The translations under genes were made by a program, and so were the position numbers. Of a stretch of DNA of 64,000 nt, positions 1-64,000 are shown piece by piece; within the stretch, counting starts at the first letter, position 1; each line of letters begins with the position of its first letter. The notes under the pieces are model-generated. The model had not been told where the DNA came from. It was given only the letters and a program-made list of their open reading frames with translations, and did not search any database. Source of the stretch: Aporhodopirellula rubra (GTDB lineage Bacteria > Planctomycetota > Planctomycetia > Pirellulales > Pirellulaceae); NCBI RefSeq assembly GCF_014192335.1, contig NZ_JACHXU010000013.1:1-64000 (forward strand). The letters run 5' to 3'.

Positions 1-34
1 TGATTTCCGCAAACAGAACTGCAGGCCGTGCCAT
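1..34 (-). CDS. 5' end of a truncated minus-strand gene, product unknown
   Basis: Reading leftward from an ATG at position 34, the first eleven codons give MARPAVLFAEI and then run off the window. The start is supported by a strong ribosome binding site (GGGAGGAG on the minus strand, ending about 4 bases before the ATG). Eleven residues are too few to name a family. The following 650 bases hold no other gene on this strand, so the gene would have its own promoter. Confidence 0.4.
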   Translation of the reverse strand, partial: MARPAVLFAEI

Positions 35-680
35 GATACTCCTCCCGTTGAAGTTAGGAGGAAATGACGCTGTGGCGTCCGCCTGACCTTCAGGCTAAAT
101 GCTAGCAAAACCACGAGAGATTCCCATCGAACCAATGGAGCAATTCGCTTGCCAATTAAACACAATCAATCCTGTTCATGTGCTTAGTACGGGAAAACCT
201 TATGTTCAGCGAATCTATAAATTCAACATTGAGTGTCTTCATTGACTTCAATTATTAAAGAAACATGAACGTTTTATTCTCATAGCCGATGGAAGACTTC
301 TATGTTCGAATCAAAGCCATAGAGCGATGTGTTGTGCCGAGTGATCGCGTGTGGTGATTAGATTGGCACAATGGTTTTCTTATGCGTGATGCGCGGAGCT
401 TTTTGTTGAGATCGTGGCGTGACGTGAGTGAATATCTAGTCAATATTTTTGCTTTCTCGGGAACCCGCAAAAGGGAACACGCATGCGTGGATTGGGGGCG
501 GGTGTTTCGCGTCGTCGCAGCCTAATGTCTCATGGCTGTTCCTTGAGAGAGATTTCGTGTGAAATGGCAGATGAGGTTAGGTGAGCGTGGGGGCAAGTGA
601 TCGAGCCTCGCGTGCACCGAATGTGAGTTTCTGCAACACAACAAGACGTCACTGGCGTCTCGAAAGACGAACGAACCGCG
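35..680. other. Intergenic region upstream of surE, about 650 bp
   Basis: No convincing gene on either strand. The stretch from about 100 to 460 is AT-richer than the flanking coding DNA. It must hold the promoter of the leftward gene that starts at 34 and of surE at 681, but I could not place a promoter with confidence. A short ORF on the minus strand that overlaps surE is a shadow of it. Confidence 0.6.
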
Positions 681-1442
681 ATGAGAATATTGTTGACAAA
701 TGACGATGGTGTTTATGCACCCGGACTCGCCGCTCTCGGACATCAACTCCGGCATCTCGGCGAAGTCATCGTGGTTGCGCCCGCCACGGAACAAAGCGGA
801 GTGGGGCATTCGATCACCTATCTGACTCCCTTAGTGCCGAAATCGATCCATCGCGAAGGTCGTCACTGGGCGTGGGCGGTCGAAGGGTCTCCGGCGGACT
901 GTGTCAAACTCGCGTTGGCAGAGCTGTTCGCCGACGAGCCGATCGACTTGGTCGTCAGCGGTATCAACAGCGGTCTCAACGCCGGAATCAACGTTCTGTA
1001 TTCAGGAACCGTGGCCGCGGCGATTGAGGGGGCGTTCTTCGGCGTCACAAGCGTGGCCGTTTCGCTCGAGCATGACGAGGATGCGGACTTTGACGCCGCT
1101 GCCGTCATCGCTCGAAACGTGATCGGGCAATTGATCCGGCACGAAGAAACCGCAGGAGGGTTGTTCAACCTTAATGTGCCGACGGCGGCGACGAAAACCA
1201 CCAGCGAAGTGAAAGTCGTGCCGATGGGATTGGCCCAGTACGGTCGTCGTTACGAGAAACGCCAGGATCCCGGTGGACGCGATTACTACTGGGCGTTGTG
1301 GACGGAACCCAAGAAGGCTCCCGCGGACCTGACGGACTTGACGCAATTGCGAGAAGGCAACATCACGCTCACGCCGTTGCACTTCAACCTAACCCGCAAC
1401 GATCTGCTCGAAAAAATGAACGAGTGGCAGATCCGCAGCTAG
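681..1442 (+). CDS. surE: 5'/3'-nucleotidase SurE
   Basis: A 253-residue protein with the full SurE signature. The N-terminus MRILLTNDDGVYAPG carries the DD pair that binds the divalent metal; SGVGHSIT at about 38-45 and SGINSGLNAG at about 93-102 are the other conserved active-site loops. The family is a cytosolic metal-dependent phosphatase acting on nucleoside 5'- and 3'-monophosphates, and in some bacteria on polyphosphate. Length matches the usual 250-260 residues, which supports the start chosen. It stands alone, with repeat DNA downstream and no same-strand partner. The match is across the whole protein, so the family call is secure; the physiological substrate here is not known. Confidence 0.96.
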   Translation: MRILLTNDDGVYAPGLAALGHQLRHLGEVIVVAPATEQSGVGHSITYLTPLVPKSIHREGRHWAWAVEGSPADCVKLALAELFADEPIDLVVSGINSGLNAGINVLYSGTVAAAIEGAFFGVTSVAVSLEHDEDADFDAAAVIARNVIGQLIRHEETAGGLFNLNVPTAATKTTSEVKVVPMGLAQYGRRYEKRQDPGGRDYYWALWTEPKKAPADLTDLTQLREGNITLTPLHFNLTRNDLLEKMNEWQIRS

Positions 1443-1522
1443 ACGGCGTCCCAGCCAGCGTTGTGAGACTTGGCGTCGTGGCGCCTCGCGAGAGTTTTTA
1501 CTGCCAGGAGTTCGTTTGCGCA

Positions 1523-1732
1523 GGTCCCGAAGGGATCGAAGAGAGCATTCCGTACGTCGCCAGCGCACGTACGGATATTCAAATTCTTTCGACCCAAAAT
1601 GGAGACGCAGCAATCCGCGTGGACGGTGCGACCACCTTCGGGGGCGAATGAGTCTTCTGTTTAACGGAACCGGCAGTGTTCGCTTCGCTCGACTGCCGGC
1701 TACTATCTGAAACGCCTCCGGCGTACCCAAGC
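1523..1732 (+). repeat. Copy A of the three-hairpin intergenic repeat family
   Basis: A diverged copy of the repeat found at 18087, 30353, 30815 and 31277. It fills most of the gap between surE and the next gene. Hairpin 1 is CCGTACGT paired with ACGTACGG, where the copy at 30353 has CCGTAGGT with ACCTACGG: both arms changed together. Hairpin 2 has decayed on its left arm. Hairpin 3 (CCGGCAGT with ACTGCCGG) is intact. Short ORFs called across such units are artefacts of the repeat. Confidence 0.8.
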
Positions 1733-1769
1733 AAATCACCTGCAAACCTGTAACCTGCAAGCTCCCAAC

Positions 1770-3524
1770 CTACATCAACAACTCTTCGCGGAGTTTCGTC
1801 AGGTACGCCAGCATGGGGCGTGGGCGGCCGTGGCTGTCGATGACGCCCGAATGTGGCATGACGTGTGGGGCTTGGTCCGACGCACCGTCCCAGACCACTG
1901 CGTGAACGATTTGCTTGGCGAGCAGCGTTTCGATCAGCGGTCGGGCGAATTCGTGTTGCTGACGGGCCCATTCTTCGGCCCGGCCGTCGATTTCCGGCGA
2001 TAGAGACACCGGCGACGTTTTGAGCCGCGCTGCCGGATCGGTGCCCGGTGCCGCGGGGATCGACAATTGAACCAGCAGCGGCGCGTTGAGCGTCCCCCAT
2101 CGATCGATTAATTGAGCGAACTCGAGTGGGGACCTTGGATGCGTTTCGCCGTGGTCGAATCCGAAGCGGAAGTTCAATCCGATGCCCGCCAATCCCAGTC
2201 CGCTCCGCAGCAGCGCGTCGGCGAAGTGAATCGGCGAGATGCCGTCGGCGTGTCGGGCCAAGTATTCGCCACAGGGTTGCTCGATCGACATGATCACGGG
2301 CGTCGTGGGATCGCAGCGACGAATGGTTTGCAGCACACCGATCGAGAACCGCATCACCTGTTCGTCATCGAGTCGAAGTGGGCCCGCGACGTTCAGCCCT
2401 GATGCCGCGTTCCAAAGGTGGACCTGACCACGGAACTGGTTCACGGTGGCTTCGACGAATTTGGTCATCGACGACAACAATTGCTCGAAATCGTTGTCCA
2501 TCAGGGTGAGCCAATCCGGCAACAGTCCGTCGCGATGATCGATGACGGGGCCACCGATGACTCGCATCCCGACGCTCGCGCAGTCATCGAGAACTTTGGA
2601 TACGGAGGAAAAATCAGGCGTTCCCGAGGCGTTTTCGATATCGCCCCAACTGATCCGCACGGCGGCGGCGTTGAACGCGGGGATGATTTGGCCGCCGATC
2701 GTGTTGGTCGTCTCGTCGATTCCCGCCAACGCGTTGTCGAGCGTCGCGGTGGAGCTGGTTTTCGCGGCCGGAGATGCCGGCGAGGCGGCTTGGTTCTGTC
2801 TCGCCGAAACACCGCCGTGGCTTGCACAGCAGACCTCAGGCGAGACGCCGACCGCCATCATCGTGCTCAATCGGGGCTCACGCGAACGGCGGAATGCCAT
2901 CGATTGTGACGAAAACAGGTCGCCGAGTTCAGAGGCGGCTTGTTCGAGCACCGTGATCGCTTGAATCGCGGATTTGGCCGATTCCGCGTCGGCCTCCAGG
3001 TTGGTCGCGATCAGGCTCGCCCCGCTGCGGGCGTTCACGACTGCCGATTGAGGCTGCAACGAATCGAGGAAATGCTGGGTTCCCGTGGCGAGCAACTCTT
3101 CGAATCGTTCATTCAGCAACAAACCACCACGTTGCCACGTGTCAGCCTGCGTGCGGACGCGGTAACAACTGCCGCGAGCGAGTTCGATGATCAATCGGTG
3201 GGAAGCGTCGAGGCATCGCAGCGAACACGTGGTCAGGACGCGATATCCGATGCCCTCGATAGGACAGGTGATCAGTAATTTTGCGGAGGTCGCGACGCTG
3301 CGGGTCAGCGTGAACTTGCCGCCCGCGTTCGAGGACGCCTTGAATTCCGCGGGCAGATCATCGGGCGAATGGATCGGCCCCGAAATCGACGGGGCACCAG
3401 GGTGGAACGCATTCCGCGTTTGCCAGGGAACGCCCTCGATCCCGCACAAATAGGCGTCGTTCCAGCGACAGTGGTGGAAGAACTCGGCTGCCGCATCGGA
3501 AACATGAAAATGCATTTGACCCAT
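1770..3524 (-). CDS. GH10-like (beta/alpha)8 protein, probably not catalytic
   Basis: A 584-residue protein counted from the ATG at 3524 (MGQMHFHVSD). The frame stays open to an ATG at 3593, but the extra 23 residues look like leader sequence; neither start has a good ribosome site. The first 240 residues resemble nothing I recognise. An Ala/Ser/Thr-rich linker follows at about 240-275. The C-terminal half (about 275-580) reads like a glycoside hydrolase family 10 barrel: a WN..SGLN motif where GH10 has its acid/base loop, and a late strand APLLVQLSIP where GH10 has its nucleophile strand. Neither place has the expected glutamate. I see no signal peptide. It could be a carbohydrate-binding or structural derivative. 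The fold call is inference from motif order; the gene itself is well supported by length. Confidence 0.7.
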   Translation of the reverse strand: MGQMHFHVSDAAAEFFHHCRWNDAYLCGIEGVPWQTRNAFHPGAPSISGPIHSPDDLPAEFKASSNAGGKFTLTRSVATSAKLLITCPIEGIGYRVLTTCSLRCLDASHRLIIELARGSCYRVRTQADTWQRGGLLLNERFEELLATGTQHFLDSLQPQSAVVNARSGASLIATNLEADAESAKSAIQAITVLEQAASELGDLFSSQSMAFRRSREPRLSTMMAVGVSPEVCCASHGGVSARQNQAASPASPAAKTSSTATLDNALAGIDETTNTIGGQIIPAFNAAAVRISWGDIENASGTPDFSSVSKVLDDCASVGMRVIGGPVIDHRDGLLPDWLTLMDNDFEQLLSSMTKFVEATVNQFRGQVHLWNAASGLNVAGPLRLDDEQVMRFSIGVLQTIRRCDPTTPVIMSIEQPCGEYLARHADGISPIHFADALLRSGLGLAGIGLNFRFGFDHGETHPRSPLEFAQLIDRWGTLNAPLLVQLSIPAAPGTDPAARLKTSPVSLSPEIDGRAEEWARQQHEFARPLIETLLAKQIVHAVVWDGASDQAPHVMPHSGVIDSHGRPRPMLAYLTKLREELLM

Positions 3525-3688
3525 GGCTGTCAAATTTCTCTGTACCGTGTGCGGGGATCGAAAAGGGTAAACATCGTGACACTGTCTCGCCACCTTTGAC
3601 TTTATGGTAGTCGGTTCGCACCGTCGCTGCGAGACGGGCCGACTCTCCTGATCTGGTCAAACTCCTCCGGCTGTGCGAAATTTGGGGA

Positions 3689-4687
3689 ATGAACATGCAC
3701 TCCGATCCCCAATCCAGTTCGACACCTCCCGCGTCCGCAGAAACGAACGGCCCATCCGAATCGTTTCGTTTTGACGACACCGGCGCCCTTTTGGAAACCC
3801 ATTTGCCGTTTCCACGCCGCCAGGGAAAAGTCAGAGACGTCTACGATCTCGGCGAATCACTGATGATCGTCAGTTCCGACCGGATCAGTGCGTTCGACTA
3901 CATTCTGCCGTCGGGCATTCCAGGGAAAGGCGAATTGTTGACCGCGATGAGCCGTTTTTGGTTCGATGCGATCGACTCTGGCGAAATCGGCGGCAAACTC
4001 CGCGATTCCGGAATCCCACTGGCTCATCACCTGATCAGCACGGACGTGCCCGACGTCGTGGCGAAAATCGTTGACCCGGCACCACTCGTCGGACGCATCA
4101 TGGTCACTCGCAAAGCCGAGGTGGTTCCGTTTGAATGCGTCGTCCGCGGGTACCTCGAAGGCAGCGGTTGGCGAGCCTATCAAGAAACGGGCGAGATCTG
4201 CGGTGTGAAGCTGCCCGCCGGTTTGCGGCAATGCGAACAGCTCGAGTCGCCGATTTTCACTCCCGCGACTAAAGCGGAAGAAGGGCACGACGAAAACGTG
4301 CCGATCGATGTCATGATCGAACAGCTCGGCGCCGATACGGCCGAACGACTCCGTCTCATGAGCCTCACGATCTATGAAGACGCCGCGAAATTAGCGGCTC
4401 GGCGCGGCGTGCTGATCGCCGACACCAAATTCGAGTTCGGATGGCATGACGGACAATTGATCCTGATCGATGAGGTCCTCACGCCCGACAGTTCGCGGTT
4501 CTGGGCCGCCGACGAGTACACGCCCGGTCAGTCACAACGTTCGTTCGACAAACAATTCGTGCGTGAGTGGTTGCAAGCGTCCGATTGGGATCGCAACAGC
4601 CCACCGCCACCGTTGCCTCAAGAGATCGTTCAAAAGACGACCGAACGGTATCGCGAAGGTGCCCAACGTTTGCGCGGTGAATGGTAA
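3689..4687 (+). CDS. purC: Phosphoribosylaminoimidazole-succinocarboxamide synthase (SAICAR synthetase)
   Basis: A 332-residue protein of purine biosynthesis that joins aspartate to CAIR using ATP to give SAICAR. Conserved blocks are clear: GKVRDVYDLG (nucleotide-binding start of the domain, about 50-59), SDRISAFD (about 68-75), VVRGYLEGSGW (about 151-161), the DTKFEFG block (about 245-251) and DEVLTPDSSRFW (about 262-273). About 45 residues precede the domain, so this is the longer eukaryote-like type rather than the 240-residue E. coli type. The start MNMHSD is the first ATG in frame; the second, two codons on, is also possible. The gene stands alone. Confidence 0.96.
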   Translation: MNMHSDPQSSSTPPASAETNGPSESFRFDDTGALLETHLPFPRRQGKVRDVYDLGESLMIVSSDRISAFDYILPSGIPGKGELLTAMSRFWFDAIDSGEIGGKLRDSGIPLAHHLISTDVPDVVAKIVDPAPLVGRIMVTRKAEVVPFECVVRGYLEGSGWRAYQETGEICGVKLPAGLRQCEQLESPIFTPATKAEEGHDENVPIDVMIEQLGADTAERLRLMSLTIYEDAAKLAARRGVLIADTKFEFGWHDGQLILIDEVLTPDSSRFWAADEYTPGQSQRSFDKQFVREWLQASDWDRNSPPPPLPQEIVQKTTERYREGAQRLRGEW

Positions 4688-4758
4688 GCCGTCTTAGGAG
4701 AATCCCGTTCGAACGTGGCCTGGGCTCGCTGTGAATTGCACGTGAGTAACCTGAACCG

Positions 4759-5970
4759 TTATGACTGCGCCTCGACACGAACACGTGTGCCCGGTTTCAA
4801 TTGGTCGCTGGGATACTCGATGACCCGGGCACCGACGTCCAACCCGTCGAGAATTTGAGTCTCCTCTTCGTTTTGCAAACCGATCTTCACCGGGGTTAAC
4901 GTTGCCGTGCCGTTGACCACTTCGAGCACATGCCATTTTCGATCATGGCGAAACAGGGAGCTGTTGGGGACCAAGACCGCCTTTTCAATTTCATTGACGG
5001 TGATCCTCGCTTCCACGCGGTAACCGTCACCGAGCGCCGCGATCCGTTCGGGCGGTTCATTGAAGTCTGCGATGATGTTCACGCGTTGTTCTTCCACGCC
5101 GAGCGACGAGATTTTTGTGAACGCGCCCGGTTCGACCACTCGCACGTTGCCACGCAGCGGTGTGCTGCCACCCCAATGTTCGATCGTTAACTCGGCACCA
5201 ATTTGGATTCGAACCGCGTCCGTCGACAGCACATCGATTTCGATCTCCAGATTGGATGGATCACCGAGTTCGATCAACGGTGTTCCGACGCTCACCACCG
5301 TCGAACTTTCCTGCAACACCCGCAGCACACGCCCCGACACCGGCGAGAATATTTCAAACGGTTTCAACGCAACGTCATCGGCGTCGCCCGAAAATTGATC
5401 CAACGCCGCCTTCGCCATTTTTAGTTCGAACTTCGCGATCTCGGCCTCAAATTCGGCCGTCTCGATTTCCTGGTTTGCGAGCAACCGTTCGGCTTTCGCG
5501 ATGTCGTATTCTTCTCGCGAAGCGGCCCGGTTCTCCGCGAGTTTTTTGGCGCGGGAAAATTTTGCTTCGCTTAATTCTGCGTTGATGCGAGCCTGTTCGA
5601 CTCTCGAATCGGCTCGCAGGAGTGCTGCCTCGGCGCCCTGCACTTGCGCGTTCGCTTCGGCCAACGCCCGTTGATCGAGGATTGCCGGTTCGCTCGGTAG
5701 GATCACGGCGAGCAACGTTTTCTCGGTGAGATGATCGCCGGGATTGAGTTCGATGCGAGACAGTCGACCTGATACCGGCGCCGACACGGTGTACTTTTCA
5801 CGAATGCGAGTCTTGCCGTCTTCCTGCACCGTTTCACGCAGCGGTCCGACTTTCACCAACGCAGCCTGAACGGAGATCGGTTTCGGATTGAGCGACAGGA
5901 TCACGACGATTCCCAACGCGATCGCTAACGTGCCCCACAGTAATGTCTTCAACGAAAATCTCATCGACAC
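4759..5970 (-). CDS. HlyD-family periplasmic adaptor (membrane fusion protein) of an ABC exporter
   Basis: A 403-residue protein. One hydrophobic segment near the N-terminus (about 5-26) anchors it in the inner membrane. A biotinyl-lipoyl-like half follows (about 55-85, SAPVSGRLSRIELNPGDHL), then a helical hairpin rich in Ala, Glu and Arg (about 92-190), the second lipoyl half (about 205-225, IFSPVSGRVLRVLQESS) and beta-barrel segments to the C-terminus. This is the order of MacA/HlyD adaptors, which bridge an inner-membrane transporter to the outer membrane. It is the last gene of a minus-strand operon, 18 bp after the permease, and presumably works with that permease and the ATPase. No outer-membrane channel gene is in the operon. 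Substrate unknown. Confidence 0.9.
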   Translation of the reverse strand: MSMRFSLKTLLWGTLAIALGIVVILSLNPKPISVQAALVKVGPLRETVQEDGKTRIREKYTVSAPVSGRLSRIELNPGDHLTEKTLLAVILPSEPAILDQRALAEANAQVQGAEAALLRADSRVEQARINAELSEAKFSRAKKLAENRAASREEYDIAKAERLLANQEIETAEFEAEIAKFELKMAKAALDQFSGDADDVALKPFEIFSPVSGRVLRVLQESSTVVSVGTPLIELGDPSNLEIEIDVLSTDAVRIQIGAELTIEHWGGSTPLRGNVRVVEPGAFTKISSLGVEEQRVNIIADFNEPPERIAALGDGYRVEARITVNEIEKAVLVPNSSLFRHDRKWHVLEVVNGTATLTPVKIGLQNEEETQILDGLDVGARVIEYPSDQLKPGTRVRVEAQS

Positions 5971-5988
5971 TCCACATGTCCGGGCGAA

Positions 5989-8352
5989 CTATTCCCTCGT
6001 TTTTAATACACCGATCAGATCGAGCTGCGTTACTCGCCGTTGCACGATCCACGCCGATACGATCGTTGAGGCGACCACCACGAACGTGGCGAGGATGAAC
6101 GTTCCCCGCTCAATCACTAACGGGATTCGATAGTTGTCCGTATCCAATCCCGTCGTCATGGCACCCGCCAAAGCGTAACCGATCATCCAACCCAACGGGA
6201 TCGCCGCAATCGTGAATGCGGCAATCTCTCCTAGCAACACGATTGAAACTTCACCGTTGGTGAACCCGACCACACGCATTGTTGCCAAATCGCGGCTTCG
6301 CTCGGAAAGTGAAATCCTCGCCGTATTGTAGACAACGCCGACCGCGATCACTCCGGCGAATACGATGATGAACGATCGCATTACCATGATGTTTTCAGCG
6401 ACCGTTTTTTCAAAACTCTTCATCGCGGCGTCTTTGATCGAAACGCTTCCGACACCCGGTCGCCGTTCCAGTTCCGAAAACACCGTCTCGATCTGGTTCG
6501 GATCCACTTTGAGAAACGCCCCCGAGGCGACCTTCGATTCCAGCAACGCTTCATGCAACCGTTGCTTGTTCATGTACGCGTTGACGCCCGAATATTCCTC
6601 CACCAACGCCGCGACTTTCATGGTCAGCGTGGGCCGTTTGTCTTCGAGGACCTCAACGATCACTAGGTCGCCGATCTTCACGCCCAGCAAATCGGCTAAT
6701 TTCGTATTCAGCATGACGCCGAAATCAGGGACACGCACTGGATTCTCGTCCGCGTCGAGCAACCGGAATAATTTCGCGTCCGGTTCGACGCCCATGATGC
6801 CCACACGTCGTGATCGGTTTTGAAATCGGATTCGAGTCGGGATGCTCCGTATCGTTTCGCTCGCTAATACCCCGCTGAGGTTCTGGACTTCGTACATGAC
6901 CGATTCGGTCGCCGGTTCGACAAACGTCACCGTCAAATCCTGTCGCTGGGCCAATCGAAACTGAAAGTCCATCATGTAGTTCATCGCGTCGAGCGAGAAG
7001 TTCCCGAGGATCATGACCGCGACGGCCATCGAAATACCCAACACCGACAGCGACGCTTTGACGGGGCGACGTGTGATGTTGCGAACCACCATTCGTACCT
7101 CGGGTGACAGTGTTTTTGGCGGCAGGATTCGCTCAATCAGCGAGGGCCGGTAACTCGGTGGCGGTTCGGGACGCATGGCTTCCGCCGGTGGCAGCAACAC
7201 CGCCGATCGCACCGCAAAAAACGTCCCGACCAAACTCGCGACCGACGTCAACCAAAACGCGATAGCAACAGACAGCCAATCTGGCCGAAATTTCAGCGAC
7301 GGGAATTTGTAGAACGCGTCGTACGCCCCGACCATCGCGTCACCGAGTACGAACCCGACCCCAATGCCAACCACCGTTCCGATCATCGTGATGACGAGCA
7401 CGAGATTGAAGTAGTGTGCCCCGACTTCGAAATTCGAGTAACCGAACGCCTTCAACGCTGCGATCTGTTCACGTTGCTGCGTGATGATTCGAGAGATCGC
7501 GATGTTCAGCAAAAACGCCGCAACGCCTAAGAAGATCGCGGGCGCTAGGACCGCCATCCCGCGTAGTTGTGCCAACTCGTCGCTGAGGTATTGGTGCGAT
7601 ATCTGTTCGTCGCGGGTGTATCCTCCGACGCTTCCGTAGGGTTTGAGCAATCGATCGAGCACCTCGATCGTCTCGTCGACTCGGTTGCCGTAGGCTAAGC
7701 GAATGCAAACGCTGTTGAATGCCCCGGCCATGTCAAACGCGGCTTCCAAATCATTCTCGCTCACCCAGAAAATTCCGAACCGTTTGTCGTCGGGCAGGAT
7801 CGTTCCCGGTTGAACCTGGATCACGTATTCCGGTGACAACGCGATGCCGACGATCGACAGTTCCTGCACTTTGCCGTTGATGATGGCCCGCACCCGGTCG
7901 CCTGGAACGAATCCGTGCGCGTCGGCAAAGACTTCGGAAACGACCACCTCGCCCGTTCGCAGCGGATCGAGCATGCGGCCCCGCGCGATGTAGACTTGGT
8001 TTAATCGGCTCTGTCCCGAATCGGGAATGCTGATCAATCTCGCCGTTGCCGGTTCGGACATTCCCGGCACGTCCAACAACACGTCGTAGACCAACCTCGT
8101 GTCGACGGCGGCAACGCCGGGGATTTCCTTGAGTCGCGGCACAATCGCGTTGGGGCTTCGACCGGTCGCCGAAAAAACGTCCGCGAAAAGATACTCGTCG
8201 TAATAACTCGCCCGGGTCGCTTCGAGCGACTTGTATGCGCACATCGACATCACAAACGTCGCCACGCCCGCAGCGATCACCAATCCGATCGCCGCCGCTT
8301 GGCCACGCAGGTGAACGAGATCTCGCAGGAGTTTCCGGTCGAGTTTGAGCAT
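5989..8352 (-). CDS. FtsX/MacB-type ABC transporter permease, duplicated form
   Basis: A 787-residue membrane protein with two FtsX-type halves. The first has a transmembrane helix at about 17-38, a large periplasmic domain to about 255, and a three-helix block at about 262-390. The second has a helix at about 430-450, another periplasmic domain, and a three-helix block at about 650-775. The sequence ISRIITQQREQIAALKAFGYSN, read in two parts, is the usual FtsX cytoplasmic loop after a helix, and SERSRDLATMRVVGFTNGE is its counterpart in the second half. This class moves lipids, lipoproteins or peptides by mechanotransmission rather than through a channel. It lies between the ATPase gene (52 bp upstream) and the adaptor gene (18 bp downstream), and the three should form one tripartite complex. 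Confidence 0.92.
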   Translation of the reverse strand: MLKLDRKLLRDLVHLRGQAAAIGLVIAAGVATFVMSMCAYKSLEATRASYYDEYLFADVFSATGRSPNAIVPRLKEIPGVAAVDTRLVYDVLLDVPGMSEPATARLISIPDSGQSRLNQVYIARGRMLDPLRTGEVVVSEVFADAHGFVPGDRVRAIINGKVQELSIVGIALSPEYVIQVQPGTILPDDKRFGIFWVSENDLEAAFDMAGAFNSVCIRLAYGNRVDETIEVLDRLLKPYGSVGGYTRDEQISHQYLSDELAQLRGMAVLAPAIFLGVAAFLLNIAISRIITQQREQIAALKAFGYSNFEVGAHYFNLVLVITMIGTVVGIGVGFVLGDAMVGAYDAFYKFPSLKFRPDWLSVAIAFWLTSVASLVGTFFAVRSAVLLPPAEAMRPEPPPSYRPSLIERILPPKTLSPEVRMVVRNITRRPVKASLSVLGISMAVAVMILGNFSLDAMNYMMDFQFRLAQRQDLTVTFVEPATESVMYEVQNLSGVLASETIRSIPTRIRFQNRSRRVGIMGVEPDAKLFRLLDADENPVRVPDFGVMLNTKLADLLGVKIGDLVIVEVLEDKRPTLTMKVAALVEEYSGVNAYMNKQRLHEALLESKVASGAFLKVDPNQIETVFSELERRPGVGSVSIKDAAMKSFEKTVAENIMVMRSFIIVFAGVIAVGVVYNTARISLSERSRDLATMRVVGFTNGEVSIVLLGEIAAFTIAAIPLGWMIGYALAGAMTTGLDTDNYRIPLVIERGTFILATFVVVASTIVSAWIVQRRVTQLDLIGVLKTRE

Positions 8353-8404
8353 GATCAGAAAGGACGCGGGGGTATCGCGGCAGTACTCACCGACGGTGTG
8401 CCGT

Positions 8405-9124
8405 TCACCATTGCAGTTCTCCCGCGTTCACCTTCGACGTGTTGATGTCCACGGACGAGATTTGGCCATCGGACAACGCGACCACACGATCGGCCATGTT
8501 GGCAATCGATGCGTTGTGAGTGATGACCGCGGTCGTCGTTCCTAGCTCGCGATTGATTCGCGCGATCGCTTCGAGAACCACGATCCCCGTGTGAACGTCG
8601 AGTGCACCGGTCGGTTCGTCACACAGCAACACTTTGGGGTTTTTGGCAATCGCCCGCGCGATCGCGACTCGTTGTTGTTCCCCGCCGGACAATTGAGCGG
8701 GAAAGTGATTCGCCCGTTCACGCAGACCGACGATTTCCAACGCATCCATCGCGTCGAGTGGAGAAACCGCAATCTCCGTAATCAGTTCAATGTTCTCTTT
8801 CGCCGTGAGGCTGGGGATCAAGTTGTAGAACTGAAAAACGAAACCCACGTGATCACGCCGGTAACGTGTCAACTCGGCTTCATCGCTCGCCGTCAAATCT
8901 TTCTCAAGGTAGAAGACCTGTCCCGATGTCGTCGTGTCCAACCCGCCGAGAATATTCAACAGCGTCGACTTGCCGCTGCCCGATGCGCCCAGCAAGACAA
9001 CAAACTCACCTTCGAGTAACTCCAAATTCACACCACGCAGCGCCCGCACCTGAACCTCGCCCATCTGATAGGTCTTGGTGAGGTCAACGGTGCGAAAGAC
9101 GGTGGTTTGAGTCGATGCGGTCAT
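8405..9124 (-). CDS. ABC transporter ATP-binding protein, MacB/LolD type
   Basis: A 239-residue ATPase subunit with Walker [10 protein letters not shown] (about 46-54), signature [14 protein letters not shown] (about 144-157) and Walker [13 protein letters not shown] (about 165-176), followed by the H-loop in [10 protein letters not shown]. The DEPTGALD form is typical of the MacB/LolD/FtsE class that pairs with FtsX-type permeases, which is what follows in the operon. The gene starts 14 bp after the stop of the upstream DUF4139-like gene. It should power the permease of 5989-8352 at the inner membrane. Confidence 0.96.
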
Positions 9125-9138
9125 GCGAGCAAATTTAT

Positions 9139-11472
9139 TTAATTGCCGAACGGATCGAGACCGAATGGAATCGATGGTTCATCATCACTTTGAGGCTTTC
9201 CGTTGGACGCGTCGTCTGATGTCTGTGAGGGAGTTGCGGCTTGGGAAGGGATCAAGTCCGTGTCGGGCACGAACGCACGCAGCGGCGAGAGTTCCGGTGG
9301 CAACTGACGCGGCATCCCGAGAGAGTCGAGCAGATTGCGACGTGTCTCGGCAAGGTCAGTCATGCGTTGTTCGGCCTGTTCTCGCCGTGTTTCGAGATTC
9401 AGGATTCGGGTCTGGTAGCGCGCGAGCACTTCTTGGGGCAGCGACACGTCGTTGGCCGAACGGGTGAATTGGTTGCTGACGCGTTCGATCTCCGAGATCA
9501 ATTCCTTTCGCATCGCCAACAGGTCACCGAGCGTGCCGTTGACCCGCTCGAGTTCGTCGCGAAGGTCGAGGATTTCTCGCAATTTTGCTCGAACCCCGTC
9601 GTCCCATTTTTCGTTGGCGAGCCATCGTTCGAGGTCGTCGGAGGGAACGGTTCCCCATGACGATGAGGTGGAGTGGGTGCGTTGGTCGGACGTTTGCTGG
9701 TGTCGCGATTGTCCATCGGCAACCGAGAACCTCACGCGAGCGAATCCTTCTGTCTTTTCAACCGTGATTTCCTGTTTCTCCGGCTCGTCGATTTGGAACT
9801 CAAATGGAGGAGGTGACAAAGGGATCTCTAAGACGATATTGCGGTCATCGCCGGAACGATTGATCACCTCAAAAGATCGCGTTCGATGATGCAACGTGGT
9901 GACCTCGATCAAATGCCTTTCGTCGTCGATTGAAATCGATTCGGTGTCGGACATCATCGGGCTCGATGTCGGGATCACGCGAACCCCGCCGTCCATCGCG
10001 TAACCGACTAACCGTTTTGAGTTTGGGCCGAGTGCCGGCAAGACGACTTCGCCGAGAATCGCTCGCTGTTGCTCGCCCGCGAGCACACTGAGTGGCCCCG
10101 AAGGCAGTAGTGCGGTTGTATTGTTTTCGATCTCCAGCGACAGCAGCGTGGCCGTGGGATGATACGACTCGCGGTAAACCGATACCTCCTCGATCGAAAC
10201 CGGTGAAATCAACGTGTCCAGCAAAGCCGTTTTTCCGCTTTCCAAATCGACTGAGTCAAACTGCATCTGCATCGTGCTGCCCGCTGGGGCGTCTTGGGTT
10301 TGTGAAATTGCTCGGTTGAGTGATTCAAATTCGGCCGCCAACGCGAGTTCATCGGAGTCGCGACGTCCGGGGATTGGGGACATCTCGCCTCCATCGGTCG
10401 CATCGCTAATGGATCCACCCATCGCCCCTCCCATTCCTCCCATTCCCATGCCCATTCCTCCGAACGGTTCACCCATCATCGCATCCATGTTGTCCCACTC
10501 GGAACCCGATGCCATCGACTCCGATGCAGAGAAATGTAAGCCGCCAAAGGACTCTTCGAACGACGGTGCCACCGCCGCGTGACTCGAAGGACGTTTCAGT
10601 TGTCGGAGCCGCGCTCGCGTCACGGAGCGAAGGTTCATCGTGAACAGCACCGGGCTCCCGTCGAGCAGGTGCAATTGCACGTTCGTCCAATCAACGCCCG
10701 ATGTGTTGTCCACGATACTGCGATGGATCAGAGCGTTACCGTCGATCCGGTAGCTGACTTTCCACATCGGCACCGAACGCATCACGCCAACGGAGACTTC
10801 ACGCGCGGGGCCGTCGGCGAACACGAATTCGACATCCTCGACCGGCAACTCGTTCGGACGTCCTTCCTCAGCCAAGGTCGTTTCGAGACGCTCAACGAAT
10901 CCGGCATCGGTGGGCCGAATGCTGGAGAATTTTTCGACCCGTTGCGACTGCAATCCTCGTTTGGTCAAGATCGTAATGTATTCGCGATCCACGCTCGCCT
11001 CGCCGACCAGATCTGTGTGCTGTTCGACGGCGACTAACACGCCATCGACTTTCGATCCGTCGTGCATGCTCGCTTCGATCGATTGCCCCTTCATCGAAAC
11101 CAGCAAGTCGCCAAACGTTCGCGTGCTCGGGACGCTGTCCATCGGTTGCACGGGATCGACGGGAGATGCGATTCGGATCTTTCCGTCGCCAACGGGATCA
11201 CTCAAGCGAGATACACGGATTGCTTCATCGATTTCGAATTCTCCCACCGGCACTCGAAACACCCCGGCTCCTTTTACTGTTCCGGTGTACTCAAACCATC
11301 CCTTGCCTGCGGCGTGCAGCGTGACTGATTTTAGGTCGAGTTCGACCGAGGGAACGGACTCGGGTTTGCCGGTCTTCTCGGGACTCTCTTGGGCCATGGT
11401 TTTCGTCGTCACTGACGTTGCCAATAACGTGGAAAGCAACAGTACCCATGCAACCGCGCAGCGATGACTCAT
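9139..11472 (-). CDS. Secreted DUF4139-like protein, first gene of the ABC exporter operon
   Basis: A 777-residue protein with a signal peptide (hydrophobic 8-20, AMA-like cleavage region near TMAQES). The middle carries the DUF4139 pattern: a [12 protein letters not shown] strand near 230 followed by [19 protein letters not shown], which matches the usual 'aWtPsYdlr... NttGeDWtdv.L.LssG.P' layout. A Gly/Met-rich low-complexity stretch lies at about 330-350. The last 200 residues include a coiled coil (about 635-720, [19 protein letters not shown] onward). Proteins of this family are poorly understood, and most are exported. The 14-bp spacing to the ATPase gene suggests that it is a cargo or a periplasmic partner of the exporter. 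That role is inference. Confidence 0.8.
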
Positions 11473-11726
11473 TGAACCTATCCAGAGAGAAGAGAGCGGG
11501 CGGGGACGTGTGCCGGCGACCCTTCATTGTAGTCGGTGCGAGATACCCAATGGGGAGTCGCCGCAACGCCCGGACGCTCATCGTCGGCCCGCAGGCGGCC
11601 CGTGCTGTTAATCGAGTTCGATTGCGGCGAAGGATCGTGTGATGAACCGCGACTCCGAAATCGCAACCCGGTTTTCGCTACAATGAACGGTTCGCTGACC
11701 AAGGCCATCCGCATCTGGAAAAGACA

Positions 11727-12578
11727 ATGAAGAGCTTTCGATCGCCCGACCGATGGGCAGTCTGTCTGTTAGCGGCGTGTTTGGGTGGATTGGTTTGCTA
11801 TCCGGCATTGGGTCAAGATGCGGATCAGCTGACTGGGCTCTATACGCCGCTGCTGGATACGGAAATCGATTCCTGGCCCGTTGATCCGGCCATGAGCCGC
11901 AGCCAGGAGCAGGAAATCTGGAATCGCCTGTTTCAAACCTACACGCCCCGCCGGTCGGTGGTCTCGCTCCAGCGGTGGATTAGAGATGTGGCTCCCCTTT
12001 GTCGAATTGAGATTGATCGCGACGGACTCGAATCCATTGGCCTGACGTTGGATACGCCGCTGGAATTTGATGTCGATACGCCACCGTCGCCTCTGATCGT
12101 TTCGGCAATGATCGCGTTTGAGCCCCTCGATTGTGTCATTCAGATTCAACACGGCGTCGCACGATTGACCTGCGGTTACGCCGCCGACGAATCTTTGGCT
12201 GTTCGTGTTTATGACGTGTCCGGGATCATTTCGCAGACGAGTCACTCCACACGAAGGCCCGCGTTATACCAACTCATGGAAACGATCCGAACAACGGTGG
12301 ATCCTGATTCGTGGGAGGAACTCGGTGGCATGGCAACGATGCGGCCGCAAAGTTCTCGTCGAGGGGAGCTGTTATGCATCGCCGCAACAACGCAGACCCA
12401 CTGGAAGGTTCTCGTTTTGCTCGATCGATTTCATCGCATCAACAACGGTGTTTCCGATCGAAACGACGTACACGATCGTCCGTTTGCGAACCCTTCTTCG
12501 CAATTGCGTACGACCGGAGTGCCCGTGAACGATCGAGCAAGTTATCTGGGCAAATTGCCGAGGTTTCGGCCGCAGTGA
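11727..12578 (+). CDS. Secreted protein of unknown function
   Basis: A 283-residue protein with a clear signal peptide (hydrophobic core about 11-25, cleavage near ALGQD). The mature part has an ordered N-terminal half and a segment YDVSGII...IRTTVDPDSWEELGG (about 170-205). I associate this motif with planctomycete secreted proteins that share an N-domain-like fold with secretins ('YDVrdLi ... I...i.pdsW...GG'). The C-terminal 60 residues look less ordered. The ATG lies about 250 bp from the divergent exporter operon. I do not know its function. Confidence 0.7.
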   Translation: MKSFRSPDRWAVCLLAACLGGLVCYPALGQDADQLTGLYTPLLDTEIDSWPVDPAMSRSQEQEIWNRLFQTYTPRRSVVSLQRWIRDVAPLCRIEIDRDGLESIGLTLDTPLEFDVDTPPSPLIVSAMIAFEPLDCVIQIQHGVARLTCGYAADESLAVRVYDVSGIISQTSHSTRRPALYQLMETIRTTVDPDSWEELGGMATMRPQSSRRGELLCIAATTQTHWKVLVLLDRFHRINNGVSDRNDVHDRPFANPSSQLRTTGVPVNDRASYLGKLPRFRPQ

Positions 12579-12910
12579 GAATTTCACAGCCCTGACTGCG
12601 ATTTTCAATGTTGCCAACGTCATACGGTAGGACGAGTCGTGGCGTGTTGGTAACCGATAGCGGCGCCATTTCAACTGACAATACCGTTATGCGCCGATCG
12701 TCCGATATGAAAAAGGGGCCACGCGTTTTTCGCTAGGGGCGATTTGCTCCGTGAAGATCTCAAAAAAGTTGTGAATTGGCGACGTTTCCTTAACTTTGTT
12801 GGGTGGTGATTTTAGAGGGACCTAAAGTATGATGACGGCACGACGCTTTAAGGTAAGCGAGGCCGCGTCGCTCCCGCCCCACTCGCCACACCGCCCCAAG
12901 TAAAGCAACG
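12579..12910. other. Intergenic region, about 330 bp
   Basis: No gene seen on either strand. It should contain the promoter and leader of the large beta-helix gene at 12911. I found no terminator hairpin after the 11727 gene and no promoter close to consensus. Confidence 0.5.
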
Positions 12911-15900
12911 ATGTTCATGCGACCCTTCGGCAGTTTCGCTTCACGCGTCTTTGTAACTTTCCATTTGCTGCATGTGCTATTTGCATTAGGCGTGGTACGA
13001 GAAGAAGGGCGTTCTGTTCAGGCTAGTGAACGGCTGGCAAGTTCGGGGCGTCTCGGCAAGACATACTACGTCGATGCGATTAACGGTAACGATGCAAACT
13101 CAGGTGCCGCGATTGCATCGCCCTTTGCGACGATCAGTGCCGCGGCAAAATTGGTTCGCCCAGGCGATGTGGTTCTGATTCGCGAGGGGACCTATCGCGA
13201 AACGGTGACGGTGCCGACATCCGGGACGCCTGAGTCGCCCATCCGTTTTGAAGCCTACCGCGGCGAGAAGGTGATCCTGAGCGCATGCGATCCGGTAACC
13301 AACTGGAAACGGCTCGGCCACGGCGATATCTGGAGAACCCCGGCTGAGCCTTCGGTGTGGGAGAACGGCCGTGGGGAAACGTTGTTTGTCGGCGGTCTGC
13401 TGCGTTTTACCGCACGGGAGAAGGGTGAGTACGATCCGCTCGATCTGAACCGTTGGGGGAAAATTGAAAAGGGCGATCTCACGCAAACATCCTTCACGGC
13501 AACCGACCTGATCGGTTTCGGTGACGATTTTTTCAATGGTGCGAACGTTCGCTTTCACGTCAACGATTGGACGATCGAACAACGTGGGGTCGCGGATTAT
13601 GAATCGGCAACGGGACGGATCACGTTCGACCGTCCAACGGGGCAAATTTCTCAGAAACAACGTTTCGGATACATTATTGATTCGTCGATCAAACTGCTCG
13701 ACGCGCCGCGCGAGTGGTTTCACAAAGGCGAGTATCTCTTTTACCGAACCGCATCGGGCGAAGACGCCAACGAATTGGATATCGAAGTCCGCAAACGTGA
13801 GTTCGCGTTCGATGTGCGCGACCGCAGTCACGTCGTTCTATCGGGGATGACGTTTCGCGGGGCGAGCGTTCAGACCAACGAAAATTCGAACTTCATCAAG
13901 TACCAAGGAAACCGCTTCTACGGATTCGACAAGGATTCGGTGGGCCGTTTTCACCTCGGAGGCAGCGATAACGTTTTCCGTGACAATGAAGTGTCGCAAA
14001 CGTGGGGAAGTGCCCTAACGATCGGTCAATCGCGAAATCAAATCATTAACAACTACTTTCACGACATCGGATACAGCGCAACCGCACGTGTCCTGTCGAT
14101 GAGTGGCGACGAACACTTCGTCAGTCACAATACGGTGTCGAAGTTCGCCCGCAGTTTCCTCGACGGTTTTCCCGATCGCAGCGAATTCGCGTACAACCTG
14201 TTCAAGGACGGCGGGCGTTTGTCTTGGGACACCGGAGTGTTCGACGGTGACGCCGGGCGAGGCAACGGCGGCGGTTGCATCATTCACCACAATGTCTTTC
14301 GACGCTCGCAACGCAAAGGCATCTTCGGTGCGTTCTATGCGGGCACCGACCTCGTGATCCATCACAACATCGTCCACGGGGTCGGTCCGAATACCGTCCG
14401 CCACGGATATCCGAGTTTCCTGAAATACTATCACAACACCTTCATCGGTCCGCCGCCCGTCATGGACACGGACGTGGGTGACCGCGCCGTGCAAACGAGC
14501 ATCAACAACAATCTCATGTTGATGACGGAAGATTGCTTTTCGCTGGGCGTCGATTGCCGAGGAAATCACACCTACAGTCGTGGTGATTTCATTAATTTTC
14601 AACTCGATGATTATCGGTTGTCTGCGGCGTCGCCTGCCGTCGATTGCGGGATCGTGTTGCCCGGTATCAACGACGGCTATGTAGGCGAGGCTCCCGATGC
14701 GGGCGCTCTCGAAGCCGGGGAGCCGATGTGGAAGGTGGGGCACGATTTCCGTCGTCCACCCACGCCGACGTATCAATGGAAGAATTTGCCGGGAACGAAC
14801 CTGTTTGCCAACGGGCAGTTTCGCACCCAACCGGACCTCGTCCCGCTCGATGCTCGTTCGCCAGGAAACTCGTCATCGCAAACGTCGTCGTCGGAAAAGT
14901 CGTCTTCCGAAACTCAATCGTTCGGCACCAAATCGGACAACGCCCAATGGTTAAAGACGGGATCGCCAACCTACTTCAACGGAAACGCGTGGAACCATTT
15001 CGATATCGGACTGGCACGCTATGGCAACCACACGATGCGCCTGAGTCCAGGTGATTCGATGCGGCGAACGTTTGATAATCTGAAGCCGAACACCGCGTAC
15101 ACCGTTGCCGCGAATGCCAAGTTGACCGATCGCCGAATCGAGTGCACCGCGCCGAATGCACAACAGGCAAAGTTGAACCCCGGTATCCACCGTGGTGTCA
15201 AATTCGTTGAAGGGTTGCGTCCTGGCGATTGGTTACGGTTTGACGATGTCGATTTCGGCCCCGCCGGTAAGTACGACCAAATGGAGTTGGTGTTTTCGCG
15301 ACCACCGGGCCAGGCTGCGCAGTCGCCGACCCGAATTGAAATTCGTGAAGGCAATCCTAAGGGCAAACGTCTCGGTGAGTTTGTCGCTCAACCCAATGTG
15401 CAGGATGCCTGGTATTCGGCGATCTGTGACGTTGCACCGCTGCGGGGAAATCACCCGATCTGTTTGGTCGCGATCAGTGATGACGTCAGCACGCTGCGTT
15501 TGGCGAATGTCAGATTGCGTTCATCGCGTATTCCTCCGGAAGGGCGTTTGACACTCGCGGCACGTTCGTACGGTGATGAGGACGTGGAACAACCGATCGG
15601 ATCGGCGGACTGGATTCCTGGCTACGAATCACTGACTTTCACGACCGGGCATCATGCCACCAGCGTAGAACTCGCAATCGAGAATAACGGTTGGTACGAC
15701 GCGTATCTCGATCGACTCGCGATCTTTGAAGACACACCTCGAGCCCGCCCGTCGACGGATCAATCGAACCGAGAAACGTTCGTCGAAGGCGACCTCGTCG
15801 CTAGTGACGGGGAAGTGCGTCGAGGCGTCGGACCGAACGGATTCGAATGGTGGCAGGTGTCGTTTCCTCAGGTGGTCACCCCCGGACGTATTGAATTGTT

Positions 15901-16672
15901 CGGTCGCGATCAAGCTCGGTTCGAAGGATCGCGTTTGATCCGCGTCAGTTTGTTGGAGCGAAGTCCGAGCCGACAGGGCAAAGTGCATTGGTCGCAAATC
16001 TGGCGGACGGATGACCAGTTTTGGCGAAACGACGGTGTCGTTCTCAGCGGCGGTGATATCTCCGACGACGGGGCGACGCGTCTCTCGAGTGCTCCCACGC
16101 GAGTGTTGCGAGTGGAGTGTGTGGGTGACAAAGGAATCGGCGAACGAACGTTGGGCCTCACCCATGCCCGTGTCTTCTCGGCATCAACAAGGCCACCTGA
16201 TAGCAACGTCGCTCAGACGGGAGTCGCGACTCAGTCCAGCGATCATTACGTCGTTGACGGGAAAGCCGACAGAGCGATCGATGGAGACATCTTTCCTACC
16301 GCGAGATTCACGTCGACGCAATTTTCTAAGTCACCGTGGTGGCAGGTCGAACTGAAGGAATCTATTTCGATCGATCAGATTCGTATTTTCAATCGAAACA
16401 GTGCTGCCGAGCGAATCAGTAACTTCCGCGTGTCGCTCTTCGACGGTAAACCACAAAGCGGAGGCCGGGAATTGTGGGGCCGGGAGTATTCCTATCAACG
16501 CGGCGACATCCCGTCGGCGGGATCCTTGATGATCCTCGGCCGACACAGCGACGGTAAACGCCGACTCGATTCGGTTGAGGGTGCCAGATTCGTTCGCGTG
16601 CAAGAAATGGGAACAGGCATGCTGTCGCTCGTCGAGGTGCAAGTGTGGACGAAGGGATCACCCAAACCCTAA
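12911..16672 (+). CDS. Large secreted right-handed beta-helix protein with CBM-like and discoidin-like domains
   Basis: A 1,253-residue protein. The N-terminus has a hydrophobic export signal (about 10-30). The motif YYVDAINGNDANSG at about 53 is the standard opening of DUF1565/pectate-lyase-like beta-helix proteins, and the repeated 'N.F..' and 'HHN.' rungs run to about residue 590. A Ser/Thr-rich linker follows (about 650-677). A beta-sandwich region at about 757-880 resembles CBM6-type modules (RGVKFVEGLRPGDWLRF). The last 155 residues (about 1097-1250, DRAIDGD.. WWQVELKESISIDQIRIFNR) are a discoidin/F5/8 type C module. The design suits a secreted polysaccharide lyase or sulfated-glycan enzyme with binding modules. 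Catalytic residues cannot be assigned by eye. Confidence 0.88.
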   Translation: MFMRPFGSFASRVFVTFHLLHVLFALGVVREEGRSVQASERLASSGRLGKTYYVDAINGNDANSGAAIASPFATISAAAKLVRPGDVVLIREGTYRETVTVPTSGTPESPIRFEAYRGEKVILSACDPVTNWKRLGHGDIWRTPAEPSVWENGRGETLFVGGLLRFTAREKGEYDPLDLNRWGKIEKGDLTQTSFTATDLIGFGDDFFNGANVRFHVNDWTIEQRGVADYESATGRITFDRPTGQISQKQRFGYIIDSSIKLLDAPREWFHKGEYLFYRTASGEDANELDIEVRKREFAFDVRDRSHVVLSGMTFRGASVQTNENSNFIKYQGNRFYGFDKDSVGRFHLGGSDNVFRDNEVSQTWGSALTIGQSRNQIINNYFHDIGYSATARVLSMSGDEHFVSHNTVSKFARSFLDGFPDRSEFAYNLFKDGGRLSWDTGVFDGDAGRGNGGGCIIHHNVFRRSQRKGIFGAFYAGTDLVIHHNIVHGVGPNTVRHGYPSFLKYYHNTFIGPPPVMDTDVGDRAVQTSINNNLMLMTEDCFSLGVDCRGNHTYSRGDFINFQLDDYRLSAASPAVDCGIVLPGINDGYVGEAPDAGALEAGEPMWKVGHDFRRPPTPTYQWKNLPGTNLFANGQFRTQPDLVPLDARSPGNSSSQTSSSEKSSSETQSFGTKSDNAQWLKTGSPTYFNGNAWNHFDIGLARYGNHTMRLSPGDSMRRTFDNLKPNTAYTVAANAKLTDRRIECTAPNAQQAKLNPGIHRGVKFVEGLRPGDWLRFDDVDFGPAGKYDQMELVFSRPPGQAAQSPTRIEIREGNPKGKRLGEFVAQPNVQDAWYSAICDVAPLRGNHPICLVAISDDVSTLRLANVRLRSSRIPPEGRLTLAARSYGDEDVEQPIGSADWIPGYESLTFTTGHHATSVELAIENNGWYDAYLDRLAIFEDTPRARPSTDQSNRETFVEGDLVASDGEVRRGVGPNGFEWWQVSFPQVVTPGRIELFGRDQARFEGSRLIRVSLLERSPSRQGKVHWSQIWRTDDQFWRNDGVVLSGGDISDDGATRLSSAPTRVLRVECVGDKGIGERTLGLTHARVFSASTRPPDSNVAQTGVATQSSDHYVVDGKADRAIDGDIFPTARFTSTQFSKSPWWQVELKESISIDQIRIFNRNSAAERISNFRVSLFDGKPQSGGRELWGREYSYQRGDIPSAGSLMILGRHSDGKRRLDSVEGARFVRVQEMGTGMLSLVEVQVWTKGSPKP

Positions 16673-16789
16673 ACGTTTCCATCCCTGCGTGGCTCGCGTC
16701 GCCCGACGGTGGACCCCGTTTCAAGTGACACTGGCGACGGCATCAACCTCCGCGTCTTTTGCAGCGGCCGATGACTAACAGACCGTGTC

Positions 16790-17914
16790 TCAGGTGGCCG
16801 GTGATTTCTCGCCGATGCTGCCTCGGTTTCGTCGCAGTTGTCCGCAGGCGGCATCAATCTCGTCGCCTTTGCGTTGCCGGAACATCACGTTAACGCCCGA
16901 CGCCTCGAGGATCTGCCGAAACCGAGAGATCGACTCTTTGCTCGGCGTTCGGTAGGGAAGACCTTCCACCGGGTTGTAGGGAATGACGTTCATCATCACC
17001 GTCCGTCCGCGAAGCACGCGAGTCAGTTCGTGGGCACAGGCTTCGGAATCGTTGACGCCGCCCAACAGCACATACTCAAACGTGAGTCGTCGACCGGAAC
17101 TGGCGAAATAGCGATCCGCCGCCGCGAGCACGGGCTCGATGCCGATCTTTTGATTCACGGGAACGAGTTGACTGCGGAGTTCGTCATTGGGGGCGTGTAG
17201 GCTGACGGCGAGGTTGTAGGGGACGCCCGAGGCGGCGAGCTTATCAATCGCTGGTGGCAATCCCACGGTGCTGATCGTGATCCGCCGAGGACTAATGCCG
17301 AGGCCGTCGGGGTTGCGAGCCACATCGAGTGCGGCGAGTACGCCTGGCAAGTTTGCGAGCGGTTCGCCCATTCCCATCATCACGATGTGACTGAGCCGTT
17401 CTTCCGCGGGAAGGCGATGTTGCAACCGCAGCATCTGTTCAAGAATTTCGCCGCGGGTCAAGTTCCGATCAACGCCATCGAGACCGCTGGCGCAGAACAC
17501 GCAGCCCATCGCGCACCCGACTTGGCTGCTAACGCAAATGCTCCGTCGATCGCCGTCACGCAACAACACGCATTCCACTTCCCCACCGTCGGCGAGGCGA
17601 ACGAGGATCTTTTCCGTCCCGTCACGAGACGTGGAAACGTGAGCCTCGGAGGCTTGGAAAATGTCGAACGACTCCGCTAGCTCGGAACGCAGTTTGGCGG
17701 GCAAATCCGACATCGTCTCGAACGATTCGGCCCGTCCCGAAAACAGCCAACGGCGGATTTGCTTTCCGCGGAACGCCGGATACCCTCGCTCGGCCAGCCA
17801 ATCTTTGAGCCCCTCGTCGGTGACGTTGAGTAGGTGCACCTTTCGAGGTCGTGCGTCCGCATCGTCGCCCGGAACGGCGGTCTGAGTCGGCGGCAAAACG
17901 GGCAGCGATGTCAT
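16790..17914 (-). CDS. rlmN: Dual-specificity 23S rRNA A2503 / tRNA A37 methyltransferase RlmN
   Basis: A 374-residue radical-SAM methyltransferase that methylates C2 of adenosine 2503 in 23S rRNA. The cluster motif is C134-x3-C138-x2-C141 in SSQVGCAMGCVFCASG. The upstream Cys in EVECVLL and the methyl-carrying Cys at about 357 in DAACGQLRRNRG are both present, and so is GMGEPLAN, which contacts SAM. Length is normal for the family. The gene stands alone, facing the beta-helix gene tail to tail. Confidence 0.96.
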   Translation of the reverse strand: MTSLPVLPPTQTAVPGDDADARPRKVHLLNVTDEGLKDWLAERGYPAFRGKQIRRWLFSGRAESFETMSDLPAKLRSELAESFDIFQASEAHVSTSRDGTEKILVRLADGGEVECVLLRDGDRRSICVSSQVGCAMGCVFCASGLDGVDRNLTRGEILEQMLRLQHRLPAEERLSHIVMMGMGEPLANLPGVLAALDVARNPDGLGISPRRITISTVGLPPAIDKLAASGVPYNLAVSLHAPNDELRSQLVPVNQKIGIEPVLAAADRYFASSGRRLTFEYVLLGGVNDSEACAHELTRVLRGRTVMMNVIPYNPVEGLPYRTPSKESISRFRQILEASGVNVMFRQRKGDEIDAACGQLRRNRGSIGEKSPAT

Positions 17915-18354
17915 GGCGGGAGCGTGTCAATGGACGGTCGGGCAAACGGGAACGCATTACGATACGCGGTGCCACGCCGATGCACCAGCCAAAATGTCCT
18001 CTCGAGCCCCGGCCGAAGCACCCGAATTTGCGGTTTTCAAGCGAAGATGGACTTGCTGGGAGGCGTTGGGCTGCCTCATCTCAGGCGGGTATCCCGAAAC
18101 GATCGAGAAAAATAGCCGAGTGTCGTGCAACGCACCGACCGATACCGTGCGAAAATTCCATTCGCCGGCGCCGACTGGGGACGCAGAAATCAGCGAGGTG
18201 GGGTGCGACCACTTTCGAGGTCGGGCGTGTTATCGGTTCCAGGAACCAGCTGTGTTTGCTTCGCTCGACTGCCGTCTGATTTCTGAAACTCCTTCGGCGT
18301 ACTCGCATTCGTGCAATCTCAATCGCTCGCCACGAACTCCCTCGAGCGAGTCTC
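17915..18354. other. Intergenic region, about 440 bp, with a repeat copy
   Basis: No gene seen. About half is taken by a diverged copy of the three-hairpin repeat (18087-18310). The remainder next to 17914 should hold the rlmN promoter. Confidence 0.55.
18087..18310 (+). repeat. Copy B of the three-hairpin intergenic repeat family
   Basis: The most diverged copy. It keeps the opening GGGTATCCCG, the central 'gaaaaatagccga' block, the GCGACCACTTTCGAGGTCG part of hairpin 2, the core 'ttgcttcgctcgactgcc' of hairpin 3 and the closing CCTTCGGCGTACTCGC. Both outer hairpins carry unpaired changes, so this copy is probably decaying. Confidence 0.65.
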
Positions 18355-19800
18355 TCACTGAGATTTGGCTCGGTAATGTTGACCGCCCTTGAGCCACTCG
18401 TAGTCAGCGTATTGGAACTCGCCTCGCGATTTTTTCCATAGCTCCGGTTGCGCCTGGCGTGCCCATTCTTTCCATTGACTGAGCATCGATCGCACCCGTT
18501 CGGGTTGTGAGGACGCCAGGTCGGTTGTTTCGCCGATGTCTTCGATCAAGTTGTAGAGTTCAGGTTCTCCATTTTGGTAGAGAAGCTTGTAGGCGCCATC
18601 GCGTATCGCGCCGGCCGGTTCTTGATAACTTCCCGTATGCCAGTAAAGCACCTCGTGTGGTGGATCCTCCGATTGGCCGCTCAGGTAATCGCGTATGTCG
18701 GTGCCATGGAGTCCAGCACTCACCGGATCACCACCCGCCATCGCGAGCGACGTCGCCCCGATGTCCAGCGAGGTGACCGGCGAATCAAGCACGGTGCCTG
18801 CCGATGTTTTGCCTGGCCATTTCACGATCAAGGGAACGCGTAGGCCACCTTCGTATGAGTTTCCTTTGCTGCCTCGCAGAGGGCGATTGTCGCTCGTCCG
18901 TTTCATTCCACCGTGATCACTCAAAAACCAAACCACGGTTTTACCGGTCAGTCCCAATTCATCGACCTTGGACAGCAACCTACCGATGCCCGCATCCATC
19001 TCGTCAACCATGGCTCCATAGATGGAACGAGCGATCGGCTTCACGCCGGGAACCTTCGTCATTGACTCTACGGGGAACTTCCCAATTGTTTCCGGAGGCG
19101 CTTCCAGGTCGAGATGTGGGGCGTTGTAGGACATGAAGAGAAAGAACGGTTGTTCCTGATTGCGTTCGACAAAGGCGACCCCCGCATCGGTCAATTCTCG
19201 CGTTAGGTACTGGTCCCATTTCACCGGTTTCATGTTGTGAATCACCGGCATCGTGTGTTGAAGATCGCGATGATTGGCGGGCTTTTTGAGTGGATCGAAA
19301 CGCCCGTTGTAGGAAGGATGATCCAGCGGGTAATACATCAGTCCTCCGCCGAGAAATCCAAACCAATCATCAAAGCCCATTGAATTGGGATGTTGTTCGT
19401 TGGTTGTCCCCATGTGCCATTTGCCCACGCCGCCGGTCACGTAGCCTCGTTTCTGCAATAGGCTCGCGATGGTCTCCATCTTTGGTAGTCCCTGGGCGGG
19501 ATCGAAAGGTTGGGAGACGTTCTGGTAGTAACCGAACGTGGACTGGTGCCGACCGGTCAAGAAGCCCGCACGCGAGGGACCGCACATGTTCCCCGTCACG
19601 TACGCGGACGTGAAACGCACACCTTCGGCGGCAAGCTGATCGATGTTGGGCGTCGGGATATCTTTGCAGCCATAGCAACCGACATCGGCATAGCCCAAAT
19701 CGTCCGCCATGATGACAATCATGTTAACGTTTTCATCAGAGCGTCCCGTTGTCGCCGTCAGAAGGCATAACAAGCAAAGAATTCTCGCCAGTTGATTCAT
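18355..19800 (-). CDS. Secreted type I sulfatase
   Basis: A 481-residue arylsulfatase-family protein counted from the ATG at 19800; the frame extends 24 codons upstream without a signal-like sequence. A signal peptide (about 5-20) precedes the mature enzyme. MADDLGYADVGCYG at about 31-44 supplies the metal-binding DD pair. CGPSR at 73-77 is the sulfatase signature, in which C73 becomes formylglycine. LSDHGG near 300 gives further metal ligands. It removes sulfate esters from an unknown substrate, plausibly an algal glycan. A Cys-type sulfatase needs a maturation enzyme; none is in this window. It lies 120 bp after the small lipoprotein gene on the same strand. Confidence 0.93.
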   Translation of the reverse strand: MNQLARILCLLCLLTATTGRSDENVNMIVIMADDLGYADVGCYGCKDIPTPNIDQLAAEGVRFTSAYVTGNMCGPSRAGFLTGRHQSTFGYYQNVSQPFDPAQGLPKMETIASLLQKRGYVTGGVGKWHMGTTNEQHPNSMGFDDWFGFLGGGLMYYPLDHPSYNGRFDPLKKPANHRDLQHTMPVIHNMKPVKWDQYLTRELTDAGVAFVERNQEQPFFLFMSYNAPHLDLEAPPETIGKFPVESMTKVPGVKPIARSIYGAMVDEMDAGIGRLLSKVDELGLTGKTVVWFLSDHGGMKRTSDNRPLRGSKGNSYEGGLRVPLIVKWPGKTSAGTVLDSPVTSLDIGATSLAMAGGDPVSAGLHGTDIRDYLSGQSEDPPHEVLYWHTGSYQEPAGAIRDGAYKLLYQNGEPELYNLIEDIGETTDLASSQPERVRSMLSQWKEWARQAQPELWKKSRGEFQYADYEWLKGGQHYRAKSQ

Positions 19801-19919
19801 TGGGTGTCTAATCAGAAAGGTCGGGAGTCGGCAGCGGACGGGCACGTGCCGTTCCGCAGGGTATTCTAACAATGCTTGTTTGCTCGCACGGCAATTTCGT
19901 CGAGCGCTAAGCGATCCGA

Positions 19920-20078
19920 TTACTGAACCGCATCCATCGAGTCACCGGGATCGGATTGCGGATACGTTCGCGTTTCGGGATCGGGTTGGACGACCGTTGG
20001 TGCTGGGTCGCCGCAGCCCGATGTCATGAAAAGACAAGCCACGAACATTGACAACATGATGAATTTGAAAGAGGACAT
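19920..20078 (-). CDS. Small lipoprotein, 52 residues
   Basis: The ATG at 20078 opens a 52-residue frame. Residues 1-20 are a lipoprotein signal with the lipobox TSGC near position 22, followed by GDPAPTVVQPDPETRTYPQS and an acidic tail ending at TAA 19920-19922. It is shorter than usual ORF cut-offs. Small lipoproteins of this kind are common directly downstream of DUF1559 genes in planctomycetes, and here the DUF1559 gene lies 312 bp upstream on the same strand. Function unknown. Confidence 0.7.
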   Translation of the reverse strand: MSSFKFIMLSMFVACLFMTSGCGDPAPTVVQPDPETRTYPQSDPGDSMDAVQ

Positions 20079-20390
20079 TCTGAACCGGACGTTGGGAGTA
20101 ATAGGCAGAGGAAAGGTTCTAAAGGAGCGTCGTGATTCGATAAATATCTCGACAACATTCGTATCGGACCAAGCGGTGTGACACCGGACGGCTCACGATG
20201 TTACGCTAAGTTTTTGCATTAGGCTTTTTCGCGGTGAGACACGAGCAATCCGGTTTGCGTACCTCGAAACATCCGTTCCTCGAATGGCGAGAGCGTTGCT
20301 GTTTGTGACGTAGGTTTTCAAAGGTAGCTACGTTCAACAAAACGTGGGCCACCGTCGGGTGACGGTGGCTAAAACAAAAATGGAAATGCT
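20079..20390. other. Intergenic region, about 310 bp
   Basis: Between the DUF1559 gene and the small lipoprotein gene, both on the minus strand. It holds the hairpin at 20348-20369 near the DUF1559 stop. I see no gene in it. Confidence 0.5.
20348..20369 (-). terminator. Possible terminator of the DUF1559 gene
   Basis: GCCACCGTC and GACGGTGGC form a perfect 9-bp stem around a 4-base loop, 21 bases beyond the stop at 20391. On the minus strand the stem is followed by CCACGTTTTG, so the U-tract is short and displaced. Partial termination or 3'-end protection is as likely as full termination. Confidence 0.45.
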
Positions 20391-21617
20391 CTAGAATTCC
20401 GAACTGATAACTTCTCGGCTAGCTTTGGTACCGAGCGATCCCCACAGGCCGTAGGGGCTCGCCACACCGGCACTGGCACCGGCTGTGTTTCCGGGGGTGA
20501 CGACTCGCGAGGTTTGGTCTCCGGCGTCGATCGAATCGGTGATGAATTTGACCGCACCGTCGGAAATCAAAATGTGGCAACCACCTTGATGCTGACTGCT
20601 CGGCGGTAACAGTCCCGCACTGCGGGCAACCGTCCCGACGAGCACGGGCGCGTTCGGTGGGAAGATCGTGTTGAACTGTCCGTAGACGCCTTGCCCGTTG
20701 GCCCATTTGTAACCACGGCCTTCATGTGCTTCGGTGAAGACGCCGGTCGCGGTCGCGGCCCAGAACTGTGGACGAGCGGGATCGATGTCGGCGGTGCGGT
20801 AGTTGCTCGGATTGTTTCGCATTCCGAACCAGCCATTGTTTCCGCTGCCGGCACGTCGACCGAGGGTTCGCACGTTGCGATCCCCGAGGTCGGTTGCAAT
20901 TTCACCCATCGCGATCGTGTTGGCAGTCCCATCGAGGATGTCACGAAAACGCGTCGCGTAGTGTGGCACGAAGACACCGCGTGCACAGGCTTGCATGTTG
21001 ACCGATCGAGCGCTGTTTTCTTGAAGGTCGTTTGACAGCGGACCGCGGTCCATGTTCCAGAAAGTGTCGCCGGTGCACCCGACATAGTTGGTTCGTCCCA
21101 TCGCGGGCAATCCACTGCCGGGGTCGCTCGGGCATCGGAAACCAGGGATCTCGGTCATCCAAGGGCGATAGCCGTCGTTCGGCGTTCCCTCCATCGTCGG
21201 TGTCGGTCCCATCGAAGGCCACGGGGGTGTGCGGGCCACGTTAGGGGCATTGAGGTCGAACACGCTCGGATTCGAAATCTCTTCCCAGATCGCTTGTTGT
21301 TCAATGAAAGGCGTCAGGCTGACCAACACGCTCAGTTGCATCAGGTTGGCGACCGTCGATTCATCAAACTGCCCGTCACCGGTGAAACCGCCGGGGACGG
21401 ATCCGTTTTGGATCATCGGAAGTTGGTTGTAGGCGGAGTGGTAGTTGTGAAGGGCGAGTCCGATTTGTTTGAAATTGTTGCTGCAGCTCATTCGGCGAGC
21501 CGCTTCACGTGCTGCTTGTACGGCGGGTAGGAGCAGCCCGACCAAGACGCCAATGATTGCGATGACTACCAATAGCTCGACCAAGGTGAAACCTTGCGGT
21601 GGCTTTCTTGCGTTCAT
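20391..21617 (-). CDS. DUF1559 prepilin-like secreted protein
   Basis: A 408-residue protein from the ATG at 21617 ([16 protein letters not shown]), which has AGAGG upstream at good spacing; the frame runs 48 codons further up without signal. [17 protein letters not shown] at about 9-25 is a type III (prepilin) signal-anchor. [21 protein letters not shown] is the classic start of the DUF1559 (SBP_bac_10) domain. The C-terminal '[22 protein letters not shown]' (about 345-365, read in parts) is the conserved HxGG...DG block. These proteins are hugely expanded in planctomycetes; function is not established, and a surface or pilus-like structure is often suggested. Confidence 0.93.
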
Positions 21618-22049
21618 TCCAATGCCTCTAGTTAAAAAATTGCGTACATGAACCAACAAAACGCTGGCGATTGTGTTGCAGCATCCGATCACCCCGTGAG
21701 CAGACCGATCGCGTTGCACGTCTCCGATTGCATCGTTCGGCTGCATCGTTCGGCGAAACATCTAACGGCGATGGATTATTCAGCCGGGATGACCTGTTGC
21801 CACAATCTTCATCACGTGATGTTGATAGGAGCGAGAAGGATCACTTCGAGCCCTCAATGGGGCTCGAGCTTCTATAGAAGAGTATCGGTGGCGTGGTGTT
21901 CGCCATTCAAGTCCACCAAACAGTCGACATGCATTCCGCAAGAGTAAACCGACGAGCGGCTGAGTCCGTTAAATGCATGATGAAGTCGTTTGGTGCAACG
22001 GCAAAAGACTGCGCACGGGAGAGGACAGGCGTCGTGCATTCATTGAATG
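21618..22049. other. Intergenic region, about 430 bp, upstream of the DUF1559 gene
   Basis: Lies between the stop of the response regulator and the DUF1559 start. No gene is evident on either strand. It should carry the DUF1559 promoter. Confidence 0.5.
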
Positions 22050-22727
22050 TCAGCGCGAGTTGTCGTTGTGCTCAAACACGCCGATTCGGTGAGCCTTGTC
22101 GATCGCGGCAGGAGCGTTTTGTACGTCCAGTTTTTCGTACAGACGTCGGATGTATGTAGCGACACTTCCGTACGAGATATCCAGTTCCCTCGCAATTTCT
22201 TTCTTAAGCATCCCTTGGCTGAGCAGGGTGAGGATCTCGCGCTCGCGCGTGGACAAAACAATTGCTGACTCTTTCTTCGGCGGGTTTTGAACCATTTTTA
22301 AGAGATGCAGTGCCACGTCCCCATCGAGCGACGCGCCTCCTGCGGCAACCGTCCGGATTCCGTCAACGATTTGAGTCACGGTCGATGACTTCAAAAGATA
22401 GCCCGATGCCCCGGTTTTGACGGCTCTTGTGATATCCGCCTCCGCATTCGATTGAGTCAACACAATGATTTTGGCCGACGGCATCACTTCGATGAACTTG
22501 CTAATCGCATCGAGGCCGCTGATGCCGGGGAGGTTGAGGTCCAACAATATGATGTTAGGTGTGTCGCGGGACTCCATGTCGCTGGCGCTGCGAAGTGCAA
22601 CCTCGGCGGCGCCGTACATGCTCACCAATTCCATCGTGGGTTCGGCGTTGATGGCCATTTCAATTACCTTTCGATATTTGGGATGGTCCTCGACCAGCAT
22701 GATCTTGATTGATTCGTTGCCGCTCAT
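22050..22727 (-). CDS. NarL/LuxR-family response regulator
   Basis: A 225-residue regulator. The receiver domain (about 7-125) has the acidic pair in LVEDH, the phosphoacceptor D63 in LLDLNLPG, and the lysine in GYLLKSS near 110. The C-terminal LuxR helix-turn-helix (about 155-215) has LSTREREILTLLSQGMLKKEIA and ELDISYGSVATYIRRLYEKL, each a standard block. The start at 22727 overlaps the kinase stop by four bases (ATGA), so translation is coupled; an in-frame ATG 21 bases earlier lies inside the kinase gene and is less likely. It should be phosphorylated by the adjacent kinase. Confidence 0.94.
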   Translation of the reverse strand: MSGNESIKIMLVEDHPKYRKVIEMAINAEPTMELVSMYGAAEVALRSASDMESRDTPNIILLDLNLPGISGLDAISKFIEVMPSAKIIVLTQSNAEADITRAVKTGASGYLLKSSTVTQIVDGIRTVAAGGASLDGDVALHLLKMVQNPPKKESAIVLSTREREILTLLSQGMLKKEIARELDISYGSVATYIRRLYEKLDVQNAPAAIDKAHRIGVFEHNDNSR

Positions 22728-24745
22728 CGCTTCTTGAGTTGATTCCATTGCATCCGTTTGAACTGGAGATCGATTCGGGTACCCGTCTCGGCACAGCTTT
22801 CTGCGGCGACCGTGGCACCGAGCAGCTTAGCACGACGTTTGAGCGACGGAGGGATTCCATCGTTGCTGAAACCCCGTAACCCGTGTCCGTTGTCGGTGAT
22901 GGTGAGATGGATTTCCTTCGGCGAGGCTTTTAGTGTCGTGCCCAACCTCGTCGCGTCCGCGTGTCGGCTGATGTTGACCAAACACTCTTTGTAAAACAGG
23001 AAAAGGTCCGCACGCGTTCGCGGTCTCAGATTTTCCACGAACTCCTTCCCTTCAATCTCAAACTCGTGTTCTAACTCGACCACGATTCTCTCGGCGGCCT
23101 GCTTCATCAGGTCATCCAATCCGGAATACAACGTGTGGACTTGCAGGCCCGCGATATGGCGAACGGATCGGGACGCGTCTTCGGAGACGGCGCGAATCTC
23201 TTTTAGGATCGGATCGATGTTTGGGGCTGACGTCGACGCGTTTCGGGCGAGATCGCTCAGTAGTCCGATCGCGTGCAAATCCGCGCCGACTTCGTCATGA
23301 AGGTCGGCGGCGAACCGCTCCTTCAAACGGCTCGATTCGCGGTTGCGGATTAACCGATCGACCAGAATGGTGATCACGATTCCCACAGCCAATATCGAGG
23401 CGATCACGGTTGCCCACCGCAGATTGCGACTTTGGATTCGGTACCGATCACTCAGTTCGCTTTGGATTCTCGGACGTTCCAAATCGAGTTCGTGTCGGCG
23501 TGATAACTGCGCAACCCAATCCTTCACCGGAATGATTTTTCCAAAGTGATTTCGACCGTCGGTTAGTGAGGCGAGCGAACCGTCGCTGCCGCTGAAATTG
23601 AGATTGCTGGTGGGGACGATCCCTGCGGCGATGTTTTGACAGTCTTCAAAGATTTCGATCTCGGTGAATCCGATACATCGGTAACGATCAGAGGCCTCGG
23701 GTGCCTTGTACGCTTCGACCGCCGTGAAGCGAACGAAGCGACAATCGGCGGGGGCAAATTGAAACATCACAATCGGCCCGGCGTCGTAGATCGAAAGTTT
23801 GCGATACTCGTGCAAACGGACGGCGTCGGAAAAGTCGGGCTGCGTGGCGCCTTCAACGATGAGATGATCAGGCAATGCGTAGTCGGAGTGCTGAATCTGC
23901 GGCACGTTCTCGCTCAAGTCCGCCGCATGGAGATGGATCCGGTGGAGGGTTCGTGGTTCGCCGAAATCAAATGTGAGTGAGGCCTCCGGTCCGGTCTGAA
24001 AGAAGCCCACGAACGCTTGACTGCCGTTACCGCCCGCAGGATTCATGAGATAGGGCATGAAGCCGTCCACCAATGTTTCGATCGGGGCCGATTTGCGAAC
24101 GCGGGTGAATGCGACTGACGAAACCGCCGTGCGACCGCCGAGTGCCACGTTTTCCTCGCCCGAGAACGCCATGATCTCAGATAGCTGGAATAGAAAACGT
24201 CCGTCGAGTGCGCGCGGGGTTAAACGCGTCGCTTCCACGCGAACCCAATCGCCGACGGTTGGTTCGATCGGAATCACTAACGGGGCAACCCGTGGCAAAA
24301 TCGAATCGTTCTCGTCAAATTCGGCGACCACGGTTCCCTTTGCATCACCCTCTCGACCTATCATGATTCTAAACTCGAGCGGAAACCCGTCCGATCGAAC
24401 TCCGTTGACCGTGTCACGCCAAAGGATCGGTACCAGGACGATCTGGTCAATTCGGCTTGCTTGGTGCAGATGGACGATCGCCCATTCGGTAAACGCCGCG
24501 TGAGGGTGCGGATCGGATTCCCAGCCCAAGTTCCCGACGCCGCTGCGGAACGTCATCTCGGCTAACTGCTTTACCTGCGCGTTGTTTTCGGCAAGCCGCG
24601 TTTCGAGTTCTTGCAGCGAAAGTTCGTCCCATCGCTTTGGTGTTTCCGCCCGCACGCGGATCGTCGGTACCAAGGCGAACTGCATCAGCAACAGCGACGT
24701 GATGATACCGATACGAATGAATGGAACCGCCAACCGCTTACTCAT
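22724..24745 (-). CDS. NarX-type sensor histidine kinase with discoidin-like extracellular sensor
   Basis: A 673-residue protein from the ATG at 24745; the longer frame to 24904 adds 53 residues that do not look like a signal. A signal anchor (about 9-27) leads into a periplasmic region (about 30-440). Two beta-rich parts there resemble discoidin/F5/8 type C folds: WAIVHLHQASRIDQIVLVP at about 89-107, and SLTFDFGEPRTLHRIHLHA at about 256-274 with a closing FVRFTAVEAY and GFTEIEIFE. A helix at 444-465 crosses the membrane. The kinase part is HisKA_3 type, with H483 in DLHDEVGADLH, the N box in KECLVNISRHA, and DNGHGL in the ATP-binding domain. The response regulator follows with a 4-base overlap. 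A carbohydrate signal is plausible given the sensor fold and the nearby sulfatase. Confidence 0.9.
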   Translation of the reverse strand: MSKRLAVPFIRIGIITSLLLMQFALVPTIRVRAETPKRWDELSLQELETRLAENNAQVKQLAEMTFRSGVGNLGWESDPHPHAAFTEWAIVHLHQASRIDQIVLVPILWRDTVNGVRSDGFPLEFRIMIGREGDAKGTVVAEFDENDSILPRVAPLVIPIEPTVGDWVRVEATRLTPRALDGRFLFQLSEIMAFSGEENVALGGRTAVSSVAFTRVRKSAPIETLVDGFMPYLMNPAGGNGSQAFVGFFQTGPEASLTFDFGEPRTLHRIHLHAADLSENVPQIQHSDYALPDHLIVEGATQPDFSDAVRLHEYRKLSIYDAGPIVMFQFAPADCRFVRFTAVEAYKAPEASDRYRCIGFTEIEIFEDCQNIAAGIVPTSNLNFSGSDGSLASLTDGRNHFGKIIPVKDWVAQLSRRHELDLERPRIQSELSDRYRIQSRNLRWATVIASILAVGIVITILVDRLIRNRESSRLKERFAADLHDEVGADLHAIGLLSDLARNASTSAPNIDPILKEIRAVSEDASRSVRHIAGLQVHTLYSGLDDLMKQAAERIVVELEHEFEIEGKEFVENLRPRTRADLFLFYKECLVNISRHADATRLGTTLKASPKEIHLTITDNGHGLRGFSNDGIPPSLKRRAKLLGATVAAESCAETGTRIDLQFKRMQWNQLKKR

Positions 24746-25046
24746 GCACGAACCGTAAAACCCACGCAATTGATCGGGTGAGTGCGACCGACGAGACGTC
24801 TCAACAAGACGAGTTGCTCCATCGGCGAGACGCGTAGGATCATCGCCGAGCGTGAGAGAAGTCTCTAACCGTCCTAGAAAGGATACTCGAACACGGTCGA
24901 TCAACCGAGCCTTTCAATTGCAGCGGGCCCGGTCGGCGAAGTCAACCGCTGCCGAGCCATTCGGGACCACCAAACACAAACGGTGGACACGAAACTTGCT
25001 CGGGTGAACGGTATCGTGCGGAGTTCTCGGCTCGGATCGTGGCCGT

Positions 25047-25066
25047 GCCCGCCTTTTTCGGCGGGC
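25047..25066 (-). terminator. Stem-loop directly after the toroid-protein stop codon
   Basis: GCCCGCC and GGCGGGC form a 7-bp GC-only stem around a 6-base loop; the stem begins one base past the TAA. No U-tract follows on the minus strand, so it may be a 3'-end stabiliser or weak terminator. Confidence 0.4.
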
Positions 25067-26344
25067 TTATTCCGCCGGCAAACAACGTTGCAATGTCATC
25101 AGTGCCATCGCGGTGCCGTAGGGACGGTGGTAGTCGTACAGCGGATAGTCCCACCAACATCCGTTTTTTTCCTGCAGAGGAACGATCAAGTCGGCCAACA
25201 TCGCTTGGTACGGTCCGCGCTGGGCGACGGGCAATTCGTCGATGCACATCGCCGCGTAGTAGTGGCCGAAGTAGTAGAAATAGCCGGCGACTTGAAACCA
25301 TGATTCGTGCGGGACCGGACGTTTGCGTCCGATGTCGAGCCATCCGTTTCGTTCATAGAGGCGATACAACCAATGCTTCAGCACGTTGTCCGTCACTGCG
25401 GTGTCGCCCCAGAATCGCAGCGCCACGTTGCAACACTGCGACCGTCCGAGCGAACCGCCGGGACGATTGATTTCTCGCATCGGGCGATCTTTGAGGTATT
25501 CGCCGTACAGATAGGTGAAGTCGGGCTTTTGTTGGCGATGGATCGCGGCGACGGCCCGTTTGACAACGTCTTCGGGGGGATCGATTCCGATGGACTTCGC
25601 CCGGTGCATCGCGACCAACGCCGTGCCGCCGACAAAACTGATCGAACTGGAGGTCGGACGCTTGGCTTGATAACGCATGTCGTAGTAGCCCCATCCGCCA
25701 TCGACCGATTCGTATTTCCTCAGCATTGCGAACTGTTGCTTGATCAGCGATTCGATCTCTGCCTGTCGATCGGTGTCTTCGCCATGATGCCGGTGCAAAT
25801 GTGCGAGAGCTTCGATCGCGTAGGCGTGGCCCCACACGTTGTACAACGCGGTACCGTCGGCGCGGCGGAGTTTCGGCAGAAAGTCGAACAACCAGGCTTC
25901 GCTTCGTTCGATCGCCTTTTGAACGGATGCGTCATCGGCGCCGCCGCATTCAAGCAGCGCCGACAGACACAGCGATGTCGTCGCGGCGCGGAACGCGTGG
26001 TGGGCACCGGGGACGGGCGCGTAGATGTTCAGATCCTTCGTGTTGGTTGGCGAACCCCACGAGCCATTCGGGTTTTGGTCATCGATCAAAAATTGGACGC
26101 CGTTGCGAATCGACCGCGTCATGGTCTCTACGCTCGGTGATTCGACGTCCGGTAGTACCGGCGGTGTGCGAAAGTCGAGCTTTTGCAAACGCGTTTGGTT
26201 CTGCGTAGGCTCCGCGATGACTTCGGTGGACGAGGTGTCATCGGCGAACGATGGGTTCATGCCGACCCATGATGCCGTCACGACCATCATCACGACCAGC
26301 GAACTCGCCGTCGTGTTATGAATCCCATGCTGTGCGTGGATCAT
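25067..26344 (-). CDS. Secreted terpenoid-cyclase-like alpha/alpha-toroid protein
   Basis: A 425-residue protein with a signal peptide (about 12-34, cleavage near SFADD). Repeated QW-like motifs are visible: DQNPNGSWGS (about 84-93), ESVDGGWGYYDMR near 210 and a late KNGCWWDYPLYDYHRPYGTA. This is the prenyltransferase/squalene-oxidase repeat fold. I see no DxDD motif of squalene-hopene cyclases. With an export signal it is unlikely to be a cyclase; a polymer-binding or scaffold role fits better, but that is inference. It is the second gene of a pair: its ATG overlaps the stop of the adaptor gene at 26341 by four bases. Confidence 0.82.
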   Translation of the reverse strand: MIHAQHGIHNTTASSLVVMMVVTASWVGMNPSFADDTSSTEVIAEPTQNQTRLQKLDFRTPPVLPDVESPSVETMTRSIRNGVQFLIDDQNPNGSWGSPTNTKDLNIYAPVPGAHHAFRAATTSLCLSALLECGGADDASVQKAIERSEAWLFDFLPKLRRADGTALYNVWGHAYAIEALAHLHRHHGEDTDRQAEIESLIKQQFAMLRKYESVDGGWGYYDMRYQAKRPTSSSISFVGGTALVAMHRAKSIGIDPPEDVVKRAVAAIHRQQKPDFTYLYGEYLKDRPMREINRPGGSLGRSQCCNVALRFWGDTAVTDNVLKHWLYRLYERNGWLDIGRKRPVPHESWFQVAGYFYYFGHYYAAMCIDELPVAQRGPYQAMLADLIVPLQEKNGCWWDYPLYDYHRPYGTAMALMTLQRCLPAE

Positions 26345-27657
26345 TTTTTGGCCGCCTTTTTGGTGCCGGCTTTTTGGCTTTCCACCGTTTTGTCCTTGGC
26401 GGACTCGTCTTCTGGACCGTCGTCGTTGGGAGATTCAAATTCGATGCTGCATGTCATCCCGGGGACAATTTCAGTTTCGCCCACTTTGCCATCGATCTCG
26501 ACGACACACTCGATCTTGTTCGCCGCATACGGAACCTTTGCGATTGATTGCAGCGTTACGGGGATTTGCAAACCGGGGAACGACTTCGGTGTCGCGGAGC
26601 CCTTCATGCCACTCATGAGTTTGCCGCGCTGTTCTTCGCTGACCGTCGACGCGATGCGCAAACGTTGCGGCTGAACGATCGTCGCGAGCACTTGGCCGAC
26701 GGAAACTTTGGACTCGGGTTCCAGAGTGCTCGGTTTATCACCGATGCGTCCGCGAGTGATCTTGCCGTGGTAGACCAATCCTTCGATGGGTGATGTTAGG
26801 ACGAGGGCACGACGTTCGGCTTGCAATTCTTTGAAGTCGGCCTGCTGTTTCTCAAACTCAGTTTGTTGTTTGCGTCGTTCGATTTCACGTTTGACGCGAG
26901 CCGATTTGAGATTTTGAATTGCTTTGGCGAACGCAAGTTCTGCTCGCGTGAGTGCCGCCTCTTGCTTCTCTTGTTTCGCAGGGATCGTTTGGTCGAGGGT
27001 GCGTTCGGCACGGGTTTTGGCCAACTCCAAATCAAACTTCGCACGTTCGACTGCTCGCCGGGCACGCTTGAGAACGATCTCTTCGGACTCTTCGGTTAAG
27101 TCGTCCTCTTCATACATTTGCTCGAGTTGGTTGAGTTCCTCTTGTACGTACTCGAGTGATTCGTGGGAACGTTGCAGTTGCACTTCGGTCGTGCGGATTT
27201 GCTGCTCTCGGTCCACGTTGACGAAGTTGTCGTACGCCTGCCGGGCTTCTTTGCGAGTTAACTCCGCGTCGCGGCGATCGAGTTCTTGTTGTTCGACAAA
27301 TTGCTCGAAAGCGAATTCCGAATCTTCGAATGCGATCTTGGCGAGTTCCAAATCGATTTCCGCTTTCGCGATTCTTTCGTCGATGTCTTTGGTCTCAAAC
27401 CAAACCACCGTGCCGCCCTTCTTGACGCTCGCTCCGTGATCAAGGATTCGTTTGATCACGAGGGAATCGATCTGTTCCAAATCGGCGGTGATCTCGTGCG
27501 ACTTCTTCGCTTCGAAAACGCCATCGATTTTGACTGTTTCGGTTTGGGAGTCGGCCGGCTCCGTGGCTTTTGGGGCACTGTCGTCAGCGAGAACGGGCGA
27601 GATCGTCAGCAGTAGGAGGGAGAGAACGGAGAGGCAGCGATTCGGGAAGGTGGGCAT
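26341..27657 (-). CDS. Secreted HlyD/MFP-like protein with a long coiled coil
   Basis: A 438-residue protein with a signal peptide (about 8-25, cleavage near VLADDS). A first lipoyl-like half (about 45-90, VIKRILDHGASVKKGGTVVWF) is followed by an unusually long helical segment (about 95-280) rich in Glu, Arg, Lys and Gln, a second lipoyl-like half (SPIEGLVYHG), beta-barrel parts and a Lys/Ala-rich tail. This is the adaptor layout of tripartite pumps, but no ATPase or permease is next to it. Instead the stop overlaps the start of the toroid protein (ATGA), so the two are made together. The pairing suggests a shared envelope function. Confidence 0.82.
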   Translation of the reverse strand: MPTFPNRCLSVLSLLLLTISPVLADDSAPKATEPADSQTETVKIDGVFEAKKSHEITADLEQIDSLVIKRILDHGASVKKGGTVVWFETKDIDERIAKAEIDLELAKIAFEDSEFAFEQFVEQQELDRRDAELTRKEARQAYDNFVNVDREQQIRTTEVQLQRSHESLEYVQEELNQLEQMYEEDDLTEESEEIVLKRARRAVERAKFDLELAKTRAERTLDQTIPAKQEKQEAALTRAELAFAKAIQNLKSARVKREIERRKQQTEFEKQQADFKELQAERRALVLTSPIEGLVYHGKITRGRIGDKPSTLEPESKVSVGQVLATIVQPQRLRIASTVSEEQRGKLMSGMKGSATPKSFPGLQIPVTLQSIAKVPYAANKIECVVEIDGKVGETEIVPGMTCSIEFESPNDDGPEDESAKDKTVESQKAGTKKAAKK

Positions 27658-28218
27658 TGAGGAATCTCAAATGGGGAGGCGGGAAAACGTTCCCACTATC
27701 TTGATCGCCCATGACACCCATGTCCACAAACGCGATGGATAAGACAGACCGTCGGCCGAATATCCGCCACTACGGCATCTTCCAGAAATCTATATTTGAA
27801 AAGAGTGACAGGCAGTGGTTTTGGAGGTGATTCGGTTAATGCGTCGACTTAATTTTGGCGATGTCGTCGAAATTCTGCAGGCCTCCGCAGGATGAGAGGC
27901 TTTGGGCAGAACGGACTCGCATGCGAATGGGATTGGCGGATCGGCTTCATGAACGAGGAGGCCTGTCCGATATCGTGATTGATCGGGTGGGGATGCCGAA
28001 TCGTGCGACGAGCGGATGCCGGATAGCTTGATCGATTTGCGTTGAGGATTCCCTTCGTGTGCGGTCTAGCGTCGCGGTGGGGATCGAACACAAACAGTGG
28101 ACAAGATTGGTGGGGTGAATCGGGATATGATCGATGATTCATGCCCGAAATCGACCACTGCGAGTCCACCCTGCGCCAGGTCGTCTTCCGATCGCAACCC
28201 CACCAAATTCCCCGCACC
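27658..28218. other. Divergent intergenic region, about 560 bp
   Basis: Separates the minus-strand adaptor/toroid pair from the plus-strand GH172 gene, so it should hold promoters in both directions. I see no gene. An in-frame ATG at 28141 would extend the GH172 protein by 26 residues, but the signal peptide begins at 28219. Confidence 0.5.
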
Positions 28219-30318
28219 ATGAAAATCATCCTTCCATCGCTGCTGGCGATGCTGTTCGCTGTCTCCGGACACGCCCCCGCGTCTGAACCGGTTTCAATTC
28301 GATCTCTGCTCAACGAGATGGTGGATCGCGATTCGGTCGCGAAATTCCCCGAGTATGAGTTCCGGCTCAAACAACACAGCAGCTACAACCGGGCTTCGAA
28401 GACGCCGGAGGACGAAGAGGGGTGGTTCAACAATATCGATCGCAATACGAACGACAAGGATAAGAACTTCATTCGTATCGAAGAGAACAACGGACAGAAA
28501 GAATGGGTGTTGATGGATCACGAAGGTCCCGGTGCGATCGTTCGCACGTGGATGCCGTTTCTCAGCCCCCACCGACCCAATACGAATATTCGGATCCGTG
28601 TCTATCTCGACGGAGCGACTGAGCCAACTCTCGAGGGCAACATGCTGGGGCTGTTCGATGGAACGGGCCTGATCCCGTATCCGTTTGCCCACAAATCGCT
28701 GCGTTCGTCGGTTTCTTTTTTTCCGATCCCGTACGCCAAACGGTGCAAAGTCACCACGACGGAGCGTCCGTTCTTCTTTCAGTTTACGTTTCGCGAATAT
28801 GCCGCAGAGACACCTGTTGAGACTTTCACGATTTCCGGTTTTAAAGACGCCGAATCGCATATGGATCGAGTCGGAAAGATGTTGACGAATCCGGAGGTCA
28901 CCGTCGCTCAACCGTCTCAGTCCCTGAACGCGACGCTCGCCGGGAATTCCGAACGATCGATTGACCTGCCGAGCGGCACCGCATCGGTTCGATCTCTTTC
29001 GGTCAGGTTGGGCAGTTATGAAAAGCCGTCCGTCACGCGTTCGGTCGTTTTGAAAATGGAGTTTGACGGTCGTGAGACGGTTTGGTGTCCGGTCGGTGAT
29101 CTCTTCGGCTCCGGCATCGGGTTGCACCCGTTCCAGGGTTGGTATCGCACGGTCGCGGACGACGGCACGATGTCCTGTCGTTGGGTGATGCCGTATCAAC
29201 AGTCCGGCAAAATTTCGTTGGTCAATTTGGATAATGAGCCGATCGACGTGGACGTAAAAGTTCAAACGGGCGAATGGACATGGGACGACCGATCGATGTA
29301 TTTCAACGCCGCATGGCGGGGCCAGTATCCCGTGGCAACGCGGCCCTATTCCGATTGGAATTATGTGACTCTCAAAGGCCGCGGGGTGTACGTCGGTGAC
29401 ACGCTGACCGTGATGAACCCGGTGGAAAAATGGTGGGGTGAAGGCGATGAAAAGATCTTTGTTGACGGCGAAGATTTCCCGTCGATCTTTGGCACCGGTA
29501 CCGAGGACTACTATGCGTATTCATGGGGCGGAATCAGTACCGACTTCTACGAGCATCCCTTCCACGCGCAGCCCCGCAGTCACGTTTACAACCGATTGAA
29601 ACGCAAAACATCTAGCGAACGAAATACGCTCGGATACAGCACCGAGACTCGCACGCGTGCCCTCGACACGATGCCGTTTGGTTCGTCGTTGCAACTGGAT
29701 ATGGAGATCTGGTCGTGGTCGGATTGCGAAATGGGCTACGGCGTCGGCATGTATTGGTACGGTGATGCGGATACCCGGTCCAACCGCAACCCCGAGCCCG
29801 CTGAAGCGTTGAACGTGCCGCCGATTCCCGTGGCGACCGACAACGATACCGCCTCGTCGGGGGCGTCAGGTGGGTTCCGCGAATCGCTCGAATTCGAAAA
29901 GCTCGAACTCGTTTCCAAACCCAAACGCGTCAAGATGACTCCGCAATCGCTGGGGAGTTACAAAGGCAAATGGAGTCGCGGCGGTCATGTCTTGGTGAAG
30001 GAGACCGAACCGGGGGACGTGATCGAATGGACGATTCCGGCAAAAGGTTCGGTCGCGGAGACGTTGGTTCTCAACGCGACAAAGAGTTATGACTTTGCCA
30101 TCGTGAGCTTCACGGTCAACGGGATTCCGGTCGATTCAAAGATCGATTTGTATGCCGAAAAACCGGCCCCTACGGGCGAGATCAAACTCGGCGATTTCAC
30201 GCCCATCGATGGTGCCTACGTGTTGCGAATGACGGTCGTCGGCAAGAACGACGCGAGCTCAGGTTTCCGTCTTGGAATCGATTGCATTACCCGGCGTCCG
30301 GTTGCCGAGGGCACGTGA
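28219..30318 (+). CDS. Secreted DUF2961 / glycoside hydrolase family 172 protein
   Basis: A 699-residue protein from the ATG at 28219, chosen because a signal peptide follows directly (hydrophobic 3-17, cleavage near APASE). The DUF2961 core is clear: DHEGPGAIVRTWMPF near 115, IRIRVYLDGATEPT near 140, and the GTGTEDYYAYSWGG block near 425, with HPFHAQPRS after it. Family GH172 includes alpha-fructofuranosidases and alpha-D-arabinofuranosidases that work as oligomers. A C-terminal beta-sandwich follows (about 560-695). Likely role: exo-acting hydrolysis of a furanoside-containing glycan outside the cytoplasm. The exact substrate cannot be read from sequence. Confidence 0.9.
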   Translation: MKIILPSLLAMLFAVSGHAPASEPVSIRSLLNEMVDRDSVAKFPEYEFRLKQHSSYNRASKTPEDEEGWFNNIDRNTNDKDKNFIRIEENNGQKEWVLMDHEGPGAIVRTWMPFLSPHRPNTNIRIRVYLDGATEPTLEGNMLGLFDGTGLIPYPFAHKSLRSSVSFFPIPYAKRCKVTTTERPFFFQFTFREYAAETPVETFTISGFKDAESHMDRVGKMLTNPEVTVAQPSQSLNATLAGNSERSIDLPSGTASVRSLSVRLGSYEKPSVTRSVVLKMEFDGRETVWCPVGDLFGSGIGLHPFQGWYRTVADDGTMSCRWVMPYQQSGKISLVNLDNEPIDVDVKVQTGEWTWDDRSMYFNAAWRGQYPVATRPYSDWNYVTLKGRGVYVGDTLTVMNPVEKWWGEGDEKIFVDGEDFPSIFGTGTEDYYAYSWGGISTDFYEHPFHAQPRSHVYNRLKRKTSSERNTLGYSTETRTRALDTMPFGSSLQLDMEIWSWSDCEMGYGVGMYWYGDADTRSNRNPEPAEALNVPPIPVATDNDTASSGASGGFRESLEFEKLELVSKPKRVKMTPQSLGSYKGKWSRGGHVLVKETEPGDVIEWTIPAKGSVAETLVLNATKSYDFAIVSFTVNGIPVDSKIDLYAEKPAPTGEIKLGDFTPIDGAYVLRMTVVGKNDASSGFRLGIDCITRRPVAEGT

Positions 30319-30352
30319 GTTTGTTGGGAGTGTTGGTTGGGCGAACTCGCAC

Positions 30353-30814
30353 GGGTATCCCGGAGGGATTGAAGAGAGTAGCCGTAGGTCGCGTAGCGCA
30401 CCTACGGATGCCGTGTAGAAACGGATCTTGTCGACCCCGAAGGTGGTCGTAGAATCGGGCGTGTTGTTTGTGCGACCGCCTTCGGGGTCGGGAACGCGGT
30501 TTGTTTTTTGGTTCCGGCAGTGTTCGCTTCGCTCGACTGCCGGCTACTGTCTGTAACGCCTTCGGCGTATGCGAGCTTTTGGCGAGGTTTGGTCTGGTTG
30601 GATTGGGGATGGAGTCGTTGTTGGGTTTTGTAGGCCGGACCGAGCAAACGTGGTTGGTGCCGGAGCGGCGGACGTTTTGGAAGCGTTCTGGGTTGGTTGT
30701 TTGGTTCTGATGTTGGCTGTTTGCACTATTCGGGCGCGGGAATGCGTCCTTGATCCGGCCTACTTTGGTGTTGGTGCGGGGCCGGGCGAGCGTTTGGTTG
30801 CCCTGGACTCGCGA
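30353..30814 (+). repeat. Unit 1 of a 462-bp tandem repeat, containing hairpin-repeat copy C
   Basis: From GGGTATCCCGGAGGG to the next occurrence is exactly 462 bp. The first 225 bp are a well-preserved hairpin repeat: hairpin 1 at 30382-30407 (CCGTAGGT with ACCTACGG), hairpin 2 at 30432-30490 (CGACCCCGAAGG with CCTTCGGGGTCG, extended by GGTCG with CGACC), hairpin 3 at 30514-30543 (CCGGCAGT with ACTGCCGG). The remaining 237 bp are a G/T-rich spacer that is shared with unit 2. Confidence 0.85.
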
Positions 30815-31276
30815 GGGTATCCCGGAGGGATGAAAGAGAATAGCCGTAGGTCGCGTAGCGCACCTGCGGATGCCGTGTAGGAACGGATCTTGTCGACCCC
30901 GAAGGTGGTCGTAGAATCCGGCGTGTTGTTTGTGCGACCGCCTTCGGGGTCGGGGACGCTGTTTGTTTTACGGTTCCGGCAGTGTTCGCTTCGCTCGACT
31001 GCCGGCTACTGTCTGTAACGCCTTCGGCGTATGCGAGCTTTTGGTGAGGTTTGGTCTGGTTGGATTGGGGATGGAGTCGTTGTTGGGTTTTGTGGGCCGG
31101 ACCGAGCAAACGTGGTTGGTGCCGGAGCGGCGGACGTATTGGGACGCGTTTTGGTTTGGTTGCTTGGTTTTGATGTTGGTGTTTGCGCTATTCGGGCGCG
31201 GGAATGCGTCCTTGATCCGGCCTACTTTGGTGTTGGTGCGGGGCCGGGCGAGTGATTGATTGCGTTGGATTCGCGC
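30815..31276 (+). repeat. Unit 2 of the 462-bp tandem repeat, containing hairpin-repeat copy D
   Basis: Nearly identical to the unit before it, again 462 bp to the next GGGTATCCCGGAGGG. Differences are scattered single bases plus small changes in the spacer. Hairpin 1 has one G.U pair (ACCTGCGG arm) and stays pairable. Confidence 0.85.
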
Positions 31277-31547
31277 GGGTATCCCGGAGGGATAAAAGAG
31301 AGTAGCCGTGGGTCGCGTAGCGCACCTGCGGATGCCGTGTAGGAACGGATCTTGTCGACCCCGGAGGTGGTCGTAGAATCCGGCGCGTTGTTTGTGCGAC
31401 CGCCTTCGGGGTCGGGTGCGCGGTTTGTTTTTTGGTTCCGGCAGTGTTCGCTTTGCTCGACTGCCGGCTACTTTCTGTAACGCCTTCGGCGTATGCGAGC
31501 TTTTGGCGAGGCAACCACTCGTGGCGAGGTTTGCTTTGGTTGGATCG
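31277..31547 (+). repeat. Partial third unit of the 462-bp tandem repeat, containing hairpin-repeat copy E
   Basis: The hairpin-repeat part is complete (to about 31505). The spacer breaks off after GCGAGG, where about 15 new bases lead back into a spacer-like segment before the stop codon of the RDD gene at 31559. Hairpin 1 reads CCGTGGGT with ACCTGCGG, with two G.U pairs. Confidence 0.8.
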
Positions 31548-31558
31548 CTCGCGGCTTT

Positions 31559-32509
31559 CTATCTCTTGACGCTGCGGCTGGTGACGACGAGGGTTCCGGC
31601 CATGATGTCGTGTTCGGTGATGCCTTCGTTGGAGAACAGTGACCACATGTCTTGTCGGGCGTAACGGGCACCGAGGAAGGGGATCATGCATTTCAGTTTC
31701 CATCCGATCCATCGCACCAGAACACCTTGGTGGAACGTTACTGGTCGGATCGTCTCAGCGTCAACGATCACGAGGCCAAAGACGAGTTTGCCGATAGACT
31801 GTCCACGGAGTGAAATCAGGAGTGCGGTCAGTGCAAAGGCGGCGAGCAGTGAACCGCAGATCGCCGCGATCAGCAGGAGATCGTCGTTGGTCAACGGAAC
31901 GTCTTCGTCACCGAGCGTGATGTCCATGCCGAGAGCGATGGAAAGGATCCGTGGAATGAGCGCGGCAAAGAAAAAGAGGCTCGCATCGAAGAAGTAGGCA
32001 CCCAGGCGACGAGGGAGCGGGGCGAGTTCGGCTTTTTGCTTGGCGTCGTTGATCGCCATCCGCTTCTTGTCAGCATCGGAGACGTATTCGTCCGTCGCGT
32101 CTTTGGCTGGCTTGTTCGCTTTGGGCATCGAGCCGGGTTTGGGCGGCAGGGCGACCGGTTGCAGGTCCGATTCGGTCAGCTCGTCGAACAAACCTGCGTC
32201 CACGCCGAACGCGTTATTGGAGGCCGGGCGTGCGGCGACCGGGGTCGGCCGAGCCGGTGCGGGGCGCGTCTGGGCGGCGCGTGCTTGGGCGGATGCGGGT
32301 TGGCCTGCGGTGCGGGCGTTGGTTGCGCCGGCGGCTTGCGGGCGGCGTTGGGCGGGCGCGGAGGCGGCCATTGCTGGGGCGGCGGCGGTTTTCGCGGCCG
32401 GGACACGCATCTGTTTGCCGCACGGGCATTTGACGACCTTCCCGGCAGCGGAGTCAGGAATTTTGAGTGTGCGGGCGCACCCCGGACATTTCAGTTGCAC
32501 GTGGACCAA
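31559..32509 (-). CDS. RDD-family membrane protein with N-terminal zinc-ribbon-like motif
   Basis: A 316-residue protein. The N-terminus (about 6-38) has CPGC and CPC pairs around a short basic segment, which looks like a small zinc ribbon. An Ala/Pro-rich disordered linker covers about 42-110. The C-terminal half is an RDD domain: RRLGAYFFDASLFF near 160 with the conserved Arg and Asp, then further hydrophobic helices at about 215-235 and a SLRGQSIGKLVFGL loop near 240. RDD proteins are integral membrane proteins, some linked to ion transport. The start ATG is followed at once by the ribbon, so it is likely right. Confidence 0.82.
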   Translation of the reverse strand: MVHVQLKCPGCARTLKIPDSAAGKVVKCPCGKQMRVPAAKTAAAPAMAASAPAQRRPQAAGATNARTAGQPASAQARAAQTRPAPARPTPVAARPASNNAFGVDAGLFDELTESDLQPVALPPKPGSMPKANKPAKDATDEYVSDADKKRMAINDAKQKAELAPLPRRLGAYFFDASLFFFAALIPRILSIALGMDITLGDEDVPLTNDDLLLIAAICGSLLAAFALTALLISLRGQSIGKLVFGLVIVDAETIRPVTFHQGVLVRWIGWKLKCMIPFLGARYARQDMWSLFSNEGITEHDIMAGTLVVTSRSVKR

Positions 32510-32591
32510 CCTTCGGCGAAGGAGAAACGAAAGAGACCCGCAGTCTAACTCATCACCGAGAAAAACGCATCAAACTCGATCGCAAGGAAAC

Positions 32592-32622
32592 AAAAAAAGG
32601 CGGCACCCGGATAGGTGCCGCC
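32592..32622 (-). terminator. Rho-independent terminator of the DUF1559 gene at 32649
   Basis: GGCGGCACC and GGTGCCGCC form a perfect 9-bp stem around a 6-base loop. On the minus strand it is followed directly by seven U residues (32592-32598). It lies 27 bases beyond the stop codon, which is the ideal position. Confidence 0.9.
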
Positions 32623-32648
32623 TGATGTGATTTCAATTCAAGTGACGA

Positions 32649-33794
32649 TTAATATGCATCATCGTCCAAGATGAATTCTGGCCACGGCACGTCGCTAGCT
32701 TTACCACGAAGGGTTAGCAACGCCTGATAGACCCTGTAGTCAACCGAATCGGTGATGAAACGAGTACCACCATCTGCCATGCCAGCATTCACGCCGTCTG
32801 TGTGCGCTGAGGACGGACGCGCCAAGTCGGTCGCGTTTGTCGCGACAATCGTTTCGACAAAAATATCTTCTGCCGTTGTTGCGCCACGGCCATTGACCAA
32901 GTGTTTCGCATTTACCGCTACAGGAGTTCCATTGCTCCAAGGCATCGTCGTTACTGCAAAATCACTGTCCTCATAATGCCAAACCATGCCGTGGACAAAT
33001 CTGGAGCTGTCTGGGTAGTTGACCGTTGCTGCTGCAACGTAGGCGCCGTTAATTAGACCAGGGCGGTTCCAGGGCAACGCCTGCACATTTTCGCTGAACA
33101 ACATTGTATTGCCCTGGCCGTCTTTAAAGTCGTCTAGTCGTACTTTCGGTCCAGTCGCTCTATCACTATCGCCGGCGAACTTATTGTTGAAAGCTCCGTT
33201 CGCGCGTTTCATCGAGTCCTCAAATTGCTCGTCAATAGTAGGAGATCCGCTGGTCGCTGGAGGGAGAGGTACCATCCCATTGTTCGTGACGTAGCTGTTT
33301 CGTGCGTTTTCTGAATCGCTATTTGGATTGCTGGGGCACTGCATAATCGCGAGATTGGGGGCTGCCAAACTGTGGAAACCATCCCCAGCACTGCCTGAAG
33401 TACCATCAAACTCTCCCCCGGTGCTGGTCAAAATCGGGTAGCGGTCCTCTGTCCAATGTTCATATGTGGGCTGTGCGTCAAGCCATGGGAAAAGTGCAAC
33501 AGCCCAGGTACCAAGCTTTACGTGGTTTGCGGGCGCAGTTCCTGTGGGATCAGATGGATCGGTGCCAGTTGAATAGTTTCCGTACTCTTGAACATACCCA
33601 GGCAATTCGCCCTTCGCGTTTTCGTGCTGGATTGCAGCCAATGCCAAGTTCTTCAACTGGGTTGAGCACTGGTTACGACGGGCGGTTTCCCGGGCGGCGT
33701 TGACTGCGGGGATGAGGAGGCCCATCAGGATGCCGATGATCGTGATGACCACCAACAATTCGACAAGCGTGAATCCGGAACGATTTGTTTTCAT
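32649..33794 (-). CDS. DUF1559 prepilin-like secreted protein
   Basis: A 381-residue protein from the ATG at 33794 ([14 protein letters not shown]); the frame is open 80 codons further upstream but without domain character. The prepilin-type signal [17 protein letters not shown] is at about 7-23 and the CSTQLKNLALAAIQHEN helix follows. The late block ADGGTRFITDSVDYRVYQAL matches the DUF1559 C-terminus. It lacks the usual ALHNYH variant and has instead AAIQHEN, as in a subgroup of the family. It ends in a strong terminator. Probably a pseudopilin-like surface component, function unknown. Confidence 0.92.
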   Translation of the reverse strand: MKTNRSGFTLVELLVVITIIGILMGLLIPAVNAARETARRNQCSTQLKNLALAAIQHENAKGELPGYVQEYGNYSTGTDPSDPTGTAPANHVKLGTWAVALFPWLDAQPTYEHWTEDRYPILTSTGGEFDGTSGSAGDGFHSLAAPNLAIMQCPSNPNSDSENARNSYVTNNGMVPLPPATSGSPTIDEQFEDSMKRANGAFNNKFAGDSDRATGPKVRLDDFKDGQGNTMLFSENVQALPWNRPGLINGAYVAAATVNYPDSSRFVHGMVWHYEDSDFAVTTMPWSNGTPVAVNAKHLVNGRGATTAEDIFVETIVATNATDLARPSSAHTDGVNAGMADGGTRFITDSVDYRVYQALLTLRGKASDVPWPEFILDDDAY

Positions 33795-34507
33795 CTGAGG
33801 TGGGTCCGATGCGTCGGGGGAGAGAAGAAAGAATAGACCGGCGGCGCGCAGTGAACGCGCAAACACCGCTGCTGATTGGTTTTCGGTGTCGATTATACCC
33901 GGATCCGGGTTCAAAATGCAACTGTTTCTTCTCATTGCGTGTCCAGGATGGACGTAATTCCCGCCATAAATAGCCTGCCAACCCCCGTTTAAGGGATTCA
34001 CAAACGTCGATGTCCGGTTCGCAACTTTTTCCACGCGAGGGGCATTGGTGGCGGGGCTCTCTCACGGAATGACGCGATTGAATCTCGCCAAATGCCAGCA
34101 AAGATGGCGCCGATTCGGGCGCAGGTGTGGATTTCAGTCTTCGTGTGACCTGGACAAGGCGGGATCGGAGGGCCGGCAGGGGGAATCCACCGCAAAAAAA
34201 CACCGACGCGTTGCGTTGGTGACGGTTCTCGCCTACCCGCCGTGCGTGCGCAGCCTCTCATGTGAGTTGGACATTTAGTTTGTTGTGATCGGATTGACAC
34301 ACCCCATTGAGCTGTCGAGAAGGTGTTACCACTGGACCGATCCGGATAGTGCGCTAACATCGATGGAACTTGTGTGGCGGACGAGTCCGCTACCTGGCCA
34401 TCTCGGGTAGGGTTCAATGCGTTGTCCAGGTCAGGTGGCTTGGACGGATTGAACCGTCTGTGTATTCAGTTTTCCCCCCACCTCCCCGCTTCATGGAGAA
34501 GCCCAGT
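33795..34507. other. Divergent intergenic region, about 710 bp
   Basis: Holds promoters for the DUF1559 gene (leftward) and the thioredoxin-like gene (rightward). A terminator-like hairpin for the minus strand sits at 34194-34221 although no gene ends there. No protein-coding gene is convincing. Confidence 0.5.
34194..34221 (-). terminator. Orphan terminator-like hairpin
   Basis: CACCGACGC and GCGTTGGTG form a 9-bp stem with one G.U pair and a 3-base loop. On the minus strand seven U residues (34194-34200) follow directly. No minus-strand gene lies upstream for several kilobases, so it may end a short untranslated RNA that begins between 34222 and about 34500. Confidence 0.5.
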
Positions 34508-35068
34508 ATGACTCGATTCCTGTTTTCCCTCGCCGCTCTTTGTCTGTTCACCGCCACGACCGTGTCCGCCGATGAGACGTCGAAAGGCCTCTGCGCCGGT
34601 GACAACATCAGCATGTTCTTGGTGACCAAGGTCGCGGGAGCTGAGGACGACGGCGTGGAAACCGGCGCGACAACGTGCTATCGCTGCAAGTACGGTCAAC
34701 GTCCGATGGTGATGGTGTTCACCCGTTCGGCCGACGGCAAAGTCGCCGAGTTCGTCAAAGAACTCGATTCGACCGTCGCCAAACACTCCGATGATCAACT
34801 CAAGGGTTTGGTCACGTTGATCGGTGGTGAATCCGACAAGTTGACCGGACAAGCCAAAGAGATCGCGGGCAAGGTCGCTGCCAAACACGTGCCGATCGTC
34901 GTCGCCAAAGACACCGACAACGGTCCCGCGAGCTACAAGTTGGACGACAGCACCGCCGTCACGGTTGTCTTGGTCAACCACTCGCAAGTCGTCGCTCGTC
35001 ACGATTTTGCGGCTGACGCGATTGATTCGGCGGCCGTGATGACTCAAGTCAACGAGATGTTGAACTAG
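34508..35068 (+). CDS. Secreted thioredoxin-like protein
   Basis: A 186-residue protein from the ATG at 34508, which has GGAG AAG upstream; the open frame begins at 34370. A signal peptide (hydrophobic 4-17) ends near VSADE. A CYRC motif at 57-60 (TTCYRCKYGQRPMVMVFTR) sits just before the first beta strand, as in a planctomycete family of exported thioredoxin-fold proteins. The rest alternates strands and helices of that fold. It may act in oxidative folding or metal handling in the periplasm. The next gene on the strand is a tetraheme cytochrome 260 bp on. Confidence 0.82.
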   Translation: MTRFLFSLAALCLFTATTVSADETSKGLCAGDNISMFLVTKVAGAEDDGVETGATTCYRCKYGQRPMVMVFTRSADGKVAEFVKELDSTVAKHSDDQLKGLVTLIGGESDKLTGQAKEIAGKVAAKHVPIVVAKDTDNGPASYKLDDSTAVTVVLVNHSQVVARHDFAADAIDSAAVMTQVNEMLN

Positions 35069-35226
35069 AGCGTTCTGAAACCGCCTTCAAACTGGATCGC
35101 AACCACGTTCGCCCGAGCGTGGTCGATCTTCCCGTGACGGTGGCTTGGGTATGGCCTGAGTGCTGATGCCGGTGACGTCCTGTTTTCTATAAGAGAGTGG
35201 GGCGATCGACGATAAATTCGCCATTT

Positions 35227-35266
35227 GAGGCGGATCGAACGGTTTTTTAGCCGCGCGATCCGCCTC
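35227..35266 (+). terminator. Long inverted repeat between the thioredoxin-like and cytochrome genes
   Basis: GAGGCGGATCG and CGATCCGCCTC pair perfectly over 11 bp around an 18-base loop that contains six T residues. No U-tract follows. It could end the thioredoxin-like transcript, although it lies 160 bp past that stop, or it could be a regulatory site in front of the cytochrome gene. Confidence 0.4.
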
Positions 35267-35331
35267 GTTGCATTTCGTGACCTAGCGTTTAACAGATTCT
35301 TTTGTTTTCGACGCTTTTGATGGTTACTACG

Positions 35332-36531
35332 ATGGATTTGCAGGCCAACCTCTCTCGCAATTTTCAGCCTTCCGCCGTGATCGCTGGGATGATCATGGGG
35401 ATGCTCCTGATCACTTGGGCCGATTCGGGGACGATCGAACCGCTCGGAATCCGCCCTGTCCCTGACGCCTCGCGTGGGCACGATCTGCCCGAAGTGACGC
35501 CGACGTTGGAAACGGTCAATCCGTCGGAAACCGACATCCCGCCGTCCACGCAGACATTGATCGGCGTTGCCGCGCAGCCGACGTCTTCGGCAGGGGCCGC
35601 AGCCGCGCCGGTCGATCCGCATTCGGTCATCGGCAGCGAAACGTGTGTGAAGTGTCACGAAAACGAAGTCAAAGTTTGGCGTTCGACACCGCATCATCGC
35701 ACGTTTGACGAGTTGCATCGCCGTCCGGAAGCCAAGGAGATCGCGGCCCGTTTGGGCATCCGATCGATCAAGCACGATGGCCGATGCGTCAATTGTCACT
35801 ACACCCAACAAGTCGATGCGGGCAGCGGGAACGTTCACGCGATCGAAGGTGTCTCATGCGAATCATGCCATGGAGCCGCGAAACGGTACCTCGATGTTCA
35901 CCACGATTACGGCGGCGAACACGTGACTCGGGCGATGGAAAGTCCGCAGCATCGTAGCGATCGGTTGCGTCGCAGCATCGAGTTGGGCATGCGTAACCCG
36001 GTCAACGTTTACTTGGTCGCCCAAAGTTGTTTGCGGTGTCACACGACCGCGGATGAAGAGTTGGTGAATGTCGGTGGGCACTCGACGGGCAGTTTGGAAT
36101 TTGAATTCGTATCATGGAGCCAAGGCACGATTCGGCACAACTTTGTCCGCACCGATGGTCGTCAGAACGACCCGAGTACGTTGGGGCGGCTCCGGTTGAT
36201 GTTCGTTTCCGGAATGATTGCGGAATTAGAGGCCGGTTTGCGAGCCACAGCGATCGCGACCGAGAAAGCCAAATACGGAATCACGGCGGCACAACGCACC
36301 GATCGAGCGGCCAAGCGGTTGAAGAGCGTTTCGCAGAAAGTTTCTTCGCCGTTGCTCGAAGACATTTTGAGCGTTTTCAGTGGCGTGAAGTTGCGGCTCA
36401 ACAACGAGGCCGAACTGAAGCGGGCCGCCGACGCGATCGCATCACTCGGTTACCGTTTCGCATCGGACACCGACCCGGACAGCCTCGCGGGTATCGATGC
36501 CTACATCCCACCAACGGATCGTTGGAAATAA
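35332..36531 (+). CDS. Tetraheme cytochrome c, cytochrome c-554 type
   Basis: A 399-residue protein with a hydrophobic export signal or anchor at about 13-30. Four c-type heme motifs are present: CVKCH at about 105, CVNCH at 152, CESCH at 176 and CLRCH at 233. Histidines in STPHHRTF, HHDYGG and GGHSTGS are likely distal ligands. This fits the cytochrome C554-like family of multiheme proteins. The last 100 residues are helical and carry no heme site. It should carry electrons in the periplasm; no partner enzyme is next to it. The frame starts at 35302 with two in-frame ATGs; 35332 (MDLQANL) is preferred because it places the anchor nearest the N-terminus. Confidence 0.88.
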   Translation: MDLQANLSRNFQPSAVIAGMIMGMLLITWADSGTIEPLGIRPVPDASRGHDLPEVTPTLETVNPSETDIPPSTQTLIGVAAQPTSSAGAAAAPVDPHSVIGSETCVKCHENEVKVWRSTPHHRTFDELHRRPEAKEIAARLGIRSIKHDGRCVNCHYTQQVDAGSGNVHAIEGVSCESCHGAAKRYLDVHHDYGGEHVTRAMESPQHRSDRLRRSIELGMRNPVNVYLVAQSCLRCHTTADEELVNVGGHSTGSLEFEFVSWSQGTIRHNFVRTDGRQNDPSTLGRLRLMFVSGMIAELEAGLRATAIATEKAKYGITAAQRTDRAAKRLKSVSQKVSSPLLEDILSVFSGVKLRLNNEAELKRAADAIASLGYRFASDTDPDSLAGIDAYIPPTDRWK

Positions 36532-36857
36532 CGTCTGCGTGGAATCACGCGTGAAACGATGGGCGTGGAACTCGTCTGTTGGCATTGCTCTCCGCAGAGT
36601 GCGGTTGACCTGATCTTGCGACGACGCGGTGTGTCAGGGTACGTAGAGTGGGTTGTTTTCCCGCGAGTCGACCCACGTCAATCAGCCATGTCAGTTAACC
36701 ATGTCAATTACTCGGCCGGACCGATGAGTTGGCCGGAATGATGAGTCAGGTGAGTTGACGAGTCGATTGGCTCGGCTGAGTCGGTGATTGGGAAACAGCG
36801 GTATTGGTGTTTTGTGCGTTTTCGCAGCCGTTGAATCCACGCTTTAGATTTCATGTC
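36532..36857. other. Intergenic region, about 330 bp
   Basis: Between the cytochrome gene and the LptF/G-type gene. The part from 36680 to 36790 is low in complexity, with repeated 'gagttg' and 'catgtca' words. No gene is seen. Confidence 0.5.
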
Positions 36858-38042
36858 GTGACGAGAATCGACCGTTATATCCTGATCCTGTTTTTGCGCA
36901 CGGTGATGGTGTGTTTTCTGTCGTTGGCAGGCATCTTTATTGTCTTTCACGCGTTCACCGCGTTCGATGATCTCGTCAACCAGACGCGTCGCGGCGACAG
37001 CCTGATGTGGGTGCTGGTGCGGTTCTATGGTCCGTATCTGATCATGTTGTTCGACATGACGGGCGCGATCATCACGTTGATGGCGTTCCTGTTCACCGTC
37101 GGATGGCTTCGCCGGACCGGCGAATTGACCGCCACGTTATCAGCGGGAGTTTCGCACGGTCGGATTTTTCGCCCGATGGTGGTCGCTTCCTTGGTCATCA
37201 TCACGGCTCAGTTCGCCAGTCGTGAATTGGTGATCCCGCACTTTCGCAGTTCCCTGACGATGAAGGCGGAAGACCTTAATGGGGAGATCGAACAAGCCGT
37301 GCGGCCGACGTTCGATCAGTTCGCGGGCGTTCTGATCGAGGGAGCTCGGTTGAAAACGAAAGCCCGAACGATCGAAAAGCCGAACTTCCGAATTGACAGT
37401 GAGTACGAAGGGTTTGGGGATCTGCTGATCGCGGATGACGCCGTTTGGATGGAACCGGGCGAGTCGCGTTCGCCGCGCACCGGAATCGTCGAAGGTTTAA
37501 CGGGCGGGCCGCCCGTGCGTGGGTATTTGTTGCACAACGTCAAACGTCCCGAGTACATTGATCGGATTGCCTCGGTCGGGCGCGAGGATCAACCGATTTT
37601 GATGACCTCGGCGGACCAGTCTTGGTTGGGACCGGGAGAGTGTTTCCTGGCCACTTCCGTGCATCCGAACATCTTGCATACCGAAGACACGGCCACGCGT
37701 CTTGCGTCGGTTTGGGAACTCAGCGGACGGGTTCGCAACCCAGCCGTCCACAGCAGTCTTGCGCTGCAGACTCAGGTGCATGAAAGAATCGTCCGTGCGC
37801 CGTTGGATTTTGGGCTCGTGATGTTGATCTTGCCGTTGGTTGTCAACGTTCGCGGTCGCAAACTGTTTGTGATGATTGGTTCCGCCGTTGGGATGGTGCT
37901 CGGGTTCTTTGCACTGAAGACTCTCGCGAGCGCTCTCGGCGGCAGTGGCACGTTGTTCACACCGGGCATCGCGGCGTGGTTGCCACTATTGGTGGTCTGT
38001 CCGATCGCGTTTGTACGGCTTCGGGCGGTGCAGAACGTTTGA
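36858..38042 (+). CDS. LptF/LptG-family (YjgP/YjgQ) lipopolysaccharide export permease
   Basis: A 394-residue membrane protein. IDRYILILFLRTVMVCF at the N-terminus is the family's first helix with the typical 'iDRYil..fl' start. Helices follow at about 45-85 and 95-115, then a periplasmic domain (about 130-300) and three C-terminal helices (about 305-390) beginning with RAPLDFGLVMLILPLVV. The family moves lipopolysaccharide from the inner membrane to the Lpt bridge. The first residues match the family from a GTG at 36858; an ATG at 36804 would add 18 residues that do not belong. Only one of the usual pair is here. Confidence 0.9.
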   Translation: MTRIDRYILILFLRTVMVCFLSLAGIFIVFHAFTAFDDLVNQTRRGDSLMWVLVRFYGPYLIMLFDMTGAIITLMAFLFTVGWLRRTGELTATLSAGVSHGRIFRPMVVASLVIITAQFASRELVIPHFRSSLTMKAEDLNGEIEQAVRPTFDQFAGVLIEGARLKTKARTIEKPNFRIDSEYEGFGDLLIADDAVWMEPGESRSPRTGIVEGLTGGPPVRGYLLHNVKRPEYIDRIASVGREDQPILMTSADQSWLGPGECFLATSVHPNILHTEDTATRLASVWELSGRVRNPAVHSSLALQTQVHERIVRAPLDFGLVMLILPLVVNVRGRKLFVMIGSAVGMVLGFFALKTLASALGGSGTLFTPGIAAWLPLLVVCPIAFVRLRAVQNV

Positions 38043-38334
38043 ACGTGTACTCGTTTCGGTGTTCCGCTCGCCTTAGCGAGACTTGGCTCCATTAACGTTG
38101 TTGAACGACGCATTCTCAGAGGTTGGCTTCAAGGCTGATGCCGTGGCGATCGCGAGCATCGCGTCCGCCGTCTAGTGAGAGCCGTCCAGTGAGAGTGGAG
38201 ACGACGATCGTAGATACCTAATTCCGAAATGTCGTGCGCCGACGTGCACTTCGACCCGTCGGTGGCATGAAATCGATCTCGTTGAGGTGTCATGTGCCAA
38301 ACGCTGTGCGAAAATGCTTCGGGCACCGGAATGT

Positions 38335-38508
38335 TTACAGTACGTAGAAATAGAAGGCGATCGCGCCCATGATCACCATCAATACGATCAAGTAGGACAG
38401 ACCGACGAGTGCGAACGGTGCTTCGGGAGCGGTTTCGCCCAGCGGTTCATCGTTGGAATGAATCGAATCAGAAATCTGTTCGCTGATAGGTTTTTCTTGA
38501 GTGGCCAT
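38335..38508 (-). CDS. Small single-pass membrane protein, 57 residues
   Basis: An ATG at 38508 opens a 57-residue frame ending with TAA at 38335-38337. The first 30 residues are polar and acidic; the last 25 (ALVGLSYLIVLMVIMGAIAF and beyond) form one transmembrane helix and the protein ends within it. The shape resembles small subunits or assembly factors of membrane complexes, but I cannot name it. It lies 108 bp from nth on the same strand. Codon use looks like that of the neighbours, which supports a real gene. Confidence 0.6.
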   Translation of the reverse strand: MATQEKPISEQISDSIHSNDEPLGETAPEAPFALVGLSYLIVLMVIMGAIAFYFYVL

Positions 38509-38616
38509 GGTGCGGTCTCCATATCGTGTTTTCGGAAGGCGGCTTGCCTACCGTTTTCACTTTAGGAGTAGCACGTACCATGCCAAACAAAGATCCGCGG
38601 CCTGGTTGGGGCTCGG

Positions 38617-39270
38617 TTAGGGCTTTTTCCATTCGACGGGTTTTCGCCGACGAGGGTAGAGTTCGCGGCACAATCCGCACTTGGTGCCGTCGCATCCTCG
38701 CGCGGTACAGTGTTCACGCCCGTAGAAGATGATCTGCAGATGCAGTCGGTTCCAGCTCGATTCGGGGAACAGAGTTTTGAGGTCGCGTTCGGTTTGAACG
38801 ACGTTCTTGCCCGACGAAAGTCCCCATCGTTGTGCCAAGCGATGGATGTGAGTGTCGACGGGAAAGGCCGGGAAACCGAACGCTTGTGACATCACGACGC
38901 TGGCGGTTTTATGTCCAACGCCTGGTAGCGCCTCGAGCTCTTCGAATGTTTGTGGAACGACGCTGCCGTGTTTCTCCACAACGATCTGTGATAACCCGGC
39001 GAGCGACTTCGCTTTTTGTTTGGACAACCCGAGCGGCCGAATGATGTCGAGAATTGCCGCCTCACCGAGTTCCATCATCCGCTCGGGCGTGCCCGCGACC
39101 TCGAACAGGGCCGGCGTGACTTCGTTGACCTTTTTGTCGGTGCACTGGGCACTGAGCAAGACGGCGACGAGCAGCGTGAATTCGTCGCGATGATCCAACG
39201 GGATCGGCGGGTCAGGATAGAATTCGTCGAGACGCTGCAGTACCAACGTCGCGCGTTCAGATTTCAGCAC
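38617..39270 (-). CDS. nth: Endonuclease III (DNA glycosylase / AP lyase)
   Basis: A 217-residue base-excision repair enzyme that removes oxidised pyrimidines and cleaves at abasic sites. The helix-hairpin-helix LPGVGHKTA carries the catalytic lysine K121, and VDTHIHR carries the catalytic aspartate D139. LLSAQCTDKKVNEVTPALF is the usual N-terminal block. Four cysteines near the C-terminus (C188, C193, C198, C201) should hold a 4Fe-4S cluster, although their spacing (x4, x4, x2) differs from the E. coli pattern (x6, x2, x5). It follows cysE on the same strand after 116 bp. Confidence 0.95.
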   Translation of the reverse strand: MLKSERATLVLQRLDEFYPDPPIPLDHRDEFTLLVAVLLSAQCTDKKVNEVTPALFEVAGTPERMMELGEAAILDIIRPLGLSKQKAKSLAGLSQIVVEKHGSVVPQTFEELEALPGVGHKTASVVMSQAFGFPAFPVDTHIHRLAQRWGLSSGKNVVQTERDLKTLFPESSWNRLHLQIIFYGREHCTARGCDGTKCGLCRELYPRRRKPVEWKKP

Positions 39271-39386
39271 CGGGGCGTTTCACTTTCGTTGTTCGAGCGA
39301 GGGTGTCGCCACATCGGCGCGATCGCCTCACTCCGGTGAGTTTTTGTTGGCAACGCAACGTTCGTCAAAACGTTTGGATCGAAACG

Positions 39387-40361
39387 CTAGATTTGGAAGT
39401 TGAGTTCCGGTGCGGTTTCGTCCTTGCCGTCTTCGCTGCCACGGACGCGTAGTTGCGGTTTCTCCAGGACGACGGTCGTTCCGGGAGAGACGCTGCGTGT
39501 GATCCAAACACTCGAACCGATCACCGAGTCGCGTCCGACGACCGTTCGTCCGCCCAGGATGGTGGCGTTGGCATAGACGACGACGTTGTCTTCGATGGTC
39601 GGGTGACGTTTTTGGCCGCGAATCAGTTGCCCGTCGGCATCGGTCGGGAAGCTGAGTGCCCCGAGTGTGACGCCCTGATAGAGTTTGACGTGTTGTCCGA
39701 TTTCGCACGTCTCGCCGATCACCACACCGGTTCCGTGATCGATGAAGAAGTAATCACCAATCGTTGCACCGGGGTGGATGTCGATGCCCGTCTGTTGATG
39801 GGCCCACTCTGTCATCATTCGAGGAATGAAGGGGACGTCGAGTTGGACGAGTTCGTGAGCGATCCGGTAAACCGTGATGGCTTCGAAACCGGGATAGCAG
39901 AACACGATTTCGTCGGTCGTTTGGCAGGCCGGGTCGCCCGCAAAGGCGGCTTCGACGTCGGTCGCGAGCGTCGTGCGAAGTTTGACGATGCGTTTGAGCA
40001 GTTCGATGGTCATCGCCTGCCCCTTCGCTTCGAAATCAATTTCGTCGACGCAATCATCGTGCTTTTGCTTGACGCGATGTTCGTGACGCAGGGCACGGCC
40101 GATTTGCACGGTGAGTTGATCGTGCAGCGAGTCGATCAGTCCGCCGACGTGGTATCGAATGTTGCCGGCGTGAAGGTTGGTGTTCCGCCGGTATCCGGGG
40201 TAGAGGATGTCCTTGAGGTCGAGCAGAATTCGGACCACGGACTCGTAGCTCGGCAGGGGACAGTGGCCGAGATGATTGATCGAATCGTCCGCGGTGTAGG
40301 TCGCGACGATTTCTTCGGTCAATTCGGGCAGAGATTCCTTCAGTCGGAAATCGGAAGCCAT
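39387..40361 (-). CDS. cysE: Serine O-acetyltransferase
   Basis: A 324-residue protein for the first step of cysteine synthesis, making O-acetylserine from serine and acetyl-CoA. The C-terminal left-handed beta-helix is clear: [20 protein letters not shown] near 195, then [20 protein letters not shown] and a further run of hexapeptide turns. The catalytic His is in [10 protein letters not shown]. The N-terminal helical domain is long (about 180 residues), as in the plant-like and cyanobacterial forms. It is followed by nth. The cysteine desulfurase at 49462 uses the pathway's end product, but it is far away. Confidence 0.93.
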
Positions 40362-40788
40362 CGCAGACTCACCTCAATGAACAACGGATCGATGAAAAGT
40401 GGCCACGCACGTTGGGACGCGTCGAAGGCCGATGGGCCGTTCACGCTCGCAGCGGCGTTTAGTGTCTCGGCTAAGGTTGGGGCGGTGCGGCGTCGCGAAT
40501 GTCGTCGCGACACTCGGCCCGTCACGCGATGGGTGGGAGCTCTTATCGAGTTCCGCCGCCCGGTTGCTTAGCGGTAATGCAGTCGTCTCATTCTATGCGG
40601 GAAGCACACCCTCACGGTGTGCTTGCATTAGGGACCCGATTAGCGGGTTCCGGTTCGGATGAATCGATGATCAAAGGACGAATCGAGTTCGCTGCGGTCG
40701 GCAACCTGAGTGGGCGGCAGGTTTTTTGCAAATCCCTGCTGCCCAATTGTCGTTTGATCTCAATCTAGGATCCTTCTCCTCCGGCGAA
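40362..40788. other. Intergenic region, about 430 bp
   Basis: Lies upstream of cysE and downstream of the Cys-rich lipoprotein gene, all on the minus strand. It holds the hairpin at 40602-40624. I see no gene in it. Confidence 0.5.
40602..40624. terminator. Perfect inverted repeat, possible terminator
   Basis: AAGCACACC and GGTGTGCTT pair over 9 bp around a 5-base loop. No U-tract follows on either strand. It could end the Cys-rich lipoprotein transcript (stop at 40789) or act as an operator upstream of cysE. Confidence 0.4.
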
Positions 40789-41268
40789 TCAGGGGCCGAT
40801 CGATGGCGGGTTGGCCATCAAGAAGTCCCGCGGTCCGCGGTGGGTGTAGTACGGGTAGGCGACCTGAGCGGTCGGTGCACCGGCTTGGAACGGTTGGCTC
40901 GCGACGGCGGCACCGGCTTGGTGGCCGAGGCAGCCCGGGTTCAATTGCGAGCTGTAATCCAGTCCGCCTTGTTGCCAGCCGAGTGGGCCGGCTTGGCAAC
41001 CGGTGCGTCCGCAACCGGTATGGCAACCGGCGATCCGGCCGCGTGCCTTGCTGAGCAACCCGCCACAGCGGCCGTTGTTGCACGACCCGCAATCACCGGT
41101 GCTGCAGGTTCCGGTGTTGCAGCTGCCGCAGTCGCCGGTGCTACAGGAGCCGCAATCGCTTGAGACGTTTGCACAGCTCGAACATCCGCCGCGTGTGTTG
41201 TGGTGGAGACATCCGGTGCTGAGGGCCATCACGCCCAGCATCGATCCGATTAAAAGCCAACGATTCAT
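40789..41268 (-). CDS. Cysteine- and glycine-rich lipoprotein with a conserved planctomycete C-terminus
   Basis: A 159-residue protein. The N-terminus is a lipoprotein signal with the lipobox LSTGC (Cys about 20). Residues 28-70 are repeats of 'GDCGSC' and 'GSCNTGTCSTGDCG' type, with more than a dozen cysteines, then a Gly/Ala/Gln-rich part. The C-terminus is YPYYTHRGPRDFLMANPPSIGP in outline, a tail that I associate with other planctomycete surface proteins. The Cys pairs could bind metal or cross-link in the envelope. Likely an outer-membrane or wall-associated lipoprotein. Confidence 0.78.
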   Translation of the reverse strand: MNRWLLIGSMLGVMALSTGCLHHNTRGGCSSCANVSSDCGSCSTGDCGSCNTGTCSTGDCGSCNNGRCGGLLSKARGRIAGCHTGCGRTGCQAGPLGWQQGGLDYSSQLNPGCLGHQAGAAVASQPFQAGAPTAQVAYPYYTHRGPRDFLMANPPSIGP

Positions 41269-41571
41269 TCTCGAATCCCTCTACCTTGCGGTCCAATGTA
41301 TTAAAGTGACGCGATTCATTCATCGCGGGTCAGCGTCAATAACGGTTTCGGCTCGAAACATCACTGCGATACACACAATCGCTGCAAGCAGCACCGAACG
41401 CATCAACCCACCCCCGCACAAATTACCTAGACCTCCAAGTGGACGGCGGTGGATCGAAAAACCGCCTGAATTCCGTTACCATCGGTTCGTTCAGAATGCC
41501 GGGTGGCCAGTCGAAAGCACGGCCGTGGCGATCTGCCGCGACGGTTTCAAGGCCACAGTGAAGGAAAATCT
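41269..41571. other. Divergent intergenic region, about 300 bp
   Basis: Between the Cys-rich lipoprotein gene (leftward) and the coiled-coil protein gene (rightward). No gene is seen; it should contain both promoters. Confidence 0.5.
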
Positions 41572-42063
41572 ATGAGCGAAGCGGACGTCCACAGCATCGA
41601 ATCGCTGGGCGAGTTGCACCGGGCGGTCGATCACCTCAGCGAGCGGCTGATGCTGCAGGGCTATCAATTGCGAGCCGTCGTCTCGAACGCCGAGCGGCAT
41701 TTCACGCAGGAATGTCCGACGTACTGGCGAGGCCAACTGCGGCGAGCCGAGCAGCGGCTCAGCGAAGCCCTCGATAGTCTCAGCCGGAAACAGTCCACGT
41801 CGCGATCGGGCGAAACGGTAGCGGCGACCGAAGAGAAGAAACAGGTCGCGCGGTGGACGACGCGTGTGCGGTTGTGCCACGAACGGATCGATCGCGCGCG
41901 GACGATCGCGGTGGAGATGGAACAGAATTGCGACAAGATGAAAGGCCCGATCGCGGACCTGATGGAGCTCGCCGAAGTCACCCTGCCGCAAGCATCGACA
42001 CGGCTGTCGGGTCTGATCGCCCGGTTGGAAGCCTACCAGAACAATCTGCCGCCGAGCGGATGA
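41572..42063 (+). CDS. Small helical protein of unknown function
   Basis: A 163-residue protein from the ATG at 41572, which has AAGGAAA upstream; the frame opens at 41503. It is almost all helix, with heptad-like spacing (ELHRAVDHLSERLMLQGYQL, and SRLSGLIARLEAYQN near the end) and no signal or membrane segment. One conserved Cys lies in the middle (TQECPTYWRGQLRRAEQRL). It reads like a cytoplasmic coiled-coil protein. I do not recognise the family. Confidence 0.65.
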   Translation: MSEADVHSIESLGELHRAVDHLSERLMLQGYQLRAVVSNAERHFTQECPTYWRGQLRRAEQRLSEALDSLSRKQSTSRSGETVAATEEKKQVARWTTRVRLCHERIDRARTIAVEMEQNCDKMKGPIADLMELAEVTLPQASTRLSGLIARLEAYQNNLPPSG

Positions 42064-42152
42064 GTCGCACCGATTGGGGAATTGCGTTCGGGCCGGTGCG
42101 ATGCAATCGACGGGGCGCGTGTTGACCGAGCGGATGAGGTTGTGAAAACCGT

Positions 42153-42186
42153 CCGGTCGCTGCCGCCTCTTGCGGCAGGCGACCGG
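42153..42186 (+). terminator. Likely terminator of the helical protein gene
   Basis: CCGGTCGC-TGCCGC pairs with GCGGCAGGCGACCGG, a 14-bp stem with a single bulged base and a 5-base loop. It is followed by ACAAATTTTG, so the U-tract is short and four bases away. It lies 90 bp past the stop. Confidence 0.55.
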
Positions 42187-42366
42187 ACAAATTTTGCGGC
42201 GAAACAAATGCCTCGTCCTCGTCCTTGAGGAAAGTCCGCAAAATCAACTTTTAGTTCAACACAGAAAGAGCCTTTCGTTGTCGCAATCAAGCTCTTCCAA
42301 ATATCCTCGACATCTCAGCAATCCGCAAAACAGGCAACCGCTCACGATGCCTTCCATCCTCCCGTC

Positions 42367-42411
42367 ACCTGTGTTCCTGTTACCTGTTTTCCTGTCACCC
42401 TTTTCCCTGTC
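42367..42411. repeat. Three 15-bp pyrimidine-rich tandem repeats
   Basis: ACCTGTGTTCCTGTT, ACCTGTTTTCCTGTC and ACCCTTTTCCCTGTC follow each other directly, 26 bp before the stop codon of the CsrA-receiver gene. The surrounding 150 bp are also pyrimidine-rich on this strand. Confidence 0.6.
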
Positions 42412-42436
42412 TTCACGTCACCTCTCCCCCGCTCAT

Positions 42437-43237
42437 TCATCTAGCAAGAGTTGCCTCTGCGGGTTGTTGCATGTAGCGAATCAATCCATCCGTATTGAGT
42501 GGTTTGGGGAACCAGCGGTCGACTCCGTCGCTGCCATGGCTGATGCCGAGTTCTCGAGGTGACGTGCCGCTGGTAGCGACGATTCGCAGATGGGGTGACG
42601 CATTGATTCGTCGCAGGGCTCGCACGGTGGATGCGCCATCGCCGTTGGGCATCCGCATGTCGATCAGAACGAAGTCCGGCCATGGGTTGGATGCGAGATA
42701 ATTCAGGGCGTCAGTGCCGTCGCATGCGGTCGCGACTTCGCAGCCCCGCATCTCCAGCACGCCGGCCAGCAATTCGCGTTGGTCCGCGTCGTCCTCGACC
42801 AAGAGGACTTGAACGTTGCGTTTTGGTTGCGTTGTTGCGAGAGCCTCTTCAATGGCTTTCGCCTCGGCCTGTTTGCTGACGTCTCGTTCGATCTTGTCGA
42901 GTTGTTTGAGGACTTGCAAGAAAGTCACATTGGCTTCGTCAGTCATGCCGGCGTCCATTTGTTGCCGGTAGAACTTAAGGCCCAGGTTAAGTGTGTTGAG
43001 TTGGTTTCGAAGTTCATGGAGATTGTCGCAGGCCGATCCCCATGTCTTTTCAAAACTCGCGACGTCGAAGGTTTCTTCCTCCGTGCCGTCAACCAACTCT
43101 TTTCTCACGATGCGAATCTGCGGCGGTGCATCAATGCCGACACGCGCCGTGTGCCGGTCCGTACGAAGAATCGAAATCGTAACACCGAGTCCCGGAAAGA
43201 AAATGGACTCGTCTGATTTACGCGATAACACGAGCAT
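42437..43237 (-). CDS. CsrA-receiver fusion protein (RNA-binding regulator with phosphoreceiver)
   Basis: A 266-residue protein with three parts. Residues 1-52 are a CsrA domain: MLVLSRKSDESI start, VGIDAPPQIRIVRKEL end, with L4, R6 and R45 matching the RNA-contact residues L4, R6 and R44 of CsrA. Residues 60-135 are helical and contain H74 in HELRNQLN, which resembles a histidine-kinase H box, but no ATPase domain follows. Residues 143-258 are a receiver domain with E148/D149/D150, phosphoacceptor D193 in LIDMRMP, S223 and K245 in FPKPLN, all needed for phosphorylation. CsrA is normally a free dimer of about 60 residues. Here it is likely controlled by phosphorylation or dimer changes. The start is set by the CsrA motif; CGGAG precedes it. 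No kinase is adjacent. Confidence 0.93.
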   Translation of the reverse strand: MLVLSRKSDESIFFPGLGVTISILRTDRHTARVGIDAPPQIRIVRKELVDGTEEETFDVASFEKTWGSACDNLHELRNQLNTLNLGLKFYRQQMDAGMTDEANVTFLQVLKQLDKIERDVSKQAEAKAIEEALATTQPKRNVQVLLVEDDADQRELLAGVLEMRGCEVATACDGTDALNYLASNPWPDFVLIDMRMPNGDGASTVRALRRINASPHLRIVATSGTSPRELGISHGSDGVDRWFPKPLNTDGLIRYMQQPAEATLAR

Positions 43238-44389
43238 GAATGAACTCCGTTTCGATGTTCGTCACCACTGTGCCCGGGGGCATTGGAAGGTAGACGAAAC
43301 CGATGTGACTTCCGATTGAAAGTTGACGTGATGTCTGTCAGCAAGTAGCCACTTCCGTGCCCGCGTTGCAAGAGCGTCGTGCCCAACTCGTTCACTTGCA
43401 TATGCAAATGTTCCGCCTTTGTTGTTGTGAGTCAATACCTGATTAGCTGAAAATTGAGCGTCAAGGATTATCGCGTTCGTTAAGACGTTAACGTGCAAGG
43501 TGAATCGGTTGTTTGAGAGGGGCGATTGGTTGGTTGCATCTGGCTGTTCGCATGACGTTATTTGGGTTCGCATTGGTATCCGTGACGGAACCAAATCGGG
43601 AGTCGTTTGCAATGTTCACGGTGTCGAGGAACATACGCGGTGTCAACGAATGCGTCGTACGGTGTTGTCATCACGCAGAGGCTTTTGTCGATGGGCTCTT
43701 TGTGTCTTTGCGATTGGGACGCAAGCGTTTTAGTGCAGGTTTTGCGTGGATTTGTCGATGCGAGCGTCTCAGTCGCAGTCTGCCGTGAGCATGGCAGTCT
43801 GCTGTGAGAATGCATACTTTGATGACGTGGACTTCGTTGGCATGGACTTTGGAGATGCGGACTTTGGTGACGTGGTTGCTTCGTATGAGGATGACACGGG
43901 TGCGTCGTTTGATGCGTGTCGTCAGTGAGTTTGATCGTCTCTCTAGTCGCTCCTGGTTGTGCGTGGGGTTGTCGCGTTTTGGTGCGGCATGGGGGATTTC
44001 CCTCGACTTGATGTAGTCGGCGATCAAACGACCTCTCGATGTGCTTTTTCGATGTGTCGATGTCGTCATCTCGTTCGAGCCTATCAGATCCATTCATTTG
44101 GCCGGGAAGACAATGGCTGGGAGCATCTCGGGGAATGTGGTCTTGGTGATCGACGAAACAGACGTGATTCCTTGTTTGACAGACTGCCTGTTTGAGGCAT
44201 GCATGTGATGGGTGCATTCGGAGGTCGCGGGAAGCAGCCTTGGGAGATGGGGCCGTCCGTGTGGCAGATGAAGTCAATTCATTGTTTGTGGAGGACGCCT
44301 CTCTCGGCATCCCCGCGATGGGGCATGTGCCGAACAGGCAAGAAACTGTCACCGGTCCCGGGTGCATGCGCGGGACGGTTTTTGATTGC
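43238..44389. other. Gene-poor region, about 1.15 kb
   Basis: No convincing gene on either strand. A 351-codon minus-strand frame over part of it (43558-44613) is compositionally odd, and only its beginning reads as a piece of the transposase remnant. A short plus-strand frame near 43746 has a run of alternating Asp and Phe that recalls pentapeptide repeats but is very short. The region upstream of 43237 should hold the promoter of the CsrA-receiver gene. It may be DNA decayed after insertion of the adjacent IS. Confidence 0.5.
44355..44384 (+). terminator. Terminator-like hairpin at the edge of the IS remnant
   Basis: GTCCCG and CGGGAC, extended by ACC and GGT across one bulged base, form a stem around a 10-base loop, followed by GGTTTTTG on the plus strand. 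It sits at the point where transposase similarity ends. It may be a terminator or part of the old element end. Confidence 0.35.
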
Positions 44390-44987
44390 CTCATGAGATT
44401 TCGGGTGACTGCGTTTGGCGGGCCAAGCAGTAAATGGTTCCTTCTTCGATGACCTTTTCCGCCAATCTCGGTTTGGCAACCGGTTGCGTCAATGGTGATC
44501 AAACCTCCGGGAATCCTGATGATTTCGAGAAGTTTGGGACGCGGTGATCTCGTTGCTCGTCGTGTCGAAGGGCGTTTGTCCAACCGTGAAACGATTGACC
44601 GTAGCCCACGCACTGGTCATGTGAGTGGCCGCTTCGCCTTTCGCCAAATTGCAACTGCGACTCGTGACTGCGTCGAAGAGTGTTGCCATCGGCCGCGATG
44701 ACCGGTGCGGCGGTGATCGTGTGCAGTTCGGTTAGCCAGGCAAGCAGCATCGGATCAGACTCTTCGGGCTTGATCGCGTTGACAATTGCGTTGAAGCGAT
44801 CGTGCGAAAGAACACCGGCGGACATGTCTGGAAATACTGCGAACCAATTCTTCGTTATGTTGGCAAAACCGGCGATTGCCGCACCGATCGCCATGAATTG
44901 TGCATTGGCCAGTGGATAGGCTGGAACACCATTGCGAGAATCAGTGACGTTTTCAAGTTTGCCGATGAGAGAGGCAGAGCGATCCAT
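44390..44987 (-). pseudogene. ISAs1-family transposase remnant
   Basis: Read on the minus strand from the ATG at 44987, frame 1 gives LIGKLENVTDSRNG, YPLANAQFMAIGAAIAGF and then PVIAADGNTLRRSHE, which is the N-terminal region and the first catalytic Asp of ISAs1 transposases. The similarity then jumps to a second frame (HMTSAWATVNRFTVGQ, SNEITA), to a third (PKLLEIIRIPGGLITIDATGCQTEI, with the second catalytic Asp), and to another (AEKVIEEGTIYCLARQ). At least three frameshifts break it, and the last third of a normal 370-residue transposase is missing. It cannot be functional. I could not see terminal inverted repeats. Confidence 0.8.
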
Positions 44988-45220
44988 CGTTAGCAATCCG
45001 GGCGAGTTGTTTTGCCCGACTGCTAGCACCTGGTGATCTAAACGACGAATCGTTACTCAGTGCCACCATGATGCCCAGCGTTCATGATGCCCAGCGTGGC
45101 GCAGTCGCTCTGGGGGAAGAGTCCCACGGGTGTGGCCCCGTCGCGAGTGAGATTCGGTATACTCGACGAGATCTTTCGTTGACGCGGTTGCCACTCTTTG
45201 GTCGAAAAGTTCCTTCACGC

Positions 45221-46828
45221 ATGAGCACAATCAACGCTGTTTCCGACGAAATCGTTCCGCTACCAGCACCGGATGTGGAATCGAAAAAAGACGTTTGGTT
45301 GCGTCGGATCGACGATCTCGCGGAAAAGTTTGGTGACGCGACCAATCCGATTTTGATCAAAGAGACCCGCCAGGCTCTCAAGAGCCGGCAATTTGTGATC
45401 ACGTTTTCGGTCCTGTTGGTGGCGGCGTTTGCGTGGACGGTCGCGGGCAGTTTGTCGTTGATGCCGCTGATCTACACGACACCCTCGGCCCCTCGAATGC
45501 TGATCGGGTATTACGTGGTGCTCGCGCTGCCGATGTTATTGGTGGTTCCGTTGGCCGCGTATCGTTCGCTCGAGGCGGAGATCGATGACGGGACGTTGGA
45601 GTTGCTGTCAATCACGGCGCTGAGCCCGTGGCAGATCGTGTTGGGGAAATTGGCCAGTGCGTCGTTGCAGATGATGTTGTACCTGGTGGCGCTGTTTCCA
45701 TGCGTTGCTTACGCGTACACGCTGCGTGGTGTCGATTTACCGACACTGGGTTTGATGATGGCGGTGTTGATCACCGCGGCGCTCGCGTTGACTGTCGTCG
45801 CGTTGTCTTTCGCACCGCTTGCACGCGGACGGACAGGGCGGATCAGTACGCTGTTGGTCGTGTTGATGGTGTTGTTGCTGGCCGAATATTTGGTCGGCAG
45901 TGCGGTGATCTTTACGATCCTCTATGGGAACCCGTTGACGATCGGATGGACGGTGTTTTTGTTGGTCACGGCGATCCTGTTGACGATCTCGATCAGTCAT
46001 TTGTTGTTGACGACCACGGCGGCTCAGTTGACACCCGAGAGCGAAAACCGCAGCAGTGGGATTCGTTGGTCGATCCTCGCGTTGACGATCTTGATTTTCG
46101 CCTTCAACGCGTTCTCGATCGAATGGATTCGTGAGGACCGCGAGCAAGTTCTGTTCGTCTTTTTCCCGTCGTCGTTGTTTCTGGCGGGATTGTGGACGTT
46201 TGCCGGTTCGATGATGGCGGCGGAGTCGTCGGCGATGACGCCGCGGATTCAACGAGAGCTGCCCGGGAATTTGCTCAGTCGTTTGACATTGTTGTTCTTC
46301 ACACCGGGGCCGGCGACAGGGTTGGTGTTCGCGTGCTTGGGGATCCTGCTCGTGATGACGGCGTCGTTGGTGGGGTTGGAACGGATTCAGGATTTCGGCA
46401 GCGTGCTGCGGCCGAGGGAGTTCACGATCCTTCGAAACCTGATCGTCGCGTATTCGAGTTACCTGATCGTTTTCTTGTTGCTCGTTCGCGGGATCGTGGC
46501 GCTCGTTCGGATCAATAATCATCCACGGGTGGAAGTTGGCATGGCGGCGTTGATCGCGATCGCGGTGTTGGCCGCGTTGGTGCCCTATTCGATCGGCCTG
46601 CATTACAACGATTATCGACAATACAGTTACAACGGATGGCAGATCACGAATTGGGTTTGGACGCTCGGCGTGACACTCGACAATCAGCCGCCGCAATGGA
46701 TCATGGAGACGGCGGTGGCGGCGATGTTGATCGCGTTGCTGGTCGCGATCGCCACGGTCGGGCGGCGAGCACTCGCCATTCGGACGGCCACGCCCAAAGC
46801 GGTCTTGGAAGCACAGCGGAACGCGTAG
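45221..46828 (+). CDS. ABC-2-like multipass membrane permease
   Basis: A 535-residue protein from the ATG at 45221 (MSTINAVSDE); the frame opens 51 codons earlier in sequence without membrane character. NPILIKETRQALKSRQFVI, just before the first helix, is typical of planctomycete ABC-2 type permeases. About twelve hydrophobic segments follow, starting at about 53-75, with EIDDGTLELLSITALSPWQIV as the coupling loop between helices 2 and 3. No ATPase gene is adjacent, so the partner must be elsewhere. Substrate unknown. Confidence 0.82.
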   Translation: MSTINAVSDEIVPLPAPDVESKKDVWLRRIDDLAEKFGDATNPILIKETRQALKSRQFVITFSVLLVAAFAWTVAGSLSLMPLIYTTPSAPRMLIGYYVVLALPMLLVVPLAAYRSLEAEIDDGTLELLSITALSPWQIVLGKLASASLQMMLYLVALFPCVAYAYTLRGVDLPTLGLMMAVLITAALALTVVALSFAPLARGRTGRISTLLVVLMVLLLAEYLVGSAVIFTILYGNPLTIGWTVFLLVTAILLTISISHLLLTTTAAQLTPESENRSSGIRWSILALTILIFAFNAFSIEWIREDREQVLFVFFPSSLFLAGLWTFAGSMMAAESSAMTPRIQRELPGNLLSRLTLLFFTPGPATGLVFACLGILLVMTASLVGLERIQDFGSVLRPREFTILRNLIVAYSSYLIVFLLLVRGIVALVRINNHPRVEVGMAALIAIAVLAALVPYSIGLHYNDYRQYSYNGWQITNWVWTLGVTLDNQPPQWIMETAVAAMLIALLVAIATVGRRALAIRTATPKAVLEAQRNA

Positions 46829-46921
46829 TCACCGCAATTCCTTTTTCGGCCGAATCGAGGTGCATGGCGTATCGAACACCGGCCCTACGGGGATGGGCCG
46901 TGATCGGATAAGATTCTCAGC

Positions 46922-49453
46922 ATGAATGCACCCGAATCGTCGCAGCCCCTTCCCGACCGTGATACGCTCGCCAGCGAGTATTTTGAAACGCTGCCTTACC
47001 AGCCGTATCCGGTGCAGGAGGAAGCGTTGTTGGCCTACTTCACCGGCGACCCGGAAGCCACCGGCGGTCACGGTGTGCTGGTTTGTGCTCCGACCGGGAC
47101 CGGTAAAACGCTGATCGCCGAGGCGGCCGTTTACGAGGCGTTGCGAGCCGGAACGCGGATGTATTACACCACTCCACTGATTGCGTTGACGGACCAAAAA
47201 CTCGACGAACTGAGAGAGTCAGCGGTCCGGTGGGGATTCTCGGTCGATCAGGTTGGGTTGGTGACCGGCAACCGAACGGTCAACCCGGACGCTCCCGTGT
47301 TGGTCGTCGTTGCGGAGATTTTGCTGAACCGGTTGCTTAATCCGGAACAGTTTTCGTTTGACGACGTGTCGTGCGTCGTGATGGATGAGTTCCACTCGTT
47401 TAACGATTACGAACGTGGCATCGTTTGGGAATTAACATTGGGCCTGTTGCCCAAGAGCGTTCGGTTGTTGCTGCTCAGTGCAACGGTTGGTAACTCGTTG
47501 GAGTTCACTGGATGGCTGCAGCGGGCCCATGGAAAGAATTTGCAACTCGTTCAAGGCACCGAGCGAAAAGTGCCGCTGCAGTACGAATGGGTCGAAGACG
47601 AGCTGCTGAACGACTTCGCCGAAAAGATTGCGGCCGGCGATCTCGAGTCGCGACGAGTTCCGGCGTTGATGTTTTGTTTTTCGCGATCGCAGTGTTGGAC
47701 GACGGCCGAAATGCTAAAGGGCAAATCGCTGATCGATAAATCGCGACAGAAAGAACTCGCGGATATTTTGAACGCGGCCGATTTCTCATCGGGAGTCGGT
47801 CCGAAACTGAAGCAGATTTTGATGCGAGGCGTGGGCGTGCACCATGCGGGTGTGTTGCCCCGGTATCGCCGCATCGTCGAAGAGTTGTTTCAACAGAAAT
47901 TGCTGAGCATTTGTGTGTGCACCGAGACGCTCGCCGCGGGGATCAACCTGCCCGCGAGAAGTGTCGTGTTGCCGTGTTTGTTGAAGGGGCCGAAAGACAA
48001 ACGCAAGCTCGTCGAGTCCGCGTCGGCTCACCAGATTTTTGGTCGCGCCGGACGTCCGCAGTTTGATGACCGTGGGTACGTGTTCGCGCTCGCACACGAA
48101 GACGATGTGAAGTTGCATCGGTGGCGTGAGAAGTTTGACCAGATTCCCGAGGACACAAAAGATCCTGGTCTGCTGCGGGCACGCAAACAGCTCAAGAAAA
48201 AGATGCCCAAACGACGTGCCGGTGAGACGTATTGGACGCAGTCGCAGTTTGAACAGTTGCAAACGGCGAAGTCGGCGGACTTGGTGTCCCGGGGGCGGTT
48301 GCCATGGCGATTGCTCGCGTACCTGATTTCGAAGGACAACCAGATCGCACCGATTCGGGATCTCGTGGGGCGACGTTTGATGCACTCATCAGGGATCGAA
48401 ACAGCGCAGAAAGAATTGAACCGGATGCTGATCACGCTGCACAATTCAGATGCCATTGTGCTCGATCCGCCACCGAAGGCGTTGAAGGAGAAACCGAAGG
48501 CTCCCCCCAAACCGCAAACGCCTGGTGAGAAAGTACGAGCCTTGGAAGCGGAGGCGGCCGCGCCTCCGGCGACGGGAGGTTTGTTCGGCGAATTGCTCGA
48601 CAACATGCGGGGCGACGATGCGGCGCCGGTTGAGGACACCGAAGCGGAAGACGAGCCGGTCGATGAGGCCGCCGCGATCAAGCAACGCGGGTACGAACTC
48701 GAAGACTACACGCCGATCACGGCTACCCCTAAGAATCGGCTGCAACGGATCGTGCAGTTGAAGAGCATCAATCCGTTGTTCGGTGTGTTCATCGCCGACT
48801 TGCTCGCCACGGCGGATGATAACGAACGGATCGCGGTTCTCGAGAGTGTGCTCGACGTGCCGGGAACGGTCGCTCGGTTCACCCGCATGCCGCGGATCGA
48901 AGAGATGCCGCCGGGAACGTTGGCGACGACTTATCTCGATCCTTTGTTGTTGCAGCGTGGGCTCGCGACGACGGAGGAACTCGGTGGTACGAGTGACGAG
49001 GAAGAGGAGGAGGTTCGCGACAAAGGGTTCGGTCGCGTGATGTTTGAAGAGCCTCGTGTGTGGCCGCTCACGATTGGTGAAAAACTACTGCGACTGTTTC
49101 GAGACGATTACCCTCGCGTGGACGACGTTCGTGTGCGACCGGTTTGGATCGTGGGTGAGTTGATGGAGTTCGGTGGCGATTTTGATAAATACGTCGTCAC
49201 TCGCAAATTGCAAAAAGAAGAGGGCATTCTGTTTCGGCATTGTCTGCGAATGATTTTGCTGCTCGATGAGATGGCGAACATTCCGCCGGAGAACACCACG
49301 GTGGAAACGTGGGAGGATTGGCTCGACGATCTGGCCGACCGACTGACCGAGACGTGTCGCAACATTGACCCGCAAAGCACCGACGAGATCCTGCAGAGCA
49401 CCGGTGCGGAGGCGGAAGATTTGTCGATCGAACGTGGGCGGCGAAATGGTTGA
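46922..49453 (+). CDS. Ski2-like DEAD/DEAH-box helicase
   Basis: An 843-residue superfamily 2 helicase. Motifs in order: Q-like YQPYPVQEEAL (about 26-36), I APTGTGKT (56-63), Ia TPLIALTDQK, II DEFH (155-158), III SAT, a motif IV-V region with GVHHAGVLPRYRRIVEELF and ETLAAGINLPARSVV, and VI QIFGRAGRPQFDDRG. HHAG and the motif VI form are those of Ski2/Mtr4/Brr2-type helicases. The C-terminal part (about 510-570) is rich in Pro, Ala and acidic residues, then becomes helical. RNA is the probable substrate; this is inference from the subfamily. The cysteine desulfurase gene starts 8 bp after the stop. Confidence 0.93.
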   Translation: MNAPESSQPLPDRDTLASEYFETLPYQPYPVQEEALLAYFTGDPEATGGHGVLVCAPTGTGKTLIAEAAVYEALRAGTRMYYTTPLIALTDQKLDELRESAVRWGFSVDQVGLVTGNRTVNPDAPVLVVVAEILLNRLLNPEQFSFDDVSCVVMDEFHSFNDYERGIVWELTLGLLPKSVRLLLLSATVGNSLEFTGWLQRAHGKNLQLVQGTERKVPLQYEWVEDELLNDFAEKIAAGDLESRRVPALMFCFSRSQCWTTAEMLKGKSLIDKSRQKELADILNAADFSSGVGPKLKQILMRGVGVHHAGVLPRYRRIVEELFQQKLLSICVCTETLAAGINLPARSVVLPCLLKGPKDKRKLVESASAHQIFGRAGRPQFDDRGYVFALAHEDDVKLHRWREKFDQIPEDTKDPGLLRARKQLKKKMPKRRAGETYWTQSQFEQLQTAKSADLVSRGRLPWRLLAYLISKDNQIAPIRDLVGRRLMHSSGIETAQKELNRMLITLHNSDAIVLDPPPKALKEKPKAPPKPQTPGEKVRALEAEAAAPPATGGLFGELLDNMRGDDAAPVEDTEAEDEPVDEAAAIKQRGYELEDYTPITATPKNRLQRIVQLKSINPLFGVFIADLLATADDNERIAVLESVLDVPGTVARFTRMPRIEEMPPGTLATTYLDPLLLQRGLATTEELGGTSDEEEEEVRDKGFGRVMFEEPRVWPLTIGEKLLRLFRDDYPRVDDVRVRPVWIVGELMEFGGDFDKYVVTRKLQKEEGILFRHCLRMILLLDEMANIPPENTTVETWEDWLDDLADRLTETCRNIDPQSTDEILQSTGAEAEDLSIERGRRNG

Positions 49454-49461
49454 GATGAGAA

Positions 49462-50628
49462 ATGTCTGAGATGATTTACCTCGACCATCATGCAACCACG
49501 CCCTGCGATCCGCGCGTGGTTGATGCCATGTTGCCGTGGCTGACCGAACGTTTCGCGAACCCCCACAGCGATTCACATGCGGCGGGGCGTGAAGCCGCTG
49601 ACGCGATTGCGGAAGCGGTGCAGACCATCGCGACGACGATCAACGCACCCGCCAGTTCGATGTTGATCACGTCGGGGGCGACCGAGAGCATCAATTTGGC
49701 GATGCGTGGCGTGATGACTCATCCGAGAAACCGTCGCAATCACATGGTTGTTTGTACGACCGAGCATCCCGCGGTCATCGACGTGGCGACGGATTTGCAA
49801 CGTTCGGGAATTGAGGTTTCGTATGTTCGCGTTCATCCACAGTCCTCCAATGACGGGGGCGCGGCGGGCACGATCGATCTCGACGCACTCGCCGATGCGG
49901 TGACGGATCAAACGGCGCTCGTCAACGTGATGATCGCTAACAATGAGATGGGAGCGATCCATCCGATCGCCGAGGTTGCCCGGATCACACACGAAGCCGG
50001 CGCGTTGTTGCACTGTGACGCGACGCAGGCGGTGGGCCGGATCCCGGTCGACGTTGATTCGTTAGGGATCGATTTGTTGAGTGCGTCGGCGCACAAATTT
50101 TATGGGCCCAAGGGGATCGGGTTTCTGGTCGCGGGCGGGACGCGGCGGCGTGTTCGATTGCGTCCACAAATTGTCGGCGGCGGCCAGCAACAGGGCCTGC
50201 GCAGCGGGACGATGAACCCGGCGGGCGTGATCGCCATGGCCACCGCGATCGGGCTCGGGTTGGAAGATGCACCGCGAATCGCGAGTCTTCGTGACCGATT
50301 GTGGGAAACCCTTCGCAGCGAAATCGACGGTATCGAGCTTAACGGGCCACCCTTGTCCGATCCCTCCGTTCGGTTGGCCGGGAATCTGAATTTTCGGTTG
50401 TTGAGCGTCGAAGGCGAGACCTGGATGGCGGCGACACCTGGTGTCGCGTTCAGCAGCGGGTCGGCGTGCAGTAGCGCGAACCCGTCGGCGAGCCACGTGC
50501 TGCTCGCGATGGGATTGAGCGAATCCGAAGCCCGTCGCAGCGTGCGGTTTGGCGTGGGGCGGTTCACGACGGAGCAATTGATTGACGACGCGAGCGAGCA
50601 GTTGGTGACCGCGTACCGGCGGTTCTGA
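49462..50628 (+). CDS. Cysteine desulfurase, NifS/IscS type
   Basis: A 388-residue PLP enzyme that takes sulfur from cysteine for iron-sulfur cluster assembly or tRNA thiolation. MIYLDHHATTPCDPRVVDAM is the class start. The PLP lysine is K212 in SASAHKFYGPKG, and the catalytic cysteine C336 lies in SSGSACSSANPSASHVL, the long active-site loop of group I (NifS/IscS) enzymes. It begins 8 bp after the helicase gene, so the two are probably co-transcribed. No iscU, iscA or iscR is nearby. Start at 49462 is the first in-frame ATG; a second lies three codons on. Confidence 0.94.
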   Translation: MSEMIYLDHHATTPCDPRVVDAMLPWLTERFANPHSDSHAAGREAADAIAEAVQTIATTINAPASSMLITSGATESINLAMRGVMTHPRNRRNHMVVCTTEHPAVIDVATDLQRSGIEVSYVRVHPQSSNDGGAAGTIDLDALADAVTDQTALVNVMIANNEMGAIHPIAEVARITHEAGALLHCDATQAVGRIPVDVDSLGIDLLSASAHKFYGPKGIGFLVAGGTRRRVRLRPQIVGGGQQQGLRSGTMNPAGVIAMATAIGLGLEDAPRIASLRDRLWETLRSEIDGIELNGPPLSDPSVRLAGNLNFRLLSVEGETWMAATPGVAFSSGSACSSANPSASHVLLAMGLSESEARRSVRFGVGRFTTEQLIDDASEQLVTAYRRF

Positions 50629-50689
50629 GACCCGCTCGCCGGTTCGTGTTGCCCCGATGTTTCGGTCGCCCTTTTCAGTTCGCCGTTTT

Positions 50690-51949
50690 TTAATTCGCCG
50701 TGGGGACGCCGTCGGGGAAATAGAACTTCCGTGACGCATCGAACCCGTACAGGTTTTTCGGCATGGGGGCGAAAATGGGGACATGCATCGACAAACAGTG
50801 CAGTTCGCCTTGGAGGTCACGCATGCTGGTCATGTTGATCGTTTCGACGCGGTGGTCGGGCAGCAATTGTTGATAGGTGTGCAACGCCTGTTGGACCAAG
50901 TGCGGCGGGTCGGTTTCAAGAACGGGGACGAGCACCAAATTGTGAGTAAGGATCGCGTTGGTGTACGCGCTCCACGCGTTGCCGTCTCGCGTCGGAATGT
51001 TGAGGCGGTGGATTTTCAGCGGTTTTCCGCCGGTGCGGACGTTCCTCAATCGCTCGACATTGCGATTCAAAATCCCAGCGTTCACCGGATCGGTTGACGA
51101 CAACACGTTCGCGACCAAGACGGTGTCCGCTGCGATGAAGGTTGTGAACATGTCGACGTGCTGTGTCTCCTCGTTTTGCAGCGGCTCGAGGACGACGAGT
51201 TGTTCGAGATTGCACGCGTCGGCGATCGCCTCAACGACGATGTGGCGTCGGTCGTGTTCGGCGTCCTGCCCCAGAAACGGATTTTGGAACTCGATGTGGT
51301 TGTCGTCAAAAATGCGATTCGTCGTCAGCGCGAGGCCGTTGCCGTTGGCCATCAGGTTGCCGCCTTGGATGGTCCAAGCGATCGGCAGCGCGGGCACGTT
51401 GGTTTGTCGGGCCCAGTCGGTGGGCAGATGGTCGTCGATCGGACGTTCGCCGAGATAGAAGAAGTCGAGGATCTTGCTGGACGTGCGCGTCTGCAGAAAG
51501 ATCGGTCCGAAGTCTCGCATCCAAACCGTGTCGGTCGCGATCGGGCAAAAGTAAACGTCAGGAAGATCGCGGTTGAGTTCGGCGAGCCACGCGGTCGTTT
51601 CCTGAATCGCGATCGAATCGGCGCACAGGATGACGAGAGGGCAGTAGCCGGATGTCTTGACCGCGATCTCTTGCAGGATCGGGCGATGTTGGGGATGCCA
51701 ATCGCTGATGCTGAGCAGGAGTGCGTGAGGTGTTTCGAATTCGGCGGGCAAGCGGGGCCATTGAGAATCGACTCGCCGTACCGCATGAGCACCTCCGAAC
51801 GCATCTCGTGTCATCTGCACACGGGGAGGCAACTGCGCACGCGAAGGCAGCGTGGAGAATGTGAATGTTTGGGCGACGCAGCGGGACGTGTCCGCACACC
51901 CGATCAAAACAATCGCAGCAACCCAACATCGAATCAAAATCGACCGCAT
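50690..51949 (-). CDS. Exported agmatine deiminase / peptidylarginine deiminase family protein
   Basis: A 419-residue protein from the ATG at 51949; an upstream ATG at 51964 adds five residues. A lipoprotein-like or plain signal (about 3-20) is present. The family core follows: WMRDFGPIF near 160, WTIQGGNLMANGNGLAL near 210, and the catalytic Cys at about 385 in LQGELHCLSMHVP. These are the guanidine-group hydrolase motifs of PF04371. Family members release ammonia from agmatine or C-terminal arginine residues. The signal suggests an extracytoplasmic peptidylarginine-type role rather than polyamine synthesis; this is inference. Confidence 0.9.
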   Translation of the reverse strand: MRSILIRCWVAAIVLIGCADTSRCVAQTFTFSTLPSRAQLPPRVQMTRDAFGGAHAVRRVDSQWPRLPAEFETPHALLLSISDWHPQHRPILQEIAVKTSGYCPLVILCADSIAIQETTAWLAELNRDLPDVYFCPIATDTVWMRDFGPIFLQTRTSSKILDFFYLGERPIDDHLPTDWARQTNVPALPIAWTIQGGNLMANGNGLALTTNRIFDDNHIEFQNPFLGQDAEHDRRHIVVEAIADACNLEQLVVLEPLQNEETQHVDMFTTFIAADTVLVANVLSSTDPVNAGILNRNVERLRNVRTGGKPLKIHRLNIPTRDGNAWSAYTNAILTHNLVLVPVLETDPPHLVQQALHTYQQLLPDHRVETINMTSMRDLQGELHCLSMHVPIFAPMPKNLYGFDASRKFYFPDGVPTAN

Positions 51950-52658
51950 CTCAACGCCCACCAAGACAAAAGAAAAGCCTCAAAGACAGCATCACAGCCG
52001 AACGCACGTCGCCTCGATGGACCGAGGGGACGCAGTTGAGAAGACGTTCGAACGGACAGTTTAGTGCATTTCCTGGAAAGGAATAGCCGATCTCGGCGGA
52101 CTTCGGGGGAGCAGGTTTTGGTGCACTGTGAGACGGTGAACGGGATTGTCAGCATTTGAAAAGCTCTCGCCGGTTTCAGTTTTCCTGCGGCAGGGGCGTT
52201 TCAGGTCGATGAGGCGGAAGTGTCCTTGAATCAAAGTGTATAGAGCGATGGCGGTGGTGGACGCGATTTGGGGGGGCGTCTCCTCCGGCTTCGTTTTTGC
52301 CGCCGCCGTTTCGTGCCCCGCGGTCGTCGTCGATACGACCGCTACAACCGAGTCGATGAGCGACTGTTCAAGGTCGAAAAAGGACGCGGTTGTTCAGTCG
52401 GTTCATTTCGAGGTGGTAACGTTCGAAAGACGATGCCTGACAAATTGGGGGCGAAAACTTAGCAGACTCTGTCAGGGTGAACCCTGCGGGCTCGGTGTCC
52501 GTTTGTTTTCAATCAATTGGTATGGCATCTGAGAGTCGATGCGAGGCCGATCTTCACTGATGGTCTCGAGCGTGGGCGATCATGACGGTTGCGTACATGC
52601 GACGTATGTAACCGACGAGCGTCGGGCAGCGTTGCGTGATTTCAAATGGGGCAAAATA
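51950..52658. other. Divergent intergenic region, about 710 bp
   Basis: Between the deiminase gene and the receiver/HD-like regulator gene. Two overlapping short plus-strand frames near 52236-52532 look like noise. The frame of the regulator itself is open to 52539. No gene seen. Confidence 0.5.
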
Positions 52659-53831
52659 ATGATTAAGAAAATACTGTTCGTCGATGATGATCCCGTTCTG
52701 CTGGGCATTCTCTCCGGTACGGCATCTCAGCAATTCGGTACGGAATTTGAGATTCAGACCGCCGAGGGTGGTCAGGCAGCGATTGAGGTCACCGACTCGG
52801 AGGGGCCGTTTTCCGTCGTTGTTGTCGATATGCAAATGCCTGGAATGAACGGCATCGAAACGATTGGGCATCTTCGGACAAAGATGCCACATGCTGTCTT
52901 CATGATGTTGACGGCGAACCGTGATTTGGAAACGGCGATTCACGCGGTGAATGACGGCAAGGTCTTCAAGTTTTTGTCCAAGCCGTGTGAACCGAGCGAG
53001 TTGGCTTCATCGATCAAGGCGGCCCAGTCGGAGCACAACTCTTTGGTATCCGCCAAGGACTTGCTCAGCGGCACGATCTCCGGGACGTTGGACTTGATGA
53101 CCGACTTGATCGAAATGCCGGACGGACGCCACATCGATACTGCTCGCATGTTGAACGCGACTAGTGATTTGGCCAGTCGGATGGCGATCAATTTGGGGTG
53201 GGAGGAACGCATTGCGGCTCGTGTGTTTCTCGTCGGAATTGCGATGCTGTCTCCGCAGGAGGCGGAGCGGTTTGATTGTTTGGATCCCACGTCGGATGAG
53301 CACAAGGAACTGTTTGGAAAGATTTGCAGGGTCTCTGCGGGCTTGCTGAAGAAGATCCCACGATTTGATTGGATCGTGGACCTGTTGCGTTTGGTTCCCA
53401 AGGCGGAGCGGTATCGAGAGTTGGGAAGCCGCGAAGAGTTGTCTGCGTTGGTTTTACGAGTGGTCTTTTACTGGAACTTCCTGACGATGAAAGGCATGTG
53501 CGTTGAGACTGCGTCGGCGACCATTCGGAAGATCATGCCAGAGTTGCCGGACAAACTAATTGGTGCTGTTGAGTGTCTTCACGACAACCGGGATGCTCTC
53601 TGTGTCAAAACAGTCGCCATGACGGAATTGAAGCCCGGCATGATTCCCTATCACAGCGTTACGAATGACCAGGGGTGCAAAGTCATCTCGGGCGGACGCC
53701 GTTTGACGCAGGCGATGATCGATAACCTGTGTGCCGACCGTGAGCTGAGTCAGCGACCGCTGATGGTCGTGATGAGTTCGATCTCAACTCTGCAATACGA
53801 CGATGCCTCTGGGGTCGCGTGTCCCGTTTGA
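52659..53831 (+). CDS. Response regulator with degenerate HD-GYP-like output domain
   Basis: A 390-residue protein from the ATG at 52659 (MIKKILFVDDD); the frame is open 40 codons upstream. The receiver (about 3-120) has DDD near 10, the phosphoacceptor in VVDMQMPGMNG near 56 and K in FLSKPCEP near 106. The C-terminal part has the helix pattern of an HD-GYP domain (GRHIDTARMLNATSDLASRM ... ), but the HD motif place reads FLVGIAMLSP and no GYP is present, so it should not hydrolyse c-di-GMP. The late block TELKPGMIPYHSVTNDQGCKVI, read in two parts, followed by LTQAMIDNL is the usual tail of planctomycete HD-GYP-like regulators. It may bind a partner or nucleotide. No kinase is next to it. Confidence 0.85.
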   Translation: MIKKILFVDDDPVLLGILSGTASQQFGTEFEIQTAEGGQAAIEVTDSEGPFSVVVVDMQMPGMNGIETIGHLRTKMPHAVFMMLTANRDLETAIHAVNDGKVFKFLSKPCEPSELASSIKAAQSEHNSLVSAKDLLSGTISGTLDLMTDLIEMPDGRHIDTARMLNATSDLASRMAINLGWEERIAARVFLVGIAMLSPQEAERFDCLDPTSDEHKELFGKICRVSAGLLKKIPRFDWIVDLLRLVPKAERYRELGSREELSALVLRVVFYWNFLTMKGMCVETASATIRKIMPELPDKLIGAVECLHDNRDALCVKTVAMTELKPGMIPYHSVTNDQGCKVISGGRRLTQAMIDNLCADRELSQRPLMVVMSSISTLQYDDASGVACPV

Positions 53832-53904
53832 GCACGGGCGTACAGCGGCGACATGGCGAATTTTTTAAAGGTCGCAGCTGCTTGAGTGTTTGAAAACTGA
53901 CACG

Positions 53905-53938
53905 AAAAAAGACTAGGTTCCATGGAGAGAACCTAGTC
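53905..53938 (-). terminator. Rho-independent terminator of the thioredoxin-YHS gene
   Basis: GACTAGGTTC and GAACCTAGTC pair perfectly over 10 bp around an 8-base loop. On the minus strand six U residues (53905-53910) follow directly. It lies 60 bp past the stop at 53998. Confidence 0.85.
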
Positions 53939-53997
53939 ATTCGGAGTTTCGATATCGCGTGGGCCGAACGTCTGCCGGGCCGGTGCGTTCGTGCTGT

Positions 53998-55185
53998 TTA
54001 GCTGGCGTCGGGATTGGCGTCCTCGACGGCTTGGCTCATGACTTCAATGGCCGCGTCGGTGTACCGCTCGTACTCGTTGAAGAAGTGGTTCATCGCGGCT
54101 TCGTCGGCGAAGAAGAACATGCGTTGGTGAATCGGGTCACGCATTCCGAACCGACGTTTGCCGGGAACGATTTGTCGCTCTTCGAAGAATCGAACAACGT
54201 CGATTTCGTTCAGCACGGGTGTGTAAGGCATTGGGTCGGCGAGGAACGTTTCCATCTTTTCAGCGGAGCTGAACAGGTAGAGTTTGCCGAGGTGGACAAC
54301 GCCAAACTTCGGATTGCCTTCGACCCACTTGTCTTCGTCGATCACGGTGACGGCACAGTAGCCTTCCATCGCGAGTTTCGGTGACGGTTGCGACGCCGAG
54401 GCGGGAGTCGGTTCTTCGGTTACACCGAGTTGTTCGGTGGCCGGTGAACTGATATCGGCAACGGGATCCGTCATTTGAGCGGGCATGCCCAGCGACATGC
54501 CGTCGGTGCGAGCACCGGCGAGTCGAGCGGTCGCTCCACCTGGCAATGGCATGCCGGCGTGTGGGTTGGCCGTTGGCGGATGAGCTGGCATTTGTCCGTT
54601 GGATGGGACTTGTTGCATTGCGAAGCTGCCGGCGGCGTTGACGGGCATTTGAGGCCGTGCTGCCGGTTGAGTGGGAGCCGATGCGAGTTGAGCCTGAGTT
54701 TGACCGGGCTGCATGGTCGGCGTCGTGGGGGCCGACTGTGCCGCGATCATCTGGTTGCCGGCTTGGGCGAGCATCGCGATGTAGCGATTCGGATCCTGCG
54801 GGCTGACCGAGTGTGCGAGTGTTTTTCCGGCGGGTGTGACGACGACGTCCGTTGGGAATTTCGTCACTTTGAACATCTTCGCCAGTTCTGGCGATTGGCC
54901 GGCGTGAATTTTCACGGGGACGAATCCGCCCGCGACCGCCGCGGCAACGTCAGGCGACTGGAACGCACCGGCTTCGAGCCGATCGCACCAAACGCAGTTG
55001 TCGCTGTAGAAGTGAAGCAGGAGGGCTTTGTTCTGAGCCTTCGCTTCGGCGTGTGCCGTTGTCAGTTCACCCCGCCATGGGATTTCTGCGGCAGCTTGTC
55101 CCAGGAACAACGAATTGCCCGCGACGAACACGCTTACCATGAACACGGAGTGAGTCTTGATCTGTCGAAGCCATGCGAGTCGCAT
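53998..55185 (-). CDS. Exported thioredoxin-fold protein with C-terminal YHS-like domain
   Basis: A 395-residue protein from the ATG at 55185, which has AAGGA nine bases upstream; the frame extends to 55233. A signal peptide (hydrophobic about 14-30, cleavage near AAAEI). A thioredoxin-like domain follows (about 36-150) with redox motif C64-VW-C67 in DNCVWCDRL and the cis-proline block KFPTDVV. An Ala/Gln/Pro-rich disordered linker covers about 155-265. The C-terminal 110 residues (from LAMEGYCAVTVIDEDKW) resemble YHS-type metal-binding domains common in planctomycetes. Possible role: redox or metal handling at the envelope. Confidence 0.85.
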   Translation of the reverse strand: MRLAWLRQIKTHSVFMVSVFVAGNSLFLGQAAAEIPWRGELTTAHAEAKAQNKALLLHFYSDNCVWCDRLEAGAFQSPDVAAAVAGGFVPVKIHAGQSPELAKMFKVTKFPTDVVVTPAGKTLAHSVSPQDPNRYIAMLAQAGNQMIAAQSAPTTPTMQPGQTQAQLASAPTQPAARPQMPVNAAGSFAMQQVPSNGQMPAHPPTANPHAGMPLPGGATARLAGARTDGMSLGMPAQMTDPVADISSPATEQLGVTEEPTPASASQPSPKLAMEGYCAVTVIDEDKWVEGNPKFGVVHLGKLYLFSSAEKMETFLADPMPYTPVLNEIDVVRFFEERQIVPGKRRFGMRDPIHQRMFFFADEAAMNHFFNEYERYTDAAIEVMSQAVEDANPDAS

Positions 55186-55857
55186 TGGACAAAGTCCTTC
55201 TTGTCTGTATGCAAAATTGCTGCGTCCCCACACGATCGTGGGGGCCGTCAGGGTGTGAATCGGTTGTACCGATTAGACGACTTAAGCCGAAGTTACCTAA
55301 TTTTCCGAATTCACCGCCAGATCTTTGTCATTGACAAGCTGGGAAAGCCTGTCGATACTCCGCGTAACGATACTTGGTGCCGTGACGGTCAGTTGGACCG
55401 CCGCGAAAACAGGGAACTTCGGTGAGATTCCGAGACGGCCCGGCCGCTGTATCCGACGCCACGATTTGCGGTGTTTCCGGCTCGATTTCTCCGTTGGAGA
55501 GGGTCGGAACGTGAGGCACCGAAAGTCTAAAACCCATTCCTTTTCTTGGCCATTGCCGCGATTTGCTCCGCCATCCGCGATTTATTGCGGGTGGAGTTCG
55601 GCGATCTCTCGGTGAGAAGGCGAGGTCTGCGGGAAGCGTCGGGAGTCAGAAGACCTACCAGATATCGGGCGTCAAACGCATGGTTGGGCGGCAGTCATCA
55701 CTGCCGGCGACGGTGCGGGTCTTCTAGGGTGAGACCAGCGTCAGGAACCTGCTCCGTTTCCTTGTTTTGAGCAAATATTGCCACCAATCGAGTGCGCCGT
55801 CACCGGGCGTGCCACCACCGGTGGGCGAATCGTTTGTTCTTGATCGATCGATCACCG
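55186..55857. other. Divergent intergenic region, about 670 bp
   Basis: Between the thioredoxin-YHS gene (leftward) and the DUF1559-like gene (rightward). No gene is convincing. An in-frame ATG at 55792 precedes the next gene. Confidence 0.5.
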
Positions 55858-56691
55858 ATGCCACCTTCCCCTGTGCTCCACCCCGCCGGATCGGCAAACG
55901 CGACGTCGCGTCGACGATCCCCCTGTGGTTTTACATTGGTGGAACTGTTGGTCGTCATCGCGATCATCGGTGTGTTGGTTGGGTTGTTATTGCCCGCGGT
56001 CCAGGCGGCTCGAGAGGCGATGCGCCGGGCGTCGTGTCAAAACAATCTGCATCAGGTTGGTTTGGCGCTCCATAACTACCACGCCGCATTTAACCGATTT
56101 CCCCCCGGGGCGATCGAAGTTCGGCCCGAGGTCGCCGGCGGTAAACAGTTCGCGTGGTCGGCGTTCGTGTTGGCGCATCTCGAGCAAGCGGCACTCGCCG
56201 ATCGGATCGATTTCAACCTCCCGTTCGATGACCCGGTCAATGCCGAGGCGGCCGGTGAAATCGTGCCCGCCTACGTTTGTCCGAGCACGCCGCGATCGGA
56301 GGCACGGACCAATGAGATGGGCGTGACGGACTACGGCGGGATCTACGGCGAACGCATCGTCAGCACGAACAACCCGCCCAGTGGAATGATGATCCACGAT
56401 CGAGCGTTGGGATTTCGAGACATGCTCGATGGAAGTTCGCACACGATCGCGATCGCCGAAGACGCGGACTTCCCCGACGGTCAGTGGATCAACGGACGGA
56501 ACCTGTTTGATCAAGCGTTCCCGATCAACAAGGCGCCCGCGTTTGAAAATGACATGCGGAGTTTTCATCCCGGCGGCGTGATGGTTCTGATCGGAGACGG
56601 GGCGACTCGTTTTCTCGTCGAGCAAATCGACATGGAAGTCTTGGCTGCTTACTGCACTCGAAACGGTCACGAGCAAGTCCCCGAATTTTAG
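55858..56691 (+). CDS. Short DUF1559-like prepilin protein
   Basis: A 277-residue protein from the ATG at 55858; the frame also has an ATG at 55792. About 22 residues precede the prepilin motif [39 protein letters not shown] continues into the DUF1559 domain, and [18 protein letters not shown] near 240 is its C-terminal signature. At 277 residues it is shorter than the other two copies of the window. It sits 100 bp upstream of the giant surface-protein gene on the same strand; co-expression is possible. Confidence 0.88.
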
Positions 56692-56793
56692 CGTTGGCAT
56701 TTTACATCGTCGGGCGACGTCAGCCTGCAGAGACATAAGAGACACAATCGAAGACACGCGTTGCGATCAGCACCGGCTTAACTCTCAATCAAC

Positions 56794-59700
56794 ATGATGA
56801 ACACAACATTGAAAACGAAACGAAAGTCTCTCCTGAATCGACGACTCCTGGTGCAGTCGCTCGAGGACCGTCGGCTTCTCGCGGCGGGGCCTTACGCGCC
56901 CGCGGCAGGGCAAGCAGGTTCGACCGCGATCAGCGTTAACGATTCGGCGATCGTGGGATGGGCGTCTGCGGTCGCCGACTACTCGCCGGGGTCGAATGTC
57001 GACAGTCAGTGGACCGACTCGACCATGGCACTCGGTGCCGCCGAAGGCGAATTCGACAAGGTCGTGTCGCTCGGACGAGGCGGTTCGATCACGTTGGAAT
57101 TCGAGACGCCGATCCGCGACGGACTCGGTGCCGATTTCGCGGTGTTTGAAAATTCGATCAACGACACGTTCTTGGAACTCGGGTTCGTCGAAGTTTCATC
57201 CGACGGTGTGAACTTTGTCCGTTTCGCGAGCGACTCGCTGACCGCGTCGGCGGTGTCGAGTTACGGTGAAGTCGACACGACACAGATTAACAATCTGGCC
57301 GGGAAGTATCGGGGCGGGTTCGGCACTCCGTTTGACCTCGGTGAACTGCGTGGGACGGCCGGTTTGGACGTGACCGCCGTGACGCACGTACGCTTGATCG
57401 ACATTGTCGGTGACGGGCTGACCACGGACACCACGGGAGATCCGATCTACGACCCGACGCCCACGTTCGGATCGGCGGGATTGGATGTCGACGGCATCGG
57501 CGTGATTCATGAAGTGGCTAGCGGCGAAGTCGTGATCGATTTTGAAACGCTCGGCAGTTCGCTCGGTTCGGCCACGTTCGACAACGGAGCCAGCGGCGCG
57601 GGCGGGTTTACCGAAGAAGAGCTTTCGCTCAATAACGATTACAGCACTCAATATCAGAGTTGGTCGGGATGGTCGATTTCGCAGTCGACGGACAGTTCGA
57701 CGGCTGGATTCGCCAACCAATTCGGAAACGTCACCGGTGGTGGCTATGACAATTCAGAGACCTTCGCGGTCGGCTTTTTTGATTCGTCGCCATCCGATCC
57801 GCTTCCGCCGCCGACGATCACGATCGATCCGGCGAGCGGTTCACGGTTTGATTCTTTCTATGTGACCAATACCACCTATGCCGCACTGTCGATGCTCAAC
57901 GGTGATTCGTTCGCCGGCAAGTTCGGCGGCGACACCGGCAATGATCCTGATTTCCTGCGGCTCACCGTGACGGGCGTGGATGCGTCGGGCAACTCGGTCG
58001 GTGAAGTCACCGTGATGTTGGGTGACTATCGGTTTGAAGACAATTCCCAGGACACGATTTTGGATTCGTGGACCCGTGTCGACGTCTCGTCTTTGGCGAA
58101 CGCCCGATCGTTGCAGTTTAGTATGGACTCGAGTGATAACAGCGCGTTCGGGATGAACACGCCCGCGTTCTTTGCAGTCGATAATGTGACGCTGCGTCGT
58201 GCGGCCGTGCCGATGGATTTTGCAACCGATGTCACGCGAGAAGACGAGCCCGTGTTGGTTCGTGTCTCGCGACCGACGGCCGATTCAAGGACGGTGTTGG
58301 ACGTGACATTGGATCGAACCGGATCCGACCAAGCCGCCTTGCCAGAATCGGTGTCGATTCCCGTGGGATCGCCCTACATCGATTTCTACATCACGCCAAC
58401 GAACGACGAAATTCCTACCGCCGATCGACAATTGGAGGTCACCGCATCGGCGGAAAACCTGTTGCCGACGACGCGTTCGTTGCTGATCCAAGACGACGAG
58501 ACATTGGCGATCACGTTCGACACCGCGACGGTCAATACGACGGAGGACGCCGGGGAGTTGCTCCTGACGCTGCGTCGTAACGATGCCGATGTGAGCCAAT
58601 CGCTCGAGGTGACGCTGAGCGACGATTTGGATGGAGCGTTGGTGGTGCCGGTGTCCGTTCAATTCGCCGCGAATCAGCGGGAAACGACCGTGACGGTGCA
58701 GTTGGTCGATAACGATCTGTTTGGTAACGGACGCGCAGGTGAAATTCGAGCCACTGCGGATTCGCGTGAAGACGCCATCCTTGCGATCTCAATCGCCGAA
58801 GACGATTTGCCGACGTTGAGAATGGAACCGAATGCCATTCAATTGAGTGAGTCGTCTCCGGAGACGACTCGCACAGTAACGCTGTTCCGCAATACCGAAG
58901 ACAATACGTTGCCGGTCACCGTTACGCTTTCGTTGCCTGAGGGTGGACCGTTGGTCGTGCCGAATGACGTGGCATTCGAAGCGGGCAGTGCATCGACGAC
59001 GTTCACCGTTGGTGTGATCGACGACGCGATCGATAATGTTCGCTCGGTCTATCCGGTCTCCGCCAGTAATCCGAATTTCGTTTCGTCGACGTTGAACGTC
59101 ACTGTTGCCGACAACGACACCGCGTCTCTGCAGATTGAACTGCAGGACCTCGCGGGCGAACCGGTCACGGAGGTCTCTGAATCGACGCAGTTCAACGTGA
59201 TTGTCCGCCGAGTCGGCAGTTCGCTTGATGTTGCTCAAGAGGTGACGCTGTCCACAACGCTCGGTGAACGCGTGACCGGTGGCGGTGTGGTTTCGATTCC
59301 GATCGGATCCGATTCCATTTCAGTAACGATGCGAGTGGTCGCCGACGGGATTGTCAGCGGAACAACAGCAATGTCAGTCACCGCGATCGCCGAGGGGATT
59401 GGTTCGGTGACAAAGAGTTTGTCCGTCACGGAGAGTGATCAGCCGGCATTGACGATTACCGGTCCTGAGGGTGGTCTGGATGAAGCCGATGCGGTAGCGA
59501 TTGGCGATTTCGAACTGCTCGGACGTGAGTTGACGGTCGGCGAGTTCGACAACAACGCGGGACCGGGTGGCGAGTTCGTCAGTGGTCCGATCTCGCTGCA
59601 CAACACATTCGACAACTCGTATGGTTTCGATCTGTGGTCGGGGTTCTCGATCAGTCGCGGCAATGACACCACAACACCTGGTTATTTCAATCAGTACAGC

Positions 59701-62700
59701 GCCGTGACGGGCATCGGGGCGAACGGTTCGTCCACCTATGCCGTCGCTTACGCCGGATCCCCGGCAACGATATCGAGGACCGGTGACCAACCGTTCGCAT
59801 CGTTGGACATCACGAACACGACCTACGCGGCACTCTCGATGCGAGACGGTGATGACTTTGCGAAGAAGTTCGGTGGTGAGTCAGGTGACGATGCGGATTT
59901 CTTGTTGTTGACGATCGAGGGACTCGATACGTTCGGCAATTCGATCGGTGAAGTCGAATTGTACTTGGCTGATTTCCGGTTCGAGAACAACGATCTCGAC
60001 TACATCCTGATGGATTGGACGAGCGTCGACGTCAGTTCCATCGGCGATGCGGCGGTGTTATCGATGAGCCTCTCATCATCGGACAACGGTTCGTTCGGAA
60101 TGAACACACCTGCGTACTTCGCGGTCGACAACGTGATGCTGGAAAGTGAATCGGAAACGCTGCCGACGTTGACGATCACGCGTAACACTTTGGACACGTC
60201 GGAGGCATTGGCTGTCAATCTCTCAGACGATCGTGCGGATGTTCTGTTGCCCTCATCGGTGACGATTCCCGCGGGGATGTCCAGTGTCGAGGTTCCGGTG
60301 ACCTGGATTGATAACTCACTCTTTGATGGCGGGGGAGTTTGGCATGTGAACGCGACCGCCGTAGGCCATGTTGACGGCAACGTGGATGTTTCGCTTGTCG
60401 ATGATGACGTCAAAGTACTGACTCTGACGCTGTCTCACGATTCGGTCAGCGAGTCTGAAGGTGTGCAGACGATCGGATTTGAAGACATTGGCGGATCGTT
60501 AAGTTCGGAGTCGTACAACAACGGATCCGACGGGCAGGGCGGATTCACTGCCGGATCGGTTTCGTTCCCAACGGCTTACAATTCGACCTGGGGCAGTTGG
60601 AGTGGTTGGGCGGCATCGAACGTGACGGACGTGAACACGGCGGGATTCACGAACCAGTTTTCAGCGTATACCGATGTGGATGGAACTCAGCCCGGCGGCG
60701 GTGCAAACGGATCGGAGACCTTTGCGGTTGCGGGCGGATACGGAGTCTCGCCTTTGACGATTTCGATGCCCGGCGACTTTGCGGATGCATCATTCAGTTC
60801 GATCTCGATCACCAACACGACGTACGCGGCGCTCTCGATGCTCGAGGGAGACGATTTCGCGAAACAGTTCGGTGGCGAGAGCGGTGACGATCCTGATTAC
60901 TTCTTATTGACGATCGATGGGCTTAATGCCGCGGGCGAATCGGTCGGCGTGATTGAGTTCTATTTGGCTGACTATCGTTTCGAAGATAACTCGCTCGACT
61001 ACGTAGTCGATGAATGGACGACGGTCGATTTGAGTTCGTTGTCGACCGCGTCGAGTTTGCAGTTCACGATGTCATCGTCGGATGTCGGCGATTATGGCAT
61101 GAACACGCCCGCGTACTTCGCGATCGATGAACTGGTGATCGATCGTTCGGCGGCCCCCGCACCTTCGATGGTGATTCATCGCAACACGTCGGATGTCAGC
61201 GAAGCGTTGACCGTATCGCTGGAATCGACCTTGCCGTCACGATTGTCCGCCCCTTCTTCGGTGGTGATCCCCGCGGGCGTGGATAGCATCCGAGTTCCGC
61301 TGTCGGTGATCGATGACGCCGAGTACTTGGGAGATGCAGTGGTGGAACTGGCTGCGAGTGCGGACGGTTACGTCGGTATGACGCAGACGATTGGCGTGCT
61401 CGAAGATGAGTTGCCGAGTCTGACGATCACGGGTCCTGAGGGTGGTCTGGATGAAGCCGATGCGGTAGCGATTGGCGATTTCGAACTGCTCGGACGTGAG
61501 TTGACGGTCGGCGAGTTCGACAACAACGCGGGACCGGGTGGCGAGTTCGTCAGTGGTCCGATCTCGCTGCACAACACATTCGACAACTCGTATGGTTTCG
61601 ATCTGTGGTCGGGGTTCTCGATCAGTCGCGGCAATGACACCACAACACCTGGTTATTTCAATCAGTACAGCGCCGTGACGGGCATCGGGGCGAACGGTTC
61701 GTCCACCTATGCCGTCGCTTACGCCGGATCCCCGGCAACGATATCGAGGACCGGTGACCAACCGTTCGCATCGTTGGACATCACGAACACGACCTACGCG
61801 GCACTCTCGATGCGAGACGGTGATGACTTTGCGAAGAAGTTCGGTGGTGAGTCAGGTGACGATGCGGATTTCTTGTTGTTGACGATCGAGGGACTCGATA
61901 CGTTCGGCAATTCGATCGGTGAAGTCGAATTGTACTTGGCTGATTTCCGGTTCGAGAACAACGATCTCGACTACATCCTGATGGATTGGACGAGCGTCGA
62001 CGTCAGTTCCATCGGCGATGCGGCGGTGTTATCGATGAGCCTCTCATCATCGGACAACGGTTCGTTCGGAATGAACACACCTGCGTACTTCGCGGTCGAC
62101 AACGTGATGCTGGAAAGTGAATCGGAAACGCTGCCGACGTTGACGATCACGCGTAACACTTTGGACACGTCGGAGGCATTGGCTGTCAATCTCTCAGACG
62201 ATCGTGCGGATGTTCTGTTGCCCTCATCGGTGACGATTCCCGCGGGGATGTCCAGTGTCGAGGTTCCGGTGACCTGGATTGATAACTCACTCTTTGATGG
62301 CGGGGGAGTTTGGCATGTGAACGCGACCGCCGTAGGCCATGTTGACGGCAACGTGGATGTTTCGCTTGTCGATGATGACGTCAAAGTACTGACTCTGACG
62401 CTGTCTCACGATTCGGTCAGCGAGTCTGAAGGTGTGCAGACGATCGGATTTGAAGACATTGGCGGATCGTTAAGTTCGGAGTCGTACAACAACGGATCCG
62501 ACGGGCAGGGCGGATTCACTGCCGGATCGGTTTCGTTCCCAACGGCTTACAATTCGACCTGGGGCAGTTGGAGTGGTTGGGCGGCATCGAACGTGACGGA
62601 CGTGAACACGGCGGGATTCACGAACCAGTTTTCAGCGTATACCGATGTGGATGGAACTCAGCCCGGCGGCGGTGCAAACGGATCGGAGACCTTTGCGGTT

Positions 62701-64000
62701 GCGGGCGGATACGGAGTCTCGCCTTTGACGATTTCGATGCCCGGCGACTTTGCGGATGCATCATTCAGTTCGATCTCGATCACCAACACGACGTACGCGG
62801 CGCTCTCGATGCTCGAGGGAGACGATTTCGCGAAACAGTTCGGTGGCGAGAGCGGTGACGATCCTGATTACTTCTTATTGACGATCGATGGGCTTAATGC
62901 CGCGGGCGAATCGGTCGGCGTGATTGAGTTCTATTTGGCTGACTATCGTTTCGAAGATAACTCGCTCGACTACGTAGTCGATGAATGGACGACGGTCGAT
63001 TTGAGTTCGTTGTCGACCGCGTCGAGTTTGCAGTTCACGATGTCATCGTCGGATGTCGGCGATTATGGCATGAACACGCCCGCGTACTTCGCGATCGATG
63101 AACTGGTGATCGATCGTTCGGCGGCCCCCGCACCTTCGATGGTGATTCATCGCAACACGTCGGATGTCAGCGAAGCGTTGACCGTATCGCTGGAATCGAC
63201 CTTGCCGTCACGATTGTCCGCCCCTTCTTCGGTGGTGATCCCCGCGGGCGTGGATAGCATCCGAGTTCCGCTGTCGGTGATCGATGACGCCGAGTACTTG
63301 GGAGATGCAGTGGTGGAACTGGCTGCGAGTGCGGACGGATACATCGGTATGTCCGATGCGATCTCAGTCTTGGAAGATGATTTGCCGTCGTCGTTGACAC
63401 TGCAGCGGGTTGATGAATCCAACCGTTTAGTAGGAGGTGTGTCGGATGTGGTATTGGGCGAGTTTGGTGACGATGCCAACATCGACCTGATACTCAGTAA
63501 CGGCCCGCAGCAGTTCACGCTGAATCCAGTCGAGGCGGGATCGCTGACGGTTCGATTGTCGGGCGGCAGCGATTGGGCGCGGTTGAACAGCAAGACATTC
63601 GACGTTGTCGACGGCGGCCTCGGCGTCGACACAGTGATCATCTCGCCGACTGATTTGGAGGACGGTGAATCTGTCGATGTCGCGGCGTGGTTAAATGGTC
63701 GCGTCATCGGTTTTGAAACCGTGGTGTTGGGCGCTTCGGCATCGAATGACGGAGGCTTGTCGACGGTGTTCGATTTGGATCTGGCGGCGTTGACTGAATT
63801 GTTTGGAGATTCAATTCCTCGGATCATTTCAACCGCTGGCCAATCGCTAAACTGGATCGGTGAGTGGCGACTCGGTGGAATGACGTTGGATGGCGGATCG
63901 ATCGTTGCGACGATTCAATCTGGCGGTGTCGAGGTCACGGTCACGACAGACCAACCGTGGCGAAACCTCGTGCTCAATGCCGACGTTGATGCGAGCGGTG
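56794..64000 (+). CDS. Giant cell-surface protein with repeated DUF4465 and Calx-beta-like domains (incomplete)
   Basis: An open frame of over 2,400 codons that runs off the window; the ATG at 56794 is followed by another at 56797. Residues 15-32 (RRLLVQSLEDRRLLAAGP) are a planctomycete LEPR-XLL-type N-terminal motif. A first beta-rich domain spans about 35-245. Five DUF4465 copies lie at about 250-469, 901-1116, 1229-1449, 1558-1773 and 1886-2106, each with an 'NTTYAALSM..GD.FA.KFGG' core and a 'G.NTPA.FA.D' end. Between them are Calx-beta-like strands with 'DD' ends. Residues 890-1546 and 1547-2203 are two near-identical 657-residue units. Likely an exported adhesin or matrix protein. Confidence 0.93.
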   Translation, partial: MMNTTLKTKRKSLLNRRLLVQSLEDRRLLAAGPYAPAAGQAGSTAISVNDSAIVGWASAVADYSPGSNVDSQWTDSTMALGAAEGEFDKVVSLGRGGSITLEFETPIRDGLGADFAVFENSINDTFLELGFVEVSSDGVNFVRFASDSLTASAVSSYGEVDTTQINNLAGKYRGGFGTPFDLGELRGTAGLDVTAVTHVRLIDIVGDGLTTDTTGDPIYDPTPTFGSAGLDVDGIGVIHEVASGEVVIDFETLGSSLGSATFDNGASGAGGFTEEELSLNNDYSTQYQSWSGWSISQSTDSSTAGFANQFGNVTGGGYDNSETFAVGFFDSSPSDPLPPPTITIDPASGSRFDSFYVTNTTYAALSMLNGDSFAGKFGGDTGNDPDFLRLTVTGVDASGNSVGEVTVMLGDYRFEDNSQDTILDSWTRVDVSSLANARSLQFSMDSSDNSAFGMNTPAFFAVDNVTLRRAAVPMDFATDVTREDEPVLVRVSRPTADSRTVLDVTLDRTGSDQAALPESVSIPVGSPYIDFYITPTNDEIPTADRQLEVTASAENLLPTTRSLLIQDDETLAITFDTATVNTTEDAGELLLTLRRNDADVSQSLEVTLSDDLDGALVVPVSVQFAANQRETTVTVQLVDNDLFGNGRAGEIRATADSREDAILAISIAEDDLPTLRMEPNAIQLSESSPETTRTVTLFRNTEDNTLPVTVTLSLPEGGPLVVPNDVAFEAGSASTTFTVGVIDDAIDNVRSVYPVSASNPNFVSSTLNVTVADNDTASLQIELQDLAGEPVTEVSESTQFNVIVRRVGSSLDVAQEVTLSTTLGERVTGGGVVSIPIGSDSISVTMRVVADGIVSGTTAMSVTAIAEGIGSVTKSLSVTESDQPALTITGPEGGLDEADAVAIGDFELLGRELTVGEFDNNAGPGGEFVSGPISLHNTFDNSYGFDLWSGFSISRGNDTTTPGYFNQYSAVTGIGANGSSTYAVAYAGSPATISRTGDQPFASLDITNTTYAALSMRDGDDFAKKFGGESGDDADFLLLTIEGLDTFGNSIGEVELYLADFRFENNDLDYILMDWTSVDVSSIGDAAVLSMSLSSSDNGSFGMNTPAYFAVDNVMLESESETLPTLTITRNTLDTSEALAVNLSDDRADVLLPSSVTIPAGMSSVEVPVTWIDNSLFDGGGVWHVNATAVGHVDGNVDVSLVDDDVKVLTLTLSHDSVSESEGVQTIGFEDIGGSLSSESYNNGSDGQGGFTAGSVSFPTAYNSTWGSWSGWAASNVTDVNTAGFTNQFSAYTDVDGTQPGGGANGSETFAVAGGYGVSPLTISMPGDFADASFSSISITNTTYAALSMLEGDDFAKQFGGESGDDPDYFLLTIDGLNAAGESVGVIEFYLADYRFEDNSLDYVVDEWTTVDLSSLSTASSLQFTMSSSDVGDYGMNTPAYFAIDELVIDRSAAPAPSMVIHRNTSDVSEALTVSLESTLPSRLSAPSSVVIPAGVDSIRVPLSVIDDAEYLGDAVVELAASADGYVGMTQTIGVLEDELPSLTITGPEGGLDEADAVAIGDFELLGRELTVGEFDNNAGPGGEFVSGPISLHNTFDNSYGFDLWSGFSISRGNDTTTPGYFNQYSAVTGIGANGSSTYAVAYAGSPATISRTGDQPFASLDITNTTYAALSMRDGDDFAKKFGGESGDDADFLLLTIEGLDTFGNSIGEVELYLADFRFENNDLDYILMDWTSVDVSSIGDAAVLSMSLSSSDNGSFGMNTPAYFAVDNVMLESESETLPTLTITRNTLDTSEALAVNLSDDRADVLLPSSVTIPAGMSSVEVPVTWIDNSLFDGGGVWHVNATAVGHVDGNVDVSLVDDDVKVLTLTLSHDSVSESEGVQTIGFEDIGGSLSSESYNNGSDGQGGFTAGSVSFPTAYNSTWGSWSGWAASNVTDVNTAGFTNQFSAYTDVDGTQPGGGANGSETFAVAGGYGVSPLTISMPGDFADASFSSISITNTTYAALSMLEGDDFAKQFGGESGDDPDYFLLTIDGLNAAGESVGVIEFYLADYRFEDNSLDYVVDEWTTVDLSSLSTASSLQFTMSSSDVGDYGMNTPAYFAIDELVIDRSAAPAPSMVIHRNTSDVSEALTVSLESTLPSRLSAPSSVVIPAGVDSIRVPLSVIDDAEYLGDAVVELAASADGYIGMSDAISVLEDDLPSSLTLQRVDESNRLVGGVSDVVLGEFGDDANIDLILSNGPQQFTLNPVEAGSLTVRLSGGSDWARLNSKTFDVVDGGLGVDTVIISPTDLEDGESVDVAAWLNGRVIGFETVVLGASASNDGGLSTVFDLDLAALTELFGDSIPRIISTAGQSLNWIGEWRLGGMTLDGGSIVATIQSGGVEVTVTTDQPWRNLVLNADVDASG
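59461..61431 (+). repeat. First copy of a 1,971-bp in-frame tandem duplication
   Basis: GGTCCTGAGGGTGGTCTGG recurs exactly 1,971 bp later. I found no base difference from the second copy over 59461-61367 (1,907 bp) wherever I compared them; differences begin at 61368. The unit covers 657 codons and holds two different DUF4465 domains, each followed by a Calx-beta-like domain. Confidence 0.9.
61432..63402 (+). repeat. Second copy of the 1,971-bp tandem duplication
   Basis: Matches the first copy without visible change from 61432 to 63338. The last part (from 63339) diverges and leads into a different C-terminal region. The length is a multiple of three, so the frame is kept. Confidence 0.9.

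Follow-up and report, generated by a model that had tools for sequence, protein, structure and literature searches.

A CsrA–receiver fusion in Aporhodopirellula rubra with a DHp-like hairpin between its domains, and a possible phosphorelay to an mRNA-binding output

The fusion gene and its parts

We analyzed a stretch of 64,000 nucleotides from Aporhodopirellula rubra (contig NZ_JACHXU010000013.1, positions 1 to 64,000; hereafter, the window). On its reverse strand, positions 42437..43237 hold a single open reading frame (ORF) for a protein of 266 amino acids, whose stop codon (42437-42439) ends it exactly where the first-pass annotation had placed the end. The gene starts with ATG just behind ACGGAG, and the ACGGA within the likely ribosome-binding site (43246..43250, reverse strand) is a case of the CsrA-type motif ANGGA. 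That annotation had described a CsrA domain joined to a complete receiver (REC) domain in one frame, and the domain search it suggested, with PF02599 and PF00072, bears this out, as both domains exceed their Pfam cut-offs: CsrA at residues 1-50 (43088..43237, reverse strand; 50.5 bits, cut-off 27, E 2e-13; the same coordinates in a search of the organism's own genome) and Response_reg at residues 144-254 (69.1 bits, cut-off 30.2, E 4.5e-19). The residues it had singled out are also all present. L4, R6 and R45 are kept in the CsrA part, where R45 corresponds to R44 of E. coli in an alignment made by eye. The receiver (residues 142-256; 42470..42814, reverse strand) has a complete site, consisting of the acidic pocket D149/D150, the acceptor D193, S223 and K245; the codon of Asp193, the predicted phospho-acceptor, lies at 42659..42661 on the same strand, and this position is D in 116 of 123 relatives, N in 4 and a gap in 3.

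The window protein contains a CsrA domain but differs from an ordinary csrA product. It is not of the small stand-alone type, it scores below the cut-off of the NCBIfam csrA equivalog TIGR00202 (38.4 versus 70.1 bits), and its CsrA domain reaches 53.7 bits versus up to 92.4 for short copies in the same genome. Elsewhere in the window, a match to DDE_Tnp_1-associated (44502-45029, reverse strand; E 0.0022, under the cut-off) is perhaps a transposase remnant upstream of the fusion gene, and a 430-aa ORF at 52539-53828 on the forward strand has REC (residues 45-159) as its single Pfam domain at E 0.01.

The segment between the two domains had been passed over. By sequence comparison, residues of about 66-133 are a conserved DHp-like hairpin and no plain linker. 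In aligned relatives, the segment contains H-x-x-R-N-x-L-N and continues with the remainder of two predicted helices; in the window protein, the H-box-like residues are H74-x-x-R77-N78, and an AF2 model of the single protein predicts helices at 69-95 and 100-133 with low confidence (mean pLDDT 51.5). The HisKA-like core of the hairpin comprises residues 66-120 (42878..43042, reverse strand), and the codon of His74, the proposed phosphotransfer histidine, lies at 43016..43018. When a profile of 22 hairpins was compared by hhalign with the HisKA domains of 14 neighboring kinases, the probability was 96.0 (E 4.1e-9), with the histidine aligned on the H-box histidine; for a control, a helical stretch on the CheR side taken from 8 proteins of this kind, it was 0.3. 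Pfam matched HisKA weakly in 7 of the 24 members that make up our family profile, which include the window protein (best E 0.008, limit E 10), and gave no HisKA match in the window protein itself at the same limit. The hairpin profile matched 41 of 294 genomes of the phylum at E 1e-3, and among the stretches L097 to L112 were proteins, by eye HisKA kinases, that it matched at the H-box. Because of the hhalign result, the weak HisKA matches and these H-box matches, the middle part is best classed, on sequence, as a DHp-like hairpin without a catalytic domain.

SPOB_a (PF14689) matched 1 of the 24 members, at E 0.2. In the PDB, the hairpin profile hit 20 chains up to E 10; helical proteins, such as designed proteins and tropomyosins, predominate among them, and none is a histidine kinase by name. 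No HATPase (CA) domain was found in the window protein or among 25 of the 26 families listed for the 24 members; the window protein is no kinase.

Hairpins also occur in other settings. A 117-aa ORF in the organism's own genome (L233:6818-7168, contig C7) looks by eye like a CsrA remnant plus a DHp hairpin with no REC; it adjoins an ETR1_N-PAS-HisKA-HATPase-REC hybrid kinase and a CheB-CheR protein, and is possibly a free-standing phosphotransferase. At L094 / L245 (G435, contig C27), a DHp-like hairpin is joined to a seemingly degenerate REC, with no CsrA.

Family members and their kinase neighbors

CsrA and REC share one ORF in 123 cases from 91 genomes. When 199 genomes from the organism's GTDB family were searched at the protein level, full-length relatives were found in many genera, the closest of them (54-64% identity) in three other genomes of the same genus. 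The family profile, all 24 members of which have both CsrA and REC, matched 88 of the 199 genomes and 35 of 68 genera at E 1e-30 or better, although in two of these genomes (G089, G105) the sole match is without the beginning of CsrA. In the phylum as a whole, the profile matched 13 of 294 genomes: 4 of 6 from the same family, counting this organism's, 1 of 1 in the order, and 8 of 20 in the rest of the class, leaving, by subtraction and among the matches listed, 0 of 267 outside the class. Six further genomes outside the class, reached via related loci, held no fusion (0 of 6), an empty answer that alone shows nothing. In Acidobacteria, the phylum of G488, 14 of 199 genomes were matched at E 1e-25; among the matches listed, all start at profile position 76 or later and therefore lack CsrA. 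A scan of contigs with the window protein itself gave 25 loci, all matching at residue 119 or later, on the receiver side, and the 6 inspected held no CsrA fusion.

The counts below come from 114 stretches plus the window. They cover nearly all full-length relatives (not, for example, those in G119, G168, G182 and G194, nor the partial ones in G105 and G089), and the stretches L065 (CsrA cut), L233 and L245 contribute no scored fusion. Since the family profile includes the hairpin, the set may lean toward hairpin-bearing members. L2, R6, G34, A37 and R45 are identical in all 123 fusions, and L4 is present in 110.

The organism's own genome has 8 CsrA-domain loci, the window gene among them. 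A second full fusion (L007/L064) lies on contig C3; a further fusion copy on C39, additional to the 8, has lost its CsrA end at the contig end. Short CsrA frames of 68-86 aa make up L001, L002, L004 and L005, while L003, a CsrA locus of about 186 aa, gave no REC or hairpin match. At L008 (contig C21, match from 146122, contig end 146334), a CsrA-like ORF cut by the contig end adjoins a CheB-bearing frame of 1704 aa. An expanded repertoire is also seen in 20 fusion-carrying relatives of this genome, which have 6-14 CsrA-domain matches each.

Of the 123 fusions, 74 have a kinase gene no more than 1.5 kb away, which runs in the same direction as the fusion in 44 cases and in the opposite direction in 30; in 46 of the 74, the kinase has a CheB domain. 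Many of the neighboring kinases are CheB-CheR-PAS hybrids. The frequency expected by chance is about 4.5%, a rough figure derived from 62 HATPase matches in the 8.55 Mb of the own genome. When only the 105 fusions with at least 1.5 kb of sequence on both sides are counted, a kinase is found within 1.5 kb of 70 and within 500 bp of 60. By a stricter measure, a kinase domain visible inside the 1.5-kb flank, the count is 51 of 105 fusions versus 1 of 35 non-fused csrA loci. The latter are 5 from the own genome and 30 from 20 relatives, these 30 being the best-scoring loci and no random draw; none of the 35 has REC or hairpin in frame, and L264 is shorter than the full flank.

Of five neighbors searched with Pfam, three have CheB, CheR, PAS, HisKA, HATPase_c and REC together and one has PAS-HisKA-HATPase-REC; the fifth is a CheB-CheR-PAS protein without a kinase. 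In the own genome, the C3 fusion shares 67 bp with the longest ORF of a neighboring DUF4118-HisKA-HATPase-REC kinase. About 290 bp beyond the cut C39 copy comes a protein with the order CheB-CheR-PAS-HisKA-HATPase-REC. The remaining 49 of the 123 fusions have no kinase within 1.5 kb. The window copy is one of them, with no kinase gene anywhere in the 64-kb window; upstream of its relative in G141 (64% identity) and on the opposite strand, there is a non-hybrid CheB-CheR kinase at a distance of 1.6 kb, and a REC-only ORF separates the two. Since relatives lie beside histidine kinases, the likely function is control of mRNA binding by a kinase, as the first-pass annotation had proposed; the hairpin histidine, kept in 88 of the 123 relatives, points to a relay and not to a kinase that phosphorylates the receiver directly.

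Retention of the histidine and the case for a relay

We read the state of the histidine in each fusion from the alignment and set it beside the type of neighboring kinase. Where a kinase is near, it is a hybrid (with REC) for 55 of 59 genes that keep H74 and a non-hybrid for 14 of 15 genes that lack the histidine (Fisher p 9e-11 for histidine versus kinase type, uncorrected for descent). Read from the kinase side, the histidine is gone in 14 of the 18 genes beside a kinase without REC. If two kinases cut by the end of a stretch are set aside, the counts are 55 (histidine, hybrid), 3 (histidine, non-hybrid), 1 (no histidine, hybrid) and 13 (no histidine, non-hybrid). The exceptions are L162, L222 and L242, with the histidine beside a non-hybrid kinase, and L226, without it beside a hybrid; L198 also has the histidine beside a non-hybrid kinase, one that is cut by the stretch end.

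The histidine is likewise retained together with an intact REC. D193 and K245 are each present in 88 of 88 H74 proteins, whereas among the 35 proteins without the histidine both are kept in 19 and one is lost in 16. In other words, the histidine is absent from all 16 proteins whose REC has lost D193 or K245, and 15 of these 16 have no kinase within 1.5 kb. In some genomes (L071, L072, L171, L174), a single cluster holds both kinds of member, those that keep the histidine and those that lack it, each next to its own type of kinase.

Both associations go back to a small number of independent changes, and neither is significant once phylogeny is considered. On a quick tree built from the CsrA and REC columns, with the hairpin excluded, the 72 rows available for the kinase-type test show 5 changes of kinase type and 4 of histidine state, with 2 supported independent pairs, too few for the test to reach significance. 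For the histidine versus intact REC, there are 3 supported pairs, of which 2.7 on average go the same way and never the other way (median p 0.25); 44 of the 120 branches are open, that is, weakly supported. The genes without the histidine beside non-hybrid kinases are concentrated: 11 of the 14 fall in one clade of 13 rows, the others being L078, L187 and L229. In that clade, the histidine is lost and the linker length is mostly kept. Three CsrA-REC proteins of the clade, 186-190 aa long (L082.37, L200.29, L201.8), have no hairpin at all and a linker of 14-15 aa. Near each of them is a CheB-CheR kinase without a REC match; for L201.8, the stretch ends inside the kinase.

The surroundings of the histidine differ from those in the neighboring kinases. 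The acidic residue after it is E in 55 of 55 neighboring hybrid kinases and E or D in only 29 of the 88 H74 proteins, while R77 is present in 83 and N78 in 76 of the 88. An acid mostly lost and an asparagine kept would fit phosphotransfer without autokinase activity. The receivers differ, too. The first REC of the 55 hybrid kinases has T/S-G-Y in 38 and T/S-G-W in 12 (50 of 55 together); no fusion receiver has Y at this position (0 of 123), and none of the 12 commonest residues, which together account for 119 of 123, is aromatic. A related motif, FATGUY, is described for RECs acting as relay intermediaries and as absent from other hybrid kinases in an excerpt of PMC9981736, where its meaning is left unsettled.

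We propose that the window protein is a response regulator with a CsrA output and its own phosphotransfer module, fed by a relay, and put the probability of this reading at roughly 0.55. The path, in which the transfers of phosphate, the arrangement of the dimer and the binding of RNA are all inferred, is as follows. A hybrid histidine kinase would autophosphorylate and pass the phosphoryl group to its own C-terminal REC; from there, the group would move to His74 on the hairpin of the CsrA protein, and then to Asp193 in the REC of the same protein. Two subunits would join their hairpins into a four-helix bundle adjoining the CsrA dimer, and phosphorylation of the REC would alter how that dimer binds ANGGA sites at ribosome-binding sites. 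Beside a kinase that lacks a REC, Asp193 would be phosphorylated directly and the histidine would no longer be needed. The chances are about even that this holds for the family at large: a His-Asp-His-Asp relay that would unite a DHp hairpin without a kinase, a REC and an mRNA-binding CsrA on one polypeptide, that would often be fed by CheB-CheR-PAS hybrid kinases and set translation without transcription or a sequestering sRNA, and whose His step would have been shed by members served by non-hybrid kinases. Counting against the relay are the small number of independent changes, the concentration of 11 of the 14 genes in one clade, the exceptions, the 49 fusions without a near kinase, the unsettled meaning of FATGUY, the lack of a Pfam HisKA match in the window protein and the poor structure model.

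Kinases dimerise through DHp hairpins, and the hairpin could be a scaffold for dimerisation or docking only, with Asp193 phosphorylated directly by kinases and His74 merely structural. The 13-row clade, which lost the histidine and mostly kept the linker length, and the three members without a hairpin agree with this, indicating that the histidine is dispensable there, as does the failure of the relay-favoring associations to reach significance after phylogeny. However, a scaffold would leave unexplained why H74 goes with hybrid kinases and its absence with non-hybrid ones, and a structural histidine is not expected to track the state of the REC. We give this alternative perhaps a one-in-five standing.

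A second alternative, which we consider improbable, is that the hairpin is a built-in phosphatase draining phosphate from its own (or a partner) REC via Asn78. The frequency of N78 among H74 proteins speaks for it, as a Thr or Asn one turn past the histidine is the phosphatase residue of HisKA kinases according to an excerpt of PMC5231405. Alone, however, phosphatase activity does not account for the retention of the histidine with hybrid kinases, and a reverse relay via His74 would give a similar sequence.

The RNA side, known systems and significance

The motif that CsrA would bind is common in front of the fusions. Of 122 fusions, 92 have ANGGA no more than 20 nt from the start (7% in shuffled sequence), compared with 23 of 33 non-fused csrA genes and 43 of 522 other ORFs (71 of 522 if any early ATG is allowed). 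Its presence in the leader fits possible autoregulation and also a strong ribosome-binding site; because AAGGAG ribosome-binding sites include ANGGA, we keep autoregulation as a hint. Sigma-54-dependent promoters are mentioned for csrA in Pirellula in part of PMC12316311. Upstream of the fusions, such promoters were not enriched, with a score of 8 or more in 5 of 123, versus 3.6% of shuffles and 76 of 840 other ORFs.

These data bear on whether the CsrA part has lost RNA binding and now serves as a dimeriser or protein-binding part, which its lower score relative to the short copies of the same genome would allow. We think this quite unlikely: R6 and R45 are invariant and L4 is nearly so across the fusions, L4 and R44 being critical for RNA binding by E. 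coli CsrA (PMC7652899, in part), and ANGGA is more frequent in fusion leaders than before other ORFs, although a strong ribosome-binding site also has the motif. The last alternative, a sequencing error that joined two separate genes, can be dismissed, as the same architecture recurs in 123 ORFs from 91 genomes and the nearest full-length relatives, in three other genomes of the genus, are 54-64% identical.

Known controls of CsrA activity are antagonist sRNAs or partner proteins, FliW among them. In the BarA-UvrY-CsrB-CsrA pathway, kinase signaling likewise ends in CsrA control of mRNAs, but by way of the synthesis of CsrA-antagonising sRNAs (PMC7652899, in part), whereas here the CsrA protein itself would be the target. 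The domain combination is already catalogued: REC plus CsrA is listed as a class of response regulators in an excerpt of PMC2222644, after Galperin 2006, and REC is joined to CsrA in that class as in ours. The first-pass annotation, which knew of no characterised protein of this kind, thus claimed too much novelty for the combination; its narrower point stands, in that we found no characterised member in the open-access literature (subscription papers were mostly outside reach), nor any description there of the hairpin or the kinase partners. The relay is unreported in the literature we found, which was likewise open-access.

The closest parallels for the hairpin are ChpT, Spo0B and PhyT, in which the histidine of a DHp-like hairpin stands between two RECs, as it would here. 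ChpT is a dimeric DHp-type protein that does not autophosphorylate and carries the phosphate step from REC to REC (PMC3433190, in part), and PhyT passes phosphate from one REC protein to another via a histidine (PMC5898713, in part). These are separate proteins, however, whereas here only a hairpin is present, on the same chain as a receiver and an output. ChpT has a further, degenerate ATPase-like domain (PMC3433190, in part) that is absent here, a difference we count against the relay.

ANTAR response regulators work by antitermination and not by control of the ribosome-binding site, through a different RNA-binding fold, and we know of no phosphotransfer hairpin in them. To our knowledge, it is wrong to regard E. 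coli CsrA as an orphan response regulator. It is so termed in a table of PMC12471899, an excerpt of which also shows that ANTAR proteins (the PdtaR, EutV and AmiR/NasR kind) likewise couple a REC or sensor to an RNA-binding output.

We found no study in the open-access literature of how the 6-14 CsrA-domain copies per relative genome are controlled. If the proposed relay is correct, two-component phosphorylation would act on CsrA within the same molecule, providing a direct route from kinase to translation. The family also makes the relay directly testable, as it naturally includes members that have kept the histidine and members that have lost it, both next to the kinase type that goes with them.
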